A stretch of DNA of 35,151 nt from an uncultured Luminiphilus sp. (GTDB taxonomy: Bacteria; Pseudomonadota; Gammaproteobacteria; Pseudomonadales; Halieaceae), in NCBI GenBank assembly GCA_905478845.1, contig CAJQKG010000032.1, positions 1 to 35,151 on the forward strand, given 5' to 3'. The position numbers and the translations under genes were made by a program. Below the pieces are notes generated by a model. The model saw only the letters and a list, made by a program, of their open reading frames with translations, was not told where the DNA came from and ran no database searches. Position 1 is the first letter of the stretch. Each line of letters opens with the position of its first letter. Shown in pieces: positions 1 through 35,151 of this stretch.

Positions 1-136
1 CTTTTTTGGCGGGCGCTTTTTTAGCGACGGCTTTCTTTTTAGCAGGTGCTTTTTTGGTGGGCGCTTTTTTGGCGACAGCTTTCTTCTTAGGTGCTGCGCC
101 TTTGGCTTTTGCGCTGGCTGATTTGCGACTGGCCAT
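1..136 (-). CDS. Histone H1-like Lys/Ala/Pro-rich protein, N-terminal part (cut by window edge)
   Basis: The minus strand reads ATG at 136-134 and stays open to base 1, giving 45 visible residues that begin MASRKSASAKAKGAAPKKK. The sequence continues with AVAKKAPxKKAPAKKK-type units. The DNA repeats with a 48-base (16-residue) period, for example around 1-16 and 49-64. This composition is typical of the basic tails of bacterial histone H1-like or AlgP/PhaF-like proteins, which bind DNA or polyanions. A GAGGAAC ribosome-binding-like sequence lies about 11 bases upstream of the ATG. The stop codon and most of the protein lie left of the window, so the family assignment rests on composition only. 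Confidence 0.7.
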   Translation of the reverse strand, partial: MASRKSASAKAKGAAPKKKAVAKKAPTKKAPAKKKAVAKKAPAKK

Positions 137-304
137 AGTGGTGCTGTTCCTCGTAAAGTAGCACAACAGACTTTGTCGCGCTTATTTGGGGCGGGGACGC
201 TATCAGATCTGGGCCCTCCGTACCAGCACAGATTTTAGAGGCCCAGTGTTTATGGGGTATCGGCAAGGCTGAGTGCGCCCATTTCGCTGACAGGAGGCGT
301 TTTG
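137..304. promoter_or_regulatory. Divergent intergenic region between the H1-like gene and sfsA
   Basis: These 168 bases separate two divergently transcribed genes and must hold promoters for one or both. The only signal I can point to is the AGGAGG Shine-Dalgarno at 292-297, seven bases before the sfsA ATG at 305. It favours that ATG over the in-frame TTG at 302. I found no convincing -35/-10 pair. Confidence 0.4.
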
Positions 305-1024
305 ATGGACTTTCCGCCTCTCATTAAGGGAACCTTGAGTCGACGTTATAAACGCTTCTTAGCCGATGTGGTCTTGGCCGAGGGTGAGGAGCTGGTTTGT
401 GCGCATTGTCCTAATACGGGTGCCATGACGGGTTGCCAGCCGGCCGATGCGGCGGTGTGGTTGTCCTTCCATTCCAAGCCATCGCGCAAATTAGCATGGA
501 CTTGGGAGTTGGTGCAGACCAAGACGGGGTTGGCTTGTATTCATGCGGTAATGGCGAATCGCGTCGTCGGCGAAGCATTGCGGGAAGGGCTCTTCCCCGA
601 CTTGATGCCCAGTGGCGCGCCGCTGCAATCGGAGGTGAGGTTAGCTGACCGAGCGAGGGTGGATTTTTTCGTTGATAGTGGGAGCGGTGTTTATATCGAG
701 GTGAAATCGGTGACATGGCATGTTGGTGGGGGGAGAGGTGCTTTTCCTGATGCGGTCAGTACTCGGGCGAGTAAGCATCTGACTGAACTGGTGGCGGCCA
801 TTCATCGAGGGCATCGTGCTGCTCTGGTTTTTTGCGTGATGCATGAAGCCATCACGAGCGTTGCGCCCGCAGAGCAAGTTGACCCAACCTACGCGGCCCA
901 CCTGGCGCAAGCGATGGCGGAGGGGCTGGAGGTTTATCTGTTGTTTAATGAGATCAACCAGCGGGGGATCTATCCGCTAAGGGCACGAGCGCTTGGAGAA
1001 AAGATATCGCATTCGACGCACTGA
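305..1024 (+). CDS. sfsA: SfsA family DNA-binding protein/nuclease
   Basis: The 239-residue product matches SfsA in length and motifs: RRYKRFLADV near the N-terminus, CPNTGAM around residue 37, a VDFFVD...YIEVKSVTW core, and FPDAVSTRASKHL followed by a C-terminal APAEQVDPTYA segment. SfsA was first described as a sugar fermentation stimulation protein in Escherichia coli. The family has an OB-fold-like N-terminal part and a nuclease-like core, and its physiological role is still loosely defined. The start is ATG 305, set by AGGAGG at 292-297; TTG 302 is too close to the Shine-Dalgarno. The M15 peptidase follows almost immediately, so the two are probably co-transcribed. Confidence 0.93.
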   Translation: MDFPPLIKGTLSRRYKRFLADVVLAEGEELVCAHCPNTGAMTGCQPADAAVWLSFHSKPSRKLAWTWELVQTKTGLACIHAVMANRVVGEALREGLFPDLMPSGAPLQSEVRLADRARVDFFVDSGSGVYIEVKSVTWHVGGGRGAFPDAVSTRASKHLTELVAAIHRGHRAALVFCVMHEAITSVAPAEQVDPTYAAHLAQAMAEGLEVYLLFNEINQRGIYPLRARALGEKISHSTH

Positions 1025-1026
1025 CA

Positions 1027-1710
1027 TTGTTGGGCCTTTCTCGCGAGGGCTTATGTGAATTCGCGGAAGGCATGTGGGCGCATCAAGGCGCAGCCAGTGC
1101 GTTCACTGCACTCAGTAGGCGGGCGTCGACAGCGGGATTTGATCTGCGGGTAGCCTCTGCTTTCCGGGGTTACACCCGCCAATTAGACATTGTGAATGCT
1201 AAGTGGCTCGGTCATCGTCCCGTACAGGATGAGAAGGGGGTGGATCTGCACCGCGCAGCGCTATCCGATAGTGACTGGCTTGCTGCGATCCTGCGCTTTT
1301 CTGCGTTGCCGGGCACGTCTCGGCATCACTGGGGCACCGATTTTGACATTTGGGATCGCTCAGCGGCGCCCGCCGATTATAGGCCTCAGTTGATCTCGAG
1401 CGAATATCAGCCGGACGGGGTGTTTGCTGAGATGAGTGCTTGGTTGGATGATCAAATAGCAGCGGATAACGCGGAGGGTTTTTATAAGCCCTATGATGTT
1501 GACCGCGGCGGTGTGGCGCCTGAACCTTGGCACATCAGTTATCGACCGGTGGCACAGGGCTATCATCAGCACTTATCACTGAGTCATTGTCTTCCGCTGT
1601 GGCGTGGACATGCTGATCCAGCCGGCGAGTGTCACGCTCCGTTGCAAATGGTGTCGGTGTTAGAGGCGCAAGCCGATGCTATTTTCAAACGATACGTGTT
1701 GATGACCTAG
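1027..1710 (+). CDS. M15 family (VanY-like) D-alanyl-D-alanine carboxypeptidase
   Basis: This is a zinc metallopeptidase of about 227 residues. The M15 zinc and catalytic signatures are intact: SRHHWGTDFD at residues 98-107 (the SxHxxGxxxD motif, ligands H100 and D107) and EPWH at 166-169 (catalytic Glu and third His ligand). Family members trim the terminal D-Ala from peptidoglycan stem peptides. No signal peptide is visible, so either the enzyme acts on cytoplasmic muropeptides or the true start is elsewhere. The start is uncertain: TTG 1027, two bases after the sfsA stop, has no Shine-Dalgarno of its own and would rely on translational coupling. The gene converges on pfp, with 40 bases between stops. 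Confidence 0.85.
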   Translation: MLGLSREGLCEFAEGMWAHQGAASAFTALSRRASTAGFDLRVASAFRGYTRQLDIVNAKWLGHRPVQDEKGVDLHRAALSDSDWLAAILRFSALPGTSRHHWGTDFDIWDRSAAPADYRPQLISSEYQPDGVFAEMSAWLDDQIAADNAEGFYKPYDVDRGGVAPEPWHISYRPVAQGYHQHLSLSHCLPLWRGHADPAGECHAPLQMVSVLEAQADAIFKRYVLMT

Positions 1711-1750
1711 ACGGGCGCTCGTTGTGCACGCTGCGCAGTGTTTTGGGACG

Positions 1751-3010
1751 CTACGTCTGCCATGGAGTGCAGCGTTTGCGCTCCAACACTTTCTTTAACC
1801 GCGTGTATCGTGGCATACCGCGGTGATAGTCAGGGTAGGCTTCGCCGGCGATGAGTGGCTCAAAGTAGGCTCTGCCCGCCGCAGTGACCGCAAAACCATC
1901 TTTTGATATGAATCGACGGGGCATTTTTTTCTCTCGATTGGCGACACGATGCAGTGGCGCAGTGCCAATCTGCCAACGGTACTGTTTGCCGGTTTGTCGC
2001 TCGATGGTGGGCATGATGGCGTTAGCTCCCTCCAAGGCAAGCTCGACTGCCGCTCGGCCGAGCGCCATCGCCTGGTCAACATCGGTTTGACTGGCAATAT
2101 GACGAGCGGCGCGCTGCAGGTAGTCGGCGACGGCCCAGTGATACTTATAGCCGAGGTGCTCTTTCACCATGCTAGCCAGCATCGGTGCCAAACCACCCAG
2201 TTGAGCATGGCCAAATGCGTCTGTTTCGCCTTGATCAGCGAGTAGCTTGCCATCTGCAGTGCTGGTCCCCTCAGAGGCGACAACGACGCAATACCCATAG
2301 CGTTTGACGCAATCGCTGACTTTACTGAGAAATTTTGTCTGATCGAAGGCAATTTCAGGAAACAGAATGATGTGCGGCGCATCCCCTCGCTCTGTCGCCG
2401 CAAGGCAGCTCGCACCGGCAATCCAGCCGGCATGCCGGCCCATGACCTCAAGAATAAAAACCTTGGTAGAAGTGGCGCACATTGATTCAATATCTAACGC
2501 CGCTTCGCGTGTTGATATGGCGACATATTTAGCGACTGAACCAAAGCCTGGGCAGTTGTCTGTCAGCGGCAGGTCATTGTCGATGGTTTTGGGTACGTGG
2601 ATGGCCTGTATGGGATAGCCCATCTGCTCGCTAATGTGAGAGACCTTAAGGCAGGTATCAGCAGAGTCGCCGCCGCCGTTATATAAAAAATATCCGATAT
2701 TGTGTGCCTTAAAAACCGTGATCAGCCGCTCATATTCGGTTTGATTCTCTGCAAAGCTTTTTAATTTATAGCGACAAGAACCAAAGGCCCCTCCGGGTGT
2801 GCTGATTAATCCCTCGATCGAGCGACTGGTTTCTTGCGACGTATCGATGAGATTTTCTTGCAGTGCGCCTAAGATGCCATTTTGCCCTGCTAAGACTTTC
2901 CCAATGCGCTTGGGATGCTCCTTCGCCGTTTGAATGACAGCGGCGGCTGAGGCGTTGATGACGGGGGTGACCCCCCCTGATTGGGCATAAAATAAATTGC
3001 GTCGCGTCAT
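1751..3010 (-). CDS. pfp: 6-phosphofructokinase, pyrophosphate-dependent type
   Basis: This 419-residue phosphofructokinase interconverts fructose 6-phosphate and fructose 1,6-bisphosphate in the cytosol. PKTIDND at residues 140-146 carries the Lys found in pyrophosphate-dependent enzymes, where ATP enzymes have Gly. NGGGDS at 111-116 places Asp where ATP-dependent enzymes have Gly, also a PPi-type sign. MGRHAGW at 190-196 is the usual sugar-phosphate-binding motif. If PPi-dependent, the step is reversible and can serve both glycolysis and gluconeogenesis. The start is ATG at 3010-3008 with no clear Shine-Dalgarno. The gene is divergent from mpl, with 104 bases between them. An ATP-dependent enzyme cannot be excluded by sequence alone but is less likely. 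Confidence 0.88.
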   Translation of the reverse strand: MTRRNLFYAQSGGVTPVINASAAAVIQTAKEHPKRIGKVLAGQNGILGALQENLIDTSQETSRSIEGLISTPGGAFGSCRYKLKSFAENQTEYERLITVFKAHNIGYFLYNGGGDSADTCLKVSHISEQMGYPIQAIHVPKTIDNDLPLTDNCPGFGSVAKYVAISTREAALDIESMCATSTKVFILEVMGRHAGWIAGASCLAATERGDAPHIILFPEIAFDQTKFLSKVSDCVKRYGYCVVVASEGTSTADGKLLADQGETDAFGHAQLGGLAPMLASMVKEHLGYKYHWAVADYLQRAARHIASQTDVDQAMALGRAAVELALEGANAIMPTIERQTGKQYRWQIGTAPLHRVANREKKMPRRFISKDGFAVTAAGRAYFEPLIAGEAYPDYHRGMPRYTRLKKVLERKRCTPWQT

Positions 3011-3114
3011 GATGAACTAAATAAGGGGGAGTGAAACACGGTGAGTAAGGTAGACCCCTCACGGCGCAATGGCAAACGGCACATGCTAATCTGACTTAAT
3101 TATGGAGAAGTTGT

Positions 3115-4494
3115 TTGGCTGATCACGTTCACATCTTAGGTATTTGTGGCACCTTCATGGGCGGTCTAGCATTACTGGCACGGGATAGCGGTTATCGGGT
3201 GTCGGGCAGTGACGCCCACGTTTATCCGCCGATGAGTACTCAACTCGTTGATAGCGGCATTGCGGTGATGGATGGCTATGACGCTGATCAGCTAGCGCCA
3301 GCCCCCGATTGTATCGTTGTGGGCAATGCGTTGTCGCGCGGCAACGCAGCGATTGAGAGCATGCTGAATCGACACTTGCACTACACCTCTGGCCCCGAAT
3401 GGTTGGGTCAGCATATTTTAAAAGATCGATGGGTATTAGCCGTTGCAGGCACTCATGGTAAAACCAGTACGGCGAGCATGCTTGCCTGGATACTGGATCA
3501 AGCCGGATTGGCGCCGGGGTTTTTGATTGGCGGTATACCCGTCAATTTTGGGATATCGGCTCGACTGGGCGAGGGTCGGTATTTTGTTGTCGAGGCCGAC
3601 GAGTATGACTCGGCTTTTTTCGATAAGCGTTCTAAGTTCGTTCATTATCGACCCGATACGCTGGTAATCAATAATCTCGAATACGACCACGCCGACATTT
3701 TCGCTGATCTTGCCGAAATTGAAACTCAGTTTCACCATTTGATTCGCTGTATTCCCGGAGATGGCGCGATTATTCGTGGCGAGGGGGAGGCGATTGATCG
3801 CGTGTTGGCGCGCGGTGTGTGGAGTGCGGTCAGCACGGTAGCGCCTGGGAGCGAAGGGGTTCCCGATGGGTGGTCTTGGCGATCTGACTCGGGGGCTGAG
3901 AGCGGCTTTGTGATTACCACGCCTGACGGACAGACTTACCCACTCAGGTGGCCGCTCATCGGCGCACATAATGCGGCCAATGCAACCGCTGCGGTGGCAG
4001 CTGCTGCCCAGGTTGGTGTCGATCCCGCTGATGCCGTAGACGCTTTAGCCTCTTTTGCGGGGATTAAGCGAAGATTAGAATGGCTCGGAGCGCCCCATAA
4101 CATCGACGTTTTCGATGATTTTGCACATCATCCCACCGCCATCGCGGCAACCTTGCGGGCCATGCGGGCCGATCAATCAGAGGGAAAGCTCATCGCGATC
4201 ATAGAGCCGCGCTCAAACACCATGCGCCTAGGACAGCATCGAACTGAACTGGGTGCCTCCGCTAGGGAGGCGGACCATGTCATCTGGTTTGAACCGCCCG
4301 GGCTAGACTGGGATCTTTTGGATGTGTTGGGCGCCTATAAGCATCAGGAGGTTATCAGCGATATTGAATCTCTGATTCATCGGGCGATGGCGCTGGCGCA
4401 TCCCGGCGACAAGATCGTGGTCATGAGTAATGGTAGCTTTCAGGGCTTGCACACCCGACTCATTGCAGCATTAAAGGATAAAGTTTACGCATGA
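3115..4494 (+). CDS. mpl: UDP-N-acetylmuramate:L-alanyl-gamma-D-glutamyl-meso-diaminopimelate ligase
   Basis: This 459-residue Mur ligase family enzyme reattaches the recycled murein tripeptide to UDP-MurNAc, so the cell reuses turned-over peptidoglycan. HILGICGTFMGGLA at the N-terminus is the Rossmann-like UDP-binding motif, and the C (not A) in GICGTFMG is typical of Mpl rather than MurC. The ATP P-loop AGTHGKTST spans residues 111-119; DDFAHHPTA and IEPRSNTM are the later conserved Mur motifs. The start is TTG 3115, supported by GGAG at 3104-3107 with seven bases of spacing. The stop overlaps the next gene by four bases (ATGA), so this is the first gene of a four-gene operon. Confidence 0.95.
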   Translation: MADHVHILGICGTFMGGLALLARDSGYRVSGSDAHVYPPMSTQLVDSGIAVMDGYDADQLAPAPDCIVVGNALSRGNAAIESMLNRHLHYTSGPEWLGQHILKDRWVLAVAGTHGKTSTASMLAWILDQAGLAPGFLIGGIPVNFGISARLGEGRYFVVEADEYDSAFFDKRSKFVHYRPDTLVINNLEYDHADIFADLAEIETQFHHLIRCIPGDGAIIRGEGEAIDRVLARGVWSAVSTVAPGSEGVPDGWSWRSDSGAESGFVITTPDGQTYPLRWPLIGAHNAANATAAVAAAAQVGVDPADAVDALASFAGIKRRLEWLGAPHNIDVFDDFAHHPTAIAATLRAMRADQSEGKLIAIIEPRSNTMRLGQHRTELGASAREADHVIWFEPPGLDWDLLDVLGAYKHQEVISDIESLIHRAMALAHPGDKIVVMSNGSFQGLHTRLIAALKDKVYA

Positions 4495-7019
4495 AATTTG
4501 TCGGTACGTTTTATGACGGGTTGCTGAGACGGCCCTGGCTAGTCGTGATCGCATTAATCGCAGTGGTGGGGAGCGCAGTTGTCTCGTTACCCAACTTGCG
4601 ATTAGAGGCTTCCTCTGACTCACTTTTACTGCAGGGAGACCCCGATCTTGCCTATTTTCGTGAGTCGTCTGCGAAGTATGCAGGGGGCGAATTTCTGATT
4701 CTGACCTGGGAGCCCAATGCCCCGCTGTTATCGCCAGACTCCCTCGAGCCCTTGACCGCAATGGTCGATGAACTTCGCAGGCTGCGTGGGGTATCGGGGG
4801 TGACCACATTACTGGATGTGCCGTTACTCGAAAGCCCACCGCTATCGCTTACTGATCTTGCTCGCGCCGACAGCATGCCCACCTTACGTGATCCTGAGGT
4901 TGATCGCCGCTTAGCGCTGACAGAGCTCACTAGCAGTCCGCTCTACCGTAATTTACTGGTCAGTGAGGAGGGCGATCTCACCGGAATTTTGGTGTCATTA
5001 GAGGTCGATTCAGAGGCGGAAACATTATTGGACCAGCGAGAGTCGCTGCGTCAGGTGGCCTTGTTAGGTGAGCTTGATGAGGCTGGCGCGCTCAGTTTGG
5101 CGCAAGTTGAGGCGGAATATGACATCGCCTTGGCCAGACTCGGGGACGAGAGGAGTCGATTGGTCGCCGCAGTCCGCGGAGTGGCCGATCGTTTTAGACC
5201 CTATGCAAGCATCTTTGTGGGGGGCGTACCGATGATCGCCGCCGATATGTTGAGCTTTGTGCAATCGGATTTAACGACCTTTGGCTCGGCTATTTTGCTG
5301 GTCATGGCCGCAGCGATGTGGATTATTTTTCGGGGCTGGAAATGGGTAGTGATCCCTTTGGCCGCTTGCAGCGCTACCGCCACCTTGCTGCTTGGGGTGC
5401 TGGCTGCCACCGATTGGCGCATGACCGTCATCTCCTCCAATTCGGTGGCCGTATTGTTGATCGTGACACTCTCACTCTCGATTCACTTGGTGGTTCGCTA
5501 TCGAGAACTGCATCGCGCTCAGCCTGCTGCGTCGAGGACGGAACTGGCGGCGGGCTCGGCTAGATTAATGCTGGTACCTTGTTTATACACTGCGATGACA
5601 ACGATCGTTGCCTTTACTTCGCTGGTGGTGGCGGGTCTTCAGCCGGTGATCGACTTTGGTTGGATGATGACGACCGGAATCGTGATCGGATTTTGCACTG
5701 TGTTCACACTCGTGCCGGCATTGATGGTGATTATCCCAGACGCGCCTCGTGCGACCTCCCAGCAAACTGACGCGCCTTTCACGCAAAAATTCGCACTGAT
5801 AGTGCAGCGGCATGGTGTCTTTGTCAGTGCAGTGACCGTCGTTTTAATCGTTATTTCAGGCCTCGGTATTCGGTCACTCGAAGTAGAGAACCGATTTATC
5901 GATTACTTCAAAGAACACACTGAAATTTATCAGGGAATGGAGCTGCTTGACGCGCGACTGGGTGGGACGATTCCTTTGGATGTGATTCTGTCTGCGCCTG
6001 AAGCGCCGAGTGCGATTGACGCGGTGCCACCGTCCAGTGCACAGGAGGCAGATTGGGGCGAGGAGGATGGTTTTTTTGATGAGTCATTCGACATTGATTT
6101 TAGCTTTGGTTCGAGTGGCGACGCGGAAACAAGTTATTGGTTTTCGGTGCCGGGTCGGCAGCTGATAGATCAAGTGCACCGGATTGTCGATGACAGAGAG
6201 GAGTCAGGAAAGGTCATGTCGCTCTCCACAGCCTTTACCGTGATGGATCGTTTGTATGGCAGTCGTTTAGGTGGTGTAGAGCTGGCTCTGATCGAAAACA
6301 GTCTGCCTCGAGACGTCAGTGACTCGTTGATTACCCCTTTCTATAACGCCTCTGCGCAAGAAGTGAGGTTGAGTGTCCGCGTGATGGAAACGAGCGAATC
6401 GCTGCGGCGGGATGCGTATCTGCGGGAACTGCGGGAGCAGATCTTGACGGAGACCGGCATTGAACCTGAGCGGCTGCACTTTACGTCTTTGCTGGTGCTC
6501 TATAACAACGTGCTGCAAAGCCTCTACACCTCGCAAATTAAAACACTCGGGGCCGTGTTCTTGGCGATTGGCGTGATGTTTTGGGCCTTATTTCGTTCAT
6601 TGTCGATTGCATTATTAGCCCTTGCACCCAATATTTTGGCGGCGGGTTTGGTGTTGGGATTGATGGGTTTAACCGGCATTCCCCTCGATATTATGACCAT
6701 TACCATTGCCGCAATTGTGGTGGGTATTGGCGTCGACGATTGTATTCATTACTTGCATCGCTTTCGCGATGAAATTGCGCTCGATGGTGATTACCATGCG
6801 GCCATGATGCGCAGTCACGGTAGCATTGGCCGGGCAATGTATTACACGACGCTGACGGTAGTGGTGGGGTTCGCGACCCTGACTTTATCTAACTTTACGC
6901 CGCTCCTCTATTTTGGTGTCCTCACTGTGGTGGCAATGATTGCCGCCGTCGCGGGAGCGTTATTGTTGTTACCTCAGCTGATCCTCATCTTCAGACCCTT
7001 TGGTAGGGCCCAGTCCTGA
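4491..7019 (+). CDS. RND superfamily (MMPL-type) membrane protein
   Basis: This is an 842-residue membrane protein with the duplicated architecture of RND/MMPL transporters. It has an N-terminal membrane segment (about residues 15-34), a large extracytoplasmic domain, a cluster of membrane segments starting near residue 264, a second large loop, and a C-terminal cluster starting near residue 683. The second loop contains a very acidic stretch (WGEEDGFFDESFDIDF). GIDDCIHYLHRFRDE after the repeated VVGIGVDD motif is characteristic of MMPL-type sterol-sensing-like or lipid transporters. Substrate is unknown; lipids or hydrophobic compounds are usual for the family. The gene overlaps mpl by four bases and the YkgJ-like gene by one, indicating translational coupling. 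Confidence 0.88.
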   Translation: MKFVGTFYDGLLRRPWLVVIALIAVVGSAVVSLPNLRLEASSDSLLLQGDPDLAYFRESSAKYAGGEFLILTWEPNAPLLSPDSLEPLTAMVDELRRLRGVSGVTTLLDVPLLESPPLSLTDLARADSMPTLRDPEVDRRLALTELTSSPLYRNLLVSEEGDLTGILVSLEVDSEAETLLDQRESLRQVALLGELDEAGALSLAQVEAEYDIALARLGDERSRLVAAVRGVADRFRPYASIFVGGVPMIAADMLSFVQSDLTTFGSAILLVMAAAMWIIFRGWKWVVIPLAACSATATLLLGVLAATDWRMTVISSNSVAVLLIVTLSLSIHLVVRYRELHRAQPAASRTELAAGSARLMLVPCLYTAMTTIVAFTSLVVAGLQPVIDFGWMMTTGIVIGFCTVFTLVPALMVIIPDAPRATSQQTDAPFTQKFALIVQRHGVFVSAVTVVLIVISGLGIRSLEVENRFIDYFKEHTEIYQGMELLDARLGGTIPLDVILSAPEAPSAIDAVPPSSAQEADWGEEDGFFDESFDIDFSFGSSGDAETSYWFSVPGRQLIDQVHRIVDDREESGKVMSLSTAFTVMDRLYGSRLGGVELALIENSLPRDVSDSLITPFYNASAQEVRLSVRVMETSESLRRDAYLRELREQILTETGIEPERLHFTSLLVLYNNVLQSLYTSQIKTLGAVFLAIGVMFWALFRSLSIALLALAPNILAAGLVLGLMGLTGIPLDIMTITIAAIVVGIGVDDCIHYLHRFRDEIALDGDYHAAMMRSHGSIGRAMYYTTLTVVVGFATLTLSNFTPLLYFGVLTVVAMIAAVAGALLLLPQLILIFRPFGRAQS

Positions 7020-7285
7020 TGAACGAGTGTCGGCCCTTGTGCGGCGCGTGCTGCATTGCGCCGGCAATTGTGCAACCGTTTTGGGGAATGCCGGAGGGTA
7101 AACCAGCGGGAATTGCTTGTGTACATCTCTCTTCGGAGTCGAAGTGTGGGTTGTTCGGTAATCCAAGGCGACCCCCCGTTTGCGCGGACTTTCGACCAGA
7201 GGCGTCGGTTTGTGGGGGTAGTCGGGCAGAGGCACTGAACCTGCTAACCTTGCTAGAGATCACTACGGCGCCCCCTCTGCTATGA
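7019..7285 (+). CDS. YkgJ-family cysteine-cluster protein
   Basis: This 88-residue protein is rich in conserved cysteines: C4, C8, C11 and C12 in the opening ECRPLCGACC, then single Cys in GIACVHL, SKCGLFG, PPVCADF and SVCGG. This spacing, together with MPEGKPAG, matches the YkgJ/UPF0153 zinc- or iron-chelating family, whose function is not established. The ATG at 7019 overlaps the upstream TGA (TGATG), and the stop overlaps the LON-domain gene by four bases (ATGA). The protein is therefore probably made in step with its neighbours. Confidence 0.85.
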   Translation: MNECRPLCGACCIAPAIVQPFWGMPEGKPAGIACVHLSSESKCGLFGNPRRPPVCADFRPEASVCGGSRAEALNLLTLLEITTAPPLL

Positions 7286-7881
7286 CTGAAATTGCTCTGT
7301 TTCCACTGTCTTCCGTATTACTGCCCTCAGGGCGGTTTCCGATGCAAATTTTTGAACAACGTTACGTCGATTTAGTGGCGCGCTGTATGCGAGAAAACGA
7401 GGGCTTTGGTGTCGCGTGGTTGCGTCAGGGATCTGAGATTTCAGGCGGATCCTTAGACACGCCGAATGTGGGCGACTATGGGACCTATGCCCAGATTGTC
7501 GACTGGGATCAACTGGCCAATGGGTTGTTAGGTATTACCATTGAGGGGCAGCATCGCTTTGATATTGAGTCGACATGGCGCGAACCCGATGGACTGATTA
7601 AGGCGAAAGTGGTGTTTCACGATGCGCCAGTAGTCGCGCCGCTACCTGAGGATCAGATAGGGCTCGCCGAGGTGCTGACAGGTTTGCTAAGGCACCCCCA
7701 GATAAAGCGCTTGAGCCTACAGACCGATGTGTCTGATGCATGGCGGGTCTGCCTGCAATTAGCGCAGCTACTGCCACTGGAGGAAGCGATTAAGTACGAA
7801 CTACTGGGCATCGATTCCATTGATCAGCTGCTTGATAAGATGGATACACTGCTCAAAGAGATCAGTGGTGATGGGTCATGA
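7282..7881 (+). CDS. LON N-terminal (substrate-binding) domain protein
   Basis: This 199-residue protein starts MTEIALFPLSSVLLPSGRFP and continues QIFEQRYVDLV, the signature of the stand-alone Lon substrate-binding (LON/PUA-like) domain. It has no AAA+ or protease domain, so it is not the Lon protease. Such single-domain proteins are common in proteobacteria and lack a firm role; binding of unfolded peptides or adaptor function is a guess. The start overlaps the preceding stop (ATGA). It is the last gene of the mpl operon, and the next gene begins after 123 bases with its own ribosome binding site. Confidence 0.88.
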   Translation: MTEIALFPLSSVLLPSGRFPMQIFEQRYVDLVARCMRENEGFGVAWLRQGSEISGGSLDTPNVGDYGTYAQIVDWDQLANGLLGITIEGQHRFDIESTWREPDGLIKAKVVFHDAPVVAPLPEDQIGLAEVLTGLLRHPQIKRLSLQTDVSDAWRVCLQLAQLLPLEEAIKYELLGIDSIDQLLDKMDTLLKEISGDGS

Positions 7882-8004
7882 TGCAGTGGAAGTCGACTTA
7901 GGCTGAGAGCCGAGATGTTGACAGTATGGCGCGTCGCGGACCCTCGGGTGGATCACAGTGGATGCGAGAATAATAACAGTGGCGGCGAATAGGAGTGGAA
8001 CGAG

Positions 8005-9759
8005 ATGTACGATCTGAAGATTATGGGTGGCCTTGTGGTGGATGGTACGGGTGCTCCAGGCCGCATTATGGATGTCGGTATTGTCGGGGATCGTATCGTT
8101 GCGGTTGGCACTCTAGACGAGTCCGCTCGGGAGGAAATTGACGCTTCGGGCCGCATCGTCACGCCGGGATTCGTCGATATTCACACTCACTATGATGGTC
8201 AGGCGACGTGGGATCAAGAAATGGCACCTTCCGCTTGGCATGGCGTGACCACGGTCGTGATGGGCAACTGTGGCGTGGGCTTTGCCCCCGCGGCTCCAGA
8301 GCGACAAGACTGGTTGATCGGATTGATGGAGGGCGTGGAGGATATCCCGGGTAGCGCGCTTGCCGAGGGGATGACCTGGGATTGGGAGTCTTTCCCTGAA
8401 TACCTCACTGCATTAGAAAAGTTAGATCGAACGATTGATGTGGCAGCTCAGGTGCCGCATGGCGCAGTGCGTGCGTACGTGATGGGCGATCGGGGGGCGG
8501 CCAATGAAGCGCCGACTGATGATGACATTGCACACATGGCGAGCATTGTTGAGGAGGGCCTCACAGCCGGTGCGGTGGGGTTCTCAACGTCTAGGACCAT
8601 TCTGCATAAGTCGGTTGAGGGAGAATTAGTCCCCGGGACGACTGCGACTAAAGAAGAATTGCTGGGCATCGGCGATGCGCTAAAGCGCGCTGGGCACGGC
8701 GTATTTGAGCTGGCGAGTGATCTCCATCCAGACTGGAATGAGTTTGGCTGGATGGGAGACTTAAGTCGCAATACCGGCGCCGCGGTTGCTTTTACCGCGC
8801 TGGAGTCGCCGATTAAGGGGCTGTCGTTTGCACAACAACTTGCTGAAATGCGCACACAAAACGAGGCGGGGGCGCAGATCGTTGCACAGATTTCGATGCG
8901 CGGTACGGGGTTGATTCTGGGTTGGCGTGCGACCTTTCATCCTTTTTCGCAGCGTCCCAGCTGGAAAGCGATTGCGGATCTGTCTTGGCAGGAACAGTGG
9001 CAACACTTGCAGGATGACGCATTTCGTTCTCGGCTGTTGGCTGAGCGAGGTGAGCCGACCGGATCGGATTTGCAATTAATTGCGGACCTGATGGAGAGCG
9101 GCTTTTCAATGCAGTACGCGATGACGCCAGGGTTTAATTATGAGCCCACTAAAGAACAATCGATTGAGCAATGCGCTCTCACTGTTGGGCTGTCAGCTGA
9201 GGCCTATGCCTACGATGCGATGATGGCTGACGAAGGTACGGGCATGATTTATTTTCCGTTGCTTAATTATGTTGACGGTAACCTGGATTTTCTCGAGACC
9301 GCCCTCGATTCGGATGACTGCGTGAACTCACTGTCCGATGGCGGGGCGCATTGCGGCACCATCTGCGACGCGGCGGCGACGACGTTCATGTTGCAACACT
9401 GGGTCAGGGATCGGGCAAGGGGTCGAATCCCACTTGAGCGAGCGATAAAGCGCCAATGCCGAGACACGGCACAGTTGTATGGTTTCCTTGATCGAGGTGT
9501 GATTGGGCCCGGCTATCTCGCCGATCTTAACGTGATTGATCTTGATTCGCTGGCGTTGAACTTGCCCTCTGTCGCATTCGATTTGCCTGCGGGGGGTAAG
9601 CGATTGTTGCAGACTGCGGAGGGCTATGACTGCACCGTTAAATCGGGACAGGTTACTTTTCGGCAGGGTCACAGTACGGGTGCTTACCCCGGGCGGGTTA
9701 TTCGAGGCCCGCAGTCGGAACCGGAGCGCTCCATCCCCCCAGAGACTGCCATCGGTTGA
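8005..9759 (+). CDS. N-acyl-D-amino-acid deacylase-type amidohydrolase
   Basis: This 584-residue metal-dependent amidohydrolase belongs to the D-aminoacylase group. [11 protein letters not shown] supplies the HxH metal ligands near residue 60. [16 protein letters not shown] carries the Cys ligand typical of D-aminoacylases. LSDGGAH late in the protein contains the catalytic Asp. Family members remove the acyl group from N-acyl-D-amino acids or act on related amides; the precise substrate cannot be read from the sequence. AGGAG at 7991-7995 lies nine bases before ATG 8005. The last 62 bases overlap the 3' end of rnt on the opposite strand. Confidence 0.88.
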
Positions 9760-10372
9760 CGATCAGACAGAATAACTCGGCGGTTTTGGCGGCGTCGTAG
9801 CAAGCTGAGTGCGCCTCGGCATTGTCGAAATCAATGCCTGCTAAGGCGCAGGCTCTGGCTAATACGTTATGCCCAAACGCCAAGCTGGCCAAAGTTGCTG
9901 TGTCGAAGTAAGAGAAGGGATGAAAGGGATTTCTTTTCAGGCCGACGCGTTCCGTCGCAACATTGAGAAAGCCTGCGTCAAAGTGAGCGTTGTGGCCCAC
10001 TAAAATGGCGCGATTGCACTGGTGCTCTTTGATTGACTGGCGGATCAGGGCAAACAATTCTCCCAACGCAATGGCTTCGGGTAACGCCCCCCGGAGCGGG
10101 TTTTCTGGATCTATCCCAGTGAATTCAAGTGCTGATGGCTCTAAATTAGCGCCCTCAAAGGGTTCTACGTTTCGATTGTGAGTTTCGGTGACAACGAGTT
10201 CGCCGGCTTCATTCATGGTCAGTAATGTGATGGCTACTTCCAAAAGTCCATCGGTGTGGCAGTTGAATCCTCCCGTTTCAATGTCAACGACGACCGGCAA
10301 GAACCCCCGAAATCGATCCTTCATGAGTAGCGGCTCAAAGCCGGACATCATATTGATCGCATCAGTGTCCAT
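9698..10372 (-). CDS. rnt: Ribonuclease T
   Basis: This DEDDh-family 3'-5' exonuclease of 224 residues trims 3' ends of tRNA and other stable RNAs. The DRFRGF block precedes VVDIETGG (catalytic Asp and Glu). HNAHFD supplies the third acidic residue, and HSACYDAAKTAELF the catalytic His and last Asp. KRNPFHPFSYFDTATLA and [10 protein letters not shown] are RNase T-specific. ATG 10372 has a good AGGAGAGAG Shine-Dalgarno. The alternative ATG at 10351, which overlaps the pyrC stop as ATGA, would give an N-terminus nearer the E. coli length. Either way rnt is coupled to pyrC upstream. Confidence 0.94.
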   Translation of the reverse strand: MDTDAINMMSGFEPLLMKDRFRGFLPVVVDIETGGFNCHTDGLLEVAITLLTMNEAGELVVTETHNRNVEPFEGANLEPSALEFTGIDPENPLRGALPEAIALGELFALIRQSIKEHQCNRAILVGHNAHFDAGFLNVATERVGLKRNPFHPFSYFDTATLASLAFGHNVLARACALAGIDFDNAEAHSACYDAAKTAELFCLIVNRWQSLGGWSAPVPTAGLE

Positions 10373-11388
10373 TGGACTCTCTCTCCTGCGCGCAGTGGAA
10401 TCAGGCGCTGGGATCCCAATGGCAAATCCGCCGGGACCTCTTGCGATACTTTTTCTAGCGTCACGGTGCCCGAGTTGCGCGGTAATTGGTAAAAGTCGGG
10501 TCCATTGAAACTGGCAAAACGCTCCAGTTGGTCCAACGAATGCTCTTCATCGAAAACTTCTGCATACAACTCCAGTGCCGCATGCGCCGTATAACACCCA
10601 GCACAACCGCAACTCGACTCCTTGTCTTGCCGGGTGTGTGGCGCTGAATCGGTGCCGAGAAAAAACCGCGGATGCCCCGATGTCACGGCCCGACGTAATG
10701 CCAACTGATGTTGGTCCCGTTTCAGCACTGGCAGGCAAAATAGATGGGGCTTGATGCCGCCGACAAACAAGTCGTTGCGGTTATACAGCAGGTGGTGGGC
10801 GGTCACGGTTGCCGCGATACGATCACTGCCTGCCTCAACAAACTGCACCGCATCGCGTGTTGTGATGTGCTCGAACACCACGCTGAGTGCTGGAAACTCA
10901 GCGGTTAAGGGGATCAGCGCGGTATCAATGAACGCTTTTTCCCGGTCAAAAATATCGCAGTCGGCATCGGTGACTTCACCATGTATGAGTAAGGGTAAGT
11001 CATGCTTTTCCATCGCCTCGATAACGGGGTACAGCGCCTTGAGTGCGGTGACGCCCGCTGCCGAATTAGTGGTGGCACCGGCGGGATATAATTTAATACC
11101 CTGCACAAATGGTGACTGTGCCGCTTCAGCCACTGACTCAACGGTTGTCGAATCAGTCAGGTAGAGCGTCATCAAAGGTTCGAAGCAGGACTCCGCCGGT
11201 CGCGCTGCCAAAATCCGTTGCCGGTAGGCTAGGGCATCGGCCACCGTCCGCACAGGATCCTTGAGATTCGGCATCACGATAGCGCGTCCCGCCCAGCGTG
11301 CGATGTCGGTCACGGTGGTGGGGAGCGCTTCTTCATCCCTGAGATGAATGTGCCAATCATCGGGAAGTGTGAGTGTCAGGGAAGTCAT
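10348..11388 (-). CDS. pyrC: Dihydroorotase (class II)
   Basis: This 346-residue enzyme of pyrimidine synthesis cyclises carbamoyl-aspartate to dihydroorotate. The binuclear zinc site is complete: H13 and H15 in DDWHIHLRD, the carboxylated Lys K99 in GIKLYPAG, H136 in LIHGE, H174 in FEHITT and D247 in GTDSAPH. The length equals that of the E. coli enzyme when the start is ATG 11388. The reading frame is open 30 codons further upstream, but that extension has no family match. The Shine-Dalgarno is weak. rnt follows with a 25-base overlap; argG is divergent. Confidence 0.95.
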   Translation of the reverse strand: MTSLTLTLPDDWHIHLRDEEALPTTVTDIARWAGRAIVMPNLKDPVRTVADALAYRQRILAARPAESCFEPLMTLYLTDSTTVESVAEAAQSPFVQGIKLYPAGATTNSAAGVTALKALYPVIEAMEKHDLPLLIHGEVTDADCDIFDREKAFIDTALIPLTAEFPALSVVFEHITTRDAVQFVEAGSDRIAATVTAHHLLYNRNDLFVGGIKPHLFCLPVLKRDQHQLALRRAVTSGHPRFFLGTDSAPHTRQDKESSCGCAGCYTAHAALELYAEVFDEEHSLDQLERFASFNGPDFYQLPRNSGTVTLEKVSQEVPADLPLGSQRLIPLRAGERVQWTLMRSI

Positions 11389-11507
11389 ATTTTCGATCGT
11401 ATCTCGGTTGCTCGTAGTGTAGCAGAGCTGAGCGGCCTGGTTTGAACGTGTGGCGCTGATGGGCCTGCAGTCGTACACTACTCGCCCTTTTTTCAGCAGG
11501 CGACATT
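11389..11507. promoter_or_regulatory. Divergent pyrC-argG intergenic region
   Basis: These 119 bases must carry the promoters of two biosynthetic genes, pyrC (minus) and argG (plus). I see TACACT-like hexamers on both strands but no convincing -35 at proper spacing. No clear ArgR box or pyrimidine attenuator hairpin was recognised. Confidence 0.35.
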
Positions 11508-12728
11508 ATGACGACGGTAAACAAAGTCGTGTTGGCTTATTCTGGCGGCCTCGATACCTCCGTGATTGTCCGTTGGTTGCAAGACACCTACCAATGTGAG
11601 GTGGTGACCTTTACGGCCGATATCGGTCAAGGCGAGGAGGTTGAACCGGCGCGCGCTAAGGCCGAGAGCTTGGGCGTCAGTGAAATCTATATTGAAGATT
11701 TGCGTGAGACGTTTGTGAGGGATTTTGTTTTTCCGATGTTTCGTGCCAATACCGTTTATGAGGGCGAGTACCTCTTGGGGACCTCGATTGCTCGGCCGCT
11801 CATCGCGCAGCGTTTGGTGGAGATTGCCACGGAGACCGGTGCGGATGCCATTGCCCACGGCGCCACGGGAAAGGGAAATGACCAGGTTCGATTTGAGCTC
11901 GGTGCCTATGCATTAAAGCCAGGTATTCGGGTTATCGCGCCGTGGCGAGAGTGGGATTTGAATTCTCGAGAAGCGCTCATGGCTTACTGTGAACAGCGAG
12001 ATATTGCGGTGGATTTTGCCAAGGCGCAGAAGAAATCTCCCTACTCCATGGATGCCAACCTACTTCATATTTCCTACGAGGGGGACGTGCTTGAGGACCC
12101 TTGGGTTCCGCCCGAAGAAGATATGTGGCGCTGGACGGTGAGTCCTGAGGCGGCGCCAGACCGAGCCGAAGAAGTGACGCTGACGTTTGCGCAGGGCGAT
12201 GTGGTGGCGATTAATGATCAGGCAATGTCAGCTGCACAGGTCTTGGCTTGGTTGAATGAGCGTGGCGGTGCGCATGGCATCGGTAGAGCTGATATCGTCG
12301 AGAATCGCTACGTTGGTATGAAATCGCGGGGCTGTTATGAGACCCCTGGCGGCAGTATTTTGTTGCGTGCCCATCGCGCTATCGAGTCCATCACATTGGA
12401 TCGTGAGGTGGCGCATTTGAAAGATGAGCTCATGCCTCGTTACGCTAAGTTAATTTACAACGGCTATTGGTGGGCCCCCGAGCGGCACGCGCTGCAGGCT
12501 GCCATCGACCAAACCCAGTCAGTCGTCAATGGCGACGTGCGCGTATCGCTCTACAAAGGCAATGTCTCGGTAACCGGACGTCGCTCCAATGACTCATTGT
12601 TTGATGAGACGATCGCTACCTTTGAAGCGGATGATGGTGCGTATGACCAGAAAGACGCCGAGGGATTTATCAAACTGAACGCGTTGAGGTTGCGTATCGC
12701 GGCCAATAAAGGGCGGCAGCACCAGTAG
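11508..12728 (+). CDS. argG: Argininosuccinate synthase
   Basis: This 406-residue cytosolic enzyme joins citrulline and aspartate at the expense of ATP in arginine synthesis. AYSGGLDTS at residues 10-18 is the ATP pyrophosphatase P-loop. [34 protein letters not shown] and [11 protein letters not shown] are the citrulline and aspartate binding motifs of the family. Length and order match the common bacterial short type. The start is ATG 11508, with only a weak AGCAGG upstream. The gene stands alone, with 194 bases to the next start. Confidence 0.97.
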
Positions 12729-12824
12729 AGCCCACGTTGCTGTGTATAGGCTATCGAGGGTTATTGGTCGCCTTACTCTGAGCCAGGGGGTTCTCTACGT
12801 GCAATAAGGCGGGTTCCTGCTGCT

Positions 12825-12842
12825 CCTAGGGCCTCCCCTAGG
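12825..12842 (+). other. Short hairpin downstream of argG
   Basis: CCTAGGG at 12825-12831 and CCCTAGG at 12836-12842 form a perfect 7-base stem with a 4-base loop, followed by a run of G rather than T. It could be a terminator remnant or mRNA-stabilising hairpin for argG, or a leader structure for the monooxygenase gene 80 bases downstream. The absence of a T tract argues against a standard intrinsic terminator. Confidence 0.35.
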
Positions 12843-12922
12843 GGGGTAGGGTGGTGTCCGGTGCGTCTGAAAAAGGTGTACCCTTGGCGATCCGGGACAG
12901 AAGTTGTTCGACAGGAATACCT

Positions 12923-14458
12923 ATGAATTCGACCGCTAATATTGGAACGGTACAACATGCCGATGCCGAATTGTTTGACGTGATCATTATCGGTGCGGGT
13001 CTGTCCGGTATTGGCGCCGCAGTGCGCTTGCAGCGTGACTGCCCGGACCGAACCTTCGCAGTTTTGGAGCGCCGTGGCGCCATTGGTGGTACTTGGGATT
13101 TATTCCGTTACCCAGGCATTCGTTCAGATAGCGACATGCATACGCTGGGGTATGATTTCAAACCGTGGGAAGCGGAGAAGTCGATTGCCGATGGTCCGGC
13201 CATCCTCAGCTACATGAACGAAACAGCTGACGAGTACCGTTTGCGCGAGCATATTCGTTTCGATCACAAACTGGTCGCGGCCGACTGGTGCAGCGAAAGA
13301 GGTCAGTGGCAATTGAGTGTGGAAACGTCGGAGGGCATTCGACGATATCGTTGCGGCTTTCTGATGATGTGCGCCGGTTATTACAGCTATGATGCAGGGC
13401 ACCAACCAGATTTTACGGGTAAAGAGCGCTTCAAGGGCGACTGGGTAGAGCCCCAGTTCTGGCCAGAGGAGCTTGATTACGCTGATAAAAAGGTGGTGGT
13501 GATTGGATCAGGCGCGACAGCGATGACGCTGGTACCGAATATGTCCCGCCAAGCTGCTCAGGTGACGATGCTGCAACGATCACCCACTTACGTTACCTCG
13601 CGACCTTCGGTGGATCGCTTTGCCAATTGGTTGCGGCGGCGGCTCCCGCCTAAACTGGCCTACGACATTGTGCGTTGGCGCAATACGCTATGGCAGCAGT
13701 GGATTTATCGCTCCACGCGGATCATGCCCTCGTTGGTAAGACGGTCACTGTTACGCAAAGTGCGGGACGAGATTGGTGAACTGGTCGACGTCGATAAGCA
13801 CTTCACGCCCAGTTACAACCCGTGGGATCAGCGATTATGTTTGATCCCCGATGATGACCTTTTCCGAGCCATTCAGTCAGGCAAAGCCTCAGTCGTTACG
13901 GATCATATTGAGTCGGTGTCTGAGGAGGGTATTCAGCTTGTCTCGGGAGAGCATTTGGCGGCCGACGTCATTGTTTGTGCCACAGGCTTGGAGTTGGTTT
14001 TGTTAGGCGGAGCTGAATTTACGCTTGATGGTCAGGCGGTAGATTTTGCGAATGAATGGACCTACAAAGGCATGATGTGCACTAACGTTCCTAATATGGT
14101 GCATACCTTTGGTTACATTAATGCCTCTTGGACTTTGCGGGCCGATTTGATTGCGACTTGGGTGTGTCGTTTGTTAAATCATATGCGTATGACCGAGCAA
14201 ACGGTCGCCACCCCTCGTATTGAAGAGGGTGTCGCTGCTGGTATGCGTCGACGATTCTGGATTGACGATTTCTCTGCGGGCTATATGCGGCGAATGTTAG
14301 ATCGTTTCCCTAGGCAGGGTGACGAAATGCCGTGGATGAACCCGCAGAATTATCGTAAAGACCGAACGATGTTTCGCGATGACCCTATTGATGATGGAGC
14401 TCTGGCTCTTGAAACGACGAATCTTGTCGAACCTGAGCCATTGAGTGAGGCGGTTTAA
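12923..14458 (+). CDS. FAD/NAD(P)-binding monooxygenase, Baeyer-Villiger-like
   Basis: This flavoprotein of about 511 residues has the class B monooxygenase layout. The FAD-binding GAGLSG is at residues 24-29, followed by the IGGTWDLFRYPGIRSDSDMHTLGY block. A second Rossmann motif, VVIGSGATAM, lies near residue 192. The Baeyer-Villiger fingerprint FxGxxxHxxxWP is present at 170-181, but its His is replaced by Glu (E176). Family members insert oxygen into ketones or oxidise S and N atoms using NADPH; the substrate is unknown. The start is ATG 12923 with AGGA at 12912-12915; the 24-codon upstream extension lacks family features. The CPXCG protein gene follows after six bases. Confidence 0.87.
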   Translation: MNSTANIGTVQHADAELFDVIIIGAGLSGIGAAVRLQRDCPDRTFAVLERRGAIGGTWDLFRYPGIRSDSDMHTLGYDFKPWEAEKSIADGPAILSYMNETADEYRLREHIRFDHKLVAADWCSERGQWQLSVETSEGIRRYRCGFLMMCAGYYSYDAGHQPDFTGKERFKGDWVEPQFWPEELDYADKKVVVIGSGATAMTLVPNMSRQAAQVTMLQRSPTYVTSRPSVDRFANWLRRRLPPKLAYDIVRWRNTLWQQWIYRSTRIMPSLVRRSLLRKVRDEIGELVDVDKHFTPSYNPWDQRLCLIPDDDLFRAIQSGKASVVTDHIESVSEEGIQLVSGEHLAADVIVCATGLELVLLGGAEFTLDGQAVDFANEWTYKGMMCTNVPNMVHTFGYINASWTLRADLIATWVCRLLNHMRMTEQTVATPRIEEGVAAGMRRRFWIDDFSAGYMRRMLDRFPRQGDEMPWMNPQNYRKDRTMFRDDPIDDGALALETTNLVEPEPLSEAV

Positions 14459-14464
14459 CGGCTG

Positions 14465-14662
14465 ATGTCGGCCTCTGCACTGCAAGAAAGCACAGTCTAT
14501 TGTCCGTATTGTGGTGAGTCCATTGAGGTCTTGCTGAACCCTGAAGACGTTGATGCGAGCTACATCGAGGATTGCCAAGTCTGTTGCCAGCCAATTGAAT
14601 TTGTCGTGCATGAATCATCAGGTGGTTGGCTAGAAGCCGAGGTGCGATCTGATAGTGAGTAA
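14465..14662 (+). CDS. CPXCG-motif cysteine-rich small protein
   Basis: This 65-residue protein has CPYCGE near residue 13 and CQVCC near residue 38, two paired-Cys knuckles as in the CPXCG-motif family of small proteobacterial proteins, followed by an acidic tail. The pattern suggests one bound zinc. Function is unknown. It starts six bases after the monooxygenase stop and is very likely in the same transcript. It converges on dnaE2 with a 37-base gap. Confidence 0.88.
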   Translation: MSASALQESTVYCPYCGESIEVLLNPEDVDASYIEDCQVCCQPIEFVVHESSGGWLEAEVRSDSE

Positions 14663-14699
14663 TGTTGGGAGACTCGTGTTGGCTGCGTGATAGCCGTGA

Positions 14700-17600
14700 T
14701 TAATGAAAATCCCGAGATGCCACGGTCAATGTCGACAGCTGCTCGCTATGGTTTTCTAGTGCACTGGCAATGACATGGACAACACCATCACGGGCTTCTA
14801 CCGTCCCTTTGATAACGACCAGTTGGCTTGTCATAAGGGCTTGTCGATAGCGTTCTTGCACGGCCGGCCAGACAATGACGTTCATATTTCCGGTCTCATC
14901 CTCTAGCGTCAGAAACACCACCCCCGAGGCCGTGCCTGGACGTTGTCGACAGGTAATGAGTCCAGCGATACGGACAAAACGATGATGACCCAAGCGAATG
15001 AGCTCGTTCTGTGGCGTGCATTGACTAAAGGGATACTGGGTACGCAGTAACGCGAGGGGATGTGCCTTCAAACTCAGTCCAGTACTCTGATAATCAGCGA
15101 CCACTTCTTCACCCAGACTGGGTGTGGGTAGTCTGACTTCGTCACGGGTGTTGTGCTGCGGTGATGTTTCTGCGGGTAGTAGGGGGCGATGATCTTCTAG
15201 GGCCATAGTTTGCCAGTGTGTTTGATGACGATGACCGCTGATGCTCGAGAGCGCATCTGCTGCAGCAAGCGCCTCCATATTTTTGCGATCGAGCGACGCA
15301 CGTCGACGTAAATCAGCCACGTTGGTAAAGGCGCGTTGTCGGCGAACATCCGAGATGCGTTTTCCCACCGCCTGACTGAGACCTTTGACTAATCTGAGTC
15401 CGAGCCGTATCGGGGGTTGTCGGGTGTCCTGTGATGACAGCAATTGATGGTCCCAATCACTATGATTCACATCAGCCGGTAAAATCAAAACATGATGCCG
15501 CTGAGCGTCTTGTACTAATTGCGAGGGTGAGTAAAACCCCATGGGTTGGCTATTGAGCAGGCCAACATAAAAAGCAGCGGGATGATGGCATTTTAGCCAG
15601 GCGGAGACATAAGCCAATAAGGCAAAGCTCGCTGAGTGTGATTCTGGAAATCCATATCCTCCAAACCCTTTAATCTGATTAAACAGCCGATCAGCGAACT
15701 CAGGGGTATAGCCTTTATTGAGCATGCCCTGTTTTAATTTATGCTCAAAACTCAGCAGTTTGCTGTTCTTGCCCCAATTGCTGATTGCGCGCCTTAAGGC
15801 ATCCGCTTCTCCGCCAGTAAAGCCCGCTGCAACCATTGCCAGACGAATGACTTGTTCCTGAAAAATAGGGACCCCTAATGTGCGCGAGAGGACTGCCTCG
15901 ATCTCAGGGTTGGGATAGCTGATTGATTCGAGTCCTGCTTTACGCCGCAGATAGGGGTGCACCATGTCGCCCTGAATGGGGCCGGGCCTGACAATAGCGA
16001 TCTCGATAACCAGATCGTAAAAGCAAGTTGGCTTAAGTCGTGGCAGCATCGACATTTGCGCTCGAGACTCAATTTGAAAAACACCTAACGTGTCTGCCTT
16101 TTGTAGCATTCGATAAGTGGCGGGATCGTCTGGGGGAATATCTTGAATACGCTGTATACCGGCATGATCGCGATGTAGGAGCGCCAATGTTTTGCGGATC
16201 GCTGAGAGCATACCCAGCGCAAGAATATCGACTTTAAGTAGTCCGAGTGCTTCGATATCTTCTTTGTCCCATTGAATGACTGTCCGGTCCGGCATACTGG
16301 CGTTTTCGACTGGAACCAGGTTGGAAAGGGGTCCTCGACTGATGATAAACCCCCCTACGTGCTGTGAGAGATGTCGAGGAAAACCAATGATTTCTTTTAC
16401 GATGGCTAAAAAATGTCCTGCCAATTTTTCAGCACGAACGACGCCTTGATCCTCAAAACGATCGGTCAGTTCTCGTTCGCGATTCCACCAAGCTAGAGAA
16501 TTAGCCAGCTCATCGATAAAACTCGCATCGAATCCCATGGCTTTACCCACATCACGCACGGCACTGCGTGAACGGTAAGTGATGACAGTGGCTGCCAGCG
16601 CAGCACGGCGGCGGCTGTATTTCTGATAGATATATTGAATGACCTCTTCCCGTCTTTCATGCTCAAAATCCACGTCAATGTCGGGAGGTTCATCGCGTTC
16701 ACGAGAGATAAAGCGCTCAAATAGGAGTGAAATCTGCTCGGGTGAAACTTCAGTAATTTGTAGGCAATAGCAGATCACAGAGTTAGCAGCAGAGCCTCTG
16801 CCTTGACAAAGAATGTCGCGGGATTTTGCGAAGCGCACAATGTCATAAACGGTTAAAAAGTAGTACTCGTAAGAAAGCTCAGTGATGAGCTCGAGTTCTC
16901 GGTGTATCCGGTTTTGCACGGTCTCGGGAACGCCATCAGGCCAACGTTGCGTGGCGCCACGAGCAACCTCTTGACGTAAATAACTGTTGGCTGTGTGGTG
17001 TGAGGGAACGACTTCTTCCGGATATTCATAGCGCAATTCATCCAGACTAAAGTGGCACTGATCGGCGATATATCGTGTCTCGGTGATCAGTGTTTCAGGA
17101 TAGAGCGCACTCAACGTATCGAGGGTGCGGAGGTGTTGCTGACTATTAATTAATCGACGTGTTCCCAGTTTTTGTATCGGGGTATTGGCTTTGATGGCGG
17201 TCAGAATATCGTGTAGTGATTTTCGTTTGGCCGTATGCATTTGCACTTCGCCACAAGCGACCATCGGTATCTGTAAGGTCTGCGCCATATGATAACGATG
17301 CTTGAATCGTCGCCACTCATCATTGCCGAGTAGGCGACTAACACCGATCCACACGCGCCCCTTGCAGAGCCGGGTTAATTGTTGGAAGTAAACAGTCTGA
17401 TGATGGGTGTCGTCGGGTAGCAGGATGATGAGGCAGCGCTTGAGATGAAAGATGATGTCACGCAGATGGACGGTGTACTCGCCTTTGTGGCAGCGCCTGC
17501 GGGCCCGACTGATTAAGCCAGAGAGTTCACCATAGGCCTCACGATTAGGAGCCAATGCCACTAGCCGAATACCTTCGGTTAATGTGAATTCACTGCCAAT

Positions 17601-17783
17601 GATCAGTTTGAGATGATGTTCCTTAGCCGCAACGTGTGCTTTAACGACCCCGGCAAGGGAGCACTCGTCTGTTATGGCTAAAGCGTGATAGCGACACGCA
17701 GCGGCTCGAGAGACCAGTTCAGCGGGTGCCGAGGCGCCGCGCAAAAAACTGAAGTGGCTTAAACAATGGAGTTCCGCGTACAC
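14700..17783 (-). CDS. dnaE2: Error-prone DNA polymerase DnaE2 (ImuC)
   Basis: This 1027-residue C-family polymerase is the catalytic subunit of the ImuA-ImuB-DnaE2 mutasome that copies past DNA lesions. It begins with a PHP domain (AELHCLSHFSFLRGAS), then the palm with GRGSAANS and the catalytic Asp cluster PDIDVDF near residues 366-372. The helix-hairpin-helix region follows, and a C-terminal OB fold (RIAGLITCRQRPGTASGVVFL). DnaE2-type length and the ITCRQRPGTA motif separate it from the replicative DnaE1. The start is GTG 17783 with no evident Shine-Dalgarno. A LexA-type box ends only about 11 bases upstream. It is not next to imuB: a lipocalin gene lies between. Confidence 0.95.
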   Translation of the reverse strand: MYAELHCLSHFSFLRGASAPAELVSRAAACRYHALAITDECSLAGVVKAHVAAKEHHLKLIIGSEFTLTEGIRLVALAPNREAYGELSGLISRARRRCHKGEYTVHLRDIIFHLKRCLIILLPDDTHHQTVYFQQLTRLCKGRVWIGVSRLLGNDEWRRFKHRYHMAQTLQIPMVACGEVQMHTAKRKSLHDILTAIKANTPIQKLGTRRLINSQQHLRTLDTLSALYPETLITETRYIADQCHFSLDELRYEYPEEVVPSHHTANSYLRQEVARGATQRWPDGVPETVQNRIHRELELITELSYEYYFLTVYDIVRFAKSRDILCQGRGSAANSVICYCLQITEVSPEQISLLFERFISRERDEPPDIDVDFEHERREEVIQYIYQKYSRRRAALAATVITYRSRSAVRDVGKAMGFDASFIDELANSLAWWNRERELTDRFEDQGVVRAEKLAGHFLAIVKEIIGFPRHLSQHVGGFIISRGPLSNLVPVENASMPDRTVIQWDKEDIEALGLLKVDILALGMLSAIRKTLALLHRDHAGIQRIQDIPPDDPATYRMLQKADTLGVFQIESRAQMSMLPRLKPTCFYDLVIEIAIVRPGPIQGDMVHPYLRRKAGLESISYPNPEIEAVLSRTLGVPIFQEQVIRLAMVAAGFTGGEADALRRAISNWGKNSKLLSFEHKLKQGMLNKGYTPEFADRLFNQIKGFGGYGFPESHSASFALLAYVSAWLKCHHPAAFYVGLLNSQPMGFYSPSQLVQDAQRHHVLILPADVNHSDWDHQLLSSQDTRQPPIRLGLRLVKGLSQAVGKRISDVRRQRAFTNVADLRRRASLDRKNMEALAAADALSSISGHRHQTHWQTMALEDHRPLLPAETSPQHNTRDEVRLPTPSLGEEVVADYQSTGLSLKAHPLALLRTQYPFSQCTPQNELIRLGHHRFVRIAGLITCRQRPGTASGVVFLTLEDETGNMNVIVWPAVQERYRQALMTSQLVVIKGTVEARDGVVHVIASALENHSEQLSTLTVASRDFH

Positions 17784-17796
17784 GATGGCATCAATA

Positions 17797-17812
17797 CTGT
17801 ATAAATAAACAG
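17797..17812. promoter_or_regulatory. LexA/SOS box between dnaE2 and the lipocalin gene
   Basis: CTGT-ATAAATAA-ACAG fits the gammaproteobacterial LexA consensus CTGT-N8-ACAG; with flanks it reads TACTGTATAAATAAACAGTA. It is centred 22 bases upstream of the dnaE2 GTG and about 88 bases upstream of the lipocalin ATG. Bases 17792-17817 are identical to 25984-26009 at the imuA box. LexA repression of dnaE2 is well established in other bacteria; control of the lipocalin gene is inference. Confidence 0.9.
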
Positions 17813-17892
17813 TATTTTAACGATACTATTGCTCAAATGAAAAGCCTAAAACGAAATAGCGTAAACTGCGATTTGCCAGCAGTGAGTGAGTG

Positions 17893-18447
17893 ATGAAAAA
17901 GACAACGGTAGCGAGTCATATCAAACGTATCCGCAGCGTGCTGGTCGGCTTTTTGGGTCTCATGCTGCTGAGCTGTACGGGTATACCCGATGGCATTGAG
18001 CCTGTGACAGGATTTGATCAGAGCCGCTACCTGGGAACATGGTATGAGATAGCGCGACTCGATCATAGTTTTGAGCGGGGGCTGAGTGAGGTCACGGCCA
18101 CCTATGGCCTGAATTCAGATGGCAGTATCAAGGTACTGAACCGTGGTTTTGACGCAGAGGAGGGGGCTTGGCGCGAAGCAGAAGGCGTTGCTCGACTGAT
18201 GGGTGCTGCTGATGTTGCACACCTCAAAGTCTCTTTTTTTGGTCCATTTTATGGCAGCTATATCGTCTTCGAGCTGGGTGAAGGTTACGACTACGCCTTC
18301 GTTTCGGGGTTTAATCGAGATTATCTTTGGCTGCTTGCTAGGGAGCCTCACATAACGAGCGAGTTACGCAGCCATTTTATCGAGACCATGACGGCGTTGG
18401 ATTTTGATCCGGCGGAACTGGTTTGGCTGGATAAGGCTGCGGAGTGA
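17893..18447 (+). CDS. blc: Outer-membrane lipocalin, Blc-like lipoprotein
   Basis: This lipoprotein of about 184 residues has a basic N-terminus, a hydrophobic segment and the lipobox LLSC. The lipocalin signature RYLGTWYEIARLDHSFERG and a later YDYAFVSGFNRDYLWLLAR strand motif follow, as in E. coli Blc. Blc-type lipocalins bind lysophospholipids or fatty acids at the outer membrane and are linked to envelope stress. ATG 17893 is preferred over GTG 17890. The LexA box at 17797-17812 lies in its upstream region, shared with dnaE2. Its stop faces the imuB stop 16 bases away, where a GAGCGCGCTC palindrome (18454-18463) sits between the genes. Confidence 0.92.
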   Translation: MKKTTVASHIKRIRSVLVGFLGLMLLSCTGIPDGIEPVTGFDQSRYLGTWYEIARLDHSFERGLSEVTATYGLNSDGSIKVLNRGFDAEEGAWREAEGVARLMGAADVAHLKVSFFGPFYGSYIVFELGEGYDYAFVSGFNRDYLWLLAREPHITSELRSHFIETMTALDFDPAELVWLDKAAE

Positions 18448-18463
18448 GTCTGAGAGCGCGCTC

Positions 18464-19906
18464 CTAGGCGAATAGCCCGTGTACATACCAGCGACGATTA
18501 TGTCGATCCTGATACAGCCAAATAGGTTGCTTGTGAGGCGTTTGGGCAATGTAATAATCGCGGCTAGTTGGATTACTCCACCAGCAGTCTTCAATGCGTT
18601 CTGGACCATGGATGATCTCTAAAATGCCATTCCAGTACAGTTTTTTCCCTTCTTGATGAACCGGATGTGGTTCAGGCAGTAGCCAGAATGGCCGTTGTCC
18701 CAACGCGATAGTATCGGGACGATTCATCGTATGAGTGCTCTGCGTTTTGATCACGGTATCTTCTGGTAGGTGTTCTCGCCGGAAGTCGAGGTAACCCACC
18801 GCCTGTAGCCCTAATCGGCTACGTAGCCGATCCGCGAGTTCGTGTCGCGACGTTTGTTGGGTGCCGGTATGAAATAAATCTTGTGGTGGGGGAAGATCTT
18901 CTTGCAGTTGATTGGCCAGTAGAGAGAGCCCTTCAATGCCCTCAGGGAGAGTCCAGTTGTCTAGTTGTAAACAGGAAAGCGCTAGCCAGATATCGGATTG
19001 TCGATGCGCCGTTTCAGAGAAAACTTTGAAGGACTCCTTGTTGCCTTTTGGCCTAAGGCAGTGCCATTCAATGACGCCACTAGTGAGTTGGGTATTGATT
19101 AAAAAATGGCAGAAATGCGTGAGTAGTCGCTTCATGGCGGGATGGAGCTCTTGCCGGTTGTGAATATCAAAACCAAACCACAGCGTGTCTTGAAATCGGG
19201 TCGGTGGTTGATAGTCGATAATGGGTTCCTGACGTCTGCCTAGCAGTTGATTGAGCCAATCGACAAATTTTATGCCACAGCGTTTACCAATATCGGCTAG
19301 TGGAATATCGAGCAATTGTGCGAATTGACGAATACCCGCTTTTTCAAGTCGATCGACAACAGTAGGGAATTCGTCTCTGAGGAGAGAAAGCGGTAGGGGT
19401 AACAGTCGTTCAGTGAGGGGCTGCTCTGGTTGGCAAGCAAAATGGGCTTCGCAGTGGCTGAGTAACGAGGCGGCTGTACGAGTCTCCGCGACCCCCATTT
19501 TGACAGTCAGGCTTCGCAAACTCATTTCATTATGAATGCGCTGCAGTAATGCCTCTAATCCATGATGCAGTGTTAAGCAGCTTCCGACTTCAATCATTAG
19601 CGCATTACCCTGCCAGCGCTGTAAGTGTGGTGAGAGCCCATAACCCCAAGTCATTAATCGTTGCAATAGAGCGTCTTCTTTCTCAGGTGTGCGTTCCACA
19701 ATATGGGCGTCGTAATGGGTGAGTAAGGCTTGCGCCGTACTGGCACTTTGACCCGGTATGACTCCCGCACCGCGAGCCGTATCATCACAGGCGATGACAA
19801 GGCGTTGTGCGACAACAACGGTTGCTCGATTCCCGTTTAGCTCCGGCTGCTTTAGCAGGGCTTCTAGAGGGAGGGCATTAAAACGAAGACAAAGCCAGAG
19901 AGACAT
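18464..19906 (-). CDS. imuB: ImuB, inactive Y-family polymerase homologue
   Basis: This 480-residue Y-family-like protein is the hub of the mutasome, linking DnaE2 to the beta clamp. It starts MSLWLCLRFNALPLEAL, the ImuB pattern in which the catalytic Asp of active Y-family polymerases is missing. At the second acidic site it reads MIEVGSCLTLHHG, again without the SxDE catalytic pair. PQDLF around residue 345 is a plausible beta-clamp-binding motif. The C-terminus RRWYVHGLFA is a typical ImuB ending. The start is ATG 19906. The LexA box and a 36-base palindrome lie directly upstream. It faces the lipocalin gene tail-to-tail instead of being joined to dnaE2. Confidence 0.93.
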   Translation of the reverse strand: MSLWLCLRFNALPLEALLKQPELNGNRATVVVAQRLVIACDDTARGAGVIPGQSASTAQALLTHYDAHIVERTPEKEDALLQRLMTWGYGLSPHLQRWQGNALMIEVGSCLTLHHGLEALLQRIHNEMSLRSLTVKMGVAETRTAASLLSHCEAHFACQPEQPLTERLLPLPLSLLRDEFPTVVDRLEKAGIRQFAQLLDIPLADIGKRCGIKFVDWLNQLLGRRQEPIIDYQPPTRFQDTLWFGFDIHNRQELHPAMKRLLTHFCHFLINTQLTSGVIEWHCLRPKGNKESFKVFSETAHRQSDIWLALSCLQLDNWTLPEGIEGLSLLANQLQEDLPPPQDLFHTGTQQTSRHELADRLRSRLGLQAVGYLDFRREHLPEDTVIKTQSTHTMNRPDTIALGQRPFWLLPEPHPVHQEGKKLYWNGILEIIHGPERIEDCWWSNPTSRDYYIAQTPHKQPIWLYQDRHNRRWYVHGLFA

Positions 19907-19908
19907 CC

Positions 19909-19944
19909 CCGCATACTACTGTATTTTTATACAGTAGTATGCGG
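19909..19944. repeat. 36-base perfect palindrome centred on the imuB LexA box
   Basis: Two 16-base arms, 19909-19924 and 19929-19944, are exact reverse complements around a TTTT centre (AAAA on the imuB strand). The LexA box forms the inner part. The outer end touches the CCCC just before the imuB start codon. It could form a strong hairpin in RNA reading through from either side, or cruciform DNA. Confidence 0.9.
19919..19934. promoter_or_regulatory. LexA/SOS box between imuB and the DUF885 gene
   Basis: CTGT-ATTTTTAT-ACAG fits the LexA consensus; with flanks it reads TACTGTATTTTTATACAGTA. It begins 12 bases upstream of the imuB ATG and is 112 to 187 bases upstream of the possible DUF885 starts. 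Its spacer differs from the identical pair at dnaE2 and imuA. Confidence 0.9.
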
Positions 19945-20121
19945 AGTGTTGATTAAAAGTGCCGGCAGCAACTCTGATGAGGTGCTATTTTTACTGCACT
20001 AGATCGCCTCGTTTTCCACGATCACTGCTTTGCTTGAGAAACTGCCATGTCTATTGCCTCTCGTAATTGTCCCTGTAATGCCCCTTTTAGGATCGCTAAT
20101 GTGACCGATACCCGTTACGGG

Positions 20122-21981
20122 ATGGCCCGTTTCTGCTCGTCATTTTGGCTCATTTGGGTCCTATTACTGACGTCTTGTGGAGGGTCAGATGCGGACTCAA
20201 ATGCGCTATCTGAGGTGGCATTAGTCCCTCCGATTTCGGCTGAGCAGCAGCGATTAGAGGATTTCTTCACCGCCACTTGGGAGGAGGATCTCGTTCGTTA
20301 TCCCGCTTCTGCCAGCTATCTAGGCGTGATCGATCGCCAGGATCAGTGGAATGATGTCACGGAATCTTTCCAGCTGGCGTCGCTGGCAATCACTCGCCAG
20401 CGACTGGATTTTCTCAACGGTATCGACACCTCCCAGTTATCGGATGACCGCTTATTGTCCTATCGATTGTACCGACTTGACCTTGAGCGCACGCTGGCGG
20501 GTGCCCCTTTTCGTCATCATCGTTATGTGATCCATCAGTTCCGCGGACCGCACACCAGTGCAGTGAGTCTGCTCATTAATGTTCACGCCATTAACTCAGT
20601 ACAAGATGCCGAGGCTTACATCGCGCGTCTGAATAATTTGCCCCTCTATTTTGACGGTGTGGTTGAGCAGATACAGATTCGTGCTGATAAAGGGCTCTTT
20701 TTAGTCGATTGGATGATCCCCAAAATTATCGAGTCGGCGAGCAATGTGTTGCTGGGGGTCCCCTTTGATGCCGGCGATGAACCGTCAGTGATTTGGGCTG
20801 ACTTCAAAGACAAACTGGATCAATTGGCACTAGCACCTGCCGAGATGAATCGACTGCGAGAGGATGCGCGGAGCGCCTTACTCAATGCAGTACGGCCTGC
20901 GTACCAAAAGTTGATTGCGGCAGTCAGGTCGCAGCAAGACCGTGCCATGTCCGAGGACGGGGTGTGGCGATTCTCTGATGGCGAGGCGTTCTATGCCAAT
21001 CGATTAAATGTCTTTACGACCACTCGCTTGACGGCAGCAGAAATTCATCAAGCAGGGCTCGATAATGTTGCGCGACTGCACGGTGAAATGCGCACTGTGA
21101 TGGCTGAGCTGGGCGAAGAGGGTGACTTAACGACATTTTTAACTCGTGTCAGAAATGATCCGGCCTTGCGCTTTCCTAACACGGAGGAAGGGCGATCGAC
21201 CTATCTTGACGCTGCGAGGGCGTCGATCGACGACATGGCGAAGCGGTTGCCAGCGTATTTTGGTGTTCTGCCTCGTGCAGAGTTGGTGGTAAAACGCGTC
21301 GAGGCTTATCGTGAGCGCTCAGCGGGCAAGGCGTTTTATCAGCGTCCACCATCAGATGAGTCCCGCCCGGGGATTTATTACGCGAATCTTTACGATATGA
21401 ACTCGATGCCCAAAACAGACCTTGAGGCACTGGCATTTCACGAAGGATTACCCGGGCATCATTTGCAACTGGCGATCGCCGCAGAGCTGAGCCATGTCCC
21501 TGACTTTCAGCGTCATACCCGGTTCACCGCGTTTAGCGAGGGCTGGGGTCTTTATTCGGAATACTTGGCCAAAGAAATGGGCTTTTACCAAGACCCTTAT
21601 TCCAATTTTGGGCGTTTATCGATGGAGCTTTGGCGCGCAGCTCGTTTGGTAGTGGATACGGGGCTTCACCATAAACAATGGACTCGAGAGCAAGCGGTGG
21701 CGTACCTGGTTGCTAATACGCCGAATGCGGTTTATGACTGCCAGCGAGCTATTGAGCGTTATATCGCCATGCCCGGACAGGCAACCGCTTATATGATCGG
21801 CAAGTTGCGAATTGTTGAACTGAGAGAAATGGCGCGGCAGGCGCTGGGCGCTCGTTTTGATATCCGGGCTTTTCACGATGTGGTGCTCGGGTCCGGCGCC
21901 GTCCCCCTTGACCAACTTGAAGTCCATGTTCAGCGACTGGTCCAAGATGTTCTGGCTACGGAGTCGTCAGCGGATAGCTGA
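20122..21981 (+). CDS. DUF885 family lipoprotein, putative metallopeptidase-like
   Basis: The product has about 619 residues. From ATG 20122 it opens MARFCSSFWLIWVLLLTSCGG, a lipoprotein signal with lipobox LTSC, so it is probably membrane-anchored in the envelope. The frame is open back to ATG 20047, but that adds 25 residues ahead of the signal. DUF885 motifs are present, notably AFHEGLPGHHLQ near residue 440 (an HE...HH metal-site-like motif) and FSEGWGLYSEYLAKEMG. These resemble metallopeptidase zinc sites, and peptidase activity is suspected for the family but not demonstrated by this sequence. It is divergent from imuB with a LexA box between them. katG follows on the same strand. Confidence 0.87.
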   Translation: MARFCSSFWLIWVLLLTSCGGSDADSNALSEVALVPPISAEQQRLEDFFTATWEEDLVRYPASASYLGVIDRQDQWNDVTESFQLASLAITRQRLDFLNGIDTSQLSDDRLLSYRLYRLDLERTLAGAPFRHHRYVIHQFRGPHTSAVSLLINVHAINSVQDAEAYIARLNNLPLYFDGVVEQIQIRADKGLFLVDWMIPKIIESASNVLLGVPFDAGDEPSVIWADFKDKLDQLALAPAEMNRLREDARSALLNAVRPAYQKLIAAVRSQQDRAMSEDGVWRFSDGEAFYANRLNVFTTTRLTAAEIHQAGLDNVARLHGEMRTVMAELGEEGDLTTFLTRVRNDPALRFPNTEEGRSTYLDAARASIDDMAKRLPAYFGVLPRAELVVKRVEAYRERSAGKAFYQRPPSDESRPGIYYANLYDMNSMPKTDLEALAFHEGLPGHHLQLAIAAELSHVPDFQRHTRFTAFSEGWGLYSEYLAKEMGFYQDPYSNFGRLSMELWRAARLVVDTGLHHKQWTREQAVAYLVANTPNAVYDCQRAIERYIAMPGQATAYMIGKLRIVELREMARQALGARFDIRAFHDVVLGSGAVPLDQLEVHVQRLVQDVLATESSADS

Positions 21982-22003
21982 TTCACGCGTTGGGCGGCCC
22001 GTA

Positions 22004-22018
22004 ATCGATAAAATCGAT
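22004..22018. repeat. Small inverted repeat upstream of katG
   Basis: ATCGAT-AAA-ATCGAT lies 90 bases before the katG ATG and 22 bases after the DUF885 stop. It could be an operator half-site pair or simply AT-rich chance; it does not match the OxyR pattern as I know it. Confidence 0.3.
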
Positions 22019-22040
22019 GGCATTTTCTAATTTAATCAGC

Positions 22041-22070
22041 TTGTCAGCTTCTTGGCGAGGTGCGTACAGT
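22041..22070 (+). promoter_or_regulatory. Possible sigma70 promoter for katG
   Basis: TTGTCA at 22041-22046 and TACAGT at 22065-22070 are 18 bases apart, an acceptable -35/-10 pair 38 bases before the katG ATG. This is pattern matching only. Confidence 0.35.
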
Positions 22071-22107
22071 GCAGGCTTGTACGAGTCATTTTTTAGAGGG
22101 CAATATC

Positions 22108-24369
22108 ATGAAAGGCAAAGCAATAACTTTGACGATTGCACACGTGGCGTTAGCGGCGACTCTGATGGCGCTGCCCGCCCAAGATGTCATGGCGCGGAGC
22201 ACACCCAAAAGCGCACAAGCGTGGTGGCCAACGAATCTTGACCTGACCCCGCTTCGGCAGAATGAGCATAATGCGGATCCTTTGGGCGCGAATTTTGACT
22301 ACGCGTCTGCCTTCGCGACGCTGGATCTTGAGGCATTGAAGGCCGACGTCAACGAGACGCTGACGCAATCGCAAGCCTGGTGGCCCGCTGATTATGGCAA
22401 CTATGGACCTTTCTTTGTTCGAATGGCTTGGCACAGCGCCGGCACCTATCGTACCAGTGATGGTCGTGGCGGTGCGGATGGTGGTCAGCAGCGTTTTGAG
22501 CCACTCAATAGCTGGCCAGATAATGGCAATCTCGATAAGGCGCGACGCCTTCTGTGGCCGATAAAGCAACAGTACGGTAGCCAGATCTCATGGGCCGATT
22601 TAATGGTGCTGGCTGGCAACGTGGCAATGGAGAATATGGGTTTTAAAACCTTTGGGTTTGCGGGTGGTCGCACAGATGACTGGGAACCCGAGTGGGTCTA
22701 TTGGGGTCCCGAAGCCAAGATGTTGGCCGATGAGCGTTATGGTGAGGGTCGTCAGTTGCGTAAAGGACTCGCCGCGGTCCAGATGGGACTGATTTATGTG
22801 AATCCCGAGGGACCCAATGGTAATCCTGACCCGCTGTTGGCGGCTCATGACATCCGCGAAACCTTCGGTCGGATGGCGATGAACGATGAAGAAACCGTCG
22901 CGCTGATTGCCGGAGGTCACTCATTCGGTAAGGCGCACGGTGCGCATAAGCCTGACGATTGTGTTGGACCCGAGCCGACTGCCGAGGTGATCAGCGAACA
23001 AGGGCTGGGTTGGAAGAATGTCTGTGGAAAAGGCAATGCAGAGGATACGGTGACGTCTGGCCTAGAAGGCGCCTGGACGGCTACGCCGACCCAGTGGTCG
23101 ATCATGTATTTGGCCAATCTTTTTGCTTACGACTGGGAGCAAACTCGCAGTCCTGCAGGGGCACTGCAGTGGCAGCCAAAGGATAATGCCGCGGCGGGCA
23201 CGGTCCCCGATGCGCACCTTGCAGAGGTCTCCCACGCCCCTGTCATGTTTACGACTGACCTTTCACTGAAATTTGATCCCAGTTATCGCGAGATCTCCCA
23301 GCGGTTCCTCGAGAATCCTGCGGAGTTTGAGCTGGCGTTTGCGAAGGCATGGTTTAAGTTGACGCATCGCGACATGGGTCCAAAGATCCGTTATCTGGGT
23401 GACGATGTGCCTGCAGAGACGTTGGCCTGGCAAGACCCGCTCCCGGACCGCGACTACAAGCTGATCAGCGACCGGGATGTTCGCAAGCTGGAAGCTGCTA
23501 TTGCGGACAGTGGATTGTCGAATACGCAACTGGTGAGCACCGCGTGGGCCTCAGCCTCGACCTATCGCGCCACCGATATGCGTGGCGGTGCCAATGGTGC
23601 TCGCATTCGTATTGCGCCTCAAAATCAGTGGGCAATTAATAACCCGACCGAGTTGGCCGAGGTGATGGCCGTGCTGGAGGAGGTGCAGTACGAGTTCAAC
23701 AGCGGTGTGTCGCGAGGCAAGCAGGTTTCGCTGGCAGACGTTATTGTTCTTGCAGGCAATGTGGGTGTTGAGCGTGCGGCAGAAGCCTTTGGTGTGGAGG
23801 TCTCCATTCCCTTTAGCCCCGGGCGGGTCGATGCAATCGAGGGATCGGTAGACGCGGCTTCATGGTCGGTACTGGAGCCTCGCCATGACGGTTTCCGCAA
23901 TTACATGGCGGATCTCGGCTTCATGTCGCCCTCGCAAGCGCTGATCGACAAAGCGGATAGGCTGAATCTGACCGTATCGGAAATGACCGTATTGCTGGGT
24001 GGCATGCGGGCACTTAACGCAAACGCTGGGGGAAGTGCTCACGGCGTATTGACTGACCGCCCAGGAGTGCTCAGCAATGATTTCTTCGTTCACTTGCTGG
24101 ACATGACGACCGCTTGGGCGCCCTCAGATGAGGCGTATGTGTTTGAAGGGCGTGATCGCCAAACGGGTGATCTTAAATGGACTGCGACAGAATTCGATCT
24201 CGTACTGGGCTCCAATGCTGAGCTGCGTGCGGTGGTGGAGTTTTACGCTTTTGATGAAAGTCGGCAGCGCTTTGTGAAAGATTTTGCGAGTGCGTGGACC
24301 AAAGTGATGGATGCCGACCGTTTTGATATCGAGGGCTCTGGCAACGTCGTGGTCAGCGTTGCACAGTAA
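22108..24369 (+). CDS. katG: Catalase-peroxidase with N-terminal signal peptide (exported KatG)
   Basis: This 753-residue bifunctional heme enzyme removes hydrogen peroxide. The distal triad is R105, W108 and H109 in [13 protein letters not shown], and the proximal His is H271 in [13 protein letters not shown]108, Y230 and M256 are present to form the Met-Tyr-Trp crosslink needed for catalase activity. The degenerate second half begins around [14 protein letters not shown]. Translation from ATG 22108 (AGAGGG at 22095-22100) gives a signal peptide: a basic MKGK start, a hydrophobic stretch and ALPAQDVMA before RSTPKS. The enzyme is therefore predicted to be periplasmic. The longer frame from 22060 lacks a ribosome binding site. 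A strong terminator follows. Confidence 0.95.
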
Positions 24370-24387
24370 CAAGGCTTGGCTTGATTT

Positions 24388-24415
24388 AAAAAACCCCGCA
24401 CTTGCGGGGTTTTTT
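24388..24415. terminator. Intrinsic terminator after katG
   Basis: AAAAAACCCCGC (24388-24399), loop ACTT and GCGGGGTTTTTT (24404-24415) make a perfect GC-rich stem followed by T on the plus strand and by T on the minus strand. It can end katG transcription and may also stop minus-strand transcripts coming from osmC. Confidence 0.93.
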
Positions 24416-24435
24416 ATGTCACAACACTTTATCTG

Positions 24436-24495
24436 ATGAGACTTTACGCAATGAAACTTTACGCAATGAAACTTTACGCAATAAGACTTTACGCA
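24436..24495. repeat. Four tandem 15-base repeats between katG and osmC
   Basis: Units at 24436-24450, 24451-24465, 24466-24480 and 24481-24495 follow ATGARACTTTACGCA, with the last unit starting ATAAG; a partial fifth unit follows. Units two and three are identical. The array sits between two convergent gene ends. Because 15 is a multiple of three, the plus strand reads as an open frame of 23 codons from ATG 24436 to TAG 24505-24507, encoding a (M/I)(K/R)LYA pentapeptide repeat. No Shine-Dalgarno precedes it, so it is not called as a gene. Confidence 0.9.
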
Positions 24496-24596
24496 ATAAA
24501 ACAGTAGATTGGCATGACTGGCCGTACTGCTATTAAATCGCTCCGCTGGGTCGTCAGATGGCTGTCGTTAGACGGCATCGCATAACGGGGATGCCC

Positions 24597-25034
24597 TTAC
24601 TCGCGATGAATGTCGACATCAAGGTGTACCGTCGCGGTCAATGAATTAGTGATGAGGCAGCTTTTTTCCGCTTTCTGTAGAACCCGTGTAATGCGCTCTT
24701 CTTCCATGTCGCTGGGCACGCTAATACGAACCGCGAGGCGGATTTCCGTAAAGTGAGGTGTCCGATCGACGCGCTCTAGTGTGCCGGTAGCTTCGCAGTC
24801 AATGGCATGCCATGTCACGCGCGAGGGGGCTGCGATAGCGCGGAAGGTCAAGACAAAGCAGTCCGCTACAGCGGCAACCAAGAGCGCTTCCGGCGACCAT
24901 TGGTCACCGGGACCACCGAATTCTTTAGGCGCATCAGTAGCAAGGTTTGCTAACCCATCGCTGGTGACCTGAACCACTGATTGAGTGGCATTTGCGGTGG
25001 CGAGGCAACGATAATGATGGGGGAAATCGTGCAT
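24597..25034 (-). CDS. OsmC family peroxiredoxin-like protein
   Basis: This 145-residue protein carries both conserved OsmC cysteines: the first in VADCFVLTF (about residue 59) and the second in AEKSCLITNSL (about residue 126). OsmC/Ohr proteins reduce organic hydroperoxides with these two thiols in the cytosol. It resembles the broader OsmC/YhfA branch more than a clear Ohr, so organic hydroperoxide specificity is not assured. The start is ATG 25034. It lies downstream of imuA on the same strand with a 125-base gap, so SOS-driven read-through is possible. Confidence 0.88.
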   Translation of the reverse strand: MHDFPHHYRCLATANATQSVVQVTSDGLANLATDAPKEFGGPGDQWSPEALLVAAVADCFVLTFRAIAAPSRVTWHAIDCEATGTLERVDRTPHFTEIRLAVRISVPSDMEEERITRVLQKAEKSCLITNSLTATVHLDVDIHRE

Positions 25035-25159
25035 GGACGTCTCAATTTAAAAAAGCGAAGGCTAACATAGCCGACCGACTGGGTATAAGACAAAAGCCAC
25101 TGGGGCCGTTACGCTTTATCTTAACGGCACTGGCTGTCCTGCAGCGTCAAGAACCGTTG

Positions 25160-25906
25160 CTAGGCAGAGGGGCGATAACCGGGTGTGGGCTGACGGCTGT
25201 CTAACTGATCGATAAAGGACCAGGTAGCGGGAGCCGTAGGCAATGACTCATCGGCAGGTAAGGGAATCGTCGCGCTTTGAACACCGCCTCGCTGTTTAAT
25301 AATTTTGACTTGTCGATAGCCTTCAACGTGGATTTTTAAGCTGGCGGGAGAAGGCTGTGCCAATGCGTCAGAGGAGCGGAATAGTATGGCTAATGTGCCG
25401 TGACTGGCTGCGGCCAACTGGATTTTCCGCAACTCTGCATAACGATAGTCCGTGGCGCCAAGCCAAGCAAAGACAGTACTACAGGTGCTGCTGCGCAACG
25501 CCTGTTCAACTGACCACAGTAACTCCTCACGATTGCGAGGGTGCACCAGCATAATTTCTTGCAGATCAATGCCTTCTCCTGCAAGCAGTGGGGCATAAGG
25601 CGTGTAGGGGGGATCAATAAAGACTTGCCAGCGCGATTGGCCAGATAGTTTTTTCATGGTGGGCATGAATACCCCCATCGCATCGAGCCCGCACTGGTCA
25701 CTAATGACCTCGATACATCCCCCCAGCGGCCAGCCACTGTTGTACAGTTGCGCATCGAGAGTATCAAAACCGGTTGCGATAGTTTGCTCCGAGTGCGCCC
25801 CTGCATTAGCCGACGGTGCACTGGGGTCTAAAAAAACGCGATCCTTCTGGCTCATACCCTGCCAAGTATCGGCGCGGCGAAAAATGTCTTCGAGTAGATA
25901 GTTCAT
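25160..25906 (-). CDS. imuA: ImuA, mutasome accessory protein (RecA/SulA-like)
   Basis: This 248-residue protein has the ImuA core IATGFDTLDAQLYNSGWPLGGCIEVIS followed by PTMKKLSGQSRWQVFIDPPYTPYAP and a later AWLGATDYRYAELRKIQLAA, all aligned with the RecA-like ImuA family. ImuA works with ImuB and DnaE2 in damage-induced mutagenesis, probably by modulating RecA. The start is ATG 25906, marked by AGGAG in the preceding leader. The frame stays open 41 codons further up, across the LexA box, but that stretch is not family-like. It is about 5 kb from imuB, separated by osmC, katG and the DUF885 gene. Confidence 0.9.
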   Translation of the reverse strand: MNYLLEDIFRRADTWQGMSQKDRVFLDPSAPSANAGAHSEQTIATGFDTLDAQLYNSGWPLGGCIEVISDQCGLDAMGVFMPTMKKLSGQSRWQVFIDPPYTPYAPLLAGEGIDLQEIMLVHPRNREELLWSVEQALRSSTCSTVFAWLGATDYRYAELRKIQLAAASHGTLAILFRSSDALAQPSPASLKIHVEGYRQVKIIKQRGGVQSATIPLPADESLPTAPATWSFIDQLDSRQPTPGYRPSA

Positions 25907-25943
25907 GGCGTACTCCTGTTTTAGACTGCTGTTTTTGTGTGTC

Positions 25944-25960
25944 ATTCCTTTGCAAGGAAT
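25944..25960. repeat. 17-base palindrome in the imuA leader
   Basis: ATTCCTT-TGC-AAGGAAT is a perfect inverted repeat of 7-base arms, 38 bases upstream of the imuA ATG and 28 bases from the LexA box. It could be a second operator or a leader hairpin. No equivalent is seen at dnaE2 or imuB. Confidence 0.6.
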
Positions 25961-25988
25961 TGCCGACTTAAAAGCGGCTGTAACAATA

Positions 25989-26004
25989 CTGTATAAATAA
26001 ACAG
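25989..26004. promoter_or_regulatory. LexA/SOS box between imuA and the MFS transporter gene
   Basis: CTGT-ATAAATAA-ACAG is identical to the dnaE2 box, and identity extends over 26 bases (25984-26009 versus 17792-17817). It is 82 bases upstream of the imuA ATG and ends nine bases before the MFS ATG at 26014, so LexA bound here would cover the start region of the transporter gene. Confidence 0.9.
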
Positions 26005-26013
26005 TATTTGAGC

Positions 26014-27279
26014 ATGACAAAAAAAGCAAGCAAGGATTTTTCTGACCGTCGTGAAATGCGACAGGTGCATCGATCTGCCTTATCAGATTCGCGGTTTCGT
26101 CATTATTACCCGGTGAGCTGGTTTTCGAGTCTGGGGGCCTGGTTATTGCGCTTTTTACTGGGCTGGAGTGCCTGGGAGCTCACCCATTCAGCCACTTGGG
26201 TTGGCATTACAGGTGCTCTCATGTTGGCGCCTGCACTGCTGTTATCGCCCTGGTTTGGTATTTTGTCGGACCGCGTCAATCCACGACAGGGTTTGCGGCT
26301 CTCTATGCTGCTTCACAGCACTATCGCGCTGGTCGGTGCCATCACCACTTGGCTGGGATGGTACGACCGTTTTGCACTCGCCGGGCTAGCTACCGCGTTG
26401 GGTATTGCCACTTCTTTGCACTCACCGATGCGCCTCGCCATGGTGCCCTTACTCGTCCCCCGGGCTGCTTTACCCAGCGCTGTCGGCTATTCGACAATGT
26501 CGTTTAATGTCGCGCGCATGATCGGGCCGGCAATCGGTGCGGCTCTGGTGGCGCAGACAGAGACAGCCTTTGCCTGGCTGGTCTCTATGCTGCTGTTTAT
26601 CACGTCATTTGCAGGACTCTCCCGACTCACTGTAGTGCGAGATGCGCCCTCAGAAGCCCCCAACTCGTACTGGACGCAGTTGTCTGATGGATTTCAGCAC
26701 TTGGTTCGCCAAACCGATCTTAAGTTATTGCTGCTGTTCACGGCGCTCAACGGTTTGCTCGGTCGCACGATCATTGAATTACTGCCGGCATTGTCTGGAC
26801 AGGTGCTGAGAGGGGGGTCATCTGAGCTGGCCATCCTAGTCGCGATGGCAGGCTTGGGCTCGGTACTGGGCGGGCTGTTGGTAAGCCGTCAGTCAGCCAA
26901 CCTGGCGCGTTTGCTGGGGCTCGTCTATGGCGCTATTGGACTCGCGTGCTTGACGCTGATGAGTTTGCAATGGGTCGCTGGCGTCGTGGCAATGGGCTGC
27001 TGGGTATCGTGTTTAAGCACGATGACGACGGTGGCGGGTACGGGATGTCAGACGCTCATTCAATTGACGGTTAGCCCACGCTTTAGGGGTCGGGTATTGA
27101 GCGTCTGGACGATGATGGCGATGGGTGTCCCGGCGGTGGGCGCTGCGGTCGTAGGCGTCAGCGTCGATGGTTTTGGATTCGAATGGGTATCGGCTGTGAC
27201 GGGCACGATAGGGTTGTGTGCCCTCGGATTACTCTACCTTAAGCGTTCTGCTTTGCTCGCTGGCGCTGCGGATCCTTGA
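26014..27279 (+). CDS. MFS transporter (MFS_3/EntS-like exporter family)
   Basis: This membrane protein of about 421 residues has many hydrophobic segments in the MFS layout. The family motif appears as LSPWFGILSDRVNPRQGLRL in the loop after the second segment, and MSFNVARMIGPAIGAAL resembles EntS-type exporters. Substrate is unknown; this branch often exports siderophores or drugs. ATG 26014 is chosen over TTG 26008; ATG 26056 is a further option that would remove a polar N-terminus. No Shine-Dalgarno is evident for any of them. A LexA box sits immediately upstream. The 3' end overlaps holA by 46 bases on opposite strands. Confidence 0.87.
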   Translation: MTKKASKDFSDRREMRQVHRSALSDSRFRHYYPVSWFSSLGAWLLRFLLGWSAWELTHSATWVGITGALMLAPALLLSPWFGILSDRVNPRQGLRLSMLLHSTIALVGAITTWLGWYDRFALAGLATALGIATSLHSPMRLAMVPLLVPRAALPSAVGYSTMSFNVARMIGPAIGAALVAQTETAFAWLVSMLLFITSFAGLSRLTVVRDAPSEAPNSYWTQLSDGFQHLVRQTDLKLLLLFTALNGLLGRTIIELLPALSGQVLRGGSSELAILVAMAGLGSVLGGLLVSRQSANLARLLGLVYGAIGLACLTLMSLQWVAGVVAMGCWVSCLSTMTTVAGTGCQTLIQLTVSPRFRGRVLSVWTMMAMGVPAVGAAVVGVSVDGFGFEWVSAVTGTIGLCALGLLYLKRSALLAGAADP

Positions 27280-28271
27280 GCCATCACTACGACGAGCGTC
27301 TCCATCAGATCCCAAGGGGCGCCCGTTAAAAACCCTTTACTGGAGCCATCGGCTTGAAAGGTCAAAGCCTGCATCTTTGCCAGATCTCGTCCCGAAAGTC
27401 GCTGCAGGGCTGACTGAATCAGGGTCTGTCTATTTCGCCAGACACCGCGTTGATTCAGCGCCGCGTTGATAGAGGCCCCCCCGCCGATATCTCGCTTGAG
27501 ATTAGCGAGCAGTCTCACCTCGCGCGCGAGTGCCCATAACAATACCGGCGGTTGTACGGCCTCTGATTTGAGGCCTCGTAGTGTTCTGACCGCACCACGC
27601 GCATCCCCCGCGAGGGCGACATCCACGAGTCGAAAGGCATCGTAGCGCGCATTATCAGACACCGTGTCTGCGATCATCTCGGCCGAGATCTTTTGCTCGC
27701 CATGGAGTAGCCGTAGTTTTTCAATTTCTTGCGCTGCCGCCAGTAAATTTCCCTCCAGACGCTCTGCCAATAAGGCGAGTGCGTCGGCATCAGGTTGTAA
27801 TCCAGCCAGCTTCATGCGGGCGGCTATCCACCCAGGCAGTTCAGCGGCAGAGACGGGCCATACCGGCACGATGACGCCGGCTTGATCGAGCCCGGTGTAC
27901 CATTTGCTCTTTTGCGATTGCTTATCAATGCGGCCACTGACGATGAGTAACATATCGTCGGGGCTACTGGCTAAAAACGCAGTGAGTGCCTTGCTCCCTT
28001 CCGCACCGGGTTTGCCATTGGGGAGTTCAATCTCGATTAACTTATGCTCGGCGAATAGCGATAGTGCACTGGCTAGGTGACCGAGTTCGAGCCAGTCACT
28101 TTTACTGGCAATGGTAATCCGTTGTCGCTCTCGATAACCTCCCTCTCGCGCGGCCTGACGAATCGCGTCAGCAGCCTCTTGAACGAGCAAGGGTTCATCG
28201 CCAGAGACCAGGTAGCACGTCGCCAATCCTTTCTTCAGCTGGCCGCTAAGTTGATGAGGCTTAAGCTGCAT
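27234..28271 (-). CDS. holA: DNA polymerase III subunit delta
   Basis: This 345-residue clamp-loader subunit opens the beta clamp in the gamma complex. The N-terminal CYLVSGDEPLLVQEAADAIR and the following LFAEHKLIEIELPNGKPG are characteristic of HolA. The central LPGWIAARM...LAERLEGNLLAAAQEIEKL and the C-terminal RYDAFRLVDVALAGD segments also match. Its ATG overlaps the lptE stop by one base (TAATG), so it is coupled to lptE and leuS. It converges on the MFS gene with a 46-base overlap. Confidence 0.94.
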   Translation of the reverse strand: MQLKPHQLSGQLKKGLATCYLVSGDEPLLVQEAADAIRQAAREGGYRERQRITIASKSDWLELGHLASALSLFAEHKLIEIELPNGKPGAEGSKALTAFLASSPDDMLLIVSGRIDKQSQKSKWYTGLDQAGVIVPVWPVSAAELPGWIAARMKLAGLQPDADALALLAERLEGNLLAAAQEIEKLRLLHGEQKISAEMIADTVSDNARYDAFRLVDVALAGDARGAVRTLRGLKSEAVQPPVLLWALAREVRLLANLKRDIGGGASINAALNQRGVWRNRQTLIQSALQRLSGRDLAKMQALTFQADGSSKGFLTGAPWDLMETLVVVMAQGSAAPASKAERLR

Positions 28272-28795
28272 TAGCGATCGAGACTGTGCCCAATTCGACG
28301 GACAATTTGAGCGGCAAGATCTCGCCGCATTTCGTCCCGAAGTAGTCTTAGCTCTTCGGTTTTGCCCACAATATTGCGCGGGTCATTGAGCATCTGCCGG
28401 GAGATCGTTGCACGGGCTTCGATGGGATCCAGCTCCGCCTGCTCGAATGTGAAGTCCGCTGATAAGGTGAGCTCTAATTCGGCGGCCCGGGCTTGAGCGG
28501 TCAGCGAAACGTTGCGCTGACTAAACTGCTCAGCTTGTAAGATCAGTTGTAACGCCGGGGCAATGTCAGTGAGCACGACCCCCGCATTAGACAGCTCTCG
28601 GGTCACCTCTCGAGTCAGCTCTGATCGCGGTTGTACGCTGATCAGCTGCAGCTCAAGGCCCTGCAGACCCATTGCCTGGCTACTTGCGCCCGTTCCCTTG
28701 AGTTGAAAGCCACAGCTCATCAGGCACGACAAGGCAGCCAGTAAGCAAGCCAGCTTGGCCAATCGGTTGTGTTGAGGCAAAAAGCTTCTCATCAT
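28271..28795 (-). CDS. lptE: LPS-assembly lipoprotein LptE
   Basis: This lipoprotein of about 174 residues forms the plug of the outer-membrane LPS translocon together with LptD. A short basic N-terminus and hydrophobic run end in lipobox [10 protein letters not shown], the usual LptE start. The C-terminal [17 protein letters not shown] is also family-like. ATG 28795 overlaps the leuS stop as ATGA. The leuS-lptE-holA order is the standard gammaproteobacterial one, which strengthens the call. Confidence 0.93.
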
Positions 28796-31242
28796 TGCAC
28801 AACAATATTCACGAGTTTCTTGGGCACTACCACCACTTTTTTGATGGTTTTGTCGATAAGGAAGCGTTGCACATTCTCTTGCTCCCTTGCCAGGGCTTCG
28901 ATTTCGGTGTTCTCCGCTGTGGCGGGCACGCTCATTTTCCCCCTCACCTTACCATTGACCTGAATCACAATTTCTAACTCATCACGGTCCAGCGCGCTTT
29001 CATCGACGCTAGGCCAAGCCCCTTCTTCAAAAGTGTCGCCAGAAAGATGCAGCCACAAGTGTTCGCATAAATGCGGCGTAATAGGCCAGAGCATTTTTAG
29101 TACGGCATGGACGCCTTCACTGACGATGGCTTGGTCCTGTGCACTGTCATTGCTGTGCCGCCCCAGCTCATTGCAGAGCTCCATAATGGCGGCCACGGCC
29201 GTGTTGAAGGTTTGTCGACGACCATAATCATCGGTCACTTTGGCGATCGTTTGGTGCACTTTTCGCCGCAGATTTTTCTGTTCTGATGTGAGCGCGCCAA
29301 GGTCTAAGGTAGTTTGGGAGAGCCCAATAGTATGGGCTAAACGCCATAGGCGTTTGATGAAACGGTGAGCGCCTTCAACACCCGAGTCAGACCACTCAAG
29401 CGATTGATCAGGTGGTGCTGCAAACATACTGAAGAGTCTGACCGTGTCGGCACCGTAAGTGTCGATGAGGGGTTGGGGGTCGACGGTATTACCTCGAGAC
29501 TTCGACATTTTGGTACCGTCTTTGAGCACCATCCCCTGCGTCAGCAGACGCTTGAAAGGCTCGTCACTCGATACCAGACCGGCATCACGCATCAGTTTGT
29601 GAAAAAAACGTGCATAGAGCAGATGCAGAATAGCGTGCTCAATGCCGCCGACATATTGATCTACCGGTAGCCAGTAATTCGCTTGTTCGCTATCGAGCAT
29701 TCCCTGTGCGTAATCGGGACAGGTAAAGCGGGCGTAGTACCACGACGACTGCACAAAGGTGTCGAAGGTATCCGTCTCACGCTCGCAGGTTTCGCCGTCG
29801 AGCTCGAACTTGCGCCATTCGGCATCATTCTTAATGGGCGACGTCACGCCATCCATGACGACATCCTCCGGCAATAACGACGGGAGGCGGTTCATTGGGA
29901 TGGGTATGTCTTTGCCGTCGGCAAGGTTGAGCATGGGGATGGGGGTACCCCAGTAGCGCTGCCGTGACACGCCCCAGTCGCGCAGACGGAATTGAGTTGT
30001 CACACGACCCATTCCGACGTTTGTCAGCGCCGTGGCGATCTTTTCGAAAGCGGTATCGAAACCGCAGCCGTCAAATTCGGCAGACGCGGTCAGCACACCA
30101 AGCTCTGTGTAGGCCGATGCGTGGATATCAGCCGGCTCACCCTCGGCATCGCAAATCACGACCTTCAGCGGCAAATCATATTTCTTGGCGAACTCCCAAT
30201 CCCGCTCGTCATGTGCTGGCACTGCCATCACCGCGCCGGAACCGTAATCCATTAATACGTAGTTAGCGACCCAGACTGGCACTGCTTCCCCGGTTAATGG
30301 GTGGCGCGCCCGAAGGCCGGTATCCATACCCATCTTCTCGGCTTTAACCATATCGGCCTCAGCCACTGAGGTCTGTTTGCAGTGATCGACAAACGCGGAG
30401 AGCGTGGGGCTGTGCTCGGCTAGCGACAGCGTAATGGGGTGCTCGGCAGCGAGACTGATATAGGTCACGCCGTAGAGCGTGTCCGGTCGCGTGGTATAGA
30501 CGTCGATTTTTTCCAAGCCGGCAATCGGTGTGTCGAGGCCAAACGCCAGCTCTACACCGCGACTTTTACCAATCCAATTACGTTGCATGGTGCGCACGGC
30601 CTCGGGCCAGCCATCCAATGTATTCAGACCCTCTAGGAGTTCTTCGGCATAAGCGGTGATGCGAATAAACCACTGGGGAATCTCTCGCCGCTCGATAACG
30701 GCGCCAGAGCGCCAGCCGCATCCGTCGATGACTTGTTCGTTAGCCAGAACCGTTTGATCAACAGGATCCCAGTTAACCGTCGCCATTTTTTTATAGACCA
30801 GGCCTTTCTCATGCAGGTGCGTAAAAAACCACTGTTCCCACTGATAGTATTGAGGGTCGCAGGTCGCGATTTCACGATCCCAGTCGTAGGCAAAGCCCAG
30901 TCGTCGAAGTTGGGCACGCATGTGGTCGATATTTTCTCGCGTCCATCGCGCTGGCGCGACTTTGTTAGCGATGGCGGCATTCTCTGCTGGCAGTCCAAAG
31001 GCATCCCAGCCCATCGGTTGCAGTACATTTTTGCCTAACATCCGCTGATAACGCGCGATCACATCCGCAATGGTGTAATTGCGAACATGGCCCATGTGTA
31101 ATTTTCCACTGGGGTAGGGAAACATGGCGAGGCAATAAAACTTCTCTCGCTGGTCGTCTGGTTGAACGGCATAACGATTGTTTTGCAGCCATTGATGCTG
31201 CAGATCGCGTTCAAGTGACTGTGGTTCGTATTCTTGACTCAT
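28792..31242 (-). CDS. leuS: Leucyl-tRNA synthetase
   Basis: This 816-residue class I aminoacyl-tRNA synthetase charges tRNA-Leu. The HIGH-type motif is HMGH at residues 49-52 within [16 protein letters not shown], and KMSKSRGN is near residue 578. The editing (CP1) domain is represented by [13 protein letters not shown] and [17 protein letters not shown]. It is somewhat shorter than the 860-residue E. coli enzyme, but no catalytic or editing motif is missing by eye. The start is ATG 31242 with AGAGGA a few bases upstream. It begins the leuS-lptE-holA unit, 105 bases after lnt. Confidence 0.97.
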
Positions 31243-31347
31243 GTGTCCTCTAATCGAGAGCAGGTGAAATGCTATTCAGGTCATGGCAGTGCGCGCAGCC
31301 GCGCCAGATCCGTTTGTCTGCCAGATGGCGTGTGAAGTTTACCAGTA

Positions 31348-32823
31348 TTACTGAGGATCTCGTCCTAGTAACAAGCCGATCAGTGAGAAAATCAGCATGG
31401 GGAGACTCCCAGAGATGGCATAGGGGGTATGGCCGGACCGCGGCTGAACCTGTCCGCTGACGACGGCCTGGGTGAACTGAGGCGCGGTTGAAACGACCTC
31501 GCCTTTGGCACTAATGATGGCCGATACACCATCGTTGGTGCCCCGAATGAGGTCACGACCCAGTTCCACCGCGCGAAAGCGTGCCATCTGGAAATGCTGC
31601 CAAGGCCCAATGCTATTGCCGAACCACGTGTCATTACTGATCGTGACCAGTAATTGCGATCCTTTGCTGCTCGCTGCGACAAAATCGGGATAGACGATTT
31701 CGTAGCAGATGAAGGGTGCTATCGCTAGGTCGTCTATGACCAGCGGCGCTTGGCCAGGGGGGCCAGGGCTGAACTGCGACATGGGTAGGTCGAAAAAACC
31801 AATGACCCCTCTGAGCCACGGTTCGAAGGGAATATATTCACCAAAGGGGACCAGCTTTTGTTTGTGATAGATCCCGGATCCGCGACCCAAGGCCTCGATG
31901 CTGTTGTAACGTCCCTCGTTGTCACGACTGGGTATGCCTGTAATGACCGTGGCATCGTGGGCTGCCGCTTGAGTATGAATTGAGGTCAAAAACCCTTGCA
32001 TCTGATCGCGATAGCCCGGCAATGCAGATTCTGGCCAGACAATCAGGTCATGTGTGGCATACAGGGGCTCGGTAGTGAGTGCTAAGTCGCTAAGAATGTC
32101 TCTGCGGTGTCCTCGGCTCCATTTCTTAGCCAGTGGCACCGCGGGTTGCACAATGGCTACGGTAAGCGGATCGCCCAACGCTTTTGTCCACGTCACGGTG
32201 GTGAACAGTTGGCCCGATAATAGGATGAACCCCGTCATACCGAGACTGATGGCCCACTGCGAGATAACGCGAGGGCGTCGTAACAGCATGACCCAAGTGC
32301 AACCCATTGCAATCAATAGCCAGGAGCAGCCATAAACACCTAATAACGGGGCCCATCCGCTCACGGGAGAGGCGATAGCGCCGTAACCTGCATAACCCCA
32401 GGGAAAGCCGGTGAGTACCCAGCTTCTGAGCCATTCGAACAGTACCCACAATGAGGCAAACTGAATCACTCGCCAGCCAGCATGCTGACTCGATAAGCGC
32501 TGAAAACAATATAGTTGCGCGCCAAAAAAAAGCGCGAGCCCACTGCAAAATACCAGCGTTAAAGTGATCGCCAGCCAAGCCGGTGTTGCACCGTAAGTAT
32601 GGATGCTGACATAAACCCAGGACACGGCGACACCGAAGAAACCGATGCCATACAGATAGCCGAGGCGAAAAGCGGGCTGAGACCGTTGCCATTCAAGCAG
32701 TGCGAAAAGCGCGCCCGCACTCAGAGGGATAAGGGGCCAAAACCCAGTCGGTGATAACCCGAGCGGAAAGAGCATACCCGCTAATAGGGCAAAGCCAAGG
32801 ATCCGCGTTCGGAGAGAAACCAC
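31348..32823 (-). CDS. lnt: Apolipoprotein N-acyltransferase
   Basis: This 491-residue inner-membrane enzyme adds the third acyl chain to lipoproteins. The N-terminal half holds several membrane segments. The periplasmic nitrilase-like domain has the catalytic triad E265 (WPESALPG), K321 (YHKQKLVPFGEY) and C373 (ICYEIVYP), and the DTWFG motif follows. The start is GTG 32823, sharing one base with the corC stop (TAGTG). It is part of the phoH-ybeY-corC-lnt operon. The product is relevant to the several lipoproteins in this window (LptE, lipocalin, DUF885). Confidence 0.95.
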   Translation of the reverse strand: MVSLRTRILGFALLAGMLFPLGLSPTGFWPLIPLSAGALFALLEWQRSQPAFRLGYLYGIGFFGVAVSWVYVSIHTYGATPAWLAITLTLVFCSGLALFFGAQLYCFQRLSSQHAGWRVIQFASLWVLFEWLRSWVLTGFPWGYAGYGAIASPVSGWAPLLGVYGCSWLLIAMGCTWVMLLRRPRVISQWAISLGMTGFILLSGQLFTTVTWTKALGDPLTVAIVQPAVPLAKKWSRGHRRDILSDLALTTEPLYATHDLIVWPESALPGYRDQMQGFLTSIHTQAAAHDATVITGIPSRDNEGRYNSIEALGRGSGIYHKQKLVPFGEYIPFEPWLRGVIGFFDLPMSQFSPGPPGQAPLVIDDLAIAPFICYEIVYPDFVAASSKGSQLLVTISNDTWFGNSIGPWQHFQMARFRAVELGRDLIRGTNDGVSAIISAKGEVVSTAPQFTQAVVSGQVQPRSGHTPYAISGSLPMLIFSLIGLLLGRDPQ

Positions 32824-33677
32824 TACTCGCCTGAGTCAATATCAGCCACAGACCTCACCCTAAGACTGGAAAGGCGACGCTCGTCTGCATGGATGACGCT
32901 GAACTCAAAATCGTTGAGCTGGATCGACTGATTACGACTGGGCAGCTGACCAAATGCATTGACGACAACGCCGCCGATCGTGTCGAACTCGTCATCGCTA
33001 AACGTCGTATCAAAAAAGGCATTGAAGTCGTCAATTGCGGTGAGTGCTTCGACAAAAAAAGTGCCGTCGTTCATCGGTCGTATGGGCTTTTTCTCGGCCA
33101 CGTCGGTCTCGTCTTCGATTTCTCCGACGATCTCTTCTAGCACATCTTCGATCGTGATCAATCCTGCGATGCCGCCGTATTCGTCAATGACAATGGCCAT
33201 ATGATTTCGATTTTGCCGAAACTCCCTTAGCAAAACGTTCAGTCGTTTACTCTCCGGTACGGCGATCACTGGGCGCATTAATTCACGCAGGGTGGGAGGG
33301 GCACTTTCGTTTTCAACCAGCGGTAAAAGATCCTTTGCGAGTAAAATCCCGATCACATCATCGATGCCATCCCCAATGACGGGAAAGCGAGAGTGTCCTG
33401 CATCAATGATTTTTGGCAGCGCTTCTTGCACGCTTTCGTCTGAATCGATGACGATCATTTGTGCTCGTGGGATCATGATGTCACGCACCTGCATGTTAGT
33501 GACAAGCAGCGCGCCTTCCATAATTTTGCGCGCATCTTGATCGATGATCTCGTGCGCTTCGGCTAATGAGAGGACGTCCTCTAGGTCTGATTTTGTTTGC
33601 GGTTCACCGCTGATGAAGTGGGTGAGTCGATCCAACCAAGATCGCTCCTCCGCCTCTAGTTTTCGATCATCGTTCAC
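32823..33677 (-). CDS. corC: CorC/HlyC family CBS-domain protein
   Basis: This 284-residue protein has two CBS domains (MIPRAQMIVIDSD around residue 70 to about 130, and MRPVIAVPES to ITIEDVLEEIVGEIEDE around 195). A C-terminal CorC_HlyC transporter-associated domain follows (FFVEALTAIDDFNAFF...TIGGVVVNAFGQLP). It lacks membrane segments and is the soluble CorC form linked to magnesium/cobalt handling. The start is GTG 33677, two bases after the ybeY stop. Confidence 0.94.
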   Translation of the reverse strand: MNDDRKLEAEERSWLDRLTHFISGEPQTKSDLEDVLSLAEAHEIIDQDARKIMEGALLVTNMQVRDIMIPRAQMIVIDSDESVQEALPKIIDAGHSRFPVIGDGIDDVIGILLAKDLLPLVENESAPPTLRELMRPVIAVPESKRLNVLLREFRQNRNHMAIVIDEYGGIAGLITIEDVLEEIVGEIEDETDVAEKKPIRPMNDGTFFVEALTAIDDFNAFFDTTFSDDEFDTIGGVVVNAFGQLPSRNQSIQLNDFEFSVIHADERRLSSLRVRSVADIDSGE

Positions 33678-33679
33678 GA

Positions 33680-34162
33680 TTAGCGACTCTCTAACGGTGC
33701 AGGGATGTCATAGGGGTTTGCATAACCGAGGCTGGCGAGGGCGTCGATTTCCAACATTTCCATCGCCTCTGCTTCAGCGGCAGTCTGATGGTCATACCCC
33801 AGCAGATGAAAAACGCCATGCATCACCAAGTGGGCCCAATGGGCAGTGGCTTGCTTGTCTTGTGTTTTAGCCTCTTTGATAACAAGTGGCGCACAGATCA
33901 CGAGATCCCCTAATAATCCAGAGTCGGTTTCGGGCGGTGGTGTAGCGGGGAATGACAGCACATTGGTCGCCCCGGTCTTGTCACGATAGGTCTCATTAAA
34001 CTGGGCGGCTTCATCCATATCGGTAATACGGATGGAAAGCTCCGGTGATGAGGGCACGCTGCGGTTTGCGGCTGCGACTGCTTGTGTGACCCATAGCTGT
34101 ATCGCATCATCCTCAGGGGTTTGCATGAGCGTGGTGCGTTCAACGGTCATCAGGAGATTCAT
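33680..34162 (-). CDS. ybeY: Endoribonuclease YbeY (rRNA maturation factor)
   Basis: This 160-residue zinc-dependent RNase acts in 16S rRNA 3' maturation and ribosome quality control. HGVFHLLGYDH at residues 115-125 is the full metal-binding HxxxHxxxxxH motif (H115, H119, H125). NVLSFP and GDLVIC are the other conserved blocks. ATG 34162 overlaps the phoH stop as ATGA, with an AGATTC-type sequence upstream and no strong Shine-Dalgarno. Confidence 0.96.
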   Translation of the reverse strand: MNLLMTVERTTLMQTPEDDAIQLWVTQAVAAANRSVPSSPELSIRITDMDEAAQFNETYRDKTGATNVLSFPATPPPETDSGLLGDLVICAPLVIKEAKTQDKQATAHWAHLVMHGVFHLLGYDHQTAAEAEAMEMLEIDALASLGYANPYDIPAPLESR

Positions 34163-35151
34163 GTTTTATCCCCCCTTGGATGCACGGCCGCTAGCTGCTC
34201 GTGGGCTTCGTAAGCGCTGACAACGCGCTGGACAACGGGATGACGGACGACATCTTTGATGCCAAATTGCGTAAAGGCGATCCCCTCTACGTCTTCTAAC
34301 ACCTGCGCCGCATGCGTTAGCCCGCTCTGTGTGCCTCGAGGCAGGTCAATTTGGCTTGTGTCACCGGTGACGACTGCGGTGGAGCCAAACCCAATACGCG
34401 TCAAAAACATTTTCATCTGTTCGCGGGTGGTGTTTTGGGCTTCGTCAAGAATGATAAAAGCGTGATTAAGGGTTCTGCCTCGCATAAATGCTAGGGGTGC
34501 CACCTCGATAATATGGCGTTCAATGTACTTGCTCACCGTCTCGAATCCGAGCATTTCATAGAGCGCGTCGTAGAGGGGCCTGAGGTAAGGATCCACTTTT
34601 TGGGACAGGTCGCCAGGTAAAAACCCAAGACGCTCACCTGCTTCGACGGCGGGGCGGACGAGCAAAATGCGTTTGACTTGTTCGTTGAGCAGCGCCCTCA
34701 CAGCGCAGGCCACCGCCAAGTATGTTTTACCCGTTCCAGCTGGTCCAATGCCGAAATTAATGTCGTGATGGTTGATTGCCGCCACGTAGTCACGCTGATT
34801 CTGGCCCCTAGGCCTCACAGAGACACGTTTGGTTCGGATAAGGCTTGTCGACTCGATACTCGTATTCGTCGGCTCAGTCTCGTTGAGCATCTCGAGATCG
34901 GCGTCCTGTAATCGAAGGTGAATCACGTCGGGACTTAGCTGAATGCCATTGGTAATGTCGGCGTAGAGTGAGGTGAGTAACGACGCGCCCATCTTGCAGC
35001 GAGACTCACTGCCATGCAGCTCAAAGTCATTGCTGCGGTTATAAATTGTGATGCCCAATCGGCTCTCGATTTGGCGCAAATGGATATCCAGTTGCCCACA
35101 CAGAATCGCCAGATTACGCGCATCATTCGGTTCGAGGGAAAAAATAGTAGG
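34159..35151 (-). CDS. phoH: PhoH-like ATPase (YbeZ), N-terminus cut by window edge
   Basis: About 330 residues are visible and the frame is still open at base 35151, so the start lies outside the window. Only a short N-terminal piece is likely missing. The Walker A motif is GPAGTGKTYLA and the Walker B is FIILDEAQN, followed by the PhoH-specific TGDTSQIDLP. YbeZ/PhoH partners YbeY in RNA metabolism, consistent with the four-base overlap. A TTG at 35079 is in frame, but coding similarity continues upstream of it (SLEPNDARNLAILCGQLD), so it is not the start. Confidence 0.93.
   Translation of the reverse strand, partial: PTIFSLEPNDARNLAILCGQLDIHLRQIESRLGITIYNRSNDFELHGSESRCKMGASLLTSLYADITNGIQLSPDVIHLRLQDADLEMLNETEPTNTSIESTSLIRTKRVSVRPRGQNQRDYVAAINHHDINFGIGPAGTGKTYLAVACAVRALLNEQVKRILLVRPAVEAGERLGFLPGDLSQKVDPYLRPLYDALYEMLGFETVSKYIERHIIEVAPLAFMRGRTLNHAFIILDEAQNTTREQMKMFLTRIGFGSTAVVTGDTSQIDLPRGTQSGLTHAAQVLEDVEGIAFTQFGIKDVVRHPVVQRVVSAYEAHEQLAAVHPRGDKT

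Follow-up and report, generated by a model that had tools for sequence, protein, structure and literature searches.

Dispersed, collinear imuA, imuB and dnaE2 genes with separate putative LexA boxes in Luminiphilus and other Halieaceae

In the window, by which we mean the whole stretch of 35,151 nucleotides analysed here on a contig of a Luminiphilus relative (Halieaceae), imuA, imuB and dnaE2 all lie on the minus strand in the old operon order, spread over 11 kb and each preceded by a putative LexA box (Table 1). This locus very probably encodes an SOS-inducible mutasome (ImuA-ImuB-DnaE2) that descends from a single operon, which broke up with no rearrangement while its members gained LexA boxes of their own. 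Genes would have accumulated between the three members with order and strand unchanged, and any member parted from the gene upstream of it would have come to carry its own box. LexA would repress imuA, imuB and dnaE2 separately, as three transcripts, and DNA damage would derepress all three together, with ImuB docking ImuA and the clamp and DnaE2 performing the mutagenic synthesis.

Table 1. Genes and putative LexA boxes of the dispersed mutasome locus (positions in the window; box scores as matches out of 12).
Feature	Position	Strand	Evidence and remarks
dnaE2 (imuC), error-prone C-family polymerase, 1027 aa, GTG start	14700..17783	-	NF004225, 1403 bits
Putative LexA box TACTGTATAAATAAACAGTA	17795..17814	.	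12/12; 11 bp upstream of dnaE2, 75 bp upstream of divergent lipocalin gene
Blc-like lipocalin lipoprotein gene, between imuB and dnaE2	17890..18447	+	PF08212, 124 bits
imuB, inactive Y-family polymerase homologue, 480 aa	18464..19906	-	Pfam IMS, 40 bits; profile comparison
Putative LexA box TACTGTATTTTTATACAGTA	19917..19936	.	12/12; 10 bp upstream of imuB, 110 bp upstream of divergent DUF885 gene
DUF885 putative lipoprotein, divergent from imuB	20047..21981	+	PF05960, 586 bits
katG, catalase-peroxidase with N-terminal extension	22060..24369	+	TIGR00198, 1068 bits
osmC-family peroxiredoxin, directly 3' of imuA	24597..25034	-	PF02566, 73.6 bits
imuA, 248 aa, ATG start	25160..25906	-	NF033429 (equivalog), 184.7 bits; start by inspection
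Putative LexA box TACTGTATAAATAAACAGTA	25987..26006	.	12/12; 80 bp upstream of imuA, 7 bp upstream of divergent MFS ATG
MFS transporter, divergent from imuA	26014..27279	+	PF05977, 105 bits; ATG at 26014

The DnaE2 polymerase and the ImuA of the mutasome are both recognised above the profile cut-offs (939 bits for NF004225, 150 bits for the equivalog NF033429), and the dnaE2 product has PHP, alpha NTPase, finger, HHH and OB domains. For imuB no NCBIfam match was obtained; a profile of 15 ImuB sequences from the genus aligned with the ImuB of a contiguous outgroup operon at a probability of 100 (hhalign, E 6.8e-43). In an alignment with Pol IV, the column of the Glu that we take to be catalytic lacked Glu in all 15 ImuB members aligned, as predicted for a Y-family homologue devoid of catalytic residues, and a DLF at residues 343-345, invariant in 15/15, could be the core of what is presumably a clamp-binding motif. 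The likely start of imuA is the ATG at 25906; an earlier note on this DNA had ended the feature at 26029, a TTG that makes the frame too long and carries it across the LexA box.

The same note had described a dispersed mutasome with order and strand kept, interrupted by osmC, katG, DUF885 and lipocalin genes, and the profile matches and coordinates bear out both the layout and these identities, the lipocalin scoring above its Pfam cut-off and below that for Blc (200 of 267 bits needed). The imuA-imuB gap is 5.3 kb and the imuB-dnaE2 gap 0.7 kb, both partly filled by opposite-strand genes, and the window does not hold a contiguous imuABC operon with one promoter. Of the intervening genes, katG, DUF885 and lipocalin are on the plus strand, which the note had not mentioned, and osmC alone on the minus strand; every mutasome gene thus has a divergent plus-strand neighbour. 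Judged by eye, KatG, the DUF885 protein and the lipocalin seem to have signal-like N-termini.

The strict 18-bp box core, ACTGT-N8-ACAGT, occurs at three sites in the 2.54-Mb assembly, one upstream of each of imuA, imuB and dnaE2, and the reversed control pattern at one. A looser one-mismatch pattern gave nine sites in the window alone against 5.4 by chance, a number not above chance. The genome has a lexA gene; the one LexA found is encoded on another contig than the mutasome, and its own box reaches only 9/12. Across Luminiphilus the box was present before imuA in 35/35, imuB in 33/33 and dnaE2 in 33/33 loci, that is, at every testable locus, and was absent upstream of lptE (0/26), holA (0/31) and FMO (0/20, two spurious cases at locus edges set aside). 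The claim that each fragment has its own LexA box thus holds throughout the genus, and on sequence grounds LexA (SOS) control of all three genes is predicted.

It had also been suggested that the locus ties mutagenesis to peroxide and envelope defence, so that LexA would control the mutasome together with osmC, katG, DUF885, lipocalin and MFS as one functional stress island. In Luminiphilus, boxes are indeed found in the upstream regions of lipocalin (34/34), MFS (22/23, 8-11 bp from the mapped start) and DUF885 (18/26), because these genes have divergent intergenic regions in common with the mutasome genes; through these regions LexA could touch the lipocalin, DUF885 and MFS genes. No box of at least 10/12 precedes osmC (0/21) or katG (0/16) in the genus, which speaks directly against the peroxide link. 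Gene content also varies: among 25 Luminiphilus loci the imuA-imuB interval contains osmC in 16, DUF885 in 19 and katG in only eight, and in other Halieaceae lipocalin and DUF885 are often unmatched at the locus by tblastn. A peroxide and envelope SOS regulon was rejected on the box counts and this variation, and a common stress island is improbable. An MFS homologue lies beside imuA in 24/25 of the Luminiphilus loci (15 by tblastn, nine by phmmer; L042 is at a contig edge).

The dissolved-operon explanation draws further support from the relation between gap and box in other Halieaceae genera. Where imuB is close to imuA (gap of at most 516 bp) it has its own box in 0/12 cases, and where it is split from imuA (gap of at least 773 bp) in 45/46. 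The imuB match in the lone exception, G090, begins at residue 162, so that the true gap is near 490 bp. L124/G117, with a gap of 310 bp and yet a box, runs against a simple rule. As the genomes are related, these counts do not amount to so many separate events; the box state of imuB changes only three times on the ImuB tree, four times on the ImuA tree and twice on a leuS tree, all of them quick trees and the first two carrying long-branch warnings. Kept order and strand, boxes on split imuB and none on close imuB together suggest that an ancestral operon became a regulon.

Chance neighbourhood of three genes, or an assembly artefact, would be a trivial explanation, and three-locus imu layouts do exist in other bacteria according to a sentence in PMC3901139. 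It is contradicted by conserved collinearity and is extremely unlikely. Order and strand are kept in 87/87 same-contig imuA-imuB pairs of Halieaceae, which lie 65 bp to 30 kb apart, and in 64/64 imuB-dnaE2 pairs, up to 52 kb apart, a way of counting that favours short distances, with 21/108 imuA-imuB and 43/107 imuB-dnaE2 pairs on different contigs. They are also kept in seven single-contig genomes (G005, G030, G122, G058, G065, G080 and G106), and the split layout recurs across Luminiphilus, closed genomes included. In at least four genomes (G074, G100, G108 and G142) more than 100 kb downstream of imuB is without dnaE2. The gene trees hold the Halieaceae genes together, contrary to an origin from unrelated lineages.

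Contiguous operons in outgroups likewise argue against chance and for the ancestral operon that the earlier note had proposed: imuA-imuB-dnaE2 is contiguous in 8/11 other-family genomes with all three genes. Boxes in these outgroups precede imuA in 9/12, imuB in 0/12, contiguous dnaE2 in 0/8 and detached dnaE2 in 3/3 cases, one of the last (L081) overlapping the mapped start and so lost when the start is left out. No imuA box of at least 10/12 was seen in three of the eight contiguous operons (scores 9, 7 and 8). The family thus offers a series of operon break-up, from close genes without a second box to split genes with one, over distances from 65 bp to more than 50 kb and with a probable re-fusion, which makes it testable whether a new promoter must precede an operon split.

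What the window shows is a variant on a known layout, since three-locus imu cassettes in which each gene has its own SOS box, as here, have already been described (PMC3901139, citing its references 190 and 195); the sentence given to them there, taken apart from its original sources, mentions no collinearity, gap/box series or integron link. Pseudomonas putida has the same three genes in the same order under LexA control in lexA2-imuA-imuB-imuC, a single transcription unit with lexA2 (PMC3901139, in the part concerned), whereas the window has three separated units, LexA control predicted from their boxes, and its LexA on another contig. Mycobacteria, as portrayed in the relevant parts of PMC6511836 and PMC3919608, keep imuA'-imuB together and dnaE2 detached under LexA control; a detached dnaE2 under apparent LexA control is found here too, in three pieces instead of two, still collinear within 11 kb.

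In other Halieaceae a box lies within 300 bp of dnaE2 in 41/57 cases. This might be read as loss of dnaE2 control, a reading rejected because 13 of the 16 misses carry a box before an integron integrase gene (intI) or its remnant. The remaining misses are L264, a compact cassette with a box before imuA, G104 at a contig edge, and G106, where the 1.7 kb looked at held no box. Unexpectedly, a full intI precedes dnaE2 in 21/71 other Halieaceae genomes with dnaE2, from 12 genera; it stands directly before dnaE2 on the same strand in 17/60 dnaE2 loci plus G136, G137, G140 and G146, and 12 more of the 60 loci have a partial intI, two of these of only 31 and 36 residues. TIGR02249 was above cut-off in 8/9 IntI proteins scanned (411-431 bits against 265 in the seven complete ones), the ninth being a 104-aa remnant.

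The earlier view that the operon was split by insertions is right in outline, and what the relatives suggest for the imuB-dnaE2 gap is an integron platform, which lay beyond the reach of that note. An integron may have parted imuB and dnaE2 in a Halieaceae ancestor, box and intI coming to stand before dnaE2 and cassettes filling the gap, with Luminiphilus later losing intI and keeping the box and one gene, the lipocalin; we give this somewhat less than an even chance. It refines the preferred explanation, the dissolved operon, for one of its two gaps. In its favour, the box lies only before intI, with 6-36 bp between intI and dnaE2, in nine full and five partial cases; dnaE2 was within 1.5 kb of intI in 0/25 other-family intI loci looked at; and on the DnaE2 tree Luminiphilus and g23 sit at an unresolved fork next to several lineages with intI. 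Against it, the box lies only between intI and dnaE2 in five full and six partial cases, and two have both boxes. Luminiphilus has no IntI match beside dnaE2, and the window's genome gave no match at E 1e-12 to intI, the gene by which a chromosomal integron is recognised. Presence of intI needs 14 changes on the tree (20, 21 and 20 in the three shuffle values listed), and IntI distances match those of DnaE2 only partly (Mantel r 0.33, p 0.015), so that some intI were probably exchanged.

The search for attC sites is similarly divided. A home-made relaxed scan, judged by eye, found attC-like hairpins upstream of intI in 5/6 genomes, with counts (number of sites/mean over three shuffles) of 9/1.3 (G073), 3/0.3 (G124), 4/1.0 (G136), 3/0.0 (G100), 7/3.7 (G079) and 2/0.3 (G064); intI-bearing G064 had no convincing attC in 5 kb. 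Certain intervals lacking a full intI showed an excess too (L304, 7 vs 1.7; L314, 8 vs 2.0), others a deficit (L296, 0 vs 2.3), and the window no excess (1 vs 1.3). Two stricter scans were uninformative, with zero sites anywhere, shuffles included, and Rfam, run at gathering threshold on four loci, returned a single cspA element and nothing of the attC kind. In a search for direct repeats, G073 yielded a pair of 118-nt copies (81%) and G124 some short repeats.

Taken further, SOS in Halieaceae might drive point mutagenesis and cassette shuffling from one switch, a proposal for which the balance falls just short of even. LexA box, intI and dnaE2 would form a single transcription unit, an integron in the former imuB-dnaE2 junction would have made the gap, and lineages that lost the integron, such as Luminiphilus, would have kept the box as dnaE2 promoter. 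The family would then show an operon dissolving into a regulon, with imuA and imuB rejoined and the spare box lost in G124/G131. If intI and dnaE2 are co-transcribed, one message would serve both point mutation and cassette rearrangement, each an SOS-driven source of variation. Literature searches found no report of an intI-dnaE2 link; in word searches the main text of PMC3108266 was without dnaE, imu or operon, and the searched text of PMC8946536 without dnaE or operon. LexA-controlled integron integrases are known from the relevant parts of these two papers, and the Halieaceae relatives resemble them in having a LexA box just before intI and differ in that intI stands directly before dnaE2.

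In the window, the imuA, imuB and dnaE2 genes form a real and conserved mutasome in three pieces. They follow one another in that order on the minus strand and are dispersed as the earlier note described, with osmC (minus), katG (plus) and a DUF885 gene (plus) between imuA and imuB, and with a single plus-strand lipocalin gene separating imuB from dnaE2. The assembly comprises 2.54 Mb in 293 contigs, of which the window is C32. The proposed gene layout stands, but its upper end probably does not, as imuA most likely starts further in; a longer frame would overlap the LexA box (see table). ImuB of the window gave a 40-bit Pfam match and no NCBIfam match, and since these family matches are weak its identity was checked by profile and by comparison to Pol IV. 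A profile of 15 genus members aligned end to end with an ImuB whose gene lies in a contiguous operon in a different family (probability 100, E 6.8e-43), and in alignment to Pol IV structures the column of the catalytic glutamate lacks Glu in all 15.

Positions of mutasome-related features in the window
Feature	Position	Strand	Remark
ACTGT-N8-ACAGT site	17796-17813
ACTGT-N8-ACAGT site	19918-19935
ACTGT-N8-ACAGT site	25988-26005
imuA, most likely start	25906	minus	ATG
imuA, end of longer frame	26029	minus	end in the earlier note
imuA LexA box and divergent MFS start	25987-26014		box ends 7 bp from MFS ATG

Layouts of this kind are already known, and that of the window is a new variant. According to the review PMC3901139, nearly every imu layout occurs, including three separate loci each with its own SOS box, which resemble the three pieces seen here, and split cassettes are noted in PMC3919608 and PMC6511836. 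The family-wide pattern is of greater interest than the window itself.

Gene positions were compared in 58 genomes (37 of Luminiphilus, including that of the window, and 21 of other families) and in 115 Halieaceae genomes. Order and strand were canonical in every Halieaceae pair situated on a single contig, both for imuA-imuB (27/27 in Luminiphilus, 60/60 in other genera) and for imuB-dnaE2 (36/36 and 28/28), while 21/108 and 43/107 pairs, respectively, were divided between contigs. The split layout is kept across Luminiphilus, and seven single-contig genomes (G005, G030, G122, G058, G065, G080 and G106) display the same gene order. The imuA-imuB gap ranges from 65 bp to 30 kb and the imuB-dnaE2 gap from 681 bp to 52 kb, leaving aside compact cassettes with gaps of 17-38 bp in three of the 28 non-Luminiphilus pairs (G088, G141 and G143). 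ImuB of these three is 30-33% identical to that of the window. Their imuA-imuB-dnaE2 cassettes (locus L264 among them) have diverged from the family type and a native-type imuA is found elsewhere in these genomes; the cassettes possibly replaced the split system. Relocation of dnaE2 does occur, since in at least four genomes (G074, G100, G108 and G142) more than 100 kb downstream of imuB is free of it. In a Luminiphilus subgroup (loci L098, L103 and L104), 8.6-10 kb upstream of imuB is devoid of imuA, which is more distant or relocated there. Whole-genome dnaE2 matches in G078:C1 and G106:C1 start near residue 225 with the N-terminal piece present in the locus, an anomaly due to frameshift, decay or sequencing error. 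The imuB matches of G089-G092 lie within unusually long open frames (600-790 aa).

The strict pattern ACTGT-N8-ACAGT occurs three times in the whole assembly and its reversed control once. A looser search of the window allowing one mismatch gave 9 sites where 5.4 were expected, a count reached by 11 of 100 shuffles and not above chance, and the case for LexA boxes therefore rests on the strict sites and their conservation. When at least 10 of the 12 letters of TACTGT-N8-ACAGTA were demanded within 300 bp upstream, a score that shuffled upstream regions of the scored genes reach in 0.5 to 4%, predicted boxes preceded imuA in 35/35, imuB in 33/33 and dnaE2 in 33/33 Luminiphilus loci, in agreement with the suggestion that each piece has its own. 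None preceded osmC (0/21), katG (0/16), lptE (0/26), holA (0/31) or FMO (0/20) by the same measure. The genome of the window encodes one full LexA DNA-binding domain, which we take to resemble that of E. coli; the box upstream of lexA scores 9/12 there versus 10/12 in the relatives G015 and G124.

The stress genes between imuA and imuB are variable passengers: of 25 Luminiphilus loci that carry imuA as well as imuB, 19 have DUF885 in this interval, 16 have osmC and 8 have katG. Lipocalin (34/34), MFS (22/23) and DUF885 (18/26) genes of the genus have a box-bearing divergent intergenic region in common with the mutasome genes, and judged from this arrangement LexA could possibly control them also. 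In 22/23 scored Luminiphilus loci, 8-11 bp separate the box from the mapped start of the MFS gene.

Whether imuB has its own box follows the distance to imuA. In 58 genomes of other Halieaceae genera (G062, with a contig edge and imuA elsewhere, was excluded), boxes were found in 0/12 with a gap of at most 516 bp and in 45/46 with a gap of at least 773 bp. The sole exception, G090, has an imuB match beginning at residue 162, which puts its real gap close to 490 bp. At L124/G117 a box is present despite a gap of 310 bp. In other families of the order the box precedes imuA in 9/12 genomes (5/8 contiguous operons), imuB in 0/12, contiguous dnaE2 in 0/8 and detached dnaE2 in 3/3, one overlapping the mapped start. 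The box state of imuB changes three times on the ImuB tree, four on the ImuA tree and twice on a leuS tree (41 loci). Parsimony counts do not separate gain from loss and we infer the direction of change. In G124/G131 (L218 and L223), imuA and a boxless imuB stand 99 bp apart, nested among box-bearing relatives in the ImuB tree, and L130 and L153 with the same layout are likewise nested in the leuS tree. This layout probably represents rejoining of imuA and imuB with loss of the box.

In other Halieaceae, 16/57 dnaE2 genes lack a box within 300 bp upstream, and for 13 of these 16 it stands upstream of an integron integrase gene (intI), or a remnant thereof, ending 6-36 bp before dnaE2. The TIGR02249 cut-off is exceeded by eight of the nine integrase proteins scanned; the other is a remnant of 104 aa. 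Upstream of dnaE2 at 60 loci, intI was full in 17, partial in 12 and absent from 31, some of which had little upstream sequence to examine. With four further cases outside this set, full intI precedes dnaE2 in 21/71 non-Luminiphilus Halieaceae genomes with dnaE2, spanning 12 genera (directly so at L241, L244, L245, L249, L250, L269, L274, L283, L290 and others). With a full intI, the box is situated solely upstream of intI in nine cases and solely between intI and dnaE2 in five; with a partial intI, the numbers are five and six. G123 and G132 have a box at both places, and the loci of G104 and G130 are cut off by contig edges. In G070, G071, G075, G076 and G085, truncated copies suggest that intI may decay between box and dnaE2. 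Hairpins resembling attC sites were seen upstream of intI in 5/6 genomes by a home-made scan and judgement by eye.

That integron integrases are under SOS control is well known (PMC8946536 and PMC3108266). PMC12926913 treats the partners of DnaE2 without the word integron, and the titles and abstract openings listed from open-licence literature on integrons with dnaE2, imuB, LexA, error-prone polymerase or Halieaceae contain no report of an intI-dnaE2 unit. IntI matches occur in 78/194 genomes of the order, 73 of them outside Halieaceae; among the best 25 of these 73, none has dnaE2 within 1.5 kb of intI, versus 4/5 Halieaceae loci in the same list. Distances of IntI and DnaE2 correlate weakly (r 0.33, p 0.015), intI is scattered over the DnaE2 tree with 14 changes, and Luminiphilus together with g23 branches at an unresolved node next to lineages that carry intI. 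The likeliest explanation is that the association of intI with dnaE2 is old, with many losses and some exchange.
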